From: Psychrobacter fozii
GTDB lineage: Bacteria; Pseudomonadota; Gammaproteobacteria; Pseudomonadales; Moraxellaceae
Reading direction: 5' to 3'
Length of the DNA stretch: 64,000 nucleotides
Assembly: GCF_003217155.1 (NCBI RefSeq)
Contig: NZ_QJSU01000006.1
Location: 124,001-188,000, forward strand
Below, in pieces: positions 1 through 64,000 of this stretch (position 1 is the stretch's first letter; every line of letters begins with the position of its first letter). The notes beneath the pieces are model-generated. The model saw nothing but the letters and a program-made list of their open reading frames with translations, was not told where the DNA came from and did no database searches. The translations under genes and the position numbers were made by a program.

Positions 1-788
1 AGTCAGTCATCAGCACGGCTGTCTCAAATTTAGAAGTCGATGTAGACAGTAGTTTGTTTATACGCAGTGGCCGTTACCCAACGCTAACGCCCGTTGGAGA
101 GCGGTTACTGGTCGAAGCTCGAGTGATACTTGAGCGTTGTGAGCATTTTCGCGGGGTTGCACAGAGTTTGGGTGAAGGGGTCGAGAGCAGGCTGGTATTA
201 GCGGTTGATGAGCTGTATCCGGAATCCAAACTGGGCACACTAATGGAAGATTTCTCTCGTCGCTTCCCCAGTGTAGAGCTAGAGCTACTGTTTCCACTGA
301 TGGAAGATGTCAGCCGCTTGGTATTAGAAGATCGCGCAGATTTGGGCATTATGTGGCGTCAAGAAATCCTCCCTTCAGCATTGAATTTTCATACGCTTGG
401 CTGGGTATCATTGACATTGGTATGCGCGCCAGAACATGAGCTGGCACATCAACCAGTTGCATGGGAGGAGCTAAAACGCTATAGGCAGTTAATGGTAGCC
501 ACACGCAATCACAGCGATGAAAAAGCCCGGTTACGAGTCGCTTCTGATGTTTGGTGGGTGGAGAGTCAGTGGGTAATCGTTGAGTTGGTACAGCGCAATC
601 TAGGCTGGGCGTTTGTGCCTGAGCACGTGGTTGCTAGCGCCTTAGATAATGGCTATCTGGTCGCACCGATATTGGATTTTGACGATCATGATTGGCCAGT
701 CGCATTAGAGCTGATTTGGCACAAGCAGCGCTCTTTGGGTAAAGCGGCGACTTGGCTAAAGTCAGCAGCGATTGCTTTAAATAAGTAG
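1..788 (+). CDS. LysR-family transcriptional regulator, 5' end outside the window
   Basis: An open frame (codons starting at base 3) runs in from the left edge, so the first part of the helix-turn-helix is missing. What is visible starts with the end of the recognition helix (ISTAVSNLEVDV), continues through the typical LysR link (LFIRSGRYPTLTPVGERLL) and then a full substrate-binding domain with the effector-domain signature around DLGIMW. A TTG at 54 is only an internal codon, because the homology continues upstream of it. It lies on the same strand 295 bases before the YcsI/biotin/PxpBCA cluster. In Acinetobacter a LysR protein (MumR) controls a similar cluster, so control of the genes downstream is a reasonable inference, not shown by the sequence. 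Confidence 0.9.
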   Translation, partial: SVISTAVSNLEVDVDSSLFIRSGRYPTLTPVGERLLVEARVILERCEHFRGVAQSLGEGVESRLVLAVDELYPESKLGTLMEDFSRRFPSVELELLFPLMEDVSRLVLEDRADLGIMWRQEILPSALNFHTLGWVSLTLVCAPEHELAHQPVAWEELKRYRQLMVATRNHSDEKARLRVASDVWWVESQWVIVELVQRNLGWAFVPEHVVASALDNGYLVAPILDFDDHDWPVALELIWHKQRSLGKAATWLKSAAIALNK

Positions 789-1083
789 CATCAATAAATG
801 CCAGTAAGTACCAATAAAGAACAGTTGTTGGATAATGCCTACAATAAACACTGCACAAGTGCTCATAATTATAACCACCCCTCCTTGTCTACTCTCATTT
901 ATGTATCACATGCGTTTATTTACAACGCTTACGTCTTGTCATTTTAAAAATGTTCTGCTAGGTTACATAACGATAATATAGTTATCTATATATAAAATAC
1001 TGTTACAAAGCGCCAACTTTATACAGTTTTTATTAGATGATTTTTTATCTGCCAGAAATGTCAAAACGTAAGAGGTTGTAATC

Positions 1084-1875
1084 ATGTTAGATTTAGCAAA
1101 TATGACGCCACAAGAGGTCAGAGCACTAATTGGTAAGAACGAAATCAACAAGCCGACTTCTGGCATGTGCAAAGGTCACATACAAGCAAACTTAGTCATA
1201 GTACCCAAGAAATTGGCCTATGATTTTTTATTGTTTGCACAAAGAAACCCAAAATCTTGTCCTATTTTAGACGTAACAGATGTTGGTAGTTCGGAACCGC
1301 GGCTGATGGCGAAGGGCGCAGACTTAAAGTCTGATGTCCCAAAGTATCGAATATACGAGTTTGGCGAGCTAGTAGCGGAGGTGTCAGACCTAACAGACTA
1401 TTGGAGAGACGACTTGGTCTGCTTTCTTTTAGGATGTAGCTTTTCCTTTGAGTCTGCCATGCTCAATGCGTCTATTCCTGTCAGACACATCGAAGACAAT
1501 CACAATGTGCCGATGTATATCACAAATATAGAAACTGAGCCTGCAGGACAGTTTTATGGAAAAATGGTGGTCAGCATGCGACCGATACCTTATCCATTAA
1601 TCACCAGAGCCGTACAAGCCACCTCTCGGTTTCCGCAAGTACATGGCGCGCCTATCCATATTGGAGACCCTAGTGTCATCGGTATAACAGACATCCATTC
1701 TCCCGATTTTGGTGATGCATCACTCATAAAGGAAGGTGAAGTGCCTGTGTTTTGGGCTTGTGGTGTGACGCCTCAAAGCATCGCAATGACCAGTAAACCT
1801 GAACTGATGATAACGCACGCGCCAGGGCATATGTTTATCTGCGACCCAAAAGATGAAGACTTGGCAGTTCTATAA
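1084..1875 (+). CDS. YcsI/DUF1445 family putative hydro-lyase
   Basis: This 263-residue protein is of the usual length for the DUF1445 (YcsI, putative hydro-lyase; some members act as D-glutamate cyclases) family. Family-like blocks are the N-terminal PTSGMCKGHIQANL, the central DLVCFLLGCSFSFE, and the C-terminal PVFWACGVTPQ and THAPGHMFICD. The start is supported by AAGAGG eight bases before the ATG. It is the first gene of the plus-strand cluster; in Bacillus subtilis ycsI also lies with ycsF (pxpA), an NRAMP-like gene ycsG and kipI/kipA (pxpB/pxpC), so the company is conserved. The exact reaction is unproven; a role with 5-oxoproline or another cyclised glutamate derivative is inferred. 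Confidence 0.85.
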   Translation: MLDLANMTPQEVRALIGKNEINKPTSGMCKGHIQANLVIVPKKLAYDFLLFAQRNPKSCPILDVTDVGSSEPRLMAKGADLKSDVPKYRIYEFGELVAEVSDLTDYWRDDLVCFLLGCSFSFESAMLNASIPVRHIEDNHNVPMYITNIETEPAGQFYGKMVVSMRPIPYPLITRAVQATSRFPQVHGAPIHIGDPSVIGITDIHSPDFGDASLIKEGEVPVFWACGVTPQSIAMTSKPELMITHAPGHMFICDPKDEDLAVL

Positions 1876-2065
1876 TGTTGGGTGACAACGCCATTTTGAA
1901 ACGCCCTTTTAAAATGTAATGGCATCCAATCTTGTTTGTCCACGAAGCTTTCAATAAATAAAAATGTAGTGTTTAACAGTAAGGCCCTATTTACATCAGT
2001 TACATCGCACAAATTTTTTATAAAAAACAATTATTCACTTTTACTCTAATGGAATAGCTAATAAT

Positions 2066-2596
2066 ATGAATATTAACTTTACAGATCTAGAAAAGCTGAT
2101 CAAAATCGCAGAAAGCGCTGACATACAATCATTAGAAGTAACCGATGGTGATGCACGTATCTCTATCGTTTGTCAGGCTGATGGCAATGAAAGCAGCAAT
2201 CATATTGGTAATACTCGCCACTCAAAAACTGCTCATTCAAAATCACGTACAGCAACCTCCCACAATAACACTTCTAATAATACCAGTGCAGACAACAGTT
2301 CTATGGATGAAACGGTGACTACTGAGGTCGCCAATTCATCTGCCTCTTCATCTTCATCTCAAGTATTGGCACCTATGCTCGGCACTTTTTATCTTCGCTC
2401 TGAGCCGACCGCTGAGGCGTTCTTTGAAGTGGGCGATCAGGTAGTAGTAGGGCAGACCCTATGTATCATTGAAGCCATGAAAATGATGCATGAAGTAAAA
2501 GCAGAAGCTGACGGTACGATTCAAGAGATTCTGATTGAGGAAGGTGATGTCGTAGAATATGCACAGCCTTTATTTATTATAGCGCCAGACAGTTAA
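2066..2596 (+). CDS. accB: AccB-like biotin carboxyl carrier protein
   Basis: A 176-residue BCCP. It has an N-terminal helical segment (about 1-45), a long Ser/Asn/Thr-rich linker (about 50-100) and a C-terminal biotinyl domain. The biotinylation motif EAMKM is intact, with Lys139 as the expected attachment site. It precedes the AccC-like gene by 78 bases, as in ordinary accBC, but its position inside a pxp/ycsI cluster suggests a specialised paralogue rather than the fatty-acid synthesis subunit, which would normally be elsewhere in the genome. The linker is richer in Asn and Ser than the Ala/Pro linkers of many housekeeping BCCPs. The symbol denotes the family, not proof of the housekeeping role. 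Confidence 0.85.
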   Translation: MNINFTDLEKLIKIAESADIQSLEVTDGDARISIVCQADGNESSNHIGNTRHSKTAHSKSRTATSHNNTSNNTSADNSSMDETVTTEVANSSASSSSSQVLAPMLGTFYLRSEPTAEAFFEVGDQVVVGQTLCIIEAMKMMHEVKAEADGTIQEILIEEGDVVEYAQPLFIIAPDS

Positions 2597-2674
2597 AGCC
2601 ACTCAATAGCTACTCAATATTGTATAGACGCTGCACAAACACTGTATTTGACACTATATTTTAAGGGAATAAAT

Positions 2675-4021
2675 ATGTTCACAAAAATCTTAATTGCCAA
2701 TCGTGGCGAGATTGCTCTACGTATTATCCGAGCTTGTAAGCAGCTGGGTATTAAATCCGTCATTGCGCATTCTGAATCAGACAAAGACTCGTTACCCGTA
2801 CGCCTAGCCGATGAAAAAATCTGTATCGGGCCTGCCAATGCCACACACAGCTACCTCAATCAAAGAGCGCTGGTTTCTGCTGCAAAAATCACCAATGCAC
2901 AAGCCATCCATCCAGGCTATGGCTTTTTGTCTGAAAACGCAGACTTTGCTGCTTTGATTGAAGACTCAGGTCTCACGTTTATTGGCCCAACGGCTGACAA
3001 TATCAGAAATATGGGTGACAAGGTTGAAGCCAAAAAACAAATGACAATGGCTGGCGTGCCCTGTGTGCCTGGTTCTGATGGCGCATTGCCTGCTGATTCA
3101 GAGCAAGTTATCAAGATTGCCAGTGACGTTGGCTATCCAGTCATTATCAAAGCGGCAAGCGGCGGTGGCGGGCGTGGAATGCGCGTGGTCGAAAAAGAAG
3201 CCGACTTACTCTCTGCGATTTCTATGACGCAAACAGAAGCCAAAGCCAATTTTGGTAGCGCCATTGTTTATCTTGAAAAATACTTACAAGCCCCTCGTCA
3301 TATCGAAGTGCAGGTCATGTCCGATACTCACGGCAATGCTATTTATTTAGGCGAGCGTGATTGCTCTATGCAGCGTCGTCATCAAAAAGTCATTGAAGAA
3401 GCGCCAGCACCCGGTATCACCGAAGAGCAGCGTCAGAAAATAGGCCAGGCATGTGTCACAGCTTGCGAGCAAATGCAGTATAGAGGCGCAGGCACGTTTG
3501 AGTTTTTATATGAAAACGGCGAGTTCTTCTTTATCGAGATGAATACTCGTGTGCAAGTTGAGCACACCATTACTGAGATGGTGACGGGCGTCGATATTGT
3601 ACAGGAGCAAATAAGAGTAGCTGCAGGGCTTCCACTGGCATACAAGCAAAGTGATATCGTCATTACCGGACACGCTTTTGAGTGCCGTATCAATGCTGAA
3701 AACGCGCAGACATTTTTGCCAAATGCTGGACGCATAGACTACTGCCACATGCCAGCAGGATTTGGTATCAGAGTGGATAGCCATGCTGAGTCGAACTATA
3801 TTGTGCCGCCATCTTATGACAGTTTGATTGCCAAGATATGTGTACAAGATCGTTCAAGAGAAAAAGCGATAGAAAAAATGCGTGCGGCCTTATCGGAAGC
3901 GCAAATTACGGGTATTGATACCAATATTGGTCTGCATCAACGACTGTTTGAAGATGAGGTGTTTTGTGAAGGTCAAATGAGCATTCATTATCTGGAACAG
4001 TGGATACAAGACAATATATAA
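2675..4021 (+). CDS. accC: AccC-like biotin carboxylase
   Basis: A 448-residue biotin carboxylase, the normal length for a stand-alone AccC. It starts [20 protein letters not shown] and contains the glycine-rich ATP-binding loop (SGGGGRGM), the metal-binding block [12 protein letters not shown] and the C-terminal domain. The enzyme would carboxylate the biotin of the BCCP encoded just upstream, using ATP and bicarbonate. The ATG at 2675 is chosen because AAGGGA lies six bases before it; an in-frame TTG 27 bases upstream has no such support. No AccA/AccD carboxyltransferase is encoded here. PxpC-type proteins are related to the carboxyltransferase-like part of urea amidolyase, so the carboxyl acceptor may be unusual. 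Confidence 0.88.
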
Positions 4022-4087
4022 ATCAGTTCTTGCCCGCAAAAGCGAAAACCAAATCTGACATTAGCGTCAGAAGCGTCAGAATCAAGA

Positions 4088-4196
4088 TATAGTCGGTTCA
4101 ATATAATTTGGATACCAGGAAGGCGAGTGAAAGTACTACAAGTCGTAGACTAAGCGAGACTGACACCGTATCCAATTTATAGAGGATTTGACTATA
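4088..4196 (+). repeat. MITE-like dispersed repeat, family A, copy 1
   Basis: This 109-base element begins TATAGTC and ends GACTATA, with imperfect complementarity continuing inward (about 22 bases each side). The core contains AGGAAGGCGAGTGAAAG and CTAAGCGAGACTGACAC. A second copy in the same orientation lies at 54278-54385. It fills the gap between the AccC-like gene and pxpB and ends 29 bases before the pxpB start. It has no coding capacity. It could be a non-autonomous mobile element or a structured RNA segment inside the operon message. Confidence 0.75.
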
Positions 4197-4225
4197 GCAG
4201 ATAAAAAATAATGGAGTACGTGCTA

Positions 4226-4879
4226 ATGGAATTACAATGGCAACTATGCAGTGAAACCAATCTCGCGTTGTTTTTCCCTAAACCGATCACCTTAGAAAAA
4301 CAACAAAAATGCTGGGCTTTATCAGACAGTATCCAGAAAATGCCAGAAGTCATCGAAGTGGTGATTGGTATGAATACGCTCAGTGTGTTCATCGTGCCAT
4401 TAACTTGGGCTGAGCTTACTACCTTTAAATATAGGCTGTCAGACCTACTCAATGATATCCCTTCAAAAACCATCCAAGGCAAGCACGTCGAGATACCCGT
4501 GCAGTACGGCGGTAAGTATGGCCCCGATCTAGCGGCCATGGCGAATGACCTAAATCTCTCGGTTGAAGCTGTTGTTGAGCTACATACCAAAGCCACTTAT
4601 ACCGTTTACTTTATCGGTTTTCAGCCAGGATTTCCTTATCTTGGCGGCTTATCTGAGTCGCTGTATTTCCCAAGGCATGCCATCCCTAGAACTCAAGTCC
4701 CCGCAGGCTCAGTGGGTATCGGCGGCGAGCAGACAGGGGTGTACCCTTTTGAGTCTCCAGGCGGTTGGCAGTTACTCGGCCAGACGGATACTGCTTTATT
4801 TGATTTAACCAAGACCTCTCCGACGTTACTTAACGCAGGCGATACTTTGACATTTAAAGCGATTGATATTCATCAATAA
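4226..4879 (+). CDS. pxpB: 5-oxoprolinase subunit PxpB (KipI family)
   Basis: A 217-residue KipI/allophanate-hydrolase-subunit-1 family protein. The family signature is clear: IGFQPGFPYLGGL, then FPRHAIPRTQVPAGSVGIGG and YPFESPGGWQLLG. With PxpA and PxpC it forms the ATP-dependent prokaryotic 5-oxoprolinase, which opens 5-oxo-L-proline to glutamate. The ATG at 4226 is preferred over the one at 4211 because GGAG sits nine bases upstream of it and the earlier ATG has no ribosome-binding site. It is followed 52 bases later by pxpC. In B. subtilis the same protein (KipI) was first described as an inhibitor of the sporulation kinase KinA. Confidence 0.92.
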   Translation: MELQWQLCSETNLALFFPKPITLEKQQKCWALSDSIQKMPEVIEVVIGMNTLSVFIVPLTWAELTTFKYRLSDLLNDIPSKTIQGKHVEIPVQYGGKYGPDLAAMANDLNLSVEAVVELHTKATYTVYFIGFQPGFPYLGGLSESLYFPRHAIPRTQVPAGSVGIGGEQTGVYPFESPGGWQLLGQTDTALFDLTKTSPTLLNAGDTLTFKAIDIHQ

Positions 4880-4931
4880 GCGATAAATAAAAGATGCATG
4901 AATCAAAAAGACAAATAAACAGGTGGTATCA

Positions 4932-5855
4932 ATGAAAATTTTAACTGCGAGTGCCCTTGCCAGTATTCAAGATTCGGGACGACTGGGTTACCGAAGCATG
5001 GGTGTGGGTAGAAATGGCGTGATGGACAGCTGGGCGCTACAAGCCGGCAACGCTTTGATGAAAAATGAGGCCAACGAACCCGCTATTGAAATAGCGCTCG
5101 GTGAGCTAACCATACAGTTTGAAGAAAGCGTCAGCTTTTGCTTAACAGGTGCTCTATACGAAGCCTATCTAGACGACAAGCGTGTTCCTTGCTATTGGCG
5201 TATCAATGCAACAGCTGGGCAGACGCTCAAACTTTTGCGTCCGCTACAAGGCATGTATACCTATTTATGTGTGCATGGCGGCTTTGATATTGAGCCAGTA
5301 TTGCAGTCAGTTAGCACTAATCTCAAAGCAGGATTTGGCGGATTTGAAGGCAGATACCTAAAAGCCGATGACAGCTTAACGGTAAAATCCGAATCGAGTC
5401 TGCCTGTCATTGGGGTGGCTCGACTTGCCCCAACCGAGGTTATTCGAGTGATAAAAAGCAGTGAGTATGATTGCTTCACTGAGTCGTCTAAACAAGCATT
5501 TGAGACCCAGCCATGGAAACTACAAAGCAGTAGCAACCGTATGGGTTACCGCTTAGAGGGAGCTACAGCGCTTGAATTTAGTAAGCCAGTAGAAATGAGC
5601 TCACATGGCGTTGATATTGGCATGATTCAGGTGCCACCACAAGGACAACCGATTGTCCTAATGGCAGACGGGCAAACGACGGGGGGCTACCCCAAAATTG
5701 CCACCGTTATTAACGCAGACATAGGTCTGATGGCACAGATTAGATTTGGCAAAGCCTGTCAGTTCGTCGTTGTGTCGTTAGAACAGGCGCTGCATGAACA
5801 ACAGAAAAGACAACATTACATCGATCAAATAAAGGAGTATGCCAATGAAAATTGA
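4932..5855 (+). CDS. pxpC: 5-oxoprolinase subunit PxpC (KipA, biotin-dependent carboxyltransferase-like)
   Basis: A 307-residue protein of the KipA/allophanate-hydrolase-subunit-2 family. It shows the start MKILTASALASIQDSGR, GRNGVMDSWALQAGN, the conserved SNRMGYRLEG and the C-terminal VLMADGQTTGGYPKIATV. The ATG at 4932 has AGGTGG five bases upstream; an in-frame GTG at 4923 lies inside that site and is unlikely. The end overlaps the start of pxpA by 11 bases, so translation is probably coupled. The family is commonly labelled biotin-dependent carboxyltransferase through its similarity to urea amidolyase, which is notable next to AccB- and AccC-like genes. Confidence 0.92.
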   Translation: MKILTASALASIQDSGRLGYRSMGVGRNGVMDSWALQAGNALMKNEANEPAIEIALGELTIQFEESVSFCLTGALYEAYLDDKRVPCYWRINATAGQTLKLLRPLQGMYTYLCVHGGFDIEPVLQSVSTNLKAGFGGFEGRYLKADDSLTVKSESSLPVIGVARLAPTEVIRVIKSSEYDCFTESSKQAFETQPWKLQSSSNRMGYRLEGATALEFSKPVEMSSHGVDIGMIQVPPQGQPIVLMADGQTTGGYPKIATVINADIGLMAQIRFGKACQFVVVSLEQALHEQQKRQHYIDQIKEYANEN

Positions 5856-6582
5856 TTTAAATGCTGATGTGGCGGAAGGCTGCGGGCAAGACGATAAGTT
5901 ATTAACGATAGTCAGCTCAGCGAATGTCTGCTGCGGCCTTCATGCTGGGTCTTATAGCGAGATGCTAGCCACGTTGCAATTGGCAAAAGCAAACAACGTC
6001 AGCGTAGGCGCGCACCCTGGTCTAAACGATAGAGAAAACTTTGGCCGTATTCATCAGCCGTTAAGTGAAGCCGATTATCGTGCTTTATTGGTGTATCAAT
6101 TGGGCGCAACCAAAGCGCTCTGTGACTTAGTCGGCGTGACTTTGGACTATGTAAAACCGCATGGTGCGTTGTACAACCAAGCTGCAATCGATGAAAATTT
6201 ATCAGATATTTTAGTGAGTGAAATCAAACGATTTGATCCAAGCCTAAAAGTCATGGGTTTGTCTGGCGGCTATTTGGTTAAATCCGCTAAGAAACAGGGT
6301 CTAGAGGCGATATCAGAAGTGTTTGCCGATAGGAACTATGAAAAAGACGGCTCATTGGTCTCTCGTAGCAAAGACAATGCCCTGATAACCGATACGGATG
6401 ATGCGGTTAAGCATGTGTTGCAGATGATTACTGAAGGGACCGTCACCAGTGTCTGCGGTCAAACCGTACCCGTCGAGGCGCAAAGCATCTGCCTACATGG
6501 GGATGGTGAACACGCCATTTTGTTTGCGCAAGAGATAAAGAAACAACTAGAGCTCAAAGGTATCACTATATCTGCCCACTAA
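5845..6582 (+). CDS. pxpA: 5-oxoprolinase subunit PxpA (LamB/YcsF family)
   Basis: A 245-residue YcsF-type protein with a TIM-barrel-like fold. It begins MKIDLNADVAEG, then SSANVCCGLHAGS, VSVGAHPGLNDRENFGR, YVKPHGALYN and the C-terminal ICLHGDGEHA. The conserved Asp/His residues match the family pattern. AAAGGAG seven bases before the ATG at 5845 favours that start over the ATG six bases earlier. It is the third subunit of the 5-oxoprolinase complex with the two genes just upstream. MumL of the Acinetobacter mum operon belongs to the same family. Confidence 0.92.
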   Translation: MKIDLNADVAEGCGQDDKLLTIVSSANVCCGLHAGSYSEMLATLQLAKANNVSVGAHPGLNDRENFGRIHQPLSEADYRALLVYQLGATKALCDLVGVTLDYVKPHGALYNQAAIDENLSDILVSEIKRFDPSLKVMGLSGGYLVKSAKKQGLEAISEVFADRNYEKDGSLVSRSKDNALITDTDDAVKHVLQMITEGTVTSVCGQTVPVEAQSICLHGDGEHAILFAQEIKKQLELKGITISAH

Positions 6583-6594
6583 ATATCCGCCCGC

Positions 6595-6769
6595 TAGGGC
6601 ATGTCCTCAATTCAATCGATGGTCATCTAAATGGGTTAAAAATGGCTAAATCTTGCCAAACAGCGTCAAATAGCTGACTAATATCTCGATATTATCTGCG
6701 CTATTTTCCTTGTTTGACTGCAATTTATCTCATTTTTACCACCATTTTTAAAATGAGGACACGCCCTAA
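6595..6769. repeat. MITE-like dispersed repeat, family B, full copy
   Basis: A 175-base non-coding element. Its left end TAGGGCATGTCCTCA and the reverse complement of its right end, TTAGGGCGTGTCCTCATTTT, form terminal inverted repeats. A/T-rich blocks with ATGG and TAAAAATGG lie just inside both ends. The right half recurs at 16875-16948. It occupies the pxpA to transporter gap and ends about 40 bases before the transporter start. There is no convincing target-site duplication and no transposase. It is probably a miniature inverted-repeat element mobilised by an insertion sequence located elsewhere. Confidence 0.75.
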
Positions 6770-6808
6770 TCATTTGATTAAATAATCCCATATAGCACAA
6801 GGATGTTT

Positions 6809-7996
6809 ATGAGCACTATAAAAAAACACAATACCGCCATTTTAGGCGCGGCCTTTCTGATGGCTACATCAGCAGTAGGGCCAGGCTTTTTGACCCAAAC
6901 GGCCACATTCACCGAAAGCCTAATGGCAAGTTTCGGCTTTGTTATCTTAATATCTATTGTTATGGACATCGGTGTCCAGCTTAACGTTTGGCGAGTAGTC
7001 GCAGTCTCCAAAAAACGTGCACAGGAAATCGCCAACTTGGTGTTCCCTGGTGTCGGTTACTTGCTCGCTTTCTTAATCATTGCGGGTGGTCTGGCTTTCA
7101 ATATTGGTAATATTGGCGGTGCCGGACTTGGCATGCAGTCCATGTTCAATATGTCGCCCATTACAGGCGCCCTGATCAGTGGTGTGATTGCCGTAGCGAT
7201 ATTTTTAGGCCGAGAAACGGGCCCTATGATGGATAAGTTCGCTCAGTTAATGGGCTTTATCCTGATTGTATTGGTCATTTATGTGGTCTTTAAATCTGAT
7301 CCACCATTAGCAGAAGCCGTCAGCAAAACGATCATGCCTGACAAAATTGATGCAGTCGCTATCGTGACGTTAGTCGGCGGTACGGTTGGCGGTTATATTA
7401 CTTTCTCAGGTGCGCATCGCTTATTAGAAGCAGGCGTGAGTGGAGAAGAGAATTTAAAATCAGTGACCAGAAGCTCGGTCTCTGGTATTTTAATTGCCTC
7501 TGTTATTCGCGTATTTTTATTCCTTGCAGTATTAGGCGTGGTATCTCAAGGCTTTGCATTGGACCCAGCAAACCCAGCCATGTCGCCGTTTCAGTATATT
7601 TTAGGAAATGCGGGTAAAGTTATTTTTGGTATGGTGATTTGGGCGGCTTCTGTGACCTCGGTGATTGGTGCTGCTTATACCTCTGTGTCTTTTATGACCA
7701 ACTTCCATCCATTCATTGAGAAGCACAAACGCTACTTCATTATTGGTTTCATCGTGATCTCGACAATGGTGTTTGCCACTATCGGTAAACCAGCCCAAGT
7801 ACTGGTATTGGTCGGTACGTTAAATGGTTTGGTATTGCCTATCGCCATGGTCATCATCTTGATTGCCGCCTACAGAAAAAATATCGTTGGCAATTATAAG
7901 CATCCTATTTGGATTGCGGTATTTGGTTGGTTAATCGCCATCGTGATGAGCATCCTAAGTGTCATGACCATTGCTAAATATCTGGGCATGAGTTAA
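6809..7996 (+). CDS. NRAMP-family divalent metal transporter-like membrane protein
   Basis: A 395-residue polytopic protein with about 11 hydrophobic segments. The N-terminal SAVGPGFLTQTATF corresponds to the NRAMP first-helix signature, and a second NRAMP-like block is GGAGLGMQSMF. It belongs to the branch (B. subtilis YcsG, Acinetobacter MumT) found beside pxp genes. MumT was reported as a manganese importer, so manganese uptake is plausible, but the canonical DPGN metal motif is not present in helix 1 (GPGF instead), so the substrate is uncertain. The ATG at 6809 is chosen for its AAGG six bases upstream. The next gene follows after 23 bases. Confidence 0.82.
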   Translation: MSTIKKHNTAILGAAFLMATSAVGPGFLTQTATFTESLMASFGFVILISIVMDIGVQLNVWRVVAVSKKRAQEIANLVFPGVGYLLAFLIIAGGLAFNIGNIGGAGLGMQSMFNMSPITGALISGVIAVAIFLGRETGPMMDKFAQLMGFILIVLVIYVVFKSDPPLAEAVSKTIMPDKIDAVAIVTLVGGTVGGYITFSGAHRLLEAGVSGEENLKSVTRSSVSGILIASVIRVFLFLAVLGVVSQGFALDPANPAMSPFQYILGNAGKVIFGMVIWAASVTSVIGAAYTSVSFMTNFHPFIEKHKRYFIIGFIVISTMVFATIGKPAQVLVLVGTLNGLVLPIAMVIILIAAYRKNIVGNYKHPIWIAVFGWLIAIVMSILSVMTIAKYLGMS

Positions 7997-8019
7997 AAAA
8001 TTAAGTTAAGGAATGTATT

Positions 8020-8442
8020 ATGGATATAGAGCAAATAGCACGTGTGGTCAAACTGGTTGAAAGCAGTCAGCTGCACGAAGTCACGATTGCAGACAATGGG
8101 CAGTCTATTACGGTGGTTAACAATCTAGGTGCGCAGAATAATGTTAGCGCTAATCCTATAGAGGCCACGCCTACTAATGAGCCTGAGCAGACTGGTAGTG
8201 ATGTCTTGCAAGTAGGTGCCACTTATGTAGGGCAGGTCTACTTAAGTGAAGACGATGCAACAGACAACTTGGTCAAAGAAGGCGACCATATTCAAAAAGG
8301 TCAGACCGTTTGCTTCATTGATGAATTGACCCGTTTGCAGCCAGTGATTAGTAATAAAGAAGGTGTTGTCACGGCTGTCTTGGTTGAAAGTGGCCAAAAC
8401 ATTGAGTACGGACAGCCTATTTTTGAGTTAGTCCGTAGTTAA
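8020..8442 (+). CDS. BCCP-like protein lacking the biotinyl lysine
   Basis: A 140-residue protein with the same layout as the AccB-like protein at 2066: a short N-terminal helical part beginning MDIEQIARVVKLVESSQ, a 20-residue linker and a C-terminal beta-rich biotinyl/lipoyl-type domain ending IEYGQPIFELV. Aligned with the upstream BCCP, EAMKM becomes DELTR, and Thr104 occupies the place of the biotin lysine. It therefore probably cannot be biotinylated at the usual site. AAGGA lies seven bases before the start. As the last gene of the cluster it ends just before a strong terminator. A structural, decoy or regulatory partner of the biotin enzymes is an inference. Confidence 0.8.
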   Translation: MDIEQIARVVKLVESSQLHEVTIADNGQSITVVNNLGAQNNVSANPIEATPTNEPEQTGSDVLQVGATYVGQVYLSEDDATDNLVKEGDHIQKGQTVCFIDELTRLQPVISNKEGVVTAVLVESGQNIEYGQPIFELVRS

Positions 8443-8476
8443 AACAGTTAACGTAGTTTTGGTTAAATCAAAATAT

Positions 8477-8517
8477 AAACCCTTTAAGCATCATCTGTCG
8501 CTTAAAGGGTTTTTTTA
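8477..8517 (+). terminator. Rho-independent terminator of the pxp/biotin cluster
   Basis: A perfect 13-base-pair stem (AAACCCTTTAAGC / GCTTAAAGGGTTT) with a ten-base loop is followed by a run of T. It lies 35 bases after the last gene of the cluster. Confidence 0.92.
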
Positions 8518-8852
8518 TGTGCTGAGTATTATCATCGCTTAAGCAATGTTTTATCGCTAACTCTGTGAAAACTGAATTTTTTACGGAAATCGTGGTTTAA
8601 TAAGGTGTGAAACAAGGGCAAATAACAATTGGTTCTTTTACAAGGAAATGGCGCTTATTTTGGTAAAAACAAAGAAACTATTTGGAACTTTGACGAAATT
8701 TAGCAGTAAGCGAAATAGGTATTGGAGTTGCGATTGCTATAGGTCTTTATTTCCAATGTTAAGTCTCAAGAAGGATGTTATTCTGAGTTAAAAGCTATCT
8801 AGTAAAAGCTGGGAAGCTCACAAATTTCAGCTAATTATGAGGTTAGTAACAA
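8518..8852. other. Intergenic stretch, possible degraded coding sequence
   Basis: AT-rich sequence between the terminator and the next gene. One plus-strand frame from about 8634 reads LLQGNGAYFGKNKETIWN and is then broken by stops. A shifted frame near 8700 continues with a hydrophobic piece, EIGIGVAIAIGLYFQ. This looks like a decayed small gene, but no family was recognised. No intact gene or clear promoter was identified. Confidence 0.3.
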
Positions 8853-9941
8853 ATGAGAGATGTCATTAGTGATGATAAGATAAGAGACTTCCGGAATTTA
8901 GTAAATTCTAACTCAAGCTTTGTATATCAAATCTATAAAAATAAAGGTGACAAGAACCTTTTTAACCTAGTCTGTTCTTGTTTAGACTGGATTACAGTGT
9001 CAGTTCGACATTTGGAGAACGTCACTAATTTTGATAAAAACATAGATACAAAATCTATGCAGGTCTATTCTTTAATATCTTCGATTGACCTTATATTCGA
9101 ATCAATTAAGCAACTGCACAGAGTATTTATAAATGAAAAAAACATACCATTTTCAGGTGAAAAAAAGTGTTTTAATGAACGCTTGTTTCCTAGTGAAGAT
9201 GATAACAACTATTTCAAGACTATAAGAGCTTGCTTTGGTGCTCACCCTGTGGATTTAAAGCAATCGAAATCAAAACGCTTTGCTAGTTGGCCTTTTGAGA
9301 GTCATGTCAATAGTGGCGATTTAAGTGTCCATTTATACAGTAGAGATGTAGATGCAGAAGATCTACTGTTAAACCTCAACATAAATGAGTTATTGGAATT
9401 TCTCATTACTCGATATGACTATCTAGATGTTATTGCAGACAGGATAGAAAGTTTATTCAGCGAGTATCAGAAAAACCTTTCAAACCAAACGATTGAAACG
9501 AAACATGATCCGCTTGAACAGCTCTATATTCTTAGGAATGAGTCTAAAAAACGCTTAGACAACGATTATTATGATAGTGAAATTAATGATCTAATTATGA
9601 TTTTCGAAGCAGAAGTTACTGAACCCAAACTTGTGCAAATGGCCGATAATTACAAAGACTCTCTCTTACCTCTAATTGGAGAAATTAAGACTAATCTTCA
9701 AGTGATGAACCTCGTTGATTTAGAAAATGACTCTATGGTTAGAGTTCGCTCAGGCCTTGGCGTGCAGTTAAGTTATGAACTGTCAAAGTTCTATAGTTGG
9801 GTGTACGGTGATAGATACGATCCACTATTGAACTACTACTTTGAACGATTCAATGAAGTTACAAAAGGTAAGTTTAACTTCACTAGTTGTGATGAAATTA
9901 ACCTGACATTTCTTAAAGTAAAGTTGATGTTAGCCGAATGA
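8853..9941 (+). CDS. Hypothetical protein, possible HEPN-like domain
   Basis: A 362-residue protein that I do not recognise. It is predicted mainly helical, soluble, without signal peptide, and noticeably richer in Asn, Asp, Lys and Ile than its neighbours, which fits acquired DNA. An N-terminal helical bundle (about 1-130) ends in R125-x5-H131 within TIRACFGAHPVDL. That spacing matches the RX4-6H pattern of HEPN RNase domains. The C-terminal half (about 210-362) is helical and rich in acidic residues. GAGG lies ten bases upstream of the start. It stands alone between a terminator and the copper genes. A HEPN-type toxin or defence protein is only a hypothesis. Confidence 0.6.
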   Translation: MRDVISDDKIRDFRNLVNSNSSFVYQIYKNKGDKNLFNLVCSCLDWITVSVRHLENVTNFDKNIDTKSMQVYSLISSIDLIFESIKQLHRVFINEKNIPFSGEKKCFNERLFPSEDDNNYFKTIRACFGAHPVDLKQSKSKRFASWPFESHVNSGDLSVHLYSRDVDAEDLLLNLNINELLEFLITRYDYLDVIADRIESLFSEYQKNLSNQTIETKHDPLEQLYILRNESKKRLDNDYYDSEINDLIMIFEAEVTEPKLVQMADNYKDSLLPLIGEIKTNLQVMNLVDLENDSMVRVRSGLGVQLSYELSKFYSWVYGDRYDPLLNYYFERFNEVTKGKFNFTSCDEINLTFLKVKLMLAE

Positions 9942-10145
9942 AATACAAATTCAGAAGGGTTTCTTCTTATAACCGCAAACAGATCAAATTCATTAGTGAA
10001 TCCATTGATTCTCTAAACCATAGATTGACTTGTTTTAGAGGTGTATTGGCATAGTAAGTTTGGTCAAACATTGATACTCAAGATTATTACGAGTAATGAC
10101 TCCAAATAAGAACGCGCTATAAATGAGTTAATGCTAGCGTCCGCT

Positions 10146-10538
10146 TCATTTAGCTTGCCCAAGATCCTCTAAGATAGCGCAGTCTGCATTATCATCGCCT
10201 GCACAATGATCAAAAGAGTTTTGTAGCGAATTGACCATCTCTTGCAATTGGGCAATTTTTTGGTTTAATGTTTCAATATGCTCTTGTGTCAGTTGCTTAA
10301 CATCTGCACTCTGACGGTTGGCATTTTTGCGCAAATACAGTAACTCTTTCATTTGCTTGGATGAGAATCCTAAGTCACGAGAGTGTCTTAAAAAGCATAA
10401 GTCGTCTATATCGTCTTTAGAATACAAGCGATAACCTGAGTTCGATCGATTGACTGTTTCTAGCAAGCCAATCTGCTCATAGTAGCGAATCATTTTGGTA
10501 GAGATACCTGATTGCTTTGATGCTTGACCAATATTCAT
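10146..10538 (-). CDS. cueR: Copper-responsive MerR-family regulator CueR
   Basis: A 130-residue CueR. The N-terminal MerR helix-turn-helix begins MNIGQASKQSGISTKMIRYY, a long dimerisation helix follows, and the metal loop is CAGDDNADC with Cys112 and Cys120. Ser77 is present, the residue that marks monovalent-ion sensors of this family. The ATG at 10538 is preferred over one nine bases upstream because AGGA lies eight bases before it. It is transcribed in the same direction as copA and 106 bases downstream of it, rather than divergently. It senses Cu(I) and related ions and activates the copA promoter seen at 13165-13195. Confidence 0.93.
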   Translation of the reverse strand: MNIGQASKQSGISTKMIRYYEQIGLLETVNRSNSGYRLYSKDDIDDLCFLRHSRDLGFSSKQMKELLYLRKNANRQSADVKQLTQEHIETLNQKIAQLQEMVNSLQNSFDHCAGDDNADCAILEDLGQAK

Positions 10539-10559
10539 ATTTATCATCCTAACCTAGAA

Positions 10560-10587
10560 AGGGTTTAAGCATTAATGTTTAAACCCT
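10560..10587. repeat. Near-perfect palindrome between copA and cueR
   Basis: A 28-base palindrome, AGGGTTTAAGCATT followed by AATGTTTAAACCCT, with a single non-complementary pair. On the minus strand it lies after the copA stop and just before the cueR ribosome-binding site and is followed only by TTT. It may act as a weak terminator or attenuator that lowers cueR expression from the copA message. Confidence 0.55.
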
Positions 10588-10644
10588 ATATGGATATCCT
10601 TTACGATTCTACATTCACTCTGTAGCGGTTTAGTAGTTCGCTGA

Positions 10645-13107
10645 CTATACTTTAAAGTACTTGAGGCGTAATGCATTGCCTAAGACAAAAACAGAAGACA
10701 GCGCCATGGCGCCTGCCGCAAAAATGGGTGAGAGCAGGATACCAAAGGCGGGATACAAGACACCTGCGGCAATCGGGATTAAAGCAACATTATAAATGAA
10801 TGCCCAAGCCAGATTTTGTCTGATATTGCTGATGGTGGCTTTACTCAAGGCAATTGCAGTAGGCACACCTTGCAGACTACCTGACATTAGCACCACTTCA
10901 GCCGCCTCAATCGCAACGTCTGTGCCTGTACCAATAGCCAATCCAACATCGGATTGAGCCAATGCAGGGGCGTCATTGATACCATCACCAACAAATGCCA
11001 CTCGGCCATATTGTTCTTGCAACTGGCGTATTGCATCTACCTTGCCTTCGGGTAGTACTTCTGCTACTACCTGATCGATATTTAATGTTGCGGCAATCGC
11101 TTGGGCGGTATGACGATTATCGCCTGTAATCATAGCTACTTTTAAGCCCAGCTGATGTAGTGCGGCAATGGCGGCATGAGTCGTCTCTTTAATAGGATCT
11201 GCAACGGCGATGATAGCGGCCAACTGCTGGCCAATAGATACATAGAGTGGGGTTTTACCTTCTTGCCCCAAACGTAGCGCATCTTGTTCAAAAGGCGCAA
11301 CATCAAGCCCCAATTGTTGCATATAACGATCCGCGCCAATATGAATCACTTGGCCTGCCACGTTTGCTTGAATACCTAGACCAGTCATCGCCTCAAAGTC
11401 AGTGATAGGGAGCAGTTGAATATTCTGTTTTTCTGCGGCTTGTACAATGGCTAAGGCAATGGGATGCTCAGATTTTGCTTCAACCGATGCCACCACACGT
11501 AGGACTTGTTCTTTCTCAAACCCTTGTTGGACTTGGAAATCCGTTAACGTAGGTTTGCCTTCAGTCAATGTGCCTGTTTTATCAACGGCCACCACGCTCA
11601 CGTCCTGAAGCATTTGTAGCGCTTCACCTTTACGGAATAGCACACCCAATTCGGCACCACGACCCGTACCGACCATAATAGAGGTGGGAGTGGCCAATCC
11701 CATTGCACAAGGGCAGGCTACAATAAGCACGGCAACCGCATTGATTAAACCAAAGGTTAAGGCAGGGTCAGGACCAAAAATCAACCAAACTATAAAGGTT
11801 AATGCTGATAAAAACATCACCGCTGGTACAAACCACATAGTGACTTTATCCACCAATGCTTGAATCGGTAATTTAGAGCCTTGGGCTTGTTCTACCATAC
11901 GAATGATTTGTGCTAATACAGAATCTTCACCAATGGCCGTGGCTCGAATATTTACAGTGCCGTTTTGATTGATAGTACCGCCGACCACTTGAGCGCCTGC
12001 TTGTTTTTTTACAGGAACAGGTTCACCCGTAATCATCGATTCGTCAATATAGCTGTGACCGTCAACGACTTCGCCATCGATAGGCACACGCTCGCCTGGA
12101 CGAATCTCAACTATCATTTGTGCAGTGACGTCCTCTACAGGGACTTCAATGACTTTGCCATCTTGATGTACACGGGCAGTCTTTGCCTGCATGCCTACTA
12201 AGTGCTGAATGGCTTGAGAAGTACGACCTTTTGCTTTTGCTTCAAAATAACGACCTAATAATATCAAGCTCACAATCATGGCAGCGGCTTCGTAATAGAC
12301 GTGCACCGTGCCTTCAGGTAACGCTTGCGGGATAAATGTCGCTATGAGGGAAAAGCCATACGCTGCGATAGTACCAATCGCCACTAGCGAATTCATATCT
12401 GGCGCAAAACGCAATAAGGCTGGCACGCCTTTTTGATAAAAGCGTCGGCCTGGAAAGAGTAATACCAATGTGGTCAAAACAAACTGTATCAGCCAACTTT
12501 GCTGAGTGCCGAGGTTATTCACCACCCACATATGAAAGGCGGGAATCATATGCGAGCCCATTGCTAAAATGAATACGGGCAGTGACAACAGCGCAGAAAG
12601 CCCTAAATCTCGTTTAAGCTGATTTTGCTCCGAGGCTTTCTTATCTTGTCGATCACTTTGATCTTGTTCTACCAGTTTGGCCTCGTAGCCCGCTTTTTTG
12701 ACCGCCTCAATCAATTTACTCGTTTGTATTTGAGCACCACCTTTAATCCAAGCGCGTTCAGTCGCAAGGTTTACAGTAGCTTGTTGCACGCCAGCGACTT
12801 TGGCCAAGGATTTTTCTACTCGTCCAACACACGATGCACAGCTCATGCCTTCTATGGATAGCTCGATAGGCTGGGTTTTAGTCACCTTATAGCCTGCGCG
12901 CTCTACCGCTTTGTTTAACTGGGCAACATCTACAGGTTGAGATGAGTAAACAGTCGCCTGTTCAGTGGCAAGGTTTATCTCGGCATTTTCAACATGCTCA
13001 ATATTTTTTAATTGTTTTTCGATACGCCCAACACAAGAGGCGCAGCTCATGCCTTCAATGCTCAGCACTTCATGATAAGTAGGGGCTTTAGTATTTTTTG
13101 TTTTCAT
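10645..13107 (-). CDS. copA: Cu(I)-exporting P1B-type ATPase CopA
   Basis: An 820-residue copper-exporting ATPase of the inner membrane. Two N-terminal heavy-metal domains carry GMSCASC (Cys22/25 and Cys90/93). They are followed by eight membrane segments including the ion-binding CPC motif (IVACPCAMGLATPTS), the phosphorylation motif DKTGTLTEG, an HP motif (SEHPIALAI) and the hinge GDGINDAPAL. The start is supported by GAGG five bases before the ATG. It is controlled by the MerR-type promoter just upstream and is followed by cueR. All catalytic motifs are intact. Confidence 0.96.
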   Translation of the reverse strand: MKTKNTKAPTYHEVLSIEGMSCASCVGRIEKQLKNIEHVENAEINLATEQATVYSSQPVDVAQLNKAVERAGYKVTKTQPIELSIEGMSCASCVGRVEKSLAKVAGVQQATVNLATERAWIKGGAQIQTSKLIEAVKKAGYEAKLVEQDQSDRQDKKASEQNQLKRDLGLSALLSLPVFILAMGSHMIPAFHMWVVNNLGTQQSWLIQFVLTTLVLLFPGRRFYQKGVPALLRFAPDMNSLVAIGTIAAYGFSLIATFIPQALPEGTVHVYYEAAAMIVSLILLGRYFEAKAKGRTSQAIQHLVGMQAKTARVHQDGKVIEVPVEDVTAQMIVEIRPGERVPIDGEVVDGHSYIDESMITGEPVPVKKQAGAQVVGGTINQNGTVNIRATAIGEDSVLAQIIRMVEQAQGSKLPIQALVDKVTMWFVPAVMFLSALTFIVWLIFGPDPALTFGLINAVAVLIVACPCAMGLATPTSIMVGTGRGAELGVLFRKGEALQMLQDVSVVAVDKTGTLTEGKPTLTDFQVQQGFEKEQVLRVVASVEAKSEHPIALAIVQAAEKQNIQLLPITDFEAMTGLGIQANVAGQVIHIGADRYMQQLGLDVAPFEQDALRLGQEGKTPLYVSIGQQLAAIIAVADPIKETTHAAIAALHQLGLKVAMITGDNRHTAQAIAATLNIDQVVAEVLPEGKVDAIRQLQEQYGRVAFVGDGINDAPALAQSDVGLAIGTGTDVAIEAAEVVLMSGSLQGVPTAIALSKATISNIRQNLAWAFIYNVALIPIAAGVLYPAFGILLSPIFAAGAMALSSVFVLGNALRLKYFKV

Positions 13108-13164
13108 AACAACCTCTGTCGTTTTTAACTATATTTTTAATCTTATTTTCAAATCTATAGTGAC

Positions 13165-13195
13165 AGCATATAGGTTGACATCATGGTAAGGTCAA
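13165..13195 (-). promoter_or_regulatory. CueR-type copA promoter/operator
   Basis: On the minus strand TTGACC (-35) and TATGCT (-10) are separated by exactly 19 bases, the long spacing typical of MerR-family promoters. The spacer and flanks hold the dyad CTTGACCTTACCATGATGTCA, close to known CueR boxes of Pseudomonas and Acinetobacter type. It lies 58 bases upstream of the copA start. Confidence 0.85.
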
Positions 13196-13456
13196 GCGTA
13201 TTTCTATAATACTTTCAAAACATTACTCCTGAACCGTGTTGTGATGACGAAGTAAGGGTGCGAAAGGTTTAAATGAGAGGAGTTGTAGATAACAAAGGAG
13301 GGTAAGAAGGGTATTGCCGATAACTTATCTCATGGAAACAAAGGCGGTACCTTACCTAGTGAGGACTTAAATGTTTGGCTGTAGGATAATGGTATCAATG
13401 CCTGATTTATTAGGACAATTCTAATGTACTTCATAGTGTACATGTAATTAGCTTAT

Positions 13457-13556
13457 CGAATAATAGATAACATTATTTTGATTTACCATAGCAGTGCTTA
13501 TGGTAAATCAGACATGACTCAATCCATCTTCAAAAATCTAAACTGTTATCTATTCG
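13457..13556. repeat. Nested inverted repeats
   Basis: The inner hairpin is perfect over 12 base pairs (TGATTTACCATA at 13479-13490 with TATGGTAAATCA at 13499-13510). It is enclosed by a second, imperfect pair: AATAGATAACA near 13460-13472 against TGTTATCTATTCG near 13543-13556. There is no T-run on either strand, so it is not an evident terminator. It may be a short mobile-element relic. Confidence 0.5.
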
Positions 13557-13602
13557 TTTAGTTTACCAAGCTTAAATATACGATTTTTTCAACATATAAA
13601 GC

Positions 13603-14262
13603 TTATTTAGAGATTGCGATGACTTGAATAATGACAATTACAATTATACAAATAACTAACAAAATACTGATATTTATCAGCCAACGTTTTTTTGATCCTT
13701 GACTGAACTGAGAGTGATATTGTTGTTTGTTTTGTGCCAGTAGTTCGGTTAATTGTTGTGGTACTTGGGTAGTTCTACCTTCAAAATGTGTTGCTGTATG
13801 TGGCATTTTTTCAATTAGATAACCATATTCATTAAAGTAATAGTTTTTATCATTTTTTAATAGGTAGTTACAGCCTTTTAATATTAGAAAATTGCTGACA
13901 AACTTATAGATCATAAATCCTAAAATCATCATAATAAAGAACGAACTTTTAAAAGAAGACTTCAATATTATATTTGGGAATAAAAAATAAAGTATACCAA
14001 ATGATAATGACATAACAATCAGAAGGCTACCAAAGGCTATTTTTACTTGTTCGACTTTATTCAAAAGTCGATTATTTTTCTTTAAAAAACAATGTGCTAC
14101 GATAAAACCACCTACTATAGCGCTGATAGATATCCCAATGGACTTGCCAATTATTAAGCCCAACATGATGGAAACGCTAATATCTAATATACCAAAACCT
14201 AAAATATACGGTATCAATGACACAGGTTGGTAACTTTGATGTTTCATAAAAATTAAATCCAT
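13603..14262 (-). CDS. Small inner-membrane protein, possibly ABZJ_00895 family
   Basis: A protein of up to 219 residues with four hydrophobic segments in the first 130 residues, a polar soluble part (about 135-190) and one very hydrophobic C-terminal segment (about 193-215). The N-terminal layout and the motif AIVGGFIVAHCFLKKN recall the ABZJ_00895 family of uncharacterised Acinetobacter membrane proteins, with low certainty. Neither the first ATG nor an in-frame ATG 15 bases downstream has a clear ribosome-binding site. It is AT-rich and stands alone between the copper genes and a Fic gene. The function is unknown. Confidence 0.6.
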   Translation of the reverse strand: MDLIFMKHQSYQPVSLIPYILGFGILDISVSIMLGLIIGKSIGISISAIVGGFIVAHCFLKKNNRLLNKVEQVKIAFGSLLIVMSLSFGILYFLFPNIILKSSFKSSFFIMMILGFMIYKFVSNFLILKGCNYLLKNDKNYYFNEYGYLIEKMPHTATHFEGRTTQVPQQLTELLAQNKQQYHSQFSQGSKKRWLINISILLVICIIVIVIIQVIAISK

Positions 14263-14501
14263 TCAATTTATAATAGTTTAGAACTCACTCACTTTACTTT
14301 TTGATCAATATGATAAAGCTGTAGTTCTATTAATGTATACCCCAAGGGAACCAGCTACTTCAGCCTTCAAACCTATTAACAGACTGGTATAATGGAACCA
14401 CTAATAATAGACCGCGAGCCCTAACACTCTAAACAATCCTTAATTGGACGTTTCTCAAATTGTAGAGCGTCCTTAGAAAATTGTTTATTAAAATCCTGAA
14501 T

Positions 14502-15623
14502 TCACAGCATGACTTCATAACTCGTACTACGTCCTGAGGCATCAGATTTTTTTAACATGCCTTTTTCTACCAAGTCATTGATATCTCTCAATGCAGTATC
14601 AGCCGAACACTTGGTTATCGTTGCCCATTTTTTGGTGGTCAGCTTGCCATAAAAACTCGTTAGTAAGGTATTGAGCATAGTTACCTGTCTAGTGTTTAGA
14701 GCTTGTTGACGATGCGTCTGCCAAAATTTTGCTTTGCTGATAATCTTATTGGTTGTTGTCTGGGCAGATAGCAGTGCTTGCTCTAGCGTCTGTAGAAACC
14801 AAGTTAGCCACTCAGTCACATCGGAGTCGCCTTTTTGTGTGCGCTCTAGTATTTTATAATAGTCATTGCGCTGCTGGAGTATCTGAGCCGACATACTATA
14901 GAATCGCTGCTGACTATTATCACTTTGCGCCAGCACCCGCTCAGTGATGGCACGAGTTAAACGGCCATTGCCATCATCAAAAGGATGCAATGTGACAAAC
15001 CATAAATGAGCGATACCGGCTTTGATAACCAGATCTAAGTCGTCTTGCGCATCTGCTGCTGTATTGAACCATAACAAGAAACGTTCTAACTCTATAGGCA
15101 GCCTCTCAGCACTTGGCGCTACAAAATGAATCTGTTCGCGCCCATAGCCGCCAGATACCACTTGCATAGGGCCTTTGCTATCATCACGGATTTCTCCTGT
15201 GTTAATACGATATAGACCGCTATACCCTGTTGGAAACAAAGCGTGATGCCATCCCAACAAGTCAGTCAGGGTCAGCGGTGACTGATAGCCATAAGTGGCT
15301 GCGAGCATCATCTCAACGATAGCATCAATCTCACGCGTCGCCGCTGGCATGTCACTAGTATCTATGCCCAAGTGACGCGCAACAGAGGAGCGTACCTGCT
15401 CATTATTCAGCGTTTCACCTTCAATCTCAGACGTTTTAACCACTTCAAGCGTCACCGCATCCAACTGTGCTTCAACGTTTAAATCAAACCCTAGTGTTGA
15501 TAGCTGCCCGAGTAAATAACCTTGTAATATACGCACACGGCTAACCAATGGCAGCAATTGTTTATCTGACCAGTGCCACTGTGTCCAATCTGATCGCTCA
15601 TGGTTGTATGTCACATATTTCAT
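14502..15623 (-). CDS. Fic family protein (DUF4172-Fic-winged helix)
   Basis: A 373-residue Fic protein, probably an AMP-transferase. An N-terminal DUF4172-like region (about 10-85) carries T64-S-E-I-E68-G, matching the inhibitory helix motif [S/T]xxxE[G/N], so the enzyme should be self-inhibited (class II). The Fic core has the catalytic HPFDDGNGR at 213-221. The C-terminal part (about 305-373) looks like a winged helix (ATITKCSADTALRDINDLVEKG). The ATG at 15623 fits the family start better than a TTG 39 bases upstream. Many such proteins modify their own or other bacterial proteins; the target is unknown. No separate antitoxin gene is adjacent. Confidence 0.9.
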   Translation of the reverse strand: MKYVTYNHERSDWTQWHWSDKQLLPLVSRVRILQGYLLGQLSTLGFDLNVEAQLDAVTLEVVKTSEIEGETLNNEQVRSSVARHLGIDTSDMPAATREIDAIVEMMLAATYGYQSPLTLTDLLGWHHALFPTGYSGLYRINTGEIRDDSKGPMQVVSGGYGREQIHFVAPSAERLPIELERFLLWFNTAADAQDDLDLVIKAGIAHLWFVTLHPFDDGNGRLTRAITERVLAQSDNSQQRFYSMSAQILQQRNDYYKILERTQKGDSDVTEWLTWFLQTLEQALLSAQTTTNKIISKAKFWQTHRQQALNTRQVTMLNTLLTSFYGKLTTKKWATITKCSADTALRDINDLVEKGMLKKSDASGRSTSYEVML

Positions 15624-16027
15624 AACTTTCTCATAGATGCGGTGATTAATAATGCTATTCAATGCATATTATGCGGAGATTGTCACGGTTATTCAATGCA
15701 TTTAGGATAAAGTAAGACGAATATAGGTCAAATACACTGCTTATGTTTACACCATGCAAAGCATTGATGCAAAAAACTCAGTAAGGTTATCAATAACCTT
15801 GAAATAGGGTAGGATAAATGACTAAGAATAAGATAAACTGCCTCCGCGAGCGTTGACTCGGTTCAGCGCATTTCAGATTGAGCAGCGATATTTTATTACT
15901 AGAAAGTAAAACCCCAATAATAAAGAACGTTGATAGCAGTGACAGAATCAGCTGTCATAAGTATTTTTGCTAGATTAATGATGAAAGCACACTTTATACA
16001 AGACCATTGATATTAAGGCACATCACT
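15624..16027. other. Intergenic region with repeats upstream of the Fic gene
   Basis: The 11-base sequence ATTCAATGCAT occurs twice in direct orientation (15657-15667 and 15691-15701), just upstream of the Fic start, and may be a regulator site. A palindrome AAGGTTATCAATAACCTT lies at 15783-15800. No gene is seen. Confidence 0.4.
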
Positions 16028-16741
16028 ATGGAAGACGCACCAAACACGATAGAACAAAGACCCGTATTCATGCCCAAAGTCAACAGTGACAATTTGGTAA
16101 AAACAGACATGGTTATGTTTGAGCGACATGTGGGATTTGCAACCAGACAAAAGAAAAAATCCATCAATGACCTACAACAAGTCATTCGCAAAAAGTATGG
16201 ATTTAAGCAAGTACTTGAGCTCTCTAGCAAGTCTGGCAATAAGCTGAGTTTTCCGCTAAGCCCGTTCAGCTTACAGATTACGGATGAGCATGATGGCAAT
16301 CCATATAGTGTCGAAAATGCCTTTCAAGCCAGCATGATTTTTGAAGATGGTGGTCCTTATCTTGATCTGCTAACAGTAGCGCCAAGACAAGCCCGCAAAG
16401 ATGAGCGACTCACCACCTCAGGCGAGCTCATTGGCTATAATTACTTTGGTATGGAGTGGGGCGTAGAGCCATTGACCACGTTTTATGACTGGCTGTACGT
16501 GAATGCTCTAAAGCAAAACCCTCAGCTGCATGAGGAGGTCATTCAATATCAAGGGTTCACTGATATCACTTTTAATCCTAAAAAGTCCATCCATAGTGCG
16601 GCATATGCGTTAGCGTTATTTGTGGCGCTGCATAAACGAGAGTTGCTCGATAATGTTGAAGATCCAATGACGTTTTATGACTTATGCAACGGTTTTAAGA
16701 TCAGTAATACTGAGCACCTGTTGGAAGATGGTTGGGTCTAA
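16028..16741 (+). CDS. NADAR-type protein of the DarT1-associated antitoxin family (orphan)
   Basis: A 237-residue protein. Its N-terminal RPVFMPKVN...VKTDMVMFERHVGFATRQKKKS and the block LELSSKSGNKLSFPLSPFSL match, from memory, the family (DUF6977) annotated as DarT1-associated NADAR antitoxin. Such proteins remove ADP-ribose placed on DNA guanines by the DarT1 toxin. Further features are the family-like SVENAFQAS and the C-terminal YDLCNGF. The ATG at 16028 has AAGG nine bases upstream. No DarT (DUF4433) gene is found on either side, so it appears to be an orphan. The assignment needs a profile search. Confidence 0.65.
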   Translation: MEDAPNTIEQRPVFMPKVNSDNLVKTDMVMFERHVGFATRQKKKSINDLQQVIRKKYGFKQVLELSSKSGNKLSFPLSPFSLQITDEHDGNPYSVENAFQASMIFEDGGPYLDLLTVAPRQARKDERLTTSGELIGYNYFGMEWGVEPLTTFYDWLYVNALKQNPQLHEEVIQYQGFTDITFNPKKSIHSAAYALALFVALHKRELLDNVEDPMTFYDLCNGFKISNTEHLLEDGWV

Positions 16742-16761
16742 TAGTTAGACTACTGCATCCG

Positions 16762-16796
16762 TTAGTAGTTAGTAGTTAGTAGTTAGTAGTTAGTAG
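16762..16796 (+). repeat. Tandem heptanucleotide repeat
   Basis: Five perfect copies of TTAGTAG lie 20 bases after the stop of the NADAR-type gene and before the terminator. The array may vary in length by slippage. It lies outside any coding sequence. Confidence 0.9.
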
Positions 16797-16821
16797 GCAT
16801 TAGATAGCAGGCAGATATAAC

Positions 16822-16855
16822 AAAAGAGCACAGAATATCCTCTGTGCTCTTTTTC
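16822..16855 (+). terminator. Rho-independent terminator
   Basis: An 11-base-pair stem (AAGAGCACAGA / TCTGTGCTCTT) with a six-base loop is followed by TTTTT. It ends the NADAR-type transcription unit. Confidence 0.88.
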
Positions 16856-16874
16856 GTTTATCAAATCAACATTC

Positions 16875-16948
16875 GCGCTAATTTTTTCTCGTTTGATGGC
16901 CATCTATCTTATTTTTATCTCCATTTTTGAAATGAGGATACACCCTAA
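16875..16948. repeat. MITE-like dispersed repeat, family B, truncated copy
   Basis: About 74 bases matching the right half of the element at 6595-6769, ending in AATGAGGATACACCCTAA as against AATGAGGACACGCCCTAA in the full copy. The left half is missing. It lies directly in front of the siderophore promoter. Confidence 0.7.
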
Positions 16949-16975
16949 CATATCGAAAAAACCAATAAGTAGGGG

Positions 16976-17033
16976 TTGACAGAAAATCATCAGAGGTAGA
17001 TACTACGCGTCATTGATAATAATGATTATCATT
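16976..17033 (+). promoter_or_regulatory. Siderophore operon promoter with Fur box
   Basis: TTGACA (16976-16981) and GATACT (16999-17004) form a sigma-70 promoter with a 17-base spacer. Immediately downstream, over the expected start of transcription, lies GATAATAATGATTATCATT (17015-17033), a close match to the Fur consensus. Repression by Fe-Fur is therefore expected for the genes starting at 17137. Confidence 0.85.
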
Positions 17034-17136
17034 TACATTGTTATTCAATAAAAATAAGCAGTATTTTAAGAAGTAAGCGTCAACACTTACTTTTGAATGT
17101 TTATCCAAGACGACTGACAATAACAAGGCTAAAGCT

Positions 17137-18486
17137 ATGGACACGATCCTTTTAGACAAACCACTTGATAACGAATGCTACTTACACCGTCAAGAACAAT
17201 TTGAATCGAAGGTTCGCAGTTATCCACGTAAGCTACCTTTTGCGATTCAATCAGCCAAAGGGGCGTGGATTACTGATGTGGAAGGTAATGAGTATATCGA
17301 CTGCCTATCAGGTGCTGGCACGCTGGCACTTGGACACAATCATCCCGTAGTCATAGAAAGCATCAAAGCGCTATTAGACAGCAACCTACCGATGCATACA
17401 TTGGACATTACTACACCTTTAAAAGACAAATTCAGCGAGTTCATGTACAAACTACTCGCCACCAATAGCGATGAGTATTGCTTGCAGTTTTGTGGCCCGA
17501 CGGGTGCTGATGCGGTAGAAGCGGCTATTAAACTGGCCAAACAAGTCACGGGTCGTTCAGGTGTTGTTAGCTTCAGCGGTGGCTATCATGGCATGACACA
17601 TGGCGCGCTGGCGGTGACAGGGAACTTGGCACCTAAACAAGGTATCGAAGGTCTGATGAGCTCGGTACAGTTCTTACCTTATCCCAATATGTATCGCTGC
17701 GCGTTTGGCTTGCCTTTTGAGCAAAGCATTCATGCCCATATGAGCTACTTTGAAAACTTCCTAAAAGATGTAGAGAGTGGCGTGGTGAAACCAGCCGCGG
17801 TCATTTTGGAAGTTATACAAGGGGAAGGCGGTGTCAACCCTGCGCCCATAGAATGGCTGAAGCATGTGCGCCGAGTGACAAAAGAGCTAGGAATCATGCT
17901 GATCATCGATGAAGTACAAACAGGGTTTTGCCGTACAGGACGTTGGTTCGCTTATCAATATGCCGATATTGACCCTGATATGATTGTGATGTCAAAAGCA
18001 ATCGGTGGTGGTCTGCCACTTGCAGTATTGGGTATCAAAAAACAATACGATGTATGGCAGGCAGGCAATCATTCTGGCACGTTTAGAGGCAATCAATTAG
18101 CCATGGCGACTGGCCTTGCCACTCTCAATTACTTAAAAGACAATAACGTTGCTGACTATGTTTTAGAAATAGGCGCATGGTTCATGTCGCAGCTAAAAAT
18201 ACGCCAACAGCGCTATCAAAAAATGGGCCAAGTCAGAGGACGTGGTCTCATGATTGGTATAGAGATTATCAATCCCAGCCTACCTAAGCAAAATGATGGT
18301 AGCTATCCAGCAGACAGCGATGTGGCTGCCAAAATCCAACAAGCGTGTTTCAAACATGGATTGGTGATTGAAAAGGGCGGGCGCGGTGGCACAGTACTGC
18401 GATTATTGCCGCCCCTCAATATAACCAAAGATGAGCTGCAGCAAGTCTTGCAAAGGCTTGATATGGCGCTAGAGGACAATCAATAG
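17137..18486 (+). CDS. dat: Diaminobutyrate-2-oxoglutarate aminotransferase
   Basis: A 449-residue class III aminotransferase. It makes L-2,4-diaminobutyrate from aspartate semialdehyde with glutamate as amino donor. Visible motifs are [16 protein letters not shown], the Asp of [13 protein letters not shown] and the PLP lysine Lys287 in [13 protein letters not shown] lies eight bases before the ATG. It corresponds to RhbA/Dat of the rhizobactin and acinetoferrin type pathways and is followed by the decarboxylase. Together they supply 1,3-diaminopropane for the siderophore. It is the first gene after the Fur-controlled promoter. Confidence 0.94.
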
Positions 18487-18614
18487 TCTTGCCAGCGCTT
18501 TAGCATGATTCACACATTTATAAAAAAGCTCTGATAACAACTCTAATAACGACTCTAATAATAAGTCACTTATTTGCGATTTATACCATCGTGGAATAAA
18601 CAAGTGAGGATATT

Positions 18615-20120
18615 TTGCATTTATTAAATCAGCAAACCAGTGAGCAATATGTCACGCATATGCAAAAAACCAGCGCTGTCATCAAACAATGGCTAGACGA
18701 CAATAATGTGTACTTGGGCGGCACGCCGCAACAAGTGCAAGCGACCAATACCTTTAGCATCCGTGAGCAAGGCCGAGACATCGACACGATACTCGCTGAT
18801 ATTCAAAGTAAGTTTTTACCCAGTTGTGTGTCGACGGCCAATGCGAATTGCTTAGCTCATTTGCATCCACCCACACTAGTTATTGGTCAGATTGCTGAGA
18901 TGATTATCGCGGCTACTAACCAAAGTATGGACTCGTGGAATCAAAGTCCAGCAGCGACCTATATCGAAAAAGATTTGATCCATTGGCTGTGTCAACGTTG
19001 TGGGTTTGATGATATCTCTGGTGTCCTCTTTGATGAATGGACAGGTCATAACGCTGGTGGCGTCTTTACCAGTGGTGGTACGCAAAGTAATCTGATGGGT
19101 CTACTTTTAGCACGCAATCAATTCTATAAGGCTAAGGGCGTTGATGTGCAAAAGGACGGCCTGGTGGGTCAGCCTGTTGGCGCAATTCTGTGCTCAGACC
19201 AAGCACACTTTTCTATCGAAAAAAACGCGGCGCTATTGGGTTTGGGTCAAAAATCTGTCATTAAAGTAGCGACTGATGCATCAGGTGCCATGTTAATGTC
19301 TGATTTACAACATCAGATAAATCGGCTAGGTGCTGACAATGTGATGGCCATCATCGCAACTGCGGGCACAACGGATTTGGGTGCTATTGACCCTCTCATG
19401 GCTATTGGCAAAATTTGTCATGATGCACAGATATGGCTACATGTCGATGCGGCATGGGGTGGGGCATTGCTATTGTCACAGCGCTATCGACACTTGATTG
19501 AGGGGCTGAATCAAGCTGACTCTATCACCTTGGATTTTCACAAGCATTTCTTCTTACCGATCAGCTGCGGTGCTTTTCTCTTACGAGACAATCGAAATTT
19601 CGAGAGTATTCGCCATCATAGCGAGTATCTAAACTCTGCTGATGACGAACAAGACAATATCCCAAACTTGGTGACTTACTCTTTACAGACCACACGCCGT
19701 TTCGATGCCTTAAAGCTGTGGATGGCGCTGGACTTACTGGGAACGGATGACTATGGAGCCTTGATTGATAGCTGTCTGGATACTGCCAAGCAGGCGGCAA
19801 AGCTGATTGATGCAAATGAAAATTTTGTACTGGTACATGAGCCTATTATTAGCAGTGTTTTGTTTTACTTTGCACCCAAAGATACCGCGCTATCTGATAA
19901 CCAACTCGCTCAGCTCAATCGTCACATTGCGCAAGAATTATTGGTCAATAATATCGCCAATGTGGCCACCACCCAGTTTAAGCAGTGCCTTTGCCTTAAA
20001 TTCACCATTCTAAATCCCAATACCCAAATCAATGATATTGCAGACATCATTGAGCAGATGGCTATTACTGGTTTTAAGCAACTTAATTCTGACGACCTGA
20101 ACGTTGATGGGAAGAAATAA
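18615..20120 (+). CDS. ddc: L-2,4-diaminobutyrate decarboxylase
   Basis: A 501-residue group II PLP-dependent decarboxylase. It converts diaminobutyrate to 1,3-diaminopropane. The PLP lysine is Lys310 in LDFHKHFFLP; other blocks are FTSGGTQSNLMGLLLAR and HVDAAWGGALLL. No ATG is available near the expected N-terminus. A TTG at 18615 with TGAGGA four bases before it is the best start, and an unusual one. It corresponds to RhbB/Ddc. Its stop lies one base before the start of the first NIS synthetase, which points to coupled translation. Confidence 0.93.
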   Translation: MHLLNQQTSEQYVTHMQKTSAVIKQWLDDNNVYLGGTPQQVQATNTFSIREQGRDIDTILADIQSKFLPSCVSTANANCLAHLHPPTLVIGQIAEMIIAATNQSMDSWNQSPAATYIEKDLIHWLCQRCGFDDISGVLFDEWTGHNAGGVFTSGGTQSNLMGLLLARNQFYKAKGVDVQKDGLVGQPVGAILCSDQAHFSIEKNAALLGLGQKSVIKVATDASGAMLMSDLQHQINRLGADNVMAIIATAGTTDLGAIDPLMAIGKICHDAQIWLHVDAAWGGALLLSQRYRHLIEGLNQADSITLDFHKHFFLPISCGAFLLRDNRNFESIRHHSEYLNSADDEQDNIPNLVTYSLQTTRRFDALKLWMALDLLGTDDYGALIDSCLDTAKQAAKLIDANENFVLVHEPIISSVLFYFAPKDTALSDNQLAQLNRHIAQELLVNNIANVATTQFKQCLCLKFTILNPNTQINDIADIIEQMAITGFKQLNSDDLNVDGKK

Positions 20121-20121
20121 C

Positions 20122-21951
20122 ATGATGCAGCACAAAACGCTTGATCGACTTACACTACAAAATCTAATCAATGCTTACTGTTTTGAAACTGGGCACGGCG
20201 ATATTATTGCCGTAGAGCAGCAGGATGATATACAGAAGCAGGCCTCACAAAATAAGCCTCTATTAGTGCTAATGCTATTGCCTTCGAACACGGTAATGGT
20301 CGTACCTGTCGATAGAGTGAGCCAATTGGGTCAGCATCGTTTGGCGGGCACGCCGCTTATATTGAATAAGCAGGTAAGCATACGATCAGACTCAACATTA
20401 GACACGCAACTGGACGACCCTTTGCAAAATAGCCGATGGATAAAATCCTCTGCTATGAGCCTAGCATCTTTGATTATTGAAGACATTGTGCATCGTTATA
20501 AAGATAAAGCGACGCTAGATGCCAATGGCGTATTAAAGCGCTGGATTGAAAGTTATGAGGGGCTACAGATTATCTTAGAGCATCGCAATGATGAGATTGA
20601 TGACATCATTGACTATCAGCAAGATTTTATTCAAACCGAACAAAACCTTATTTACGGTCATGCTATGCACCCTACACCCAAAGGCCGTGCTGGTTTTTAT
20701 GGTGCCGAGTGGGCGAAGTATGCGCCCGAGACCAATAGCAAAACCCAGCTGCATTATTGGCTAGTGCACCCCAGCTGCATTACAGAAGAATTCGTAGATG
20801 GCGACAGCATTACCACAGCGCTCAAATCAAAGTTACAAGCTGATATGAGTGGCTATCAGCAGCAACTTGTGGATGAGTATCCAGACTATAAGCTGTTGCC
20901 ATTGCACCCTTGGCAAGCAAGGTTTTTGCAGCAGCAGCCATGGTATCAAAAGCTGCTAGAACAAGGTCAATTGTTTGATTTGGGCGAGCTCGGGTGGCAT
21001 TTGCATCCAACGACATCAGTACGCACACTGGCTGCCTTTGATGCGCCTTGGATGTTTAAACTGTCGTTGTCTGTGGCGATTACCAATTCGGTGCGGATTA
21101 ACCTGCCCAAAGAATGTAAACGCGGTATGCATGCCTGCCGAATCTGGCGTAGCGACTATGGTACTCAGCTCAAGACCGAGTATCCTACGATTGCCGTATT
21201 GAATGACCCTGCTTGGATTGCCTTAAGTGTGGATGGAAAAATTATTGATGAGACCATTTGTATCTTACGTGACAACCCTTTTACAGAGGATACGCAAGTC
21301 ACCAATCTTGCCAGCTTAAGCCAAGACCATCCAACCCGTCTTACCAATCGCTTAGAGACACTGTTTAAGTCTATCCATAAACAGACAGATGAACCTTTAG
21401 AACAGGTGGCTGTCCAGTGGTTTGACACTTATTTGCAAGTTGGTTTTATACCGCTGGTTCATATGTATTATCAGCATGGTATTGGTTTTGAGGTACATCA
21501 GCAAAACAGTCTCATCGAGCTAAAAGACGGCTATCCTACTAAGTTTTGGGCCAGAGACAATCAAGGCTTTGGCTATATTGCAGAGTATGCCACGCCGCTC
21601 ATTGACACTTATCCCGAGCTGATTAGCGAAGGAGAGTGTGTCATTCCAGAAGACTTTGCTGACTCACGCTTTGCCTACTATCTAGTTGGCAACAGTATAT
21701 TTGGTCTTATTACTGCTATTGCTCGTACTCAGCTTGTGAGTGAGGAGACATTAATCACGACGTTTAAAGAATGTCTAATGGCGTTAGAGCAACAATACCC
21801 GCATCGTTCGTTATTTGACTTGTTATTGCGTAGTCCTACATTACCGTTTAAGGGCAATCTACTCACCAGACTCTATGCACTCGATGAGCTGACCGCACCT
21901 GTTGAAACCCAGTCTATTTATGTCGATATCCCAAACCCCATGATGACGTAG
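20122..21951 (+). CDS. IucA/IucC-family NIS siderophore synthetase 1
   Basis: A 609-residue NRPS-independent siderophore synthetase. It adenylates a citrate-type carboxylate and joins it to an amine. Family motifs are GHAMHPTPKGRAGF, LPLHPWQARFL, HLHPTTSVRTLA with NSVRINLPKEC, and GIGFEVHQQNSLIELKDG in the C-terminal kinase-like part. It lies directly behind ddc, as rhbC does behind rhbB in the rhizobactin 1021 cluster. The ATG at 20122 (or 20125) is preferred to an upstream TTG inside ddc because GGAAG precedes it. Which condensation it catalyses cannot be told from sequence alone. Confidence 0.92.
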   Translation: MMQHKTLDRLTLQNLINAYCFETGHGDIIAVEQQDDIQKQASQNKPLLVLMLLPSNTVMVVPVDRVSQLGQHRLAGTPLILNKQVSIRSDSTLDTQLDDPLQNSRWIKSSAMSLASLIIEDIVHRYKDKATLDANGVLKRWIESYEGLQIILEHRNDEIDDIIDYQQDFIQTEQNLIYGHAMHPTPKGRAGFYGAEWAKYAPETNSKTQLHYWLVHPSCITEEFVDGDSITTALKSKLQADMSGYQQQLVDEYPDYKLLPLHPWQARFLQQQPWYQKLLEQGQLFDLGELGWHLHPTTSVRTLAAFDAPWMFKLSLSVAITNSVRINLPKECKRGMHACRIWRSDYGTQLKTEYPTIAVLNDPAWIALSVDGKIIDETICILRDNPFTEDTQVTNLASLSQDHPTRLTNRLETLFKSIHKQTDEPLEQVAVQWFDTYLQVGFIPLVHMYYQHGIGFEVHQQNSLIELKDGYPTKFWARDNQGFGYIAEYATPLIDTYPELISEGECVIPEDFADSRFAYYLVGNSIFGLITAIARTQLVSEETLITTFKECLMALEQQYPHRSLFDLLLRSPTLPFKGNLLTRLYALDELTAPVETQSIYVDIPNPMMT

Positions 21952-22054
21952 CAAGTCATATTGAGACGGCAAAGATTAGCACACGATAAAAGTTAGGGTT
22001 CGACAAGAACTAGCAGCAGAATTAACGTGACCACCAAATCACTAAGGGGCGACC

Positions 22055-23452
22055 GTGTTAGATATTATTGGTATTGGCGTAGGGCCGTTTAATTTAAGTT
22101 TGGCGGCATTACTGACAAAGACCGACGTAACCGCCAAGTTTTTTGAGCAAAAAGCTGAGTTTAACTGGCATAAAGGCATGATATTGCCAAACACCACACT
22201 GCAAGTGCCTTTTATGGCAGACTTGGTGACGATGATAGACCCAACCAGTCCGTATTCTTTTTTGAATTATTTGCATACTCAGCACCGATTGCTCAAGTTT
22301 TACTTTTTAGAAGAGTTTAAAATTTATCGTAAAGAATACAATCACTATTGCCAATGGGTAGCAGGGCAACTGGATAGTCTGAATTTTGATGCGGCAGTGA
22401 TAGACGTGGCGTTTGACGATAGCAATGATGGATTTGTGGTGACCGTCTGTGAGCAGGGCATGCAAAACACCTATCATGCTAAAAATTTAGTTATAGGGAC
22501 GGGCACACAGGCCACGCTACCACCATCATTGCAGGACATTGCCAAACAAGCGCCTAACCGCTGTATGCACACCGCCCATTTTGCAGATAATTTTGACTTG
22601 GACAGCCTCAATAATGTTAGTAGCCTTGATCTGAATAGCACCAAGACAGACAACAAGCTGACTAAAGTATTGGTACTGGGATCTGGGCAGTCCTCAGCAG
22701 AGGTCTATCGAACGCTGTTTGATCAGCAGTTTGATGGCGATGATAGTACTAATGACAACCCTAAGTTTCAGCTAGATTGGATGACTCGCTCGGCAGGATT
22801 TTTCCCCATGGAATACTCCCCATTAGGTTTAGAGCATTTTAGCCCGGCGTATACAGATTACTTTTATGATTTAGACTCAGCAACCAAGCCACAAGTTATT
22901 GCCAAGCAAGACCTGCTCTATAAAGGCATGGGCTTTGAGACCATACGCGATATTTATCACCGTCTCTATGAGCGTAGTATTACCAATCAAGATTTGTATT
23001 CGACGTTGCTATCCAACTGTGAAGTGGTTGAGGCTACTCTGACAACAATGCTAGAAGTGCCAGAGCCGACAGACACCATAAAACTGGTAGGTAGACAGCG
23101 TGAACAGAATCAAGATTTTACTGCTGAGTATGACTGTGTGATTGCTGGTACAGGCTATCGTTACGGTCTGCCTGAGTGTTTAAACACGATACTGCCTAGC
23201 ATCGCGCACGATGAGTTTGATCAGCCAGTCATTGATAGAGACTATGCACTGAAATATGTGCTGACGGATCAAAAAGACATCGCGACTGATGGCAATATTT
23301 TTGTACAAAACCAAGAGGTCCATACTCATGGCGTTGGCGCACCAGACTTGGGGCTGGGTGCTTATCGAGCAGGATGTATCATCAATCAGTTAACAGGTGA
23401 GCAGACCTACGACACTGACGCCTTAAAAGTATTTCAAAAATTTGGCGCGTAG
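22055..23452 (+). CDS. Flavin-dependent L-lysine/diamine N-hydroxylase (IucD/RhbE family)
   Basis: A 465-residue SidA/IucD/PvdA family monooxygenase. It uses FAD, NADPH and oxygen to hydroxylate a terminal amine, here probably 1,3-diaminopropane. The FAD motif GIGVGPFNLSLAALL is at the N-terminus. The substrate-side block LQVPFMADLVTMIDPTSPYSFLNYL and an NADPH motif VLGSGQSSAEV follow, with the ATGY-like AGTGYRYGLP near the C-terminus. It starts with GTG, with AGGGG five bases upstream. It is the RhbE equivalent, providing the hydroxylamine that is then acylated. Confidence 0.93.
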   Translation: MLDIIGIGVGPFNLSLAALLTKTDVTAKFFEQKAEFNWHKGMILPNTTLQVPFMADLVTMIDPTSPYSFLNYLHTQHRLLKFYFLEEFKIYRKEYNHYCQWVAGQLDSLNFDAAVIDVAFDDSNDGFVVTVCEQGMQNTYHAKNLVIGTGTQATLPPSLQDIAKQAPNRCMHTAHFADNFDLDSLNNVSSLDLNSTKTDNKLTKVLVLGSGQSSAEVYRTLFDQQFDGDDSTNDNPKFQLDWMTRSAGFFPMEYSPLGLEHFSPAYTDYFYDLDSATKPQVIAKQDLLYKGMGFETIRDIYHRLYERSITNQDLYSTLLSNCEVVEATLTTMLEVPEPTDTIKLVGRQREQNQDFTAEYDCVIAGTGYRYGLPECLNTILPSIAHDEFDQPVIDRDYALKYVLTDQKDIATDGNIFVQNQEVHTHGVGAPDLGLGAYRAGCIINQLTGEQTYDTDALKVFQKFGA

Positions 23453-23522
23453 TGTTTTATAAGACTCGTATTTCATAAAAATCCTATTAATCACATAACT
23501 GTATAACAATCAGGAGTCAGTC

Positions 23523-24125
23523 ATGCCGACCATCACCCAAAACCTACCCGATACGTTTAGCATTGAGGCTTATCAAAAGACGTTTGCGTTGAGACCTGTC
23601 AGCTACCCAGATGATATGCCATTGCTGTATAAATGGATGCATGCTGAGCATGTGGTCGATCAGTGGCAGCTACATCTCCCGATGCCGCAGCTAAAAACCC
23701 ATTTTGAAAAAATGCTGGCCGATGACCATCAGCGTCTCTACCTCATACTTTGTGATGGTAAGCCGATTGGCTATACAGAGATTTATGAGACGGCTCGTGA
23801 CCGGTTATCTCATTATTACAAAGCTAAAGAGACGGACATGGGCTGGCATATTTTGCTTGGCGATCCAGCGGTGGTTGGCAAAGGCTACCTAAAACCAACA
23901 GGCCTGATGATCAGCAAGTTTATATTTGAGCATACTGAGGCCAAAAAAATCGTGGGTGAGCCTGATAGCAAGGTTGAGGTGTATCAGTGGGTGGCCGATA
24001 GCTTTGCCTATAGAGTACAACGCCTGATTGAGATGCCAGAAAAGACCGCCGCCTTGTATTTTTGCAATCGCGATGAGTTTTTAGAATCTAGAGGTTATCT
24101 CAGCTTTTATGGTGCCACTGCTTAA
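23523..24125 (+). CDS. GNAT acetyltransferase for siderophore hydroxamate (IucB/RhbD-like)
   Basis: A 200-residue acetyltransferase of the IucB/RhbD type. Recognisable blocks are ALRPVSYPDDMPLLYKWM, the HVVDQWQ strand, GYTEIYE and the CoA-binding region around MGWHILLGDP and GKGYLKPTGLMISKFIFE. It would acylate the N-hydroxylated diamine to give the hydroxamate. Its stop overlaps the next start (TAATG). The acyl group, acetyl or a longer chain as in acinetoferrin, cannot be read from the sequence. Confidence 0.9.
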   Translation: MPTITQNLPDTFSIEAYQKTFALRPVSYPDDMPLLYKWMHAEHVVDQWQLHLPMPQLKTHFEKMLADDHQRLYLILCDGKPIGYTEIYETARDRLSHYYKAKETDMGWHILLGDPAVVGKGYLKPTGLMISKFIFEHTEAKKIVGEPDSKVEVYQWVADSFAYRVQRLIEMPEKTAALYFCNRDEFLESRGYLSFYGATA

Positions 24126-25609
24126 TGAGCAAAGCACTTATAAATAAGACATCTACCAATGAGTCGCCTATAAACGAAGCCTCGAATAGTAGTGGTAATG
24201 GCTTGAGCAACAAACAGATACAGCAGGTGTTACTGACACTACTGCTCGGCGGTACGGTGGTCAGCTTTAGTAATAGCGCGCTCAATCCAGCGATTCCTGT
24301 CTTTATGTCGGTGTTTGATGTCGATATCGTGATGGGCGGCTGGGTGCTAAATGCTTATGTATTGGCCATGAGTGTGGGGCTGATGCTAAGCGGCTATTTA
24401 AACAAAAAATTTCCTTTTAAGCATGTTTATTTGTCGGCAATTTTTGGATTTATGTTGGGCTCAGTCATTGGCATGCTAGCCTATAGTATGAGCTTTGTCA
24501 TCATTGCCAGAGCCATACAAGGACTGAGTGGCGGTCTGATCATTCCATTGTCTATTGGTATGCTGTATCAGATTTATCCGCAGCAGCAGCACGGCAGAGT
24601 AATGGCGCTATGGGGCATTGTTATTATGATGTCATTAGCGTTTGGCCCTTTGGTCGGTGCTTATTTGGTTGAGCAGTTTGCGTGGTGGACACTGTTTGCC
24701 ATTACGTTACCACTCAGTGTGGCGGTCATGGCGATGGTATGGCGACTAATACCTGATATGCGCTCATATGACAAAAAGAGCCCTTTCGATATCATCGGGT
24801 TTGTCAGCTTACTAACTTGGCTGCTCGCGATGATGGTTTGGCTGAGCACGCTGAAGATAGACTTCACTGGTGGATTGTTCAGCAGTGAGGGCTTATTAAA
24901 GATAGCCACGTTGGGTTTACTGTCTGTCGGATTTTTACTGTCCGCAATGGTTTGGTGGGCATATGAGCGGCGGCAGCGTCATCCGTTATTGAACGTGCGC
25001 TTGTTCCGTAATAAAACCTATTTGCACAGTAATATCATTAGTATTAGCCAAACAGTTGGTTTGATGCTGTGTCTCTTACTATTGCCCGTATTGATACAAG
25101 ACGTGATGGGCGAGAGTGCTTTATGGACAGGCGTTGTCCTAATGGTCGCGACCCTCGTGGCCAGTATCACCACGCATTACGCTGGCAAGATGGTAGATAA
25201 GCAAGGTGCCAGAGGGATTGGCATCGTAGGAATTGCGATTAGTGCGCTGTCTACCTTGATGCTGGCATGGTGCTTGTATCAGCCCACGCTTTGGCTATTA
25301 ATGTTGATTATGAGTATGCGAGGTGTCGGAGTGGGTCTAGCATACCTACCAACCACGACCGTTGGGTTTAGCAGCTTACCCAAAGACTCGGTCACTGAGG
25401 GAGCTGCCCTTAATAACATCAGTCGCCGCATCATCTCTACCATATTTATCACGCTGTCCACCCTTTATATAGGCAGTCGAAGTGCGCAGTTATTAGCAGC
25501 AGGTAGTAGTGACGGCATGGCAAGCGCCATCCAAGAAATACTGGTAGTCATCGCGGTGATTTTATTATTCACGATTCCTTCAGCGTGCAAATTACCACGA
25601 TCCCCATAA
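24125..25609 (+). CDS. MFS transporter, probable siderophore exporter (DHA2-like)
   Basis: A 494-residue membrane protein with about 14 hydrophobic segments, the size of the DHA2/EmrB group. The MFS motif region GGWVLNAYVLAMSVGLMLSGYL and the loop ARAIQGLSGGLIIPLSIGML are clear. The first 30 residues are polar. Its start overlaps the acetyltransferase stop by one base, so it belongs to the same operon and most likely exports the finished siderophore across the inner membrane. Confidence 0.88.
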   Translation: MSKALINKTSTNESPINEASNSSGNGLSNKQIQQVLLTLLLGGTVVSFSNSALNPAIPVFMSVFDVDIVMGGWVLNAYVLAMSVGLMLSGYLNKKFPFKHVYLSAIFGFMLGSVIGMLAYSMSFVIIARAIQGLSGGLIIPLSIGMLYQIYPQQQHGRVMALWGIVIMMSLAFGPLVGAYLVEQFAWWTLFAITLPLSVAVMAMVWRLIPDMRSYDKKSPFDIIGFVSLLTWLLAMMVWLSTLKIDFTGGLFSSEGLLKIATLGLLSVGFLLSAMVWWAYERRQRHPLLNVRLFRNKTYLHSNIISISQTVGLMLCLLLLPVLIQDVMGESALWTGVVLMVATLVASITTHYAGKMVDKQGARGIGIVGIAISALSTLMLAWCLYQPTLWLLMLIMSMRGVGVGLAYLPTTTVGFSSLPKDSVTEGAALNNISRRIISTIFITLSTLYIGSRSAQLLAAGSSDGMASAIQEILVVIAVILLFTIPSACKLPRSP

Positions 25610-25614
25610 ACAAA

Positions 25615-25650
25615 TACCCCGTATCGGGGTTTACTTTAACTTATTAAAGT
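25615..25650. terminator. Hairpins after the exporter gene, possible weak terminator
   Basis: A short G/C stem, ACCCCG with CGGGGT (25616-25630), has TTTACTTT after it. A second A/T hairpin, ACTTTAA with TTAAAGT (25633-25650), follows at once. They lie 7 to 41 bases after the exporter stop and just before a Fur-like site. Termination here would be partial. Confidence 0.5.
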
Positions 25651-25668
25651 AAATAATTATCATTCGCT
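25650..25668 (+). promoter_or_regulatory. Fur-box-like site before synthetase 2
   Basis: The sequence around AATAATTATCATT matches the strong half of the Fur consensus and shares ATTATCATT with the sites at 17015 and 30627. It lies about 60 bases before the start of the second NIS synthetase and suggests a second iron-regulated promoter inside the cluster. Confidence 0.6.
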
Positions 25669-25729
25669 TTAAATGCATCTAAATTCATACTTTTATTTGA
25701 TTCAATTTCCAGACAGGAAGCTTATATCT

Positions 25730-27694
25730 ATGTCCAATAATCTAGCAAACTCTACCAAAAACAATAATAGCAATCACAGTACTGACGTCACTTATGCGAC
25801 TAAACCGTGGCAAGCACCTGTCGATTCTAAAATCATGGCACGCGCTGAGCAACGAGTGATTAAGCAATTGCTACAAGCATTGTTATATGAAAATATCATT
25901 GATTTTGAATCTGAAAGTGCGAACACCGCTAATGACAGTGCTGATAGTGAGACTCTGCTGAATTTTATTATCAAAGTAGATGGTGATGTCTGTTATACCG
26001 CGCAAGGCTATATTCATTACAGTTTTGACATCATTCGTTTGAATGAGTTAAATGTGCAGCGAGTGGTTAATGGTGTTGCCCAAGACGCCATTCTTGAGCA
26101 TGTGATCAGTGACATCTTGCTCAACATTGAAGGTGCAGAACTCAAAGACAGCTTTATCAAAGAGCTGCGTCATACCTTAGTGAACGAAACACAGTCTCAG
26201 ATACTGGCTTCTAATGTGCCTGTAGCTATTAATAAACTCACTTATGAGCAACTCGAAGGTTATTTGACGGCAGGGCATCCTTATCATCCGTGCTTTAAAT
26301 CTCGTATCGGTTTTGATTTACAAGATAACTATGACTATGGCCCAGAGTTTGATCAAAACATCGATGTGGTGTGGTTAGCGGTCAAAAAACAGCTACTGGT
26401 GAGTAATACCACTACTGGTATCGATATAAATGAATGGGTGAAAGATTATGTAGGTGCTGATGAATTTGATGCACTCAATACTAAACTCACAGAAGTACTT
26501 ACAATCACAAATAAGCAAGACGAAGGTACAGCTAGTCATGAAGTAGACGAGACGGCTAATAATTATTGCCTGATACCTGCGCATCCTTGGCAATGGCAAA
26601 ACACCTTGATTCAAGCGTTACAGCCATTGCTTGCCACGCAAGAAGTTATCTACTTAGGTAGTGCAGGTCATCAGTACCGCGCTCAGCAGTCTATTCGCTC
26701 ATTGACGATGCTTGGTAATGCTGATGGCAATGTTAACGGTGATAATGACGTCAGTAATAATAAAGCTTACTTAAAGCTGAGTATGCACCTGATTAATACC
26801 TCAAGCACGCGAATATTGGCAAAGCATACCGTGATGAATGCGGCTGTTGTCACCACTTGGTTAAATCAACTGATTGCAGAAGATAAGACAGCCCAAGCAT
26901 TACCCATTGCGTTTTTAGGTGAGACCGTTGGCGTCAGTTTAGACCATGAGGCGTTACGCACACGTGGCTATCAGCATCCAAATATGTATGGCGGGCTAGC
27001 TGCTATTTGGCGGGAAAACGTGAACCAGTATCTATCAAAAGGTCAAACCGCATTTCCGCTCAATGGTGTCAGTTATATCAATGCTGATGGCTCGCATCTG
27101 ATAGCACCTTGGCTTGATAAATATGGCGTAGAGACATGGATTGCGCAGTTGATTAAGGTCGCTGTCACCCCTTTATTGCATATCTTATTTGGTTATGGTG
27201 TGGCACTAGAATGCCATGCACAAAACATCGTCTTGGTACATGAAAATGGCTATCCCGTAAAAATATTATTAAAAGATTTGCATGATGGGGTTCGTTATTC
27301 ACCTGAGCACTTAACCCAACAACACTTGCGTCCAGACTTTTATAGCTTGCCACCTGCCCATGCTGCCTTAAATAGAGGCTCATTTATCGAGACCGAAGAT
27401 ACAGATGGCATTCGGGATATGACGGTTGCTTGCTTGTTTTTTGTGGCGTTGTCAGACATTGCGATTTTTATGCAGACGCATTATCACTATTCTGAAGTGG
27501 CGTTTTGGCAACAGGTTGCTGACTGCGTGACCGACTATCAAACCTCCCATCCAGAGCATCAAGTACGGTTCGACTTGTTTGATGTATTCGCTGAACAAAC
27601 GCGCATTGAGTCATTGGCTAAGCGTCGATTATTCGGAGACAAAGCATTCCCGATTAAATATATCAATAACCCACTATTTAAGAGTCGGGGGTAA
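25730..27694 (+). CDS. IucA/IucC-family NIS siderophore synthetase 2
   Basis: A 654-residue NIS synthetase. Motifs are AGHPYHPCFKSRIGF, IPAHPWQWQNTLI, QQSIRSLTML, the helix NTSSTRILAKHTV, and GVALECHAQNIVLVHENG followed by LLKDLHDGVRYS. The ATG at 25730 is preferred (AGGAAG nine bases upstream). An ATG 57 bases earlier lacks a ribosome-binding site and lies just after the Fur-like site. The first 35 residues are Asn/Ser-rich. It is followed after four bases by synthetase 3, so these two are one transcription unit. It probably performs a separate condensation from synthetase 1. Confidence 0.92.
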   Translation: MSNNLANSTKNNNSNHSTDVTYATKPWQAPVDSKIMARAEQRVIKQLLQALLYENIIDFESESANTANDSADSETLLNFIIKVDGDVCYTAQGYIHYSFDIIRLNELNVQRVVNGVAQDAILEHVISDILLNIEGAELKDSFIKELRHTLVNETQSQILASNVPVAINKLTYEQLEGYLTAGHPYHPCFKSRIGFDLQDNYDYGPEFDQNIDVVWLAVKKQLLVSNTTTGIDINEWVKDYVGADEFDALNTKLTEVLTITNKQDEGTASHEVDETANNYCLIPAHPWQWQNTLIQALQPLLATQEVIYLGSAGHQYRAQQSIRSLTMLGNADGNVNGDNDVSNNKAYLKLSMHLINTSSTRILAKHTVMNAAVVTTWLNQLIAEDKTAQALPIAFLGETVGVSLDHEALRTRGYQHPNMYGGLAAIWRENVNQYLSKGQTAFPLNGVSYINADGSHLIAPWLDKYGVETWIAQLIKVAVTPLLHILFGYGVALECHAQNIVLVHENGYPVKILLKDLHDGVRYSPEHLTQQHLRPDFYSLPPAHAALNRGSFIETEDTDGIRDMTVACLFFVALSDIAIFMQTHYHYSEVAFWQQVADCVTDYQTSHPEHQVRFDLFDVFAEQTRIESLAKRRLFGDKAFPIKYINNPLFKSRG

Positions 27695-27698
27695 GACG

Positions 27699-29792
27699 AT
27701 GCATACCTTATTTCCTGTGCAAACTTCTGCGCAAAACAGCCATCTTGATGTAAATCCTGAACCAGATATCGAGGCCATCCAATGGTCGCTGATTAGCCAT
27801 TTGGTAGAGTGTTTCTTATTAGAGCAGTGGGTGGATGAGCATCTTATTCAAGTGACAACCACCACTGAGTACTTGGCAAATCATCAAACGTCACAAGCTC
27901 AAGATGCGCATCAATTTTTAGAGTTACTACCACAGCAGTATCAAGATTTTTTTGACCAAAATAACCCGTTAATGGTTATGAAAGTTGACCAAAATAGACA
28001 GTTATTACTATTGGTAGAGCCTGCTTACGCTTCACAGTGGCGATTATCTAAATCTTGTCTGCCTGTCGTATATAACGTTAATGTCAGTCTTAACAGCAAT
28101 CTTAATAGCATCCTTAATAATAGCCATCATGTAGATAGCGCTTTGCTCGAGCCAGTAAGCTCAGCACAGCACTTGTTAGACATCTTTTTATTAATGATGG
28201 ATAGTGCCACGTTGTCTGATGTCGGTGTCTTAAAGCTAAAAGAGAGCTTAGAGGCTTCTTTTATAGCTCAGAAACAATCAGCAACTGCAAATATCGCGAC
28301 TACAGTATGTCAGCATACGCATTGGCATCAAACCTTGATTGCAGCGGAGCAGTGGGCCTCGCTCATGGATCGTCCTTTTCATCCATTGGCAAAAGGTAAA
28401 TTGGGCTTTACTGCACAAGAATATAAACGCTATATGGCAGAGTTTAACCAGCCCATTACGCTGGTATGGGTCGCCATTGCCAAAAGCCATGTCATGGTGG
28501 CAGAGCATATTCAAGACACAACAACGCAAAATCCAGCGAAATATCTTTTGGACACTACACAGCAGCAGAGTTTGATGCGAGAGCTAGATGACAAAGGCAT
28601 AGCGGATACGCACATTGCGATGCCCGTACACCCTTGGCAAATGACTCATGTGATTGATGAGATGTATACCAACGATCTGGCCAATGGCACAGTTGTCGCC
28701 CTCAAGTTTGACGAGCTAATTACTTATGCCAGCTCATCTATGCGCAGTATGTTAATTGATGCTGATATGCCAAATAGCATTAAGCTGCCCATAGGTGTGT
28801 ACGCACTGAACTCAAAGCGCTACTTGCCAGCCCTCAAGCTGATCAATGGTGAAAAAAACCAAGCCATATTGATGCAGGCAAGAACGTTAGACCCTGTACT
28901 ATCAGCACAGCTACGGTTATGGGATGAGCGCCTATGGTGGGGTTATATGTCTCCGTCTCATTTGCATGATAAAAGCGCTATTAATCCGCAATTTTATCAA
29001 GAAAAACCCACGCATTTAGGCGCGATGCTGCGTCAACTACCAGAAGACCTCTGTGACGATAAGATTCAACTGTTACCGATGGCAAGCTTGGGTATGTTGG
29101 TTTACAAGCAGGGTGTTAGCCATCACATTTTTGACGGGATTGTTCATAGTACTAACCAGAATAGTAGTCAAGACAGCTTTCAAGAAAGATCGTTACAGAA
29201 CAAAAAACTCGCTGTGATAGCGTGCTTTAAGAATCTTTGTGATGTGTTTTTGGGGACTATACTGCGCTGTTTACGCCTAGGGTTCGCCCCTGAGATGCAC
29301 GGGCAAAATATTGTTATCGTATTAAAAGACAATCGTTTTACCAGTCTGTTATTGCGTGACCATGACTCCGTACGCATTCATCTACCATGGCTGGCACGCC
29401 ATAAAATATCAGATCCTGAATATCTAAGCCCACCAGATTTTAAAAACCGTCTATATCGCGAGACGCCGCAAGCGCTAATATTTTATCTACAGTCGCTAGG
29501 GTTACTGGTTAATCTTCGGGCGATTATCGAGTCATTGGTTGAGCACTATCATATTAATGAAGATACGCTGTGGCACGAGGCAATGACCAGCATCGAGGAA
29601 TCCTTGGTGACTATCGATTTTGATGACGATCAACGTCAGATACTTCATGACGAGTTATTAAGCAGTTCACACTATCCGCATAAAACATTGCTGTTGCCTG
29701 TGATTGCACGTGGCGCTGATCCTCATGGCAGTATGCCAGCTGGAGAAGGTAAAACAACAAATCCGTTCAAGCGTGTTAAGAAAAGCCGCTAG
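27699..29792 (+). CDS. IucA/IucC-family NIS siderophore synthetase 3
   Basis: A 697-residue NIS synthetase, longer than the other two. Motifs are MDRPFHPLAKGKLGF, MPVHPWQMTHVI, SSMRSMLIDADMPNSIKLP and GFAPEMHGQNIVIVL with LLRDHDSVRIH. The ATG at 27699 has a GGGGGTAAG ribosome-binding site and follows the previous stop by four bases; upstream in-frame starts lie inside synthetase 2 and are rejected. Rhizobactin-type clusters have only two such enzymes, so a third points to an additional coupling step, as in staphyloferrin B, which uses SbnC, SbnE and SbnF. Confidence 0.92.
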   Translation: MHTLFPVQTSAQNSHLDVNPEPDIEAIQWSLISHLVECFLLEQWVDEHLIQVTTTTEYLANHQTSQAQDAHQFLELLPQQYQDFFDQNNPLMVMKVDQNRQLLLLVEPAYASQWRLSKSCLPVVYNVNVSLNSNLNSILNNSHHVDSALLEPVSSAQHLLDIFLLMMDSATLSDVGVLKLKESLEASFIAQKQSATANIATTVCQHTHWHQTLIAAEQWASLMDRPFHPLAKGKLGFTAQEYKRYMAEFNQPITLVWVAIAKSHVMVAEHIQDTTTQNPAKYLLDTTQQQSLMRELDDKGIADTHIAMPVHPWQMTHVIDEMYTNDLANGTVVALKFDELITYASSSMRSMLIDADMPNSIKLPIGVYALNSKRYLPALKLINGEKNQAILMQARTLDPVLSAQLRLWDERLWWGYMSPSHLHDKSAINPQFYQEKPTHLGAMLRQLPEDLCDDKIQLLPMASLGMLVYKQGVSHHIFDGIVHSTNQNSSQDSFQERSLQNKKLAVIACFKNLCDVFLGTILRCLRLGFAPEMHGQNIVIVLKDNRFTSLLLRDHDSVRIHLPWLARHKISDPEYLSPPDFKNRLYRETPQALIFYLQSLGLLVNLRAIIESLVEHYHINEDTLWHEAMTSIEESLVTIDFDDDQRQILHDELLSSSHYPHKTLLLPVIARGADPHGSMPAGEGKTTNPFKRVKKSR

Positions 29793-29897
29793 CCCATTTA
29801 ACTAACTAATAGCTGCTTAGTAATGCGATAAAAGTTATCGAGACAATAGTGATTGAGACAATAACCACAAGCTAAAAAGTACAATAGTGAGAATATA

Positions 29898-30542
29898 ATG
29901 AATGACATCGATATTAACGATCTTATGGATGCTTATAAAGAGATAGGCACCTCAACCATTGGTCATCTGACGGGAGAGGGGTATTTACCAGATATTAAAG
30001 CGCTGAATCCCTGCACGGCTACCATAGTAGGCCGAGTGTTAACAGTCCAGCTAGCCTCTGACAACACGAATGTGATCAATCAGGCACTCATTCAAGCAGC
30101 GCCTAATGATGTGTTATGTATTGATGCTCAGGTATTGGGCGTCACCGCGTGTTGGGGAGCACTGCGAACTTGCGCGGCTATCTATGAGAAGCTGTCCGCC
30201 GTCATTGTCATTGGACAGGCAACGGACTCAGTACAGATTCAACAATTGGGATTTCCTGTCTTTGCACAAGGTATCAGTGCTGTGACCACATTTAAAAGCG
30301 ATCACATACAAGGCACGCTAGCATCCGATATTGCCTATCGCTTTGGTGAGCAGACAACGATTATCCGTTCAGGCGATATCGCTATGATGGATAATGATGG
30401 TGTGTTTATATTACCTGTTGATGTCGCGCAGCAGCTATTATCAGATTGTCAAAAAAAGCACAAAAAAGATGAGATGAAGTTTCAGATGTTTTTTGAGGCT
30501 TACCGTAATAATCAGTTGGATAAGTTGTTTGAAAGCCAGTGA
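29898..30542 (+). CDS. RraA/HMG-aldolase family protein in the siderophore locus
   Basis: A 214-residue RraA-family protein. The family contains RNase E inhibitors and metal-dependent aldolases/decarboxylases acting on 4-hydroxy-4-methyl-2-oxoglutarate and oxaloacetate. The block IRSGDIAMMDNDGVFILP matches the conserved metal-site region. The usual G-G-x-R-D segment, however, reads IGQATDSVQIQQLGFPVFA, so the conserved Arg is replaced. It lies 105 bases after synthetase 3 in the same direction. A role in making or salvaging a citrate-like acid for the siderophore is inferred; a neutral passenger is possible. Confidence 0.82.
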   Translation: MNDIDINDLMDAYKEIGTSTIGHLTGEGYLPDIKALNPCTATIVGRVLTVQLASDNTNVINQALIQAAPNDVLCIDAQVLGVTACWGALRTCAAIYEKLSAVIVIGQATDSVQIQQLGFPVFAQGISAVTTFKSDHIQGTLASDIAYRFGEQTTIIRSGDIAMMDNDGVFILPVDVAQQLLSDCQKKHKKDEMKFQMFFEAYRNNQLDKLFESQ

Positions 30543-30626
30543 AGTTATTAATAATAGAATGACTCAAGCGCACCTAAAATTGGCATATATTACTACTTAC
30601 AACAAGGTAAAAATTCATCTGGAAAT

Positions 30627-30645
30627 AAAAACAATTATCATTTAC
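30627..30645 (+). promoter_or_regulatory. Fur-box-like site before the TonB receptor
   Basis: The sequence AACAATTATCATTTACAATG, followed by CTATTCA, nearly repeats the site before dat (ATTATCATTTACATTG, then TTATTCA). It lies about 90 bases before the receptor start and should place the receptor under Fur control. Confidence 0.75.
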
Positions 30646-30733
30646 AATGCTATTCACAAAGTTAGTACACACAGTATTATTAGCTAAATATAACTGATAC
30701 CACTATTTGACGACCCAACTAAGTGAAGTAAAT

Positions 30734-33055
30734 ATGAAAAGCCATCATCAAGTTGCTCTATCCGTTCTTACCCTCTGTATTAGCCAGCAGTTATATGCAC
30801 AAACCAATGATAATACGGCATCTGTGGCCGAAGATACTTCAGCAGAGCTGGCGTCGAGTGCGGCATCAACTGAGACGCCTAATGTGACTTTAGATACCAT
30901 TAAAGTCACTGCTAATGCCAGAACAGGTACTGCACTGGCTCAGAAGATTAGTGAGATGCCAGCCGTCACGCAAGTGATTACTGAAAGCGAGATTCAGATG
31001 CAGGCGACGGGCAACCGTACCACTGGTGACGTATTGGCACAGCTGATTCCGAGCTTGGGTACCAGTAGTGGTTCGACCAGTAACTATGGCACCACCATGC
31101 ATGGCCGCCCAGTACAGTTTTTGCTAAATGGTGTACCGTTAAGCGGTTCACGCAGTCTTTCACGTGAGCTCAACAGTATTGATACGTCACAGCTTGAGCG
31201 GGTAGAGGTGCTTTCGGGTGCCACCAGTATCTATGGTGCTGGCGCGTCAGGTGGTTTGATTAACCTTGTGACTAAATCTCTGGTGGGTTATGGCCCTATT
31301 AGACAAACCAGAGTGGGCGTTAGTAGCAGTCGTGACTTTGATTCAGATTCATTTGGCTATAACGTAGGGCAATCTTTAGGATATGGCGGTGAGCGGGTTT
31401 ATGGGCGCTTAGATGTTGATTATGAGACCAAAGGTGGTAAGTTTGATAGCAAAGGCGACCGAGTTAGCCCTGATGTCAACCAAACGGATCAACAAGATAC
31501 CGAATCACTAAGTGTGAACGGTAGCCTAGGTGTAGAGCTAACGGACACCCAACGTCTTGATCTCGCAGTGACTTATTATAAAGATAAGCAAGATACTGAC
31601 TACGGCCCAGACTACGGTGATGGTTTAGCCGTGTTATATGGTGCCAGCCCATCTTTAGTAGCCATTGATGGCGCCAACGTAGAAAACCAGCCTTATACCG
31701 AAAAAAGCTCGGTAAATTTAAATTATAGTGATGATGATTTTGTAGGCTCAGGTTCTAGCTTAAGCCTGACTGGTTACTACAGAAACGAAAAAGGTCGTTT
31801 TTACCCTTCCGTTAAAGCTGTAACAGAGCAAGATGATTATGTTTATTATGCAAATGGTAATCCATATTTTATCACTCAGTCAGAAGCGGAAATTGATGTC
31901 ATGGGTCTGCGTGCCGCCATGCAAACAGAAACTGAACTTGCTGGTAAAAAGACATTATTTAGCTACGGCGCTGATTTTGAACGTGAAAACAGCGAGCAAA
32001 CCTACGATGGACAAGACTTTACGGCATTTTATGTTAGCAATGGCTTAACGGCTAAAACAAACGGACTCACCTATAATGCTGGACCAGAGACCACCATTGA
32101 TAAACTGGGTGCTTTTGTCAATGCAGATGTGGATTTGACCGATAAGTGGCATACCAGTGCTGGCGTGCGTTATCAAAAGCTGTCATCGGATACTGATGCC
32201 TTTGTACCGGTCTACGAACAAATGATGGAAGAGTATTACGCTAACGATCCTACAAATAATTATGAAGCAGGAACGGTAGAAGCAGGCAGTACCGACCATG
32301 ACAAAGTACTCTTTAATCTTGGTACCAGCTATCAGATAACACCGAAAGATCAATTGTTTGCCAATTTTTCACAAGGTCTTGATACCGCAGATATACAGCG
32401 AGCACTGCGAGATGTGCGTGCCGGCTTCGTGGTTAATTCAGACAATGTTCAACCGATTGCAACCAATAACTACGAGTTTGGTTGGCAGGGAAAACATGGT
32501 GATACAGCGGCACGCTTGAGCGGTTTTTATAACGAATCAGATAAAGTAGTACGCTTTACAGACAGCTATACTGTCGAGGTTGTGGATACTGACGAGCGTG
32601 TTTATGGCGTAGAAGGTTCACTTACTCATGACCTTAGCGATCAGTGGCAAGTAGGTGGTAGTGTGGCATATACTCGTGGTCAATATGACTATAATGGCGA
32701 TTGGTTGGAGTTAGATGCTGTGCGCCTAACACCACTAAAAGGCACCGCATTTGCTCAGTATAACTTTGATGAAGGCAGTAATATACGTCTGCAAGCATTG
32801 GCCGTTGGCGGTGATGACAGAGCTTCTAAAGATCAACAAAAAGACCCTGATTCTAGTGCATTGCCAGTTACGGGTTACATGACATTGGATGTGTTGGGAC
32901 AAGTAGAAATGCCAGTCGGCCGAGTAGGTTATGGTATTTATAACCTACTTAATAAAGACTATTTAACGGTTTATCATCAAACCACTTACGGAGACCTGAA
33001 TCGCTTACCAGCAGCAGGCACCACTTATGGTTTAAGCTATACCGTCGATTACTAA
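30734..33055 (+). CDS. TonB-dependent siderophore receptor
   Basis: A 773-residue outer-membrane receptor. An N-terminal signal peptide ends near LYAQ (about residue 23). A TonB-box-like LDTIKVTA follows, then the plug domain with GRPVQFLLNGVPL and VEVLSGATSIYGAGASGGLINLVTK, then a 22-strand type barrel with the conserved NYEFGWQGK region. It ends in a beta strand (GLSYTVDY). The ATG at 30734 gives a proper signal peptide; an upstream TTG does not. It has its own Fur-like site and is the cognate import receptor by position. Confidence 0.94.
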   Translation: MKSHHQVALSVLTLCISQQLYAQTNDNTASVAEDTSAELASSAASTETPNVTLDTIKVTANARTGTALAQKISEMPAVTQVITESEIQMQATGNRTTGDVLAQLIPSLGTSSGSTSNYGTTMHGRPVQFLLNGVPLSGSRSLSRELNSIDTSQLERVEVLSGATSIYGAGASGGLINLVTKSLVGYGPIRQTRVGVSSSRDFDSDSFGYNVGQSLGYGGERVYGRLDVDYETKGGKFDSKGDRVSPDVNQTDQQDTESLSVNGSLGVELTDTQRLDLAVTYYKDKQDTDYGPDYGDGLAVLYGASPSLVAIDGANVENQPYTEKSSVNLNYSDDDFVGSGSSLSLTGYYRNEKGRFYPSVKAVTEQDDYVYYANGNPYFITQSEAEIDVMGLRAAMQTETELAGKKTLFSYGADFERENSEQTYDGQDFTAFYVSNGLTAKTNGLTYNAGPETTIDKLGAFVNADVDLTDKWHTSAGVRYQKLSSDTDAFVPVYEQMMEEYYANDPTNNYEAGTVEAGSTDHDKVLFNLGTSYQITPKDQLFANFSQGLDTADIQRALRDVRAGFVVNSDNVQPIATNNYEFGWQGKHGDTAARLSGFYNESDKVVRFTDSYTVEVVDTDERVYGVEGSLTHDLSDQWQVGGSVAYTRGQYDYNGDWLELDAVRLTPLKGTAFAQYNFDEGSNIRLQALAVGGDDRASKDQQKDPDSSALPVTGYMTLDVLGQVEMPVGRVGYGIYNLLNKDYLTVYHQTTYGDLNRLPAAGTTYGLSYTVDY

Positions 33056-33069
33056 AAGCAGAACGTATA

Positions 33070-33111
33070 AAAACCCTTCACGCTATGAAAATTTAGCGTG
33101 AAGGGTTTTTT
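33070..33111 (+). terminator. Rho-independent terminator after the receptor
   Basis: A perfect 16-base-pair stem, AAAACCCTTCACGCTA with TAGCGTGAAGGGTTTT, is followed by T residues. It closes the siderophore locus and lies before the convergent integrase gene, so it may work in both directions. Confidence 0.93.
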
Positions 33112-33163
33112 ATGTTTTGATTGTCAGTAATACGGCTACCTACACGTCGTAGAAACGACATCA

Positions 33164-34438
33164 TTACTTTTTAGAGTTATTTCGGAGCTCATCTATATAA
33201 TTTGCCCAATCCTGCATCATATCTACTCTGATATCTATCTCATCGAGTCTATTGTAAGCACCACCATGCGTATCTTTGATTCTATGACCCAGCTGCAATT
33301 CTGTGACGATATCCGAATAACGTAACTCAGGCTGTTCCATCAGCAATGTTTTAGCCGATGCCCGAAATCCATGCGCACATTGCACATCTTTGTATCCCAA
33401 CCGATGAAATACCTGCACCAACGTGGCTTTACTAATATAAGCATTGCTTGAACCGCGCATCGAAGCAAATACATATTCCTTATGGCCTGTGATGGACTGC
33501 ATGTTTCTTAGACGTGCAATCACTTGTGTCGCCAATGGTACGACTAAATGCGAGACCATATCATCACGACCTTCGCCTTTAATAGGGGAGAATGACCACA
33601 AATTATTGTCCCAATCGATATCATCCCAACGCATAGAGCGTAAATCGATACTACGCACAAACACATAAGGTAATAAGTTCATCGCCTCTAATGTAATCTT
33701 ACTTGCACCTCTAAAATCAGACATATCCTTTAAGAGAGTCGCAAATTGATCTGGCTTGGTAATGGCTGGCAAATGATTGCCTGAGTTGGCAGGTGCAAGC
33801 TCACCACGTGTATCAATCGCCACATTTCTCTCACACAGTCCTCGTGCGACAGCGAATGAAAACACTTTTTCAGTGTATAGCCGAGTGCTTGCACCAACGA
33901 AGGTCGCTTGGTTCTCATTGTTTTGGATAGACTCACACACGCTTAGTATCATCTCGCTGGTGATATCGTTCATTCTCAAGTCGCCAATTTCTTGGCACAT
34001 ATATCCTAAGCATAAATCCCAGAACTTGAGGGTCGACTCACTAAATGACAGCTTTTTAGATTTGCCTTGCTGGCGACCTGATGTTTTGTGATCTCGCCAC
34101 GCTTTTGCAATCTCAGAAAACGGTGCGTTTTTTAGATGAGCATATTTATTGGTTTGCTCTTTTTGCTGAATGGCTTTGGGGTCAGAGCCTTTTGCGACCG
34201 TATTAAGGATGGTCTCTGCTTTATACTTAACCTCATGCAGACTGATGTCTTCAATCTTACCCAACATCATCCTAGGTCGTTTGCCATCGATGTGCGGATG
34301 AGAATATCGCAGGTAGTATTCCTTTTTACCATTTGGATAAATACGAAGACTTAAACCAGCCACACCTGAGACGCTGACGGAATAGTCTTTATCTCGGCAT
34401 TCAAGTTTATTAATGTCATTTGCATTGTCGACAGCCAT
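33164..34438 (-). CDS. Tyrosine-type site-specific integrase (P4-like)
   Basis: A 424-residue integrase with an N-terminal arm-binding DUF4102 domain (GLSLRIYPNGKKEYYLRYSH), a core-binding domain and a C-terminal catalytic domain. The catalytic set is complete: Arg262 (VRSIDLRSMRW), His356 and Arg359 (HGFRAS), His385 (LGHR) and Tyr395 (AYNR). It is convergent with the receptor gene. No tRNA or direct-repeat attachment site was found beside it, so the limits of any island are not visible. It may mark the right end of an island containing the siderophore genes. Confidence 0.93.
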   Translation of the reverse strand: MAVDNANDINKLECRDKDYSVSVSGVAGLSLRIYPNGKKEYYLRYSHPHIDGKRPRMMLGKIEDISLHEVKYKAETILNTVAKGSDPKAIQQKEQTNKYAHLKNAPFSEIAKAWRDHKTSGRQQGKSKKLSFSESTLKFWDLCLGYMCQEIGDLRMNDITSEMILSVCESIQNNENQATFVGASTRLYTEKVFSFAVARGLCERNVAIDTRGELAPANSGNHLPAITKPDQFATLLKDMSDFRGASKITLEAMNLLPYVFVRSIDLRSMRWDDIDWDNNLWSFSPIKGEGRDDMVSHLVVPLATQVIARLRNMQSITGHKEYVFASMRGSSNAYISKATLVQVFHRLGYKDVQCAHGFRASAKTLLMEQPELRYSDIVTELQLGHRIKDTHGGAYNRLDEIDIRVDMMQDWANYIDELRNNSKK

Positions 34439-35136
34439 GATGTGTATCCGTAAATATAGTAAGTAAGGTGAATGGTAGGTTCAGGGTTTATAACTCATGA
34501 GAAGTCTCTTATCTACAAACATAGAGAGCTATTGGACACTGGTATGGACACCAGTATTTTCATATATAATCTATAAACCCTTTTAAATAATAGATTTTCA
34601 TATCTAATCATCCCCAAGGTTCACTTGGGGATGATTATAGCATAATGGTCAAAATAGGGGGTGAGCCATGTCACTGTTAGCCTACACACCATTTTTGCCA
34701 GTTATTTTGATAGATAATTAAACGTCATTTTGGTATAGGCAGTCGATTGGGTAAGCAGTTGAGAGGGTTTTCAATAAAATCCATGCTCCTGTACTCGCAC
34801 AGAATATAAAAATCAGGGTCATAGTACTGTTCTGTGCAAATCTGAAGCATGGCTACAGATAGCTAAATAGCGAGTGATATTGCAGAATGAATTAATTCTC
34901 GATGGTTAAATTCTCAATGCACTTAAGTAACGTTTGAGTCGCTTACCTTCATCAAAGATAAAAAGTATTGGGGTTATCCATTTCGACGCGGATTATTTGA
35001 AGTACAAGAGGCTGACTTTATAGTTATTGCCAATGCTATGAATATACATATTGACAGGGCATAAACCCGATTTGTTAATTTCGCTATTGAGTAGGCGTTT
35101 AATTTTATTTTTTGGGATACAAGTGGAGAATAAAAA
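34439..35136. other. Long non-coding stretch upstream of the integrase
   Basis: No gene was recognised in these 698 AT-rich bases. A short hairpin ACTGGT / ACCAGT lies near 34540 and a longer one at 34606-34636. An attachment site may lie here, since integrases usually sit next to one, but no repeat of it was detected in the window. Confidence 0.4.
34606..34636. repeat. Perfect hairpin upstream of the integrase
   Basis: AATCATCCCCAAG and CTTGGGGATGATT pair over 13 bases around a five-base loop. No T-run follows on either strand, so it is not a standard terminator. Its role is unknown. Confidence 0.7.
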
Positions 35137-35331
35137 GTGATCATTAACCCCAAGTATGCCGGCCTCTTAATGGGCCTTATTATTTCTTTAGGGATGAGTT
35201 TTGTGATGTCCTTTGTTATGGTTTCTATGAATGTAGGATTCACTGCAAATTTTTTAAATAAGTGGATGCATGCTTCTGCTGTATTTGTTCCTATTGCTAG
35301 AAAGTATGTGTTTAAGTTACTGGCATTGTGA
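35137..35331 (+). CDS. DUF2798 family small membrane protein, internally shortened
   Basis: A 64-residue protein starting at GTG with GGAG nine bases upstream. It opens MINPKYAGLLMGLIISLGMSF, the first transmembrane segment of DUF2798 proteins, and continues to FLNKWMHA. It then jumps straight to VFVPIARKYVFKLL. From memory of the family, about 13 residues forming most of the second membrane segment are missing while the reading frame is kept. Function is unknown and the protein may be inactive. DUF2798 genes often lie beside LysR regulators, as here (convergent). Confidence 0.65.
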   Translation: MIINPKYAGLLMGLIISLGMSFVMSFVMVSMNVGFTANFLNKWMHASAVFVPIARKYVFKLLAL

Positions 35332-35389
35332 CGTAAACCAAATTTTATATTTAAAAAGAAGTAATAAAGTAATAGCCCGTTGTACTGCT

Positions 35390-36295
35390 TTACATAATAC
35401 GTTTAGGTTTGTTGTTAAGTAAATATTGTACCATTTCACGCAGTACGGGGTTTTGCATGCGATTGGCTGGATAGACCAATGAAACTGGTGTTGCAGGCAT
35501 ATGAAATGGTTCAAGAATAGACACGAGTTGGCCACTATTAATATAGTCCTGCACTAAAAAATCAGGCAAAAACGCGATACCATGACCTGCGGCTGAGTAT
35601 TCAGCCGTAATATTTCCGTAATTAACTTCAATCGTTCCTGTAACATTAACATGTCGCTCATTGTTACCTTCAAAGTAGCGCCAGCGACAGGGGGTACGAA
35701 TTGAGGAATCAAGTATACAGTTGTATTTTGTAAGTTCTTTAGGATGTTGGGGTGTACCGTATTTTGCTAAGTAATCAGGACTTGCGACATACAACACATT
35801 TAATTCAGTAAAATTTCGCGCGATAAGCCGAGAATCCGACAATTCATGTACTCGAATAGCAAGATCAATACCTTCCTCAACCAGGTTAATATAACGATTT
35901 AGTAATATAAGCGTGATTTTTACAGCAGGGTGTTGATGCAAAAACTCCCCAATTAAACGAGTGATACCAAGTTGTTCAGCATTAGGGGGAGCACTAATTC
36001 GAAGGTGCCCAGCAATAATGCGCTGATTGATATCAGCTCGACCCTCAAGGTTTTCCAAAGCATCAACAATCAGATTGAACTGCTCTAAATAATGCTCACC
36101 TTCTGCAGTGAGGTTCATCGCACGCGTTGTGCGATGAAGCAATTGACAACCAAAGTGCTTTTCTAGCTCAGATACCTGCTTGCTAACCGCAGAAACAACA
36201 ATACCCAGTTGGTCCGCTGCCTTGCTAAAACTGCCCAAATCGAGAACAACTTGAAAAGTTGTTATGGCACGAACAATATCTATTTTTCTCTTCAT
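35390..36295 (-). CDS. LysR-family transcriptional regulator
   Basis: A complete 301-residue LysR regulator of the CrgA/DsdC-like group. The winged helix-turn-helix is at 5-65 (LGSFSKAADQLGIVVSAVSKQVSELEKHFGCQLLHRTTR) and the effector domain (about 90-300) contains GHLRISAPPNAEQLG and GIDLAIRVHELSDSRLIAR. It is divergent from the SDR gene with 89 bases between, the usual arrangement for a regulator and its target. Confidence 0.93.
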   Translation of the reverse strand: MKRKIDIVRAITTFQVVLDLGSFSKAADQLGIVVSAVSKQVSELEKHFGCQLLHRTTRAMNLTAEGEHYLEQFNLIVDALENLEGRADINQRIIAGHLRISAPPNAEQLGITRLIGEFLHQHPAVKITLILLNRYINLVEEGIDLAIRVHELSDSRLIARNFTELNVLYVASPDYLAKYGTPQHPKELTKYNCILDSSIRTPCRWRYFEGNNERHVNVTGTIEVNYGNITAEYSAAGHGIAFLPDFLVQDYINSGQLVSILEPFHMPATPVSLVYPANRMQNPVLREMVQYLLNNKPKRIM

Positions 36296-36384
36296 ATGAA
36301 TAGTGTTTTTGTTTTTAGATTGTTTTTCAATTATAAGTCTATTGTTATACTTTACTCAACCTTAAAGAGACTGGAATAAACAAT

Positions 36385-36987
36385 ATGAAAATTTTATTAA
36401 TAGGTGTCTCTGGCACTATCGGAAAAGCAGTAACTAAACGCCTAGCAAATAACGATGAGATTATAGCTGCAGGATACTCAAACGCAGATGTGATTGTAGA
36501 TTTAGGTAGCGCAGAGTCAATTAAAAAAATGTTTGAACAAGTCGGGCAAGTTGATGCGGTTATCTCAACCGCTGGGGTTGCAAACTTTGGATCTTTTGAT
36601 CAACTTTCTGATGATGAGTATCAACTAGCACTTAACAACAAGCTAATGGGGCAAGTTAACTTAGTACGCTTGGGACGTGCTTATATTAGCAACGGTGGTT
36701 CAATAACGTTAACCTCGGGTGTATTGTCACGAGAGCCTATGATTGGTAGCACAGCCGTTAGTATGGTTAATGGCGCATTGGAAAGCTTTGTTAAAGCAGC
36801 GGCACTTGAAATTGACAGCTTTCGACTTAATGTTGTGTCTCCAATTTTTGTAAAGGAAACAATGGCTATGATGGGCATGGACACCGAAGGTGGCCTGTCG
36901 GCAGATGACACAGCTAAGGCATATGTTGCTGCTGTAACGGGTTCAATGCATGGCGCAACACTTGATGCCCCTGATCACGTTAATTAA
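36385..36987 (+). CDS. Short-chain dehydrogenase/reductase family protein
   Basis: A 200-residue SDR-like protein. The nucleotide-binding motif is GVSGTIG (7-13), followed by VIVDLGS and the ISTAGVANFG block. The region of the catalytic Tyr-x-x-x-Lys reads GSTAVSMVNGALESFVKAAALE, without the usual Tyr, as in a small-SDR subgroup that keeps SMVNGALE. It is shorter than classical SDRs (about 250). It is divergent from the LysR gene and probably controlled by it. The substrate is unknown. Confidence 0.85.
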   Translation: MKILLIGVSGTIGKAVTKRLANNDEIIAAGYSNADVIVDLGSAESIKKMFEQVGQVDAVISTAGVANFGSFDQLSDDEYQLALNNKLMGQVNLVRLGRAYISNGGSITLTSGVLSREPMIGSTAVSMVNGALESFVKAAALEIDSFRLNVVSPIFVKETMAMMGMDTEGGLSADDTAKAYVAAVTGSMHGATLDAPDHVN

Positions 36988-37401
36988 CCTGAACGCTAGT
37001 TAAGATATTTACTAAGCAACTGAACTATCTGATATTTAAAACTTTATGTAGCCAGAGATTTTAGGGTCTATTGAACAGAGCTAATTTACGTGTCAATAGC
37101 TGCTTGAGATGGATTTATTATCCAGAATTCAGGTTACTTAATTTTATTTAGAGGGAATAACGAATTGCTCCTATGCCATTGGACATGAGTAATTCGTTAT
37201 GCGCTCCACAACAAAGTATTAATCAAGGGTACCAACGAATATTTGCAGTCTATTTTTAATTGCCTTTATGTAAACTTGGTCAGTTATCTATTGTTAGATG
37301 GTATGATGCCACTGGTTTTTTGCGGCTCAGTGCTGTTAACTGATGGCGTATGGACGTAATCAGCCAAGCAGCTGTCATAACATTATCTAAGGTGATTAAT
37401 T
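36988..37401. other. Intergenic region with a long inverted repeat
   Basis: No gene is visible. An imperfect hairpin lies at 37157-37200. The last 20 bases hold the ribosome-binding site of the lipoprotein gene. Confidence 0.4.
37157..37200. repeat. Inverted repeat
   Basis: ATAACGAATTGCTC (37157-37170) and GAGTAATTCGTTAT (37187-37200) are complementary at 13 of 14 positions around a 16-base loop. No T-run follows. It might be an operator or an element relic. Confidence 0.6.
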
Positions 37402-38037
37402 TTGATTTCTTATAATAAAAACATACTATTACTAACATTATGTGCAGGATTTATCGTATCGGGATGTACTGAGCAGAAGGCCAATAGTGCAGCTGTGTCA
37501 GCCAAGGTCGATAGCGCGCCTACACAACTCATCAGTAATCATGAACAACCAAAGCAAGAGTTGCTTCAAGCTCTGCGATTCTTTGAAGACAGCTGTGGTT
37601 TTGTAGATGGCGCAAAAAATAATGGCTTTGATGCTAGCCCGAGTGAAAAAGACTTTGATGCGTTCAAATCTTCTTTTATTGGTCATGATTCTAATGCCGC
37701 ATTTGAAGACCAATACTATCTAAAACCATTGTCCAGCATACCCAAGCAGTACCGTAAGGCCATTGATGATATTCAGATAGAGCAAGATGAAGAAGGCAGT
37801 ATGCGTTATAGTGTTTACTTCAAAAATTCGACCTACCGCGACCATGACCTCGACAAGCTTGTGATTTTCTTTAAGCCTGAAACTGATTACGCTTACGATA
37901 CGTTGTATTTTAAAAATAAGAACTTTGTCGATTTAAAGCCTTCATTCAAACAAGTCTATGTAGATTGGTTGGGTGGTTATAGCGGTGCTGTTTTTAACTT
38001 AGAAAATAACTCAGTGACCTGTGATTACAGCCGTTAG
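37402..38037 (+). CDS. Hypothetical lipoprotein
   Basis: A 211-residue protein starting at TTG, with AAGG nine bases upstream and no suitable ATG. The signal sequence ends in a lipobox (GFIVSGC, Cys at about residue 22), so it should be anchored in the periplasm or outer membrane. The mature part begins with a polar Ser/Ala-rich linker and holds three further Cys residues (SCGF near 70, VTCDYSR at the end). No domain was recognised. It is convergent with the MocR gene, with only 22 bases between. Confidence 0.75.
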   Translation: MISYNKNILLLTLCAGFIVSGCTEQKANSAAVSAKVDSAPTQLISNHEQPKQELLQALRFFEDSCGFVDGAKNNGFDASPSEKDFDAFKSSFIGHDSNAAFEDQYYLKPLSSIPKQYRKAIDDIQIEQDEEGSMRYSVYFKNSTYRDHDLDKLVIFFKPETDYAYDTLYFKNKNFVDLKPSFKQVYVDWLGGYSGAVFNLENNSVTCDYSR

Positions 38038-38059
38038 ATTAGGGCTTGTCTCACAAGAT

Positions 38060-39523
38060 TTACGGTTCAACATCGCTTAGTGTTTGAAAAATCTTGTCAA
38101 TAGATTGAGTGATTTCATATTCATTGAGACTCCCAAACCCAAAGCGTATATGTGATGGCTCTTTTTGTGTTTTGTTAAAAAAAACATTTAACGTCGAGTC
38201 ATCATTGTCAAAATTTGCCAGATTTCCCCCTTTAGAAAGTTTCGATATATCTACCCATATGGCCAATCCTCCCGTAGGTAAGATAAAGGATATTTGATCA
38301 CCAAATATCCTTTGAAACTCTTTAGCAGCATGATTTCTCCTTTCCTTGTATTGTTGCCTTACTTTTCTAATATGCCTTTTTACTTCTCCAGATTCCATCA
38401 AGTCAGATAAAACATGCTCTGTAATCGTATTGCCTTGTCTGTCGATAAGCACGATCTCTTGAGCGGCTCTTTTTATAAAATGCTGATCGGCCACGACATA
38501 CCCCAATCTTAGCCCTGGTGCAAACACCTTTGACATCGAACCAATGTGAACCACATTTTCGGAGTTGTGCAGGCTTGCTAATGGCGGAATAGGGTTGGTG
38601 TCATAGTGAAACTCATGATCATAATCATCTTCAATGACCGCAAAATTATAGAGTTTCGATAACTCTAACAAAGCGAGTCTTCGATGCATCGGTAGGCAAA
38701 CGGTGGTGGGATATTGATGATGAGGCGTCACAAAAACCCCTGCCACGTCATTATTTGACAGGATGTGGCGCAAGTGGGTGATATTCAAACCTTGCTCGTC
38801 CAGCTGGCATTTTAAGACTTTAAACCCGCTTGCTTCGAATGCCGCCTGTGCTGGCAAGTAACATGATTCTTCCATGACGATAGCACCCTCTTGCGGGTTA
38901 AGTATCCTTGATGCTAAATAAATCCCCATTTGACTGCCTCTGACAATGCAGATTTCTTGTTCAGAGCAATTCATAAATCTTTCGCTCGTCAACATCTTTT
39001 GGACAGAACAGCGCAGTTCAATAGCTCCTCTAGGGTCGCCATAGCCAAGCTTGGAGTGCCGACTGAGGCTAATACATACTCGGCGATAGGTTCTTGCTAA
39101 CAGCTCGTAAGGAATCAATCGAGCATCGGGTATGCCGTCATTTTTTATGGATAAATAATCAGACAACACTATCGCATTTTCATATAGCGTTTCCGTCAGT
39201 TTAGACGATGATTTGGTTGTCTTTAAAGGGCTGATTAATTTTTTATCTGACTCTAGTAAGTGATGCTCTGGTAGCACATGAGAGACAAAAGTCCCTTGTC
39301 TCAACTTACTTTCAAGCCAGCCTTGCACCTCAAGTTCTTCGTATACTTGCTGGACCGTTTTACGGTTTATGCCTAATTGCTTTGCTAAAGAACGGGAGCC
39401 TGGCAGCTTTCTCCCTGCATTCAGACGGCCACTTTGAATGCCTTGCGTTATATAGTTTAGTAGCTTCAAGTGCAGGGTCTTACCCGACGCATCTTCTAAA
39501 GTAAATTGAGTATCCCAAAGCAT
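38060..39523 (-). CDS. MocR-type (GntR-HTH plus aminotransferase domain) regulator
   Basis: A 487-residue PdxR/MocR-family regulator. An N-terminal GntR winged helix (about 10-80) contains AGRKLPGSRSLAKQLGINRKTVQQVYEEL. A fold-type I aminotransferase-like domain (about 110-485) contains VIEDDYDHEFHYD and the PLP-lysine region HIGSMSKVFAPGLRLGY. Such proteins sense PLP or an amine ligand. It is divergent from the aldolase/DapA-like pair. The 163-base gap contains repeated TCTGGAC sites, which are listed separately. Confidence 0.93.
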   Translation of the reverse strand: MLWDTQFTLEDASGKTLHLKLLNYITQGIQSGRLNAGRKLPGSRSLAKQLGINRKTVQQVYEELEVQGWLESKLRQGTFVSHVLPEHHLLESDKKLISPLKTTKSSSKLTETLYENAIVLSDYLSIKNDGIPDARLIPYELLARTYRRVCISLSRHSKLGYGDPRGAIELRCSVQKMLTSERFMNCSEQEICIVRGSQMGIYLASRILNPQEGAIVMEESCYLPAQAAFEASGFKVLKCQLDEQGLNITHLRHILSNNDVAGVFVTPHHQYPTTVCLPMHRRLALLELSKLYNFAVIEDDYDHEFHYDTNPIPPLASLHNSENVVHIGSMSKVFAPGLRLGYVVADQHFIKRAAQEIVLIDRQGNTITEHVLSDLMESGEVKRHIRKVRQQYKERRNHAAKEFQRIFGDQISFILPTGGLAIWVDISKLSKGGNLANFDNDDSTLNVFFNKTQKEPSHIRFGFGSLNEYEITQSIDKIFQTLSDVEP

Positions 39524-39542
39524 AAACGTTGTCGCTCCTTTT

Positions 39543-39636
39543 TCTGGACTATTCTGGAATATGTTGTCAGAACCATACGGTAGATTGTATCTGGACCAGT
39601 GAGTTTTTAATATCTGGCTCTTTGTTTTAGTCCAGA
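39543..39636. promoter_or_regulatory. Repeated TCTGGAC sites, probable MocR operator
   Basis: TCTGGAC occurs at 39543-39549 and 39590-39596, TCTGGA at 39553-39558, TCTGG at 39613-39617 and the inverse GTCCAGA at 39630-39636. All lie in the gap between the MocR gene and its divergent neighbour. MocR proteins bind spaced direct repeats, so these are likely operator half-sites. Confidence 0.65.
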
Positions 39637-39686
39637 TTATCGCTAATCTGTGTTCATTGTCAACGCATCACTTAAAGGAGATATCC

Positions 39687-40463
39687 ATGACGACAATGAA
39701 TATGACTAAAGACACACTCATGAAAAAAGCCCAGCACGATATGGAAACGCTTATCCAAGACATTGGTTTGACCGATCGTCAAAAGCTAGCAGCGACATGC
39801 CGCATTTTGTTTGATAAAGGTCATGATGCTGGATTGGCAGGACAAATCACTTGCCGTTCTGAGGCTCAGGGAACGTTTTTAACTCAGCGCTTTGGACTAG
39901 GGTTTGATGAGATCAGTGCTGATAATCTGATAGAAGTAGATCAAGACCTCAAGCCTTTAGATGGACAGGGCATGGCCAATCCTGCCAACCGTTTTCACAC
40001 ATGGATATATAAAGAACATCCAAAAGTGAACTGTATTATCCATACACATCCTACTTATATCGCTGCACTGTCCATGTTGAAAGTGCCGTTAATCATCTCT
40101 CACATGGATACGAGCGCGCTATACAACGATTGCTCTTTTGTCGCTGAGTGGCCAGGGGTGCCTGTGGGAAATGAAGAAGGGCAGCTCATATCGAATGCGC
40201 TGGGCAACAATCGTGCCGTGTTTCTTGCTCATCATGGACAACTGGTCGCTGGCGAAACGATAGAAGAGGCTTGCAACCTAGCAATACTCATTGAGCGGGC
40301 AGCTAAGTTACAACTATTGGCAATGGCCAGTGGCCAGATTCAACCAATATCTCCTGAGTTGGCACAAGAAGCGCACGATTGGGTTTCTACAGACAGAAGA
40401 AACAAAGTGAACTTCGCCTATTATGTAAGACAAGCACTCAAAAACCATACTGACTTTATGTAA
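39687..40463 (+). CDS. Class II aldolase/adducin family protein
   Basis: A 258-residue class II aldolase of the L-fuculose-phosphate aldolase/AraD superfamily. The zinc-binding histidines are seen in NCIIHTHPTYIAAL and AHHGQLVAG, and the conserved AGQITCR block lies near the N-terminus. The ATG at 39687 has AAAGGAG just upstream; a TTG 30 bases earlier is unlikely. Its stop is ten bases before the DapA-like gene, so the two form an operon divergent from the MocR gene. The pair may break down a small hydroxy- or keto-acid; the substrate is unknown. Confidence 0.9.
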   Translation: MTTMNMTKDTLMKKAQHDMETLIQDIGLTDRQKLAATCRILFDKGHDAGLAGQITCRSEAQGTFLTQRFGLGFDEISADNLIEVDQDLKPLDGQGMANPANRFHTWIYKEHPKVNCIIHTHPTYIAALSMLKVPLIISHMDTSALYNDCSFVAEWPGVPVGNEEGQLISNALGNNRAVFLAHHGQLVAGETIEEACNLAILIERAAKLQLLAMASGQIQPISPELAQEAHDWVSTDRRNKVNFAYYVRQALKNHTDFM

Positions 40464-40473
40464 GGATTAACCA

Positions 40474-41358
40474 ATGAATTTAACAGGCATTATAGGTTAT
40501 ACGATAACCCCGTTTACAGAAAATAATAACGTCGATTTTAAGCAACTCGAAACAGTGATTGACACGTTACTTGATGCAAAAGTCGATGCAATCGCGGCTT
40601 TGGGAAGTGCAGGGGAAGCCGCTTATTTGAGTGAAGACGAGTGGGAGAGTGTGGCCAGCCATACTGTCAGCTATGTCGCAGGCAAAGTACCCGTGGTGGT
40701 TGGTATCGCTGAACTGACGACTGCACAAGCCGTGAAGCGTGCTAAATATGCTCACAAAATTGGCGCTGACGTCGTCATGTTGTCTCCTTTCTCTTATTAT
40801 AAATTGAATGAAGATGAGATATTTTTACACTATAAAAGTGTGTCAGATGCCACACCGCTTCCTATCATGATATACAACAACCCAGCGACTTGCGGTGTGG
40901 ATATGTCTCCTCAGTTTATGCTAAAAATGGTAGATGGCATCGAAAATGCGCGTTGGATTAAAGAAAGCACCGGTGACATACAGCGCATGCATAAGATTTA
41001 TAAATTATCAAAGGGGAGCGTGCCTTTCTTTAACGGCTGTAACCATATGGCTTTAGAGGCACTCAATGCAGGCGCAGTAGGCTGGTGTACTATCGCTCCG
41101 TGCCTGATTGGCGATCAACCAAAGCAATTGTTTGACGCGATCAAAAACAGCAATAACGAAAAAGCTAGAGAACTGTTTTATCAACAGTACGAGTTTTTAG
41201 AGTTTATTGTCCAATCAGGTTTGGCTGCTGCAGTGAAGGCTGGCATGTCTGCACAGGGTATCCAAGTCGGTCATCCTAGAAAGCCTTTGCTGCCTCTAAC
41301 GCCCTTGAAGCAAGAAAAGCTGAAAAGCATGCTAATCGATTTAGGCTGTTTTTCTTAG
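40474..41358 (+). CDS. DapA/N-acetylneuraminate lyase family protein
   Basis: A 294-residue class I aldolase-type lyase. The Schiff-base lysine is Lys163 (WIKEST) and the catalytic tyrosine Tyr134 (IYNNPATCG). The substrate loop GSAGEAAYLSEDEW replaces the G-T-T-G-E of true DapA, so a substrate other than aspartate semialdehyde is likely. It is co-transcribed with the class II aldolase and probably controlled by the MocR regulator. Confidence 0.9.
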   Translation: MNLTGIIGYTITPFTENNNVDFKQLETVIDTLLDAKVDAIAALGSAGEAAYLSEDEWESVASHTVSYVAGKVPVVVGIAELTTAQAVKRAKYAHKIGADVVMLSPFSYYKLNEDEIFLHYKSVSDATPLPIMIYNNPATCGVDMSPQFMLKMVDGIENARWIKESTGDIQRMHKIYKLSKGSVPFFNGCNHMALEALNAGAVGWCTIAPCLIGDQPKQLFDAIKNSNNEKARELFYQQYEFLEFIVQSGLAAAVKAGMSAQGIQVGHPRKPLLPLTPLKQEKLKSMLIDLGCFS

Positions 41359-41513
41359 GTCATTTACCGTTTAGGGTTCAGACGGGAGATATGCCCTAGT
41401 ACTCGACAAATCAGATCTTTTGTGTCAGTTATTTACGCTTTAACAGTCCGTAAATTTTGATGCATTAGGTCTGCTTATTCGAACTCACTCAATCATTTGA
41501 TAAAGGATTGAAC

Positions 41514-42206
41514 ATGAAAAATGTCTTGGCTATTAGACATGTGTATTTTGAAAACCTTGGCGTGTTTGAGGAAGTACTCATAAACTCAAACTTCCACATC
41601 GAATATATCGATGCTGCTACTGTCGATTTCGATACGATAGACCCTCTATCTGCAGATTTATTGGTGGTTCTTGGTGCGCCAATTGGTGCTTTCGATGAGG
41701 ATATTTACCCATTCCTCAAGTCAGAATTGGCATTTATTGACAAGCGCTTAAAAGCAAACAAGCCTTTATTGGGTATTTGTTTAGGCGCACAGCTCATTGC
41801 TCGATTACTGGGAGCTAACGTCGCCTCTATGGGTCGCAAAGAGATTGGGTTTGGTGCTATGCAAATTCATCACTCAACTGGTAATCCTCTTATAGGACTG
41901 TCAGACATTCCTGTATTGCACTGGCATGGTGATCAGTTTGAGATTCCTCAAGGCTGTCGCGCTTTGGCAGCAACGGATATCTGCCCAAATCAAGCTTTTG
42001 CACGTGGGAATAACATATTGGCGCTACAGTTTCATATAGAAGCACGGCCAGATAATATTGAACAGTGGCTCGTCGGCCATGCTCACGAGTTGAATAGCAC
42101 GAATATCGATGTTAAACAGATTCGCTATGAGGCTAAAAAATATGGAGCGGCGATCACTTTAGCAGCACAAAAAATATTTTTGAATTGGCTTAACGCCACT
42201 GAGTAG
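41514..42206 (+). CDS. Class I glutamine amidotransferase (GMP synthase-like)
   Basis: A 230-residue stand-alone class I amidotransferase. The nucleophile is Cys89 in LLGICLGAQLIA, and the catalytic His lies in ALQFHIEA, with Glu following. The ATG at 41514 has AAAGGA six bases upstream. Free-standing members often act as gamma-glutamyl hydrolases or pair with unknown amidation enzymes. No partner synthetase is adjacent. Confidence 0.9.
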   Translation: MKNVLAIRHVYFENLGVFEEVLINSNFHIEYIDAATVDFDTIDPLSADLLVVLGAPIGAFDEDIYPFLKSELAFIDKRLKANKPLLGICLGAQLIARLLGANVASMGRKEIGFGAMQIHHSTGNPLIGLSDIPVLHWHGDQFEIPQGCRALAATDICPNQAFARGNNILALQFHIEARPDNIEQWLVGHAHELNSTNIDVKQIRYEAKKYGAAITLAAQKIFLNWLNATE

Positions 42207-42509
42207 GTTGATGAAAAGATTGGTTAACAAGTTGGTTGAGCGGTTGTGATTGTGATGATGTAATACGGTATATTTTTTATCACGACCATACAACACAACG
42301 CCATGCAATATTTTGTAGTGAATGATTCATCAATCTAATGCTCAATAGACATCATTTAACATAATATACATTATGCGAAAACAAACCAACGGTTTGAAGT
42401 GGTTTTGAATAAATATTCTGAACAGCATTAAAATTCTCTTTACTAACTTGTTCCAGTATTTTTATGCTAACGTCTAATCATACTTGATCACGTATTTAAG
42501 GAAATTTTT
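42207..42509. other. AT-rich intergenic region
   Basis: No gene or clear repeat was identified in these 303 bases. AAGGA just before 42510 is the ribosome-binding site of the next gene. Confidence 0.4.
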
Positions 42510-43151
42510 ATGACAAGAGCCTCTTTTTCAAAACTGTCGACTATTGGGATTTTAACGCCAGTATTATTTATCACTGGTTGCCAATCTTTGGCGACAACAT
42601 CTGATATTCATAACAGCGGTCATTCATCTGAAAGTCACGCTACACTGGAAAACAACCAACAGATGCTGATACAGCAAGCCACAAATATTCAGCAAGCATT
42701 AGCAAATCAAAACTATGCTGCTATCATTGATGATATTCATCCCACACGTGGCGTTCGCTTTTCCATGTATGCTTATGTGCGTCCAGAGACTGACAAAGTC
42801 TTTAGTCGTGAACAATATGCGCAATATCTACAGCAGTCCAAAATTCGCTTCACTTGGGGCGAAAAAGACGGCACTGGCGATCTATTAATCACGCCACTAA
42901 CAACATATTTAGATGCTTGGGTTGCAGCCAACAAGTTTAATAGCGTTACGCCTAGCAGCAATGACAAGTCTCATGGCAATATGATTAATAACATAGACAA
43001 CATATATCAAAAATCAGATGTTGTAGAGTTCTATCATAAAGGTACAGAAAAATACGCTGGAATGGACTGGCGCGCTCTACGCCTAGTATTTGATGAATAT
43101 CAAGGAAAACGTTATCTGGTGGCGATTATTAATGACCAATGGACGGTTTAG
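42510..43151 (+). CDS. Hypothetical lipoprotein
   Basis: A 213-residue protein with a signal sequence ending in the lipobox FITGC (Cys at about residue 24). A polar His/Ser-rich linker follows. The mature domain contains IHPTRGVRFSMYAYVRPE and a C-terminal WRALRLVFDEYQGKRYLVAIINDQWTV. Proteins of this kind are found in Moraxellaceae as uncharacterised lipoproteins. No function is proposed. AAGG lies upstream of the start. It is convergent with the RhuM-Fic gene. Confidence 0.8.
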   Translation: MTRASFSKLSTIGILTPVLFITGCQSLATTSDIHNSGHSSESHATLENNQQMLIQQATNIQQALANQNYAAIIDDIHPTRGVRFSMYAYVRPETDKVFSREQYAQYLQQSKIRFTWGEKDGTGDLLITPLTTYLDAWVAANKFNSVTPSSNDKSHGNMINNIDNIYQKSDVVEFYHKGTEKYAGMDWRALRLVFDEYQGKRYLVAIINDQWTV

Positions 43152-43309
43152 AGTTTATAGAAACGATTGACTGACCACTTTTGTAAGGCGCGTTTAAAAT
43201 GGCAGCCTACGCCATCTGATTATAAATACCATATATTCAAATATTAATATATATTTTGCAACTTATGTTACTTTGTTTTTGGTATAGTTTTTAATGACAA
43301 GCTTTTTTA

Positions 43310-44302
43310 CTAGCCCTCTAACGACAGCATATTCATAATCAATTTAATCAAAGTCTCTTTTTGATTGGGGTCAGATTCAGCGACCAATAAGGTTAATGCC
43401 GCAAGCCCAGTATTATTGATGACCATGTCGCCTTTATCATTCAGCAGTCGGTGATTACGGTGTAAAAAATCCACGAATAGAAACGCACCGCTGCGTTTAT
43501 TACCATCAGTAAAAGGATGGTTTTTTACCATAAAATATAGTAGATGTGCCGCTTTACTCTCGATAGTCGGATACGCAGGCTCACCAAAGACCGTTTGCTC
43601 TAAGTTACCCAATACACTATCTAAACCGTCACCGCGAGGCTTGGCAAATAATTCAGTCGCCTCACCCCTATCTATCAGCTGATATTTCAAATCAGTCAGT
43701 GCTGCCATAGCCCCAGTCGTACTTGGTAAGATACCTCCATCTTGTCCTGTAGGATTATCCAGTAAACCTTCATCATAGCGCTGCAACCATAAAAATGTCT
43801 GCGTATAGCGGCTTATAATCTCAACCAGTCCGCGTCCTTCGTCGGTTTTAAGCTCGGGACTTTGTGCGGTTTTTTTGATTAGTTTTAGCGCTTGTTGCAA
43901 TTCAATAGAGTTTTTATCGAAGCGCTGTTGATTGAGTGTATAGCCTTGTACCAAGTATTCACGTAAGCGCTGCGTTGCCCAACGTCTAAATTGCACACCT
44001 TGAGGAGATTTGATGCGATAACCGACTGATATAACAACCTCTAGGTCATAAAAAGTCACCGGACGGTCTGAATATGCAATATGCATTTTTTGCATATTGC
44101 TTTTTTCATCGATTTCTTCATCTCTTATGGCATTGGCGATATGACGAGAAACCACTGATTGGTCACGACCAAATAACTCAGTCATTTGTGCTTGCGACAA
44201 CCAGACTGTCTCTTGCTCAAAACGTACATCTACTTGCGCCTTTCCATCAGCACTTTCATAGATCTCTACTTTTGCCGTATCGTCATTTATAGCGTTAATC
44301 AT
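43310..44302 (-). CDS. rhuM: RhuM-Fic/DOC fusion protein
   Basis: A 330-residue protein with two parts. The N-terminal RhuM domain (about 1-140) contains VWLSQAQMTELFGRDQSVVSRHI and FYDLEVVISVGYRIKSPQG. The C-terminal Fic/DOC domain (about 190-330) has the complete motif HPFTDGNKR at 262-270. The DOC half resembles death-on-curing toxins, which modify their targets with nucleotides. GGAAG lies upstream of the ATG. RhuM proteins were named from a Salmonella pathogenicity island, but their activity is unclear. No separate antitoxin such as Phd is next to it. Confidence 0.9.
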   Translation of the reverse strand: MINAINDDTAKVEIYESADGKAQVDVRFEQETVWLSQAQMTELFGRDQSVVSRHIANAIRDEEIDEKSNMQKMHIAYSDRPVTFYDLEVVISVGYRIKSPQGVQFRRWATQRLREYLVQGYTLNQQRFDKNSIELQQALKLIKKTAQSPELKTDEGRGLVEIISRYTQTFLWLQRYDEGLLDNPTGQDGGILPSTTGAMAALTDLKYQLIDRGEATELFAKPRGDGLDSVLGNLEQTVFGEPAYPTIESKAAHLLYFMVKNHPFTDGNKRSGAFLFVDFLHRNHRLLNDKGDMVINNTGLAALTLLVAESDPNQKETLIKLIMNMLSLEG

Positions 44303-44379
44303 CTCAGCTTCCCAATCCTAATATATGTGCTTACGCTGTCTTGAATACAGTTTACTGTCACAATCTCTATAAATATCAC

Positions 44380-45123
44380 TCATAACGGCGTCTGACGAAA
44401 GAACTTCACCATAATCTCATAAATATCCGGATAAGCATCTATCAGTTTTTGCGGGGTTTCAAAAAACACTTCACTCAGAACCGCAAAAAATTCAGCAGGA
44501 TTGGTCGCTCCATAACGATCTAGACCTGACCTGCGATGTGTTTGAAAATTTTCAAAATCGCGGCTCATAATCTGTGTCCATCGAGCAGGATCCATATCAG
44601 GTTGCATCGGTGGAAAGCCATTGGCACGCCCATTCATCATGTCTAGTTTATGTACAAACTCATGAATGACAACATTGTGTCCATCACGCTCACCTGAGTG
44701 TTTGGCATCTTTCCATGAAAGAATAACAGGCCCTCGCAGCCATGCTTCTCCGCTACGGTGCTGAGTGCCTTCGTGGACGATACCAAACTCATCTACCGTG
44801 GTGCTGTCACTTTTGTACGAGCCAGGATAAATGATGATGGATGACCAGCCAGTATACCAATCGAGACTTAGGTTTAATATTGGTAGGCACGCTTGCAGTG
44901 CAATAGACTGCCTGACAGCATTGGTAATCTCAAAACCTTGTGCACCAGTGATGGATTTATCAGCCAAAAACAACGTCGCGAGCTCGAATAAATGCGTCAT
45001 CTCGTCAACACTCAACCTGTCGAGTATCACGATACGCTCAGCTGCCTCCATCCAATCGGCATGGGTAAATTCACTATTATCTAGTATGCGCTGCTCACGC
45101 CAATCTCTTATGATGCTAAACAT
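44380..45123 (-). CDS. mtfA: MtfA-like zinc-dependent peptidase (M90)
   Basis: A 247-residue protein of the MtfA family. The zinc motif is HEFVH (154-158), followed by KLDMMNG and the distal Glu in NPAEFFAVLSEVFFE. In E. coli MtfA binds the repressor Mlc and so affects glucose uptake. The ATG at 45123 is preferred because GGGGTGG precedes it; a start 33 bases upstream lacks support. It lies 77 bases upstream of the RhuM-Fic gene on the same strand. Confidence 0.9.
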   Translation of the reverse strand: MFSIIRDWREQRILDNSEFTHADWMEAAERIVILDRLSVDEMTHLFELATLFLADKSITGAQGFEITNAVRQSIALQACLPILNLSLDWYTGWSSIIIYPGSYKSDSTTVDEFGIVHEGTQHRSGEAWLRGPVILSWKDAKHSGERDGHNVVIHEFVHKLDMMNGRANGFPPMQPDMDPARWTQIMSRDFENFQTHRRSGLDRYGATNPAEFFAVLSEVFFETPQKLIDAYPDIYEIMVKFFRQTPL

Positions 45124-45297
45124 ATACGCCACCCCTATTATTTTAATATTTCGCACACATTGGTATTACTGAACCTGAGTATTGTAGCGGTAATTAGTAA
45201 TACGCACTTGTAATTAATATATTGACATGTATAAGCAAAAAACGCTGCTCATAAATGAATTATTGAGCAGCGCATACTGACATTCACACATTAAGAT

Positions 45298-47352
45298 TTA
45301 AAATTGATATTGCAATCCCAGCTGTACTGAGCTGTCTCTATCGTCACGTGCAAAGGTGGTATCGCCATTCAGGTAAGCATAAACGTTTTTATGAACCTTG
45401 TTACTCACACTCAGCTCAAAACGCCCATAGTCGTCTTCTTCATCTGTTTGGGTAATACTAACGTTTCTCGTTTGTCCATCAGCTAAAGACGTTGTCGATA
45501 AACTGTCTGTTAAACCATCTTCGAAAACATGCACGTAAGCGATTTTGCCTTGAAGTTTGGCCGGCGTGCCCATCAAATCAAAACCATACTGCAACTGGTA
45601 ACCAAGCTCTGAATCCCATGCCTCGCTAGACGTGCTATCAACCTTTAGTGCAGTGCGAGAATTAGCATTACCACTGGTATAACCATCTATATCTGTATCA
45701 CTATAATTCAGACCCAAAAATGCACCATGCGCGACATTTTTCTTGATAAGAAAATTGTAGCCAAGCTCACTGTATGCGCTGAACACATCGGCATCCGCAT
45801 CACCGCGTTCGCTATTGTTGATAATGTTGATGCCGTCATTACCATCCAGTTTTACCGTTCTATTAACGTCTAAGTTATGTTTAGATAAGCTCAGAGATGT
45901 GGTGTTCCACCAAGCCGTGTCTTTTCCGCCCAGTAACGAGTAGGCCTGAACACCATAACTCGTATCTTTTTTAATACCATTTTCTACGGTGTTATTGTTT
46001 TGATTGGCCGCTTGCACACCTGCGCCAACACGCCAGCTCGGCTGTACAGTATATTCGCCATACAGACCAATATTGGCGCGAGTGCCCTCTTGCACCTCAT
46101 TAGCATCCACGTAGCTTTGGGAGCCATCTACCCAAACCTGAGTACGCGACTCAGAATCCAAAGGCTCCGCATCATCGAGAGTATGTAATGCTAAAGCATT
46201 GGCGCGCTCAAGCACCGCTGAGTGCGAGTCGGTAGCATTGATTTTTGACGCAGCACCTATCGTATTTTGCAGATTAATAGCGCTCTTGGTTGAGGCGATG
46301 ATATCAGCATTGGTTTGTTCAACAATCAATCTACTGATGATACGAGAGTAGTCACGCATTCTTTGCGCTATGCGTTCTTCACCAAAGGCCGCAGTAAGCA
46401 CTTCTTCGTTATCTAATGCAGGGTTATGCCACGTATAGCCGCCTGGAATATCTGGGTTTTCAGTTTGTGTGTAACCATCATAATCAGGCCCAAGGCCCCA
46501 GTTAGTAGCCTCAAATCCGACGACCTGCATGACACTATCAAAAGACTCCTGATCGCTACAGCATCCAACGCCATAAGGCTCGTATGGCGCTGTCTCACCT
46601 GGTGCAATAATGGCTGGATTGACTTCTAGTGTAATACCAAGCTCTTTTGCAATACGTAGTGCGTTTTCACGCAAACTTACATTGGCAGCCACTTCGTTGC
46701 CATCATTGTCATAAGCATTTCGCCCTGCATTGGCGTACATTTTATCGCCTGTAATCAGACTGTCTAGGTTAATCATGCCCAACGCTGTTGATTTTTCTGC
46801 GTCCGTTAGCTGATCAACAAACGCCTTTGAACCATTGAGACCGCCCTCCTCTGCACCAAATGCCACAAACTGGATATCATACTCTGTCTCAATGCCTGTC
46901 AGGTTTCTGGTCAACTCAGTTAAGACGCCAGACCCAGAAGCATTATCATCCAGTGCCTCTAAATTTGCATAGTTTGGATAGGCGACGGCAGAATCGTAAT
47001 GTGCACCAACAAACAACGTTCTGTTGGTGTCAGCACTGCCTTTTTGGGTTACGACAACGTTATTACTCGTTAACGTTTGACCTTTGAATAAACCACGAGG
47101 CGCTATGAAATCAAAAGTTTGACGATTGACTTGGTTATTACTGCCATCGATTGTCATACGCTGCTGCATATAATCAACAGCTTGGACTTCTTTATCGGAA
47201 CCTGTATAACGACCAGCATAGTCACGGGCAAGCGTCAGCGCCGTTTCTGTACCATAATCACCATACTTGGCCTCTGCAAATACTTGCGAGCCTGTAAGCA
47301 GTGTCAGCGCCGCAACCACTGAAATCTTAAGCGGTGATAAGTTAGTATCCAA
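45298..47352 (-). CDS. M28-family peptidase fused to an autotransporter barrel
   Basis: A 684-residue secreted or surface protein. A signal peptide ends at VFA (about residue 26). An M28 aminopeptidase domain (about 30-335) carries the metal and catalytic residues His118 (AHYDS), Asp135/136 (LDDNASGSG), Glu168/169 (AEEGG), Asp197 (INLDS) and probably His309 (YTWHNPALDN). After a linker, a C-terminal autotransporter domain (about 415-684) ends in alternating hydrophobic strands and the terminal motif LGLQYQF. The peptidase would be exposed on the outer membrane by type V secretion. Confidence 0.9.
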   Translation of the reverse strand: MDTNLSPLKISVVAALTLLTGSQVFAEAKYGDYGTETALTLARDYAGRYTGSDKEVQAVDYMQQRMTIDGSNNQVNRQTFDFIAPRGLFKGQTLTSNNVVVTQKGSADTNRTLFVGAHYDSAVAYPNYANLEALDDNASGSGVLTELTRNLTGIETEYDIQFVAFGAEEGGLNGSKAFVDQLTDAEKSTALGMINLDSLITGDKMYANAGRNAYDNDGNEVAANVSLRENALRIAKELGITLEVNPAIIAPGETAPYEPYGVGCCSDQESFDSVMQVVGFEATNWGLGPDYDGYTQTENPDIPGGYTWHNPALDNEEVLTAAFGEERIAQRMRDYSRIISRLIVEQTNADIIASTKSAINLQNTIGAASKINATDSHSAVLERANALALHTLDDAEPLDSESRTQVWVDGSQSYVDANEVQEGTRANIGLYGEYTVQPSWRVGAGVQAANQNNNTVENGIKKDTSYGVQAYSLLGGKDTAWWNTTSLSLSKHNLDVNRTVKLDGNDGINIINNSERGDADADVFSAYSELGYNFLIKKNVAHGAFLGLNYSDTDIDGYTSGNANSRTALKVDSTSSEAWDSELGYQLQYGFDLMGTPAKLQGKIAYVHVFEDGLTDSLSTTSLADGQTRNVSITQTDEEDDYGRFELSVSNKVHKNVYAYLNGDTTFARDDRDSSVQLGLQYQF

Positions 47353-47605
47353 ACTGCTTCTCCTTGGTTAAAGAACTGCAATCAATAGTAAAAAATAACC
47401 TAAAGCAATACAGTTTACAAGATAAAAGACATATGTTTTTTAATTAACTTTTTAAGCAAAATGGTGGCCCATCAAAAAGCTATCTACATAGCTATAATCA
47501 ATACTTACGGATCGCTGTTTGATATTGATTTTCACCTCCATACTGCTGATTTGTCGGTTCATTTCGGAATGCTTTACTGATGCTTAGCTTTAGTTATGTC
47601 ATATG

Positions 47606-48175
47606 TCATATATCAATGGCATCTAACTGTACTTCTACCACTCGTAGCGCCATTGATTTCCAGTCCAAATTTATATCATCAGTAAACACCATGTGATGAC
47701 TGATACTCACGTACCCATGTACGATAGCCCAAATATCTAGCGCTATTTGTCTGCGCTCCTCAATAGTAGCACCATCTGGTAGATATGAACCCGCCACCCG
47801 CACCAGTTTCGAAAACGCACTGTCTCTTGCTGCAATGGCTTCGATTGAGGGCTGATATCCTGCATCAGACTCCCCAAAAATCAGTCTATAATGCGCCTCA
47901 TATTTCTCACCGACATTGAGATACCCTAGGCACGCCTCTAGTACTTGTTCTTTATTTGCCCTACCGTCCGGAATGACATTCATGGCTTCACGGACTAGGT
48001 TAAACCCTTCTATGTACAGCGCATCTAGTATGCCCTGCTTGCCTTGAAAATGACTGTATATACCGATTGTAGACAGGCCTGCGCGTTTAGAGATACCACG
48101 CACGCTTAAGGCATCCCCGCCTCCTTCTAAGAAAAGCTCTGATGCAGCATTTAATATTTTGGTTCTGGCATCCAT
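47606..48175 (-). CDS. TetR-family transcriptional regulator
   Basis: A 189-residue TetR regulator. The DNA-binding region is ILNAASELFLEGGGDALSVRGISKRAGLSTIGIYSHFQGKQ without gaps, and the C-terminal part belongs to the TetR_C_33-like type. The ATG at 48175 is chosen over a TTG 24 bases upstream that lies next to the operator. It is divergent from the flavoprotein gene, and the palindromic operator at 48202-48235 sits between them, so it very likely represses both itself and the flavoprotein/DUF2855 genes. Confidence 0.92.
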   Translation of the reverse strand: MDARTKILNAASELFLEGGGDALSVRGISKRAGLSTIGIYSHFQGKQGILDALYIEGFNLVREAMNVIPDGRANKEQVLEACLGYLNVGEKYEAHYRLIFGESDAGYQPSIEAIAARDSAFSKLVRVAGSYLPDGATIEERRQIALDIWAIVHGYVSISHHMVFTDDINLDWKSMALRVVEVQLDAIDI

Positions 48176-48192
48176 TAGATTCTCACTAGGTC

Positions 48193-48235
48193 TTGACAAT
48201 TATAACAGTGTTATTTTAGTATATAACACTGTTAT
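48193..48235. promoter_or_regulatory. TetR operator overlapping the divergent promoter
   Basis: Two arms, ATAACAGTGTTAT (48202-48214) and ATAACACTGTTAT (48223-48235), are exact reverse complements separated by eight bases, and each arm is itself nearly palindromic. On the plus strand TTGACA (48193-48198) and TAGTAT (48217-48222), 18 bases apart, form a promoter that the operator overlaps. Confidence 0.85.
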
Positions 48236-48292
48236 GCACAAACAGTTATATAAGATTTATATGGATAAATTCAACTTAAGAGTAAGGATGCT

Positions 48293-49732
48293 ATGAATAC
48301 TCAACACCTAGAAACAGATTACTTAATTATTGGCAGTGGCGCGGTGGGCATGGCTTTTGCCGACGTACTACTTACAGAGACAGATGCCAATATTATTATC
48401 GTCGATAAACATCATAAGCCAGGTGGTCATTGGAACGATGCCTATTCGTTTGTCACACTGCATCAACCTTCGTCTTTTTATGGTGTGAGCTCACGTGAGC
48501 TTTGCGGCGGTATGATTGATAAGATTGGTTTAAACAAAGGCTTGTCCGAGCTGGCGTCAGGCGCAGAAGTCATTGCGTACTTTGATAAAGTCATGAAGCA
48601 TACGTTTTTACCAAGTGGCCGCGTGAAATACTTCCCGATGTGTGAATACAAAGGCGACGGTAAGTTTTCATCGTTACTGTCTGATACCAGCTATGAGGTC
48701 AAGGTCAACAAAAAAATCATTGATGGCACTTATTTCAAAACTTCAGTACCAGCAACCCATACCCCAAACTTCGAGATTGCTGAAGGCGTGAAATTTGGCC
48801 CGTTAAATGACTTGCCGAGTCTAACCAAACCCCGTGATGGTTACGTCATTATCGGTGGTGGGAAAACAGGTATTGATGCAGTTTTATGGCTACTTGAGAA
48901 CCAAATTGACCCAGACCATATCACGTGGATTATGCCAAGAGACGCTTGGCTGATCGATCGTCAGAACACCCAGCCTTCTCGTGATTTTTTTGTGAACACT
49001 ATAGGGGCGCAGGCTACTCAGGCAGAAGCGATTGCTGAAGCTGAAAACATCGAAGACCTTTTTAATCGTTTAGAAAAAGGTGGCGTGCTAATGCGTATTG
49101 ATCCAAATGTACGCCCTCAAATGTTCCATGGTGCTACCATTAGTAGTGATGAGCTGACACAGTTACGCCGTGTTAAAAACATTGTGCGTAAAGGCCGTGT
49201 AACCCGTCTAGATACTGATAGAATCTATTTTGGTGATGACAGTGTTGCTACTACCACCAATACCATGCATATCGACTGTTCTGCACGCGCGGTTCCAGTG
49301 ACCGAGACGTATGACGTGTTCAAAGGCAATACGGTGGTCATTCAAACGGTGCGCACCTATCAGCCTATATTTAGTGCTGCGTTTACCGCTCATATCGAGG
49401 CCAACTATGATGACGAGACGATAAAAAATGAGTTATGCCGCGTGGTGCCTATACCAAACCATGATACAGATTGGTTGGTTGGTGTGGTGGCACAAATGCA
49501 AAACCAAATGCGCTGGTCAAAAGAGCCTGAGCTACGTGAATGGATGATGGGCAATCGCTTAGATGGTTTTACTAAACTGGTACAAGCCAGCGAAGACACA
49601 ACACCTGAAGAGCTATCAATCCTTAAGCGTCTAAAAGCAGCAGGACCAAAAGCCGCTGCTAATATGCCCAAACTGATGGGTGAAGTCATGCAAATTACGG
49701 CAGCACGTCAAGCCACCACCGCTAATACCTAA
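48293..49732 (+). CDS. FAD/NAD(P)-binding oxidoreductase
   Basis: A 479-residue flavoprotein. The FAD-binding GSGAVGMAFADVLL (about 14-27) is followed by HKPGGHWNDAYSFVTLHQPSSFYGV. A second dinucleotide motif, VIIGGGKTGIDAVLWLL, lies near 185. This layout resembles flavin monooxygenases and related oxidoreductases; the substrate is not evident. AAGGA precedes the start. It is the first gene under the TetR operator and is followed after 38 bases by the DUF2855 gene. Confidence 0.88.
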   Translation: MNTQHLETDYLIIGSGAVGMAFADVLLTETDANIIIVDKHHKPGGHWNDAYSFVTLHQPSSFYGVSSRELCGGMIDKIGLNKGLSELASGAEVIAYFDKVMKHTFLPSGRVKYFPMCEYKGDGKFSSLLSDTSYEVKVNKKIIDGTYFKTSVPATHTPNFEIAEGVKFGPLNDLPSLTKPRDGYVIIGGGKTGIDAVLWLLENQIDPDHITWIMPRDAWLIDRQNTQPSRDFFVNTIGAQATQAEAIAEAENIEDLFNRLEKGGVLMRIDPNVRPQMFHGATISSDELTQLRRVKNIVRKGRVTRLDTDRIYFGDDSVATTTNTMHIDCSARAVPVTETYDVFKGNTVVIQTVRTYQPIFSAAFTAHIEANYDDETIKNELCRVVPIPNHDTDWLVGVVAQMQNQMRWSKEPELREWMMGNRLDGFTKLVQASEDTTPEELSILKRLKAAGPKAAANMPKLMGEVMQITAARQATTANT

Positions 49733-49770
49733 AAAGTAACTATTTAATAATAACTATCAAGGAAGCGACT

Positions 49771-50865
49771 ATGCAAGAATTTCAGACCAACAAGACAAAC
49801 CTAACCCAAGCTCGCCTACAAGAGACGCCTATACACACTCTCGGTGATGGCGAAGTACGCGTCAAAGTTGATCGCTTTGCCTTTACCGCCAACAACATTA
49901 CTTATGCAGTCATGGGTGACCAATTACGCTATTGGCAGTTTTTTCCGCCAAATGGTGATGAACCCGAAAAATGGGGCATTATTCCAGTCTGGGGCTTTGC
50001 CGATGTTGTTGAGTCCAATAGTGATGCGCTGCCCGTCGGTGAACGCTTATTTGGTTACTTCCCGCCAGCCAGCGAATTGGTTATTACCCCTAAGCGAGTC
50101 ACACAAACTAGCTTGCTCGATGGTAGTGCCCATCGTGCCGAGCTGCCGCCTGGCTACAATATGTATCAGCGCGTTAACCACGAACCAAACTATGACCGCG
50201 CCCATGACAATCAGCGCATGCTATTGTTTGTATTACATTTGACCTCATTCTGCTTGCATGATTTGCTGAAGCGCAATGACTGGTTTGGCGCAGAACAAGT
50301 GGTGATTATCAGTGCCTCTAGTAAAACCAGTATTGGCCTAGCCTATGGCCTCACTGATGATAAAGACGCACCGCACGTTATCGGCCTCACCTCAAACCGT
50401 CATATAGATTTTGTTAATTCCATCGATGCTTATGACAGTGTGCTGAGCTATGACACGCTTGAGCAGATTGATGCGACCAAACCGACGGTCATTGTAGATA
50501 TGTCAGCCAATACCGATGTGCTTAGCCGTCTACATAGACACTTAGGCGATAACATGCGCTACACCAGCAATGTCGGTATCACGCATTGGGACGAACCGCG
50601 CCATGTAGACGGTATCATTCAAGAACGTAGCCAGCAGTTTTTTGCACCCAGTCATGTACAGCAATGCATGAAAGAATGGGGTACTGAAGCATTCAATAAA
50701 CGCTCGATGCGTTACGTCATGCACAGCACCGCGAAAACCAATGCATGGCTAAAAATTCAAGAGCTTGACGGGGTTCATGGCTTGCTAGAGGTTTATAAAG
50801 ATATCTGCGAAGGTAAAATAGCCGCTGATGAAGGTTTGGTAGTCGTCATGGGTGACAATGAATAA
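49771..50865 (+). CDS. DUF2855 family protein (MDR-like)
   Basis: A 364-residue DUF2855 protein, related to the quinone-oxidoreductase-like fold. Family features are FAFTANNITYAVMGDQLRYW, FFPPNGDEPEKWGIIPVWGFADV, LFGYFPPASELV and the Rossmann-like VVIISASSKTSIGLAYGL. AAGGA lies upstream of the ATG. It is co-transcribed with the flavoprotein and presumably acts in the same reaction sequence. Its reaction is unknown. Confidence 0.9.
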   Translation: MQEFQTNKTNLTQARLQETPIHTLGDGEVRVKVDRFAFTANNITYAVMGDQLRYWQFFPPNGDEPEKWGIIPVWGFADVVESNSDALPVGERLFGYFPPASELVITPKRVTQTSLLDGSAHRAELPPGYNMYQRVNHEPNYDRAHDNQRMLLFVLHLTSFCLHDLLKRNDWFGAEQVVIISASSKTSIGLAYGLTDDKDAPHVIGLTSNRHIDFVNSIDAYDSVLSYDTLEQIDATKPTVIVDMSANTDVLSRLHRHLGDNMRYTSNVGITHWDEPRHVDGIIQERSQQFFAPSHVQQCMKEWGTEAFNKRSMRYVMHSTAKTNAWLKIQELDGVHGLLEVYKDICEGKIAADEGLVVVMGDNE

Positions 50866-50918
50866 AATGACAGGGCTATAAAGGCCTGACTATAAAGTTT
50901 GTTTATTCGTCATTAATA

Positions 50919-50957
50919 AAAAAGCAGAGCGTCTATTAACTAGGCACTCTGCTTTTT
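50919..50957. terminator. Bidirectional terminator
   Basis: The stem AAAAAGCAGAG / CTCTGCTTTTT has a 17-base loop, an A-run on one side and a T-run on the other. It serves the plus-strand DUF2855 gene and possibly the convergent esterase gene. Confidence 0.88.
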
Positions 50958-51023
50958 CCGTATTGTATTCTAGATGCCAAACATATACGCCCTACTTACA
51001 GTTTCAAGGTTAATATTCGCGGC

Positions 51024-51662
51024 TTAATGTACCCAACCTTCCTCTTTTAAATAACCATGTAATCCTTCGGCGAACTGTCTGTAGCCCGCCGCATTGGCAT
51101 GAATTCTATCAGATTTTAATGCGTCATCTGACAGAATAGTCGACCAGCCATCAGAGTATAGCGGTATGTCTTCAGCTTCCGCAATATCTTCATACAGTGG
51201 GTTATCACTGGCTTTTCCAAACAAGGCGCTGGTACTGAGATGCGGCTCAGCGATTAGAACAACATCAATATTTTTAGATTGCAAAGTATCGATAGTCGCG
51301 ATGATATTAGCCCGCGTCGTATCAGGTGCAATGCGCTGCAATACATCATTGCCGCCCACACCCAGTAATACCAAATCAGGACTTTGCTCAGTGATCTCAT
51401 TCACTCGAGTCAGCACATCTGCAGAAGTGTCACCATTGACACCCGCATTGATAATCCTCCATTTGCTTAGCTCTGCCAGTACCATGGGATACGCGGTTTC
51501 AGTATTTGCCCCATATCCATAGGTCAAAGAGTCACCAAGTGCGACCACTGTACTGCCTGCAGGCAAGACCGTTTGTGTTGGCTCATTACCACAGCCTGTC
51601 ATGCCAATAGTTGCAGCAAGTCCTATGCTTGCCAGCGCTAAAAATCTACCACCTAGACTCAT
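51024..51662 (-). CDS. GDSL/SGNH esterase lipoprotein (TesA/arylesterase-like)
   Basis: A 212-residue SGNH hydrolase. A lipobox GMTGC (Cys24) indicates a lipid-anchored periplasmic or outer-membrane protein. The catalytic blocks are ALGDSLTYGYGA (Ser45), VNGDTSAD, GVGGNDVL and the C-terminal DRIHANAAGY with the Asp/His pair. It is related to TesA thioesterase I/lysophospholipase. It is convergent with the DUF2855 gene and divergent from the Anbu operon. Confidence 0.9.
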   Translation of the reverse strand: MSLGGRFLALASIGLAATIGMTGCGNEPTQTVLPAGSTVVALGDSLTYGYGANTETAYPMVLAELSKWRIINAGVNGDTSADVLTRVNEITEQSPDLVLLGVGGNDVLQRIAPDTTRANIIATIDTLQSKNIDVVLIAEPHLSTSALFGKASDNPLYEDIAEAEDIPLYSDGWSTILSDDALKSDRIHANAAGYRQFAEGLHGYLKEEGWVH

Positions 51663-51892
51663 ACCTGTTCCACTCCTATATTGTCAATAATTGAGCTAAA
51701 TTTGTTTGAATAAATAGGTCAAACTTGCTTAAAATCTATTATTTAACTTTTGTTGTATATCAATCAGTATACGTTGTATAGTTAATAAAGGAGATAGATT
51801 ACCTGTTCAGCGCAATACCATTGCTACGCGGCTTAGCATAGACAGTGTATTCATCATAAAGTATAACTTTACCAAGAATACGTGAGGTTTTT

Positions 51893-54250
51893 ATGAATAA
51901 AACAGCATCTCAAAGTCAGTCTACCGATAACACCCAAAACAAAGAAAGCTCTGAAAATCAAACCCAGAGTCAATCCATAAAAACATCCGACTCCAATACC
52001 AAAAATCCTACTTCAAAAACAGTAAAAGACACTTTAGAAAAATCTGAGAAAAAAACACAAAGCTTCGACGAGCTACAGATAAGCAAAGGGCAGTATCGCC
52101 CAGTAGCAAAGGCCGTTGGCAATTGGCTTGATAACATCAACATGGATGCCCTCAACTACCTCAACGAACAAGCCGAAAATATCTTTTATCGTAAAGGCGT
52201 CACCTTTACCGTCTATAGCGATGCCAAAAACATCGAGCGAATGATACCGTTTGACATTATCCCCCGCATTATCGCTGCCAGTGAGTGGCGACAGATAGAA
52301 GCTGGTTGTAAGCAGCGCATCACCGCTCTCAATGCATTCTTACACGATATCTATCATGACCAAGCCATAATGAAGGCCGACATCGTGCCTGCTAGCTATG
52401 TCTATGCCAGCGGCTGCTATGAGCCTTGGATGATGGGTATTGAACTGGACAAACCCATCTACTCACACATCAGTGGTATCGATCTGATCCGTGATGAGTC
52501 TGGTAAGTTCTGTGTATTAGAGGATAATTTGCGTACCCCGTCTGGCGTCTCATACATGCTTGAGAGCCGTAAAATATCAGAGACACTCTTGTCTGATATG
52601 TTTTCTGACACTCCTATTATGGGCATCAGCGATTACCCCAATCGTCTCAAAGCCTGTCTTGCCAGCTCAACGTCCAAATACGATCCACAAATCGTCATCT
52701 TGACGCCTGGTCGCTTCAATAGTGCCTATTATGAACATGCTTTTTTAGCACACGAGATGAATGTACCCTTAGTACATGGTTATGATTTGGTGGTTGAGGA
52801 TAGTAAGGTCTACATGCAAGGTATTCGAGGTAAGGTGCAAGTCGATGTTATCTACCGACGCATTGACGACCCTTATATCGATCCGCTAGCCTTTCAATCT
52901 GACTCGATATTGGGTGTCTCAGGGCTAATGAGCGCCTATCGTGCTGGTAATGTCGTTATAGTGAATGCGCCAGGCACAGGTGTGGCTGATGACAAGAGCT
53001 TATATCCCTTTGTACCAGATATGATTAAATTCTATTTAAATGAAGAGCCTATTTTACCCAATATAGAAACCTATCAATGCCGTAAGCCTGATGAGCTCAA
53101 ATACGTGCTTGATAATTTGGATAAGCTGGTCGTAAAAGAAACCCAAGGTTCAGGTGGCTACGGCATGCTCATTGGTCCAACCTCCACCAAAAAGGAGATT
53201 GAAGAGTATCGCCTGCGTCTACTTGAAAATCCAGCTGGTTTCATTGCCCAGCCGACTATCTCACTATCTACCAATCCTACTGCTGTCAGCGATGGCATCG
53301 CACCGCGCCACATTGATTTGCGTCCCTTTATCCTAAGTCACGGCGATGGTTCGGTAGATATTGTGCCAGGTGGTTTGACTCGTGTGGCCATGGTTGAGGG
53401 CTCCTTAGTCGTCAATTCATCTCAAGGGGGCGGTATCAAGGACACGTGGGTCGTTGATGACAGTCACTTGCAGTCTTCGACCAAAAAACCAAACTGCAAT
53501 GGTCAAGCTGGCAAATGCTCGCCTTTATCATCAGAGACCAATACCTCAGATCACGCCAACTACTATGATCGTGTACAGCCTCTAGAAGCGGGCTATGAGA
53601 TGCTAGATGACGCACCCATGATCCTGCTACTCTCCACTGCCAGTTATCTAATATGGCTAGGTCGATACAGTGAGCGCCTGTATTACTATGATGATGTCAT
53701 GAAAAAACTGGTCAAAGACGATCTCAAAAAATCACAGCTGAAGCACTTAATCGGCCATTTAGGTTTTGACGCGGATGCGGATGAATCGTTTAAGACCATG
53801 AAAGCGCAGATGCTGTCTGATTTGGAACGAAATATCATACCCAACATCGTTCAATCGATAGATGACAATGTACAGGAGGCCAAAGGCGTCATTGGTAAAG
53901 ATACTGCTGAGTTATATAATTTGATTAAGCGGCTTTCAAGCGCTGGTACTTATCGTGCTGCGACCTTACAGCTACATGCATGTAATGCCGCTATGAAACA
54001 AGAGCATCCGACAGTGACTTGTTTCTGGCAATTAGGGCGTCATTTTGAGCAGCTTGAGCGGGCTGTGCTACTGGAAGAGGACTCAATAGAGGTCAGTCTT
54101 GAATTTAAGTACTGGATCAATGAGCTACCAGAGAACACGCGCTGGCGTGAGCTGACACGTCTGGCCAATCAGATGATTAGATCGAAGAAATTTAGTGATT
54201 TTGAGCTGATTAGCAAAGAGTTTAATATCATCTTGCGTCAAGGTGTCTAG
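51893..54250 (+). CDS. Circularly permuted ATP-grasp protein fused to an alpha-E domain
   Basis: A 785-residue fusion. The first 60 residues are low-complexity (Gln, Ser, Lys, Thr). A circularly permuted type 2 ATP-grasp domain (about 60-560; DUF404/DUF407) contains GVSYMLESRK, LTPGRFNSAYYEHAFLAHEM and VVKETQGSGGYGMLIGP. From about 575 on, LLLSTASYLIWLGRYSERL marks the helical alpha-E (DUF403) domain. In many genomes these are two genes in the operon of the Anbu peptidase. They are thought to build a peptide-like tag or cofactor. GAGG precedes the ATG. Confidence 0.92.
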   Translation: MNKTASQSQSTDNTQNKESSENQTQSQSIKTSDSNTKNPTSKTVKDTLEKSEKKTQSFDELQISKGQYRPVAKAVGNWLDNINMDALNYLNEQAENIFYRKGVTFTVYSDAKNIERMIPFDIIPRIIAASEWRQIEAGCKQRITALNAFLHDIYHDQAIMKADIVPASYVYASGCYEPWMMGIELDKPIYSHISGIDLIRDESGKFCVLEDNLRTPSGVSYMLESRKISETLLSDMFSDTPIMGISDYPNRLKACLASSTSKYDPQIVILTPGRFNSAYYEHAFLAHEMNVPLVHGYDLVVEDSKVYMQGIRGKVQVDVIYRRIDDPYIDPLAFQSDSILGVSGLMSAYRAGNVVIVNAPGTGVADDKSLYPFVPDMIKFYLNEEPILPNIETYQCRKPDELKYVLDNLDKLVVKETQGSGGYGMLIGPTSTKKEIEEYRLRLLENPAGFIAQPTISLSTNPTAVSDGIAPRHIDLRPFILSHGDGSVDIVPGGLTRVAMVEGSLVVNSSQGGGIKDTWVVDDSHLQSSTKKPNCNGQAGKCSPLSSETNTSDHANYYDRVQPLEAGYEMLDDAPMILLLSTASYLIWLGRYSERLYYYDDVMKKLVKDDLKKSQLKHLIGHLGFDADADESFKTMKAQMLSDLERNIIPNIVQSIDDNVQEAKGVIGKDTAELYNLIKRLSSAGTYRAATLQLHACNAAMKQEHPTVTCFWQLGRHFEQLERAVLLEEDSIEVSLEFKYWINELPENTRWRELTRLANQMIRSKKFSDFELISKEFNIILRQGV

Positions 54251-54277
54251 CCGAAAAATAACGACAAGCGCTAATGA

Positions 54278-54385
54278 TACAGTCAATTCGATAGGGTTTG
54301 AAAGCAAGGAAGGCGCGTAAAGGCACGAACAATAGCAAACTAAGCGAGCCTGACACTGTATTCGATTTATATGGGATTGACTATA
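54278..54385 (+). repeat. MITE-like dispersed repeat, family A, copy 2
   Basis: A 108-base element aligned nearly without gaps to the copy at 4088-4196. Shared core pieces are AGGAAGGCG, CTAAGCGAG and TGACAC, and it ends GATTGACTATA. It begins TACAGTC, one base off the other copy. It lies between two genes of the Anbu operon and ends 33 bases before the transglutaminase start, the same position relative to a gene as copy 1. Confidence 0.78.
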
Positions 54386-54418
54386 CATATGAAATAAACA
54401 GAAACATAGGAAGCTATC

Positions 54419-55204
54419 ATGAAACTTCAAATCAGCCATCAAACCAATTACTACTACGGCGAGCTTGCACAGCGCAGTGTCCAGTATATACGCATGACTC
54501 CCATGCAGATGCCGCATCAAATTATTCATGAATGGGAGGTAATGCTCCCTAAAGTGGCGACCAATCAAAAGGATGGCTTTGGTAATGACTGGCTCACGCT
54601 AAGCCGTAATGAGGCGCATAACAATTTGCAAATGCAAGCGTCAGGTATCGTGGAGATTGATACAGAGACCCAACGTCTAGAGGATATGGCTCATGTCCCC
54701 TATCTGCTGTTTACCGTACAAACGCCTTTGACCAAATGTTCACAAGAGATGCGTGAGTTTGCAGCGCCTTATCTAAAGAAACCCACCCATGACAGCCTAA
54801 AGGCGATGGCCAATGCCCTCATCATGAAAATGCCATTCGTAAAGGACGTGACCCATGTAGGTACGACAGCTGCTGAGTCTTTTGCGACGAGCGCTGGCGT
54901 GTGCCAAGATCACACTCATGTGTTTTTAGGCTGCTTACGTGATCAGCATATTCCAGCCCGCTATGTATCAGGCTATCTGTATGACGATACCGAAAACCAC
55001 ATGGCAAGTCATGCGTGGGCAGAAGTGTGGTTAGATGGCTACTGGTATACTTTTGATATATCAAATCAGCTGTTTCAACCAAGCTCTCACGTCTACGTCG
55101 CTATTGGTAGAGACTACTTAGATACTGCCCCTGTACGCGGTGTACGTATGGGCGGCGGCTATGAGAATCTTTACAGTCAAGTATTGGTCACGCGACTATC
55201 ATAG
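54419..55204 (+). CDS. Transglutaminase-like peptidase of the Anbu operon
   Basis: A 261-residue bacterial transglutaminase-like cysteine peptidase. An N-terminal beta domain (MKLQISHQTNYYYGELA) is followed by the catalytic core with Cys162 (SAGVCQDHTHVFL), His198 (SHAWAEVWL) and Asp213 (YWYTFD). AGGAAG precedes the ATG. It follows the ATP-grasp/alpha-E gene and precedes the Anbu gene, the standard set. It may cleave or ligate the product of the ATP-grasp enzyme. Confidence 0.93.
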   Translation: MKLQISHQTNYYYGELAQRSVQYIRMTPMQMPHQIIHEWEVMLPKVATNQKDGFGNDWLTLSRNEAHNNLQMQASGIVEIDTETQRLEDMAHVPYLLFTVQTPLTKCSQEMREFAAPYLKKPTHDSLKAMANALIMKMPFVKDVTHVGTTAAESFATSAGVCQDHTHVFLGCLRDQHIPARYVSGYLYDDTENHMASHAWAEVWLDGYWYTFDISNQLFQPSSHVYVAIGRDYLDTAPVRGVRMGGGYENLYSQVLVTRLS

Positions 55205-55240
55205 CCTGATACCTTTTATGTTCACTACCAAGGATGTTTT

Positions 55241-55984
55241 ATGACTTATTGTGCTGCCATTCGCCTAAAAGATGGTATGGTTTTCGCTAGTGATACTCGC
55301 ACCAATGCAGGTGTCGATCATATCTCAACCTTTAGAAAGCTGTATCAGTATGGTATTGAGGGTGAACGCGTGATGGTGCTACAAACTGCTGGTAGTCTGG
55401 CCACATCACAAGCGGTATTTACCAAGTTGCAGCATGATATTGACCAACGCTATGAAAGCAATCTCAATACTGTACTCACACTGTTTGATGCCGCGCAAAT
55501 GGTGGGCGAATGCATGCGTAACGTCATGAACCATGCCAAAACGGTGGCTAACGATGATAACGGTAGTCAATTTACCAGCTCATTTATGTTGGGTGGACAA
55601 ATAAAAGGTCAGCCGCCCGAGTTATATATGATTTATCCCGAGGGCAATTGTATTAGGGCCACCAAAGACACGCCTTTTTTTCAACTGGGTGAAAGTAAAT
55701 ATGGCAAGCCAATTCTGGATCGGTCAGTCACATACGACACCGATATTCAGCATGCTGCGCGTGCATTAATGCTGTCATTTGATTCCACCATTCACTCCAA
55801 CCTATCAGTAGGCATGCCGATAGATTTTGTCATTTATAAAAGTGACAGTTTAGAGACACCTGAAGGTCGTCGTATTGATGAGAATGATGAGTATTTCAAT
55901 ACCATTCGTCGGCAGTGGTCAAAGGCGCTACGCAATATATTGGTTGAGCTGCCTGAGTATCCTGATAATTATTGGAATAAATAG
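55241..55984 (+). CDS. Anbu (BPH) ancestral proteasome-type peptidase
   Basis: A 247-residue Anbu protein, related to the proteasome beta subunit and HslV. It begins MTYCAAIRLKDGMVFASDTRTNAGVDHISTFRK without gaps, so Thr2 is the probable nucleophile after removal of Met. The conserved GES-KYGKPILDR and SFDSTIHSNLSVG regions are present. AAGGA lies upstream. It is the last gene of its operon and is followed by a terminator. The natural substrate of Anbu assemblies is not established. Confidence 0.94.
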   Translation: MTYCAAIRLKDGMVFASDTRTNAGVDHISTFRKLYQYGIEGERVMVLQTAGSLATSQAVFTKLQHDIDQRYESNLNTVLTLFDAAQMVGECMRNVMNHAKTVANDDNGSQFTSSFMLGGQIKGQPPELYMIYPEGNCIRATKDTPFFQLGESKYGKPILDRSVTYDTDIQHAARALMLSFDSTIHSNLSVGMPIDFVIYKSDSLETPEGRRIDENDEYFNTIRRQWSKALRNILVELPEYPDNYWNK

Positions 55985-56023
55985 CTCAGTATAAGAACAC
56001 GCCATTTATATATCTTTTGCAAT

Positions 56024-56057
56024 AAAAAGCCCTTTGTCTAATGCAAAAGGCTTTTTT
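56024..56057 (+). terminator. Rho-independent terminator of the Anbu operon
   Basis: A stem built from AAAAAGCCCTTTG and CAAAAGGCTTTTT with one mismatch, a seven-base loop and a T-run, 40 bases after the Anbu stop. Confidence 0.85.
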
Positions 56058-56079
56058 ATTATCAACTAATAATCAGGCA

Positions 56080-56500
56080 ATAAAAAACCGGAGTAACGCT
56101 GAATAAACAGCCCTACTCCGGTCTTGCTTTAAAGGCCTTGAATGCCATCATAATGATGTCGCACTCAATTGTTGTGTAATCTACCTCATGACCTGGTACA
56201 TGGAAGACTCACTGGACTGCACCTAGATAAAGGCCCTAGTGCATTAGCTCAATCACGATTGCGTGATTGCGCCAGCGAGCTAATGACACTAGGGCCTTTA
56301 TCTAGGTATTAGCAGGACTGAAACAGTCTTCCTTGGGTAAAATGTAATGGCTTGACTCGTGGACGACGCAACGTCGCCCCTCACCGTAAACGGTGAAACG
56401 CTAAATCTCACAACACGTTAAGTGTGCCTCATAACAGTTAGTACTGTCAATACATAATTGACCACTTTCTTTGCTTGCGACATCTGTTGTCGCCACCTAT
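56080..56500. ncRNA. Hairpin-dense non-coding region, possible structured RNA or element cluster
   Basis: Several hairpins follow one another without any gene: ACCGGAGTA / TACTCCGGT (56087-56122), a very long one at 56221-56307 (listed separately), CGACG-CAA-CGTCG (56364-56376), TCACCGT-AA-ACGGTGA (56381-56396), ACAGT-TAGT-ACTGT (56434-56447) and GCGACA / TGTCGC (56477-56493). It lies between the Anbu terminator and the BRCT-HEAT gene. No known RNA family was recognised. It may be a leader RNA, a small RNA locus or a cluster of repeat elements. Confidence 0.4.
56202..56332. repeat. Long perfect hairpin with nested stems
   Basis: The arms at 56221-56241 and 56287-56307 are exact reverse complements over 21 bases (ACCTAGATAAAGGCCCTAGTG). 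Inside, ATTAGCTC pairs with GAGCTAAT and, at the tip, AATCACG with CGTGATT. Outside, GGAAGACT (56202-56209) pairs with AGTCTTCC (56325-56332). The whole 131-base unit could fold into one rod-like structure. Confidence 0.85.
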
Positions 56501-56614
56501 TTATTTTGTGACAAAAGTCCTTGATGTTTTTTGTAAAACGCGGTTACATAGTAATCAAAATTTTACCGAAACATTCATTGTAAGCTGACAAAATAAAAAT
56601 TAAGGCAAATTTCT

Positions 56615-59600
56615 ATGAGTCTGTCCTTCGCACAAATCCAGCAAGCTTGGCACGCTCAAGACCCTAGCTTGGTTGATAAGTTATGTTTATTAGCAACACA
56701 AGTTGATGATGTTCCTGAGTCGCCCATCCCCGAGCACGAACTGACATTTGAGCGATTTTTGGACAAAATTTTAAGTCATCAGTTTCGGGAGCAAAACCCC
56801 GAAGTACAGTTTGCAGAGCGTGTGGCAATGATTGCCAAGCTTGAGGCAGACGAAGGCGTTTACCCTCTTCCTGATCGTTACAAAATCCATTTAATATTGA
56901 CCGCACTTTGGGAAGATGGCAGCGCGTATTCTAGAACCATTTTAAAACAAGCCATTACAGCTTTGCCAGTCAGCTATGGTGTGTGGAAAGGATTGAAGCG
57001 CATTTATAAGCAAGCTGAATTTTCTCAAGATTATGAGATATTTGGACAAATTGCCGCCAAGATTGATTTACAACGCTTCAATCAAACCGCTGATTCTACG
57101 GTCAGCCTAGCTACCAAAACCTATATGAGCCTCAGAGCATGGCGTTATCTGCGGCAGTTGGGTCAGCAAATGCCAATTGGCTATATTGATGCTGCTGTCT
57201 CTGTACTCGCCAGCTATGACGAAACCATGACAGCTGGCAGCCCTGAACAAACGAGCAGCTGGGTGCTCAATCACATCTGCTTCCACAACAGCCTTGATTA
57301 TGGCGTCAATCGATTCATTAGTCGCTCACCTCGCAAGCTCTTTGAGGCAAAAGGTCGCGCGTTTGCTGAGGCATGGCAACGAGACCCTGAACCACTTATT
57401 GAGTTGCTAGCCATCGCCAAAAACGAGGCTATCAGACAGTTCGCAACCGATAGCCTAAAGCACGACTTTAAGACCCAATTACGTGATGTGAGTGGTGAGA
57501 CGCTACAATATTTATCTGCCGGACAAGCACACAGCAAAGCACGTGATGAGATGATTGTTTGGCTATTAGAAAACTCACCGCATTTTGAAAAGTCTAAGTT
57601 TCAAGTATTGGGCTTGCATCAAGTCGTACTGCAGCTACTCCATTCACACTATCCTGCCGCCTATCAATATGCGATTGGCTATGCCAAAAGCTACGCTCAG
57701 GACTTATCACTCACTGAGCTGATGTTACTGGCCATGTCAGATTATGAGCCTGTTAGAGCATTTGCCATCAACAATATCTTAAGTCGTGATCCTGTTGCTG
57801 ATATCGGTGTCAACGGTTGGGGTCAGCTGTTAGACACAGAGCATCACTATCAAACCGCGAGCAAACAACTTAGCAAACACTTTACGCGACGTAACTTGAC
57901 CCCTGAGTGGTTTTTTGAACGACTGACTAGTGGCAGAACACACAGCGTAAAATTTGCCATAAAAAAACTGCCTGAGCTTTATAGTGCCAAAGAGCTAGGG
58001 ACTGAATATTTTATACGCGTTGCCCAGCAGTTAGATATACCAGAGCAGCAGGACTTCTCTGCTCATAATGGCAGTTACTGTAATGATAGCGACTGCATGG
58101 ACTTTGCATTGGACCAGCTCAGACGTTTGGATTTGAGTCAAGTAAACGCGGCAGTATGGCAAACACTGTTATTAAATCCACAGTCGCAATCCACTATTAC
58201 AGATTGGTTTGATGAAGATGTACTGTCAGCAGCAACGCTTGATATGAGCTATTGGCATGCACTTGCCTATGATCCTGATTGGCAGGTAAGTGAATATATT
58301 GAACAATTAAAATCTGCTGACACTCCTATTAAAAACTGGCAAAAGCACTTGGCCTTTGATGAGTACTTAGCAGAAAACGTGCGGGGCTGGCTATCTGATG
58401 TGCGTCGTTTTGCACCAATAGATTTAGGTTTCGACTGGCTTATGAATCTTGCGCATAGCGAACAAGCACTCTATCGTGAATTTGCGATTGAACGCATTAA
58501 CAAAGGATTCTTGCCTGCTGACTTTGTCGCATATCTCGACAGCAATGCAGGCGACTCCACTGACAACGCTTCCAGTAATAGCACTGATAATAAAGACTCA
58601 AATAGCGATGCTGCTACTGAAGTAGATTTAACCGGCCAACGCTATTTATTCACAGGTAAGATGCAAAGCATGACTCGTGGCGAGGCCGAAAAAGTTGTGA
58701 AAGCGGCTAATGGTGCCATCAGTGGTGCTGTCAACGGCAAGTTAGATTACTTGGTCATCGGTGATGACGGTTCACCGTTATACGGTAATGGCCGTAAAGG
58801 TAGCAAGCAAGTTAAAGCCGAAAGCTTAATCGCCGATGGTGCGCCGCTAAAGATTATTTCCGAAACCGCTTTTTTACAGATGCTGAGTGGTCAATCGAGA
58901 GATATATCTGAAGACGATACTTTTGCAGGTGCCAACGCACTGTGGTATATGGCAACAGATGACGCTACTGCACCTATCAGTGAGCTTGCGGTCAGCTACC
59001 TCAGTCATCATCATGAGCAGATCTGTATGGCACTGACAGACAGACCAGTCGATCCCGATGCGATTATCCCTTCTTCATTCTTTGATGCGGAGCGTGTCAT
59101 TCCTTTACTGCAACACCGTAACAGCCAGCTGCGAGAATTTGGCTTATTACTGAGTGAGTATGAGATGGCGACGTGGCAACCAACGCCAGCCCTATGGCTG
59201 ATGATGGCAGAATCTCCCTATACGGATATCACTCAACTGCTAAAGCGTGCGCTATTGGATAAGCCATCCGTTGTCAATCGACGTTATCACATCCAGTCAT
59301 CACAACTGAACGCTGGCATGCTGAATGCTTTGATTGAAAGCAAAGCGCGAGTCGCTCGCCAAATCGGCATCACCTTGCTGCAGCGTCATGCCAATTTCCA
59401 AGATGTGCAGTCTTTATATCGATTGACCCAAAGCACAGACCGAGAAGTACGTTATGCCGCTGTGACCATGCTATGGAAACACTATAAGGCGCGTCACGTG
59501 TCTCCAAACTGGCAGCCAAACACTACCGATAAAGATGCTGCTGTCAAAGATAATGACAGCCGCGTACAACCAGTCATAACAGAGCAGTCAGATAGACGTT

Positions 59601-60016
59601 TGGCAAACTTGCCTGCAGAGGTCGATCAGCTACTAATGCTGCTACGCCGTGGCCTCTTTGAGCTACCACCTGGACGTCTAGGCGGTTCACAAGAGCCAAG
59701 TACTAGTGACAGTAATAAGCATAAGCAAGAACGCTACTCAGATAAAAACTCAGCATCACCACAGTCATCAGAGACAGATAGCAACATCACGCTAAAACCT
59801 ATATCTGCGAGTCGTGCCAAACTGGCATTGATTGAGACCTTTCGTGATGTGGCGTTGGCTGACAGCACCTTTGCGGCGCTCATTATGCCCACACTGTTCA
59901 CCTTTACGCACTCGGCAGGCAAGATGGAGCGCCATGCGTGTTTGGTTGCCGTCACACGATTATTGCATCGCTATCCTGAGCTATCTAAAAACCTGAAGCC
60001 AGTGGCATCGGCTTAA
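56615..60016 (+). CDS. Giant HEAT-like repeat protein with a central BRCT domain
   Basis: A 1133-residue protein without signal peptide or membrane segments. Helical repeats of HEAT type fill about 200-640 and 770-1120 (for example NEAIRQFATDSLKHDF, SDYEPVRAFAINNILS, DREVRYAAVTMLWKHY). A BRCT domain (about 670-757) is flanked by Ser/Asp/Asn-rich linkers and contains LFTGKMQSMTRGEAEKVVKA and GKLDYLVIGDDGSPLYG. This is the DNA-ligase-type BRCT. AAGG lies ten bases upstream of the ATG. It is followed after 68 bases by the WD40-HEAT gene. The domain style recalls MolR-type proteins of E. coli, found with a MoxR ATPase and a vWA protein. The function is unknown. Confidence 0.85.
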   Translation: MSLSFAQIQQAWHAQDPSLVDKLCLLATQVDDVPESPIPEHELTFERFLDKILSHQFREQNPEVQFAERVAMIAKLEADEGVYPLPDRYKIHLILTALWEDGSAYSRTILKQAITALPVSYGVWKGLKRIYKQAEFSQDYEIFGQIAAKIDLQRFNQTADSTVSLATKTYMSLRAWRYLRQLGQQMPIGYIDAAVSVLASYDETMTAGSPEQTSSWVLNHICFHNSLDYGVNRFISRSPRKLFEAKGRAFAEAWQRDPEPLIELLAIAKNEAIRQFATDSLKHDFKTQLRDVSGETLQYLSAGQAHSKARDEMIVWLLENSPHFEKSKFQVLGLHQVVLQLLHSHYPAAYQYAIGYAKSYAQDLSLTELMLLAMSDYEPVRAFAINNILSRDPVADIGVNGWGQLLDTEHHYQTASKQLSKHFTRRNLTPEWFFERLTSGRTHSVKFAIKKLPELYSAKELGTEYFIRVAQQLDIPEQQDFSAHNGSYCNDSDCMDFALDQLRRLDLSQVNAAVWQTLLLNPQSQSTITDWFDEDVLSAATLDMSYWHALAYDPDWQVSEYIEQLKSADTPIKNWQKHLAFDEYLAENVRGWLSDVRRFAPIDLGFDWLMNLAHSEQALYREFAIERINKGFLPADFVAYLDSNAGDSTDNASSNSTDNKDSNSDAATEVDLTGQRYLFTGKMQSMTRGEAEKVVKAANGAISGAVNGKLDYLVIGDDGSPLYGNGRKGSKQVKAESLIADGAPLKIISETAFLQMLSGQSRDISEDDTFAGANALWYMATDDATAPISELAVSYLSHHHEQICMALTDRPVDPDAIIPSSFFDAERVIPLLQHRNSQLREFGLLLSEYEMATWQPTPALWLMMAESPYTDITQLLKRALLDKPSVVNRRYHIQSSQLNAGMLNALIESKARVARQIGITLLQRHANFQDVQSLYRLTQSTDREVRYAAVTMLWKHYKARHVSPNWQPNTTDKDAAVKDNDSRVQPVITEQSDRRLANLPAEVDQLLMLLRRGLFELPPGRLGGSQEPSTSDSNKHKQERYSDKNSASPQSSETDSNITLKPISASRAKLALIETFRDVALADSTFAALIMPTLFTFTHSAGKMERHACLVAVTRLLHRYPELSKNLKPVASA

Positions 60017-60084
60017 CGGCTTTGGCCGACATAGATAAATAGATACTTTAAAAAATATGACGTCACCTCAACTGAGATAACACC

Positions 60085-63000
60085 ATGAAAACAATAACAC
60101 TCCCCTATTGGGGTCAAATTATTGGCTTAGTCAGTAAGGCCAACAGCACCCAAGCGGCAACTCAAAAGACAACCAAGCAAGATGGGCGCAGTCTTTTTAT
60201 TACTCGCCAGCAGCAAGCATCTAATACGGTCTTATACATCCTTGATCAACAAGGTGAGCAATTTAGTTTATCGACAACTGCACTGCCTTGTGCGATGCAA
60301 GCCATCACCAAAATAGATGACAGCACTATTGTTATGATTGGTGATGATGGTCATCTTTACCAAACGGATTGGCAAGCAAAGAAAGTTAAGAAGACTAGTG
60401 CTACATCCTTGCTTGATGCACCTGAAGATAACAACAGTGCTATAGGCCGTGCTGTATCAATGGCACCACTACAAGATGCGTTGGCTATCTTATATCCAAA
60501 ACACATTGTGATATGGCCTTATCAGGACAGTCAAGCCAGCAGTACTGTCATCATTGAGTCTTATTCGTCTTCTATAGCAGCATCAAGTAAGGAGTCTGCA
60601 TTAACAGCGCTAGCAACCTCAAATGATGGCTCGTGGTTAGTCGTAGCAGATAAAACAGGAGCTGTTAGTAGCTATCAATGGACCTCAGAGAAAGCCCAGC
60701 TCAATCTAAGTAGTCGCAAACAGCTCCACCAAGGTAAAGTAAACGCGCTTTGTTTTGAGCCAGTTGGGCAGTATTTCTTCTCAGCAGGCGCAGATAAGTG
60801 CTTATACCGTACTCATATCCAAGGCGATCTGCATCCTGTTGATAGAGCCAAGTCTAGCCAACACAGCGAAATGATCACGGCGCTTTGTGTCTCAGACACT
60901 CGGTTGTTCACTGCCGCCGATGACAAGAGCGTCAAATCATGGGCATTTGATAAAGGTCAGCCAAACAGCTGTAAAGAGGATCTAACCAAGGCTCGACAGA
61001 TCGCCTTATCTTCTTACGCTGAACAACCAGCGCTCATCGTAGTCAGTGCCGATCAGAGCCTACGTTTCATACCTATTGACCATACTCAAAGTACGTCACA
61101 AAATAGTACGGCAAAAAATAGCAAGCTATTGCCAGTCACTTATATTATCAAAGACGGCTATCAGAGAATCGGCCAATTACTGACAGATACGTCAAACAAT
61201 AATGATGTGTCGTTTAAAGAAGGCTTGGTGCTGCTACAGGCGCAAGCAGATAACCAAACATTAGAGCTGGTCAAAAAATTACTTGCTGATAGCGACACAC
61301 TTACGGTCAACCAAGCATTGCAATTGGTACAGTGGGTTGCTACTACTAATCTTGATAAAACTGCACACGTTTTAGAGCAGCAACTAAGCTCGGCGCACAG
61401 TGCAAAAGTACGTCTTGCTGCTTTTCATGCCTTGGCCGACCGCGCAAGTACGGCGAAGCGCCCGCTGCATTATTTAGAAGAAGCCTTTAAAAACCGTTAC
61501 TACGAAGAAGTGGTAGCTTCTGCGTTACAAGGTTACCTAAAGGTCGCGATGAAGGATGCCACCAGCCAACGCAGAATTTTACCTATTTTAAGAGATGCGT
61601 TGTCACACAGTTTTGCGAATATTCGCAAGCAAGCACTGGCCTCCCTTGAGACACTGTTGCCAGAGAACAGTCCTCAAGCAGATTTGATGGCATTAGACTG
61701 TAATCAGTCAGACATTGTCCAATCAGGGTTAATTCGTCTGTATCAGCGCGGCATGCTAAACCATCTTGAAGTCTCGCGTCAATTGATGCTGCTACAGAAT
61801 CATCGTAATACAGAGATTAGGCAAACGGCGTTTTACGTCTCATTGCTGTCTCAGCCTAAGTTGATAGAGGCGTTGAAACAGCAAGGTGACACACAAACAT
61901 TGCGTACCCTGTCTGATTTTGATGACTTTCGCTTACTACGTGGCACGCTACTAGATAACGCTAGTAGCACAGCGGCAAATGATAAGAGTGTTAAAGAATC
62001 AGAATCCGATGAGGCGATCCGTTTAACTTTATCCACGCAAGATTTTATCTCGCAAGCAGATAACACCCAAACATCTAAGTCTAAAAATAAGGCTAAAACG
62101 GCAAAATCCAAGAAGCCTGCTACTGAATCCATAAAGCTAAGCAATGACACGTTAGAGCCTTTATTACAAAGCTTAAGCAATAGTCACGAAGATATCAGCT
62201 TTCGAGCGGCTTATGCGCTGGCTTGTCTACAAGACAAACGAGCGTTTGGCACCCTGATTAGTCTAATGAGCCATGATGACAGCGCCATCATCCGTGCTGG
62301 TGTGGCCACCGCGCTTGGTCATTTAAATATAGAAGACGCCAAAGCAGTCCTACCGACATTACTAGATGATAAGGACGCTGGCGTGCGCCAAGTGGCTATG
62401 CAAGCCTATGGCAAATTGGCAGACAATGCATTGTCTTGGGCAGCGACGGGTTTTGCTTCTAAACATCAAGACATTCACGAGCAGTCTTTAGCACTGTTTT
62501 TAAAGCATGTTGCACCAGATAGCTCAAATAGTGGTGATAGCAGTGATAAAAGCACTCAGATGTCGTCAGAGATGACAGACATATTGCTACAGGCATTGAA
62601 CAACCCTTTTACCAGTATTCGATTAGAAGTGGTTAAAGTTCTATTAAACCGCCAATTTAAGCAGTCATCTGACACTATTTCTAAAAACATTTCTGACAGT
62701 GCTATCGTTGACATTATCAAGCTATTGCAGCAAAGCCTCTTTGAAGATGTGCATCAAGTGGCGATAGAAGAATGGCAACGACTGCTGCTAGCGATGAACT
62801 CGAAACATAAAACGAATAAAGCCGATAACACTGAAGAAACGAATCACCAAAAGACCAATCAAGCTGTCCTGACCCTGTTCTTTGCAGATACGTTTGCCGC
62901 TATCCGTCAGCAAGCCTTTGACATCGCACTTAAGCAAAACAAGCATTTAGGGTTTGCTGACGTCATGTTGAGCGCGCTTGCCAGCCCTTATGCTGATACC

Positions 63001-64000
63001 AAGCAACTGGCCTTTACGACAGTGCAAGCCAGAGCGAATACGACTCAGCTGACACAACTGATGCCAGCTCTAGTAGCTATGTTCGCTGATGACAGTATTG
63101 AGCTGCGCAAGCAAGCCTTGACGGTCGCTTTGGCGCTGACAGACTTACAGCCTACTATTTTAGCAGATCACAGTAGCCTAGATGATAGTAGCACCGATGA
63201 TCAATCAAATCATCATGAAGCATTGACTATCGCAGCTCTAAGCAGCCCTTACCCTGACATCCAGCTGACAGTCGCTCAACTACTGGCCAGTCAGTCTCGC
63301 TTATATGCTGACGAAGAACAGGCACAGCGGAGTGATGAGCAAGCGTACCAAGTCTTTAAACACTATTTAGAACTGCCTATGCCTTCTCAAGGTAAGAAAA
63401 GTGATAGCTATACTCAGTGGCACAGTCATGTTAGCCAAGCACTGTCTGGCTTGTCTAAACTGGCATACCCATCAAAGCATGATGCGCTAGGTTGGTATGC
63501 TAAATATCTACACCACCCTGATGCTGATTTTAAACCTCTTGCACCAAAGATTACGCAGATAGCTTCTTTTGAGGACATTGATCTACTGGTGAAATGGCAA
63601 AAAGATGAGCGCGACATTATCAGTCAATCAGCCAGTTTGTGTTTGGCTATTTTGGGTGATGCTCGCGGGCAGTACTTCCTTACTCATAACATAAGAGACG
63701 AAACAGACAATCTTAGTACGCTTGTTGCACCGATGACGCCTACGCATTGGCTACAAGCGCAGCACGGTTTAGGTATTACACATGCACGGCAATTACAGCC
63801 TTTGTTTGAGTCAGAGTCCTATGCAGTAGCAGCCAGACTGTTATTGATATTTAATGACTTACAGAATGGCTTGCAAGATAGCCTGCAAGCTACTAAAACA
63901 GACACTACTAGCACTGGTCGACCTAACCAGCTGATAGAAGCCCTAAGCTTTGCCGATAATGACACGGCAGTAGTCTACGCTAATATACTCGCTCGTTACC
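60085..64000 (+). CDS. Giant WD40 plus HEAT repeat protein, 3' end outside the window
   Basis: An uninterrupted frame runs from the ATG at 60085 to the right edge without a stop (1305 codons visible). The first 350 residues contain WD40-like beta-propeller repeats (LTALATSNDGSWLVVADKTG, VNALCFEPVGQYFFSAGADK, ITALCVSDTRLFTAADDKSV). From about 380 on, HEAT-like repeats follow, such as EDISFRAAYALACLQDKRA, DSAIIRAGVATALGHL and DAGVRQVAMQAYGKLA, broken by Ser/Asp-rich linkers. There is no signal peptide. It is on the same strand 68 bases after the BRCT-HEAT gene and is presumably its partner. Confidence 0.85.
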   Translation, partial: MKTITLPYWGQIIGLVSKANSTQAATQKTTKQDGRSLFITRQQQASNTVLYILDQQGEQFSLSTTALPCAMQAITKIDDSTIVMIGDDGHLYQTDWQAKKVKKTSATSLLDAPEDNNSAIGRAVSMAPLQDALAILYPKHIVIWPYQDSQASSTVIIESYSSSIAASSKESALTALATSNDGSWLVVADKTGAVSSYQWTSEKAQLNLSSRKQLHQGKVNALCFEPVGQYFFSAGADKCLYRTHIQGDLHPVDRAKSSQHSEMITALCVSDTRLFTAADDKSVKSWAFDKGQPNSCKEDLTKARQIALSSYAEQPALIVVSADQSLRFIPIDHTQSTSQNSTAKNSKLLPVTYIIKDGYQRIGQLLTDTSNNNDVSFKEGLVLLQAQADNQTLELVKKLLADSDTLTVNQALQLVQWVATTNLDKTAHVLEQQLSSAHSAKVRLAAFHALADRASTAKRPLHYLEEAFKNRYYEEVVASALQGYLKVAMKDATSQRRILPILRDALSHSFANIRKQALASLETLLPENSPQADLMALDCNQSDIVQSGLIRLYQRGMLNHLEVSRQLMLLQNHRNTEIRQTAFYVSLLSQPKLIEALKQQGDTQTLRTLSDFDDFRLLRGTLLDNASSTAANDKSVKESESDEAIRLTLSTQDFISQADNTQTSKSKNKAKTAKSKKPATESIKLSNDTLEPLLQSLSNSHEDISFRAAYALACLQDKRAFGTLISLMSHDDSAIIRAGVATALGHLNIEDAKAVLPTLLDDKDAGVRQVAMQAYGKLADNALSWAATGFASKHQDIHEQSLALFLKHVAPDSSNSGDSSDKSTQMSSEMTDILLQALNNPFTSIRLEVVKVLLNRQFKQSSDTISKNISDSAIVDIIKLLQQSLFEDVHQVAIEEWQRLLLAMNSKHKTNKADNTEETNHQKTNQAVLTLFFADTFAAIRQQAFDIALKQNKHLGFADVMLSALASPYADTKQLAFTTVQARANTTQLTQLMPALVAMFADDSIELRKQALTVALALTDLQPTILADHSSLDDSSTDDQSNHHEALTIAALSSPYPDIQLTVAQLLASQSRLYADEEQAQRSDEQAYQVFKHYLELPMPSQGKKSDSYTQWHSHVSQALSGLSKLAYPSKHDALGWYAKYLHHPDADFKPLAPKITQIASFEDIDLLVKWQKDERDIISQSASLCLAILGDARGQYFLTHNIRDETDNLSTLVAPMTPTHWLQAQHGLGITHARQLQPLFESESYAVAARLLLIFNDLQNGLQDSLQATKTDTTSTGRPNQLIEALSFADNDTAVVYANILARY

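Follow-up and report, generated by a model that had tools for sequence, protein, structure and literature searches.

A predicted four-gene type XIII retron operon with a template RNA on the opposite strand in Psychrobacter fozii

Analysis of a 64,000-nt stretch of the Psychrobacter fozii genome (the window) and of the DNA beyond its right edge indicates, at the level of sequence, that two giant repeat proteins encoded at that edge belong to a four-gene retron operon, of which their genes form the first half, and that a 249-nt element on the minus strand ahead of them (56171-56419) is the msr-msd template RNA of the operon's reverse transcriptase (RT). We have good confidence in the whole reading of a four-gene type XIII retron with an opposite-strand msr-msd RNA before gene 1.

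Gene 1 (56615-60016, plus strand) encodes a BRCT-HEAT protein of 1133 aa (PADLOC HEAT-ARM_XIII, 1102 bits), and gene 2 (plus strand, 60085-64000 in the window, ending at L003:11771) encodes a WD40-HEAT protein of 2561 aa (HEAT-ARM_XIII, 1829 bits), at least 1305 aa of which lie within the window, with the stop 3770 bases past the edge. Outside the window, gene 3 (L003:11768-14023) encodes a SWIM zinc-finger protein of 751 aa (SWIM_XIII, 498 bits), and gene 4 (L003:14027-15466) a retron RT of 479 aa (RT_XIII, 519 bits). The RT gene is followed by a MITE-like palindrome (L003:15498-15672). The order BRCT-HEAT, WD40-HEAT, SWIM, and retron RT, established by reading the genome past the window edge, was preserved, with matches to all four genes, in 25 of the 26 family relatives, counting two with apparently broken frames (L059 and L060); the 26th sits on a 7.5-kb contig from which gene 1 is absent. 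In Competibacteraceae the operon proteins occurred in permuted order, all four in L118, while L106 and L108 end at contig ends. The original prediction, made from the window alone, had described two adjacent repeat ORFs of 1133 and more than 1305 aa, as confirmed by these coordinates, and had taken the pair for the scaffold of a larger, conflict-type system that runs on beyond the edge. The four genes and their conserved order bear this out, and the neighbors proved to be conserved across genomes rather than lacking.

Under the retron type scheme, PADLOC assigned all four proteins to type XIII (498-1829 bits), and the RT scored 518.7 bits with RT_XIII vs. 285 with the next model. Profile specificity was examined in 14 control genomes, where SWIM_XIII matched one (Methanosarcina) and WGR_XIII three (Synechococcus, Haloferax, and Methanosarcina). 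The window's RT carries the retron motifs YADD, NAxxH, and VTG, which were present in 95/95, 92/95, and 87/95 of the RTs called, and the SWIM motif CxC..CxH was found in 81/87 SWIM proteins, with three loci counted twice in these tallies (L095/L164, L096/L163, and L107/L161). Like other type XIII retrons, the operon joins HEAT-ARM and SWIM partner genes to an RT from the XIII clade. The three-gene type XIII relatives have a HEAT protein, with WGR in four of the six scanned, no WD40-HEAT gene within the examined flanks, and their RNA just upstream of the RT, whereas the window operon has a BRCT domain in gene 1 and a template RNA flipped before that gene.

Domain searches of the gene 2 protein gave matches above the Pfam cut-offs for HEAT_2 (66.5 vs. 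27.7 bits) and for an N-terminal WD40 propeller (32.8 vs. 27 bits), in agreement with the beta-propeller originally proposed there. The DNA-ligase-type BRCT domain proposed for gene 1 fell below the Pfam cut-off (15.6 vs. 21.3 bits), as did HEAT (16.7 vs. 27.7 bits). It is nevertheless supported, at about residues 666-759, by NCBIfam matches to the BRCT end of two models, PRK06195 (57.9 bits) and LigA (33 bits), which are partial and score far below the whole-protein cut-offs of these models, and by the predicted fold, in which residues 666-759 resembled LigA (integrative model 9a6z; Z 11.6, 80 residues, 26% identity). Outside the BRCT domain, the fold search returned generic HEAT-repeat proteins and no specific partner. 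Pfam found no WGR domain in gene 1, yet the protein scored 132 bits with PADLOC WGR_XIII, best over residues 100-386. Profile scans of the four proteins, including Pfam, PADLOC, and NCBIfam, detected no toxin or nuclease domain of known kind.

The putative template RNA is oriented divergently from the operon and lies 13.6 kb from its RT on the opposite strand. It contains the general features of retron RNAs: an a1/a2 duplex (a1, 56402-56414, pairing with a2, 56171-56183), a predicted priming guanosine at 56401 within a TTTAGC motif, invariant in our alignment (A2) and in keeping with the TAGC motif rule (PMC6868368), and an msd hairpin. Two msr stem-loops occupy 56361-56397, and the predicted msd, yielding about 172 nt of reverse-transcribed DNA, would span 56184-56355, its 3' end placed 5 nt behind the second stem-loop by analogy with Mx162. 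Within it, a long hairpin (56221-56307, strand not assigned) varies in mid-stem with compensation. The element folded strongly (z -9.3), and its double-sided compensatory changes amounted to 28 pairs and 79 cells, vs. shuffle values of 9.4 and 18.1; four of five covariation measures were matched in 0/500 shuffles and the fifth (pair types) in 6. Under the proposed structure 97.9% of the cells in A2 were paired. This structure came from one alignment row, which favors it in these tests. A2 comprised 20 of 26 loci; those left out were L037 (found later), L046 (whose hairpin contains a run of N), L051 (with an inverted inner hairpin), L052 and L059 (both identical to L042), and L054 (contig end).

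Strand was assigned from pair counts in these alignments. For the stem-loops and a1/a2, 130/131, 152/152, and 216/226 cells were paired on the minus strand, vs. 114, 133, and 186 on the other. The long hairpin, with 724/734 cells paired on either strand, was uninformative, and a single short msd helix preferred the plus strand by 2 cells. The plus strand considered as RNA also folded strongly (z -9.8), since a palindrome folds either way, and was ruled out by the pair counts and by the homologs. A promoter scan was uninformative, with two promoters found vs. 1.3 expected; both were on the plus strand, and the RNA had none on its own. Rfam gave four chance-level matches near the element and no retron family.

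Searches of both strands of related loci placed homologous RNAs before the RT, on the RT strand, in 20 loci, mostly of Myxococcota, and before gene 1, on the operon strand, in 15 loci of other four-gene operons. Retrons usually, though not necessarily, have the RNA immediately before the RT and on its strand; this layout is present in the 20 loci and absent from the window. The flipped RNA occurred in 25 of 26 family loci and, among the copies found, only in the window's lineage, which formed a single clade in the RT phylogeny. That tree included 68 of the 95 RTs called, with 13 of the 25 from the flipped lineage retained, and carries long-branch warnings for L113, L058, L109, L127, and two three-gene rows. 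With the RNA profile used, no match was found in 10 of 24 other operon loci (L145, L146, L152, L155, L157-L160, L163, and L164), nor in any of the loci L120-L140. Several loci carried multiple msr-msd copies (three in L115 and L162; two in L153, L094, and L102), as does Retron-Nex1 (Ne160), with duplicated copies at one locus (PMC6868368). The copies found here adjoin an RT or its operon, and the window's element is single.

The tree also grouped the four-gene loci with a locus of Myxococcus xanthus (L111), whose 485-aa RT ORF has a long N-terminal extension and equals in length the RT of Mx162. In L111, the priming G lies 207 nt from a2, and a 162-nt msDNA would end 5 nt past the second stem-loop of the msr. 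This spacing and the CAGC priming motif of L111 match Retron-Mxa1 (Mx162) and Retron-Sau1 (Sa163), CAGC being the priming motif of both (PMC6868368). Unlike in the window, the RNA of L111 lies between the SWIM and RT genes on the RT strand; Rfam gave nine matches there below the gathering score, mostly microRNA-type hairpins, and no retron family. BRCT was not found in the complete gene 1 proteins of this clade (L106, L108, and L118), as distinct from pieces cut by the 10-kb flank. We infer that L111 is Mx162 itself and that the four-gene branch probably represents the family to which this classic myxobacterial retron belongs.

Other explanations of the locus were weighed against these data. 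The original prediction had placed the pair with the E. coli MolR-type scaffolds, which accompany a MoxR ATPase, a vWA protein, and a SWIM protein. HEAT scaffolds are indeed present and a SWIM gene does follow, but the ORFs scanned over the following 22 kb (as far as C6:210000; minimum length 100-120 aa, leaving out short frames antisense to other genes) included no MoxR ATPase or vWA gene, and an RT with its template RNA was found instead. Since SWIM_XIII and WGR_XIII had no match in E. coli, whose place among the 14 controls is assumed (matching genomes alone being named), kinship with the MolR set is not supported here, and we give this NTPase system almost no credence. Also very improbable is a reading in which the 56171-56419 hairpin has nothing to do with the RT, being a MITE, an operator, or a transcription terminator, and the true template RNA lies elsewhere. 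Mobile elements often contain long palindromes, and a second MITE-like one lies behind the RT, but the element is single-copy in its own genome, its msr side also covaries and bears the TAGC motif, and homologs stand directly before RTs, on the RT strand, in other phyla.

The alternative of a cellular rather than a defensive role for the type XIII retron, e.g., in DNA repair or replication control, fits the BRCT domain, the predicted clamp-like fold described below, and the UvrA-like neighbor, and Mx162, Sa163, and other myxobacterial retrons are reported to be probably vertically inherited, with msDNA found in 27 of 28 strains of myxobacteria (PMC6868368). Against it, the operon is sporadic within the window's genus (25 same-genus genomes), and its site is otherwise intact whether or not the operon is there: in 12 genomes it lies between Anbu-like and UvrA-like genes 15.5-16.7 kb apart, and in 27 the two genes are 34-73 bp apart, an empty site, the exact insertion breakpoints of which were sought and not pinned down. 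We consider a cellular, non-defense role unlikely; the sporadic presence is consistent with a defense module. We infer an anti-phage function for the operon, likely an antiviral system that encodes its own reverse transcriptase.

The SWIM protein may indicate how such a system acts, as it is predicted, by fold rather than by sequence, to contain a PCNA/beta-clamp-like fold. In the predicted model of one SWIM homolog, residues 70-400 resembled sliding clamps (Z 17.5, 216 residues, 2.8 A; Foldseek E 1.8e-7), with 7-14% identity in the listed alignments. Unlike PCNA and beta clamps, the protein also carries a winged helix and a SWIM finger, fused to the clamp-like part. A profile search of PDB sequences with the SWIM protein returned nothing at E 10, and Pfam searches with the SWIM profile gave SWIM, weak WGR/HTH, and others, with no clamp family among the best 25 of 26 families. 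Weak WGR-like matches below the cut-off occurred in 6 of 33 SWIM proteins, C-terminal where located.

By analogy with known retrons, the template RNA would be transcribed away from the operon and fold through a1/a2, and the RT would prime on the guanosine at 56401 and copy about 172 nt into msDNA, the body of which would be a long, near-perfect duplex hairpin. RT, msDNA, and the SWIM protein, with its predicted clamp-like fold, winged helix, and SWIM finger, may then form a complex on the giant HEAT/WD40 scaffold. The BRCT domain, as WGR in three-gene relatives, would bind at DNA breaks or nicks. A phage that disturbs the msDNA or makes abnormal DNA ends might release or activate the complex, which would stop DNA replication or kill the cell (abortive infection); our first guess at the toxic subunit is the clamp-like SWIM protein. 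A bolder joint claim, which we think more likely wrong than right by a wide measure, is that type XIII retrons, probably including the first-found retron Mx162, are clamp machines. The SWIM protein would be a PCNA-like ring or part-ring threaded on its own msDNA duplex stem and held by a BRCT/WGR strand-break reader on HEAT/WD40 arms, phage damage to the msDNA would free the clamp to capture clamp-binding enzymes or block replication forks, and the template RNA of the window's lineage would have been inverted as one unit and now be a separately transcribed gene.

Among the papers listed by a literature search, none dealt with the template RNA of type XIII retrons or with a sliding clamp in a retron; any novelty is relative to papers other than the two most pertinent ones, on retron classification (10.1093/nar/gkaa1149) and on a retron census (PMC11911249). 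Retron searches often seek hairpins upstream of the RT (PMC6868368), and with a template on the other strand, 13.6 kb from the RT, such systems could be mistaken for RNA-less. The placement map provides a testable msDNA for this retron branch, and the clamp-like SWIM fold, if correctly predicted, offers a concrete idea of the target of type XIII retrons, perhaps including Mx162: the replication fork.

The window (G000:C6:124001-188000, from a genome of 3.5 Mb) is cut inside the second of two giant adjacent open reading frames, both of which we confirmed to be real. Sequence from the stretches to its right (L003, L004) completed gene 2, encoding the WD40-HEAT protein, at 2561 aa. On the same strand as these two genes follow those for a SWIM protein (751 aa; L003:11768-14023) and a reverse transcriptase (RT, 479 aa; L003:14027-15466). 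Gene 2 overlaps the SWIM gene by 4 bases, a gap of 3 bases separates SWIM from RT, and PADLOC assigned all four proteins to retron type XIII. The original prediction had taken the BRCT-HEAT/WD40-HEAT pair as the scaffold for a MoxR ATPase/vWA module beyond the right edge; neither was found among the ORFs scanned downstream, which encode, in order, a UvrA-like protein, a DUF819 protein, a DEAD helicase, a DUF1176 protein and a GST-like protein, then an MFS transporter, two ferritin-like proteins and an ABC ATPase. Behind the RT, a MITE-like palindrome of ~175 bp (L003:15498-15672; ends AGGGCGTGTCCTCA and TGAGGACACGCCCT) splits a hairpin that is likely a terminator; three related loci (L041, L055, L057) are without it at the equivalent position. 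Elsewhere in the source genome, a distant second retron-type RT (G000:C1:659293-660258, 580-aa frame, 5e-65 to RT_XIII) is probably part of another retron.

No gap large enough for an msr-msd occurs upstream of the RT in this operon. Within the 630 bases preceding gene 1, we found a structure at 56171-56419 that reads, on the minus strand, a1, TTTAGC, two stem-loops, an msd with a long hairpin, and a2, where a1 and a2 are the arms of an end duplex. Its minus-strand fold gave a z of -9.3. In a 20-row alignment 97.9% of cells were paired, with 28 pairs showing double change, compared to 33-40% paired in slid controls, and RNAalifold predicted 79 pairs from the same alignment, 26 of them with double change. 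The stem-loops and a1/a2 discriminate between the strands, whereas the long hairpin by itself does not. This template RNA was matched in all 26 family loci having sequence upstream of gene 1, although the L046 hairpin is interrupted by a string of Ns and the L054 match covers no more than a short segment where the contig stops. It was divergent from the operon in 25 of these, and on the operon's strand in L058, from another genus. The hairpin core of L046 is N at 2754-2868, where the assembly may have been broken or masked at the palindrome; in L051 (16655-16903), the inner segment of the msd hairpin runs in the opposite orientation to that in other family copies, the outcome expected if the long arms had recombined.

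Searching 131 loci with an iterated profile returned 68 matches, spread over 61 of them, a tally in which many remaining loci are without the needed flank, some loci overlap, close copies can merge, and the two copies of L102 count once. The template RNA lay directly upstream of the RT and on its strand in 20 loci, behind the RT in L090, and upstream of gene 1 on the operon's strand in 15 (L058, L141-L144, L147-L151, L153, L154, L156, L161, L162; 2.5 kb from gene 1 in L161, and on a contig where the RT is absent in L141). Two or three msr-msd copies surround one RT operon in L115, L153, L162, L094 and L102; the L115 copies that were read have stems unlike each other. The profile found no template RNA in 10 of 24 other operon loci fetched, and none in L120-L140. 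In a tree of 68 RTs, loci with the flipped RNA formed a single clade (support 100/99), as did three-gene loci (100/100), and five labels required 8 changes versus 40.2 in shuffles. The simplest account is a single inversion of the template RNA in an ancestor of the window's lineage. The operon is well supported as a retron of type XIII whose template is displaced and inverted; by analogy with its family, it would produce msDNA and may have roles in defence and toxicity.

A link to a known msDNA is suggested by the Myxococcus xanthus locus L111, which carries CAGC, with 207 nt from the priming G to a2; if its product were 162 nt long, the end would fall 5 nt behind the second stem-loop. A review describes Mx162 and Sa163 as priming at CAGC, and gives a 162-nt msDNA, a 241-nt transcript and an RT with an extended N-terminus (PMC6868368). 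The motif and spacing agree with those figures, which fits L111 being the Mx162 locus but is not proof.

We also surveyed the insertion site in 105 genomes of the genus. In 40 of them, a single contig carries the Anbu-like and the UvrA-like gene no more than 60 kb apart (a tally that leaves out 7 RT-bearing genomes). The operon lies between these genes in 12 of the 40; in 27 they are 34-73 bp apart, 6 of these having the operon elsewhere, and in one they are 55.5 kb apart with no operon between. In eight empty sites that were read, likeness to the window is lost within the final codons of the Anbu-like gene (55975) and picks up again where the UvrA-like gene has its 3' end (L003:15750-15755); these approximate limits place the retron module across the 15.8 kb that separates the flanking genes. 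The left flank (51893-55984) holds CP-ATP-grasp, transglutaminase and proteasome-fold genes, the last of which we take to be Anbu-like, and these are found there in relatives too.

Across the family, the RT_XIII model matched 35 of 299 genomes at E 1e-60 or better and none of 14 controls. Scores exceeded 420 bits in 27 of the 35, source genome included; matches at or below that score may be other retron RTs. Among the 26 high-scoring relatives, all fetched, 25 match the four genes in identical order, and the 26th is on a 7.5-kb contig that carries the SWIM and RT genes and a portion of the WD40-HEAT gene. A scan of named genomes gave at least 80 loci, in Planctomycetota, Myxococcota, Pseudomonadota and others, comprising operons of four genes, operons of three (HEAT, SWIM, RT; no WD40-HEAT found within the available flanks) and a permuted order in Competibacteraceae. 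BRCT was present in gene 1 of all 26 family loci and of 19 of 23 other four-gene operons (L161-L164 being without it). None of the 29 gene-1 proteins from L094-L140 had it, a fair test only for the uncut ones (L106, L108, L118 and those of the three-gene kind). Among the HEAT proteins scanned, WGR lies N-terminally in 4 of 6 from three-gene loci and in 0 of 2 from four-gene loci. Since BRCT and WGR are both familiar from DNA-break-reading proteins, we infer that they are exchangeable sensors.

Finally, we modelled the structure of one 751-aa Psychrobacter homolog of the SWIM protein (L062; 33 rows, mean pLDDT 73.4, pTM 0.70). Residues 70-400 of the model resemble PCNA: the 50 Foldseek matches listed were all to PCNA (best E 1.8e-7, target TM 0.68), and the PCNA match by VIA had a Z of 17.5 over 216 residues (2.8 A, 12% identity). 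Most viral structure matches were to PCNA, to beta clamps or to processivity factors of herpesviruses, although the top match was an uncharacterised haloarchaeal virus protein. The PCNA-like part is followed by a winged helix (weak HTH matches), a SWIM finger (E 1 or better in 31 of 33 members) and an end that is weakly WGR-like in 6 of 33 members, below cut-off. No sequence method supported a clamp in the SWIM protein. From the model of this one homolog, a clamp-like fold is likely, and such a predicted fold would give a lead on the nature of the SWIM subunit.
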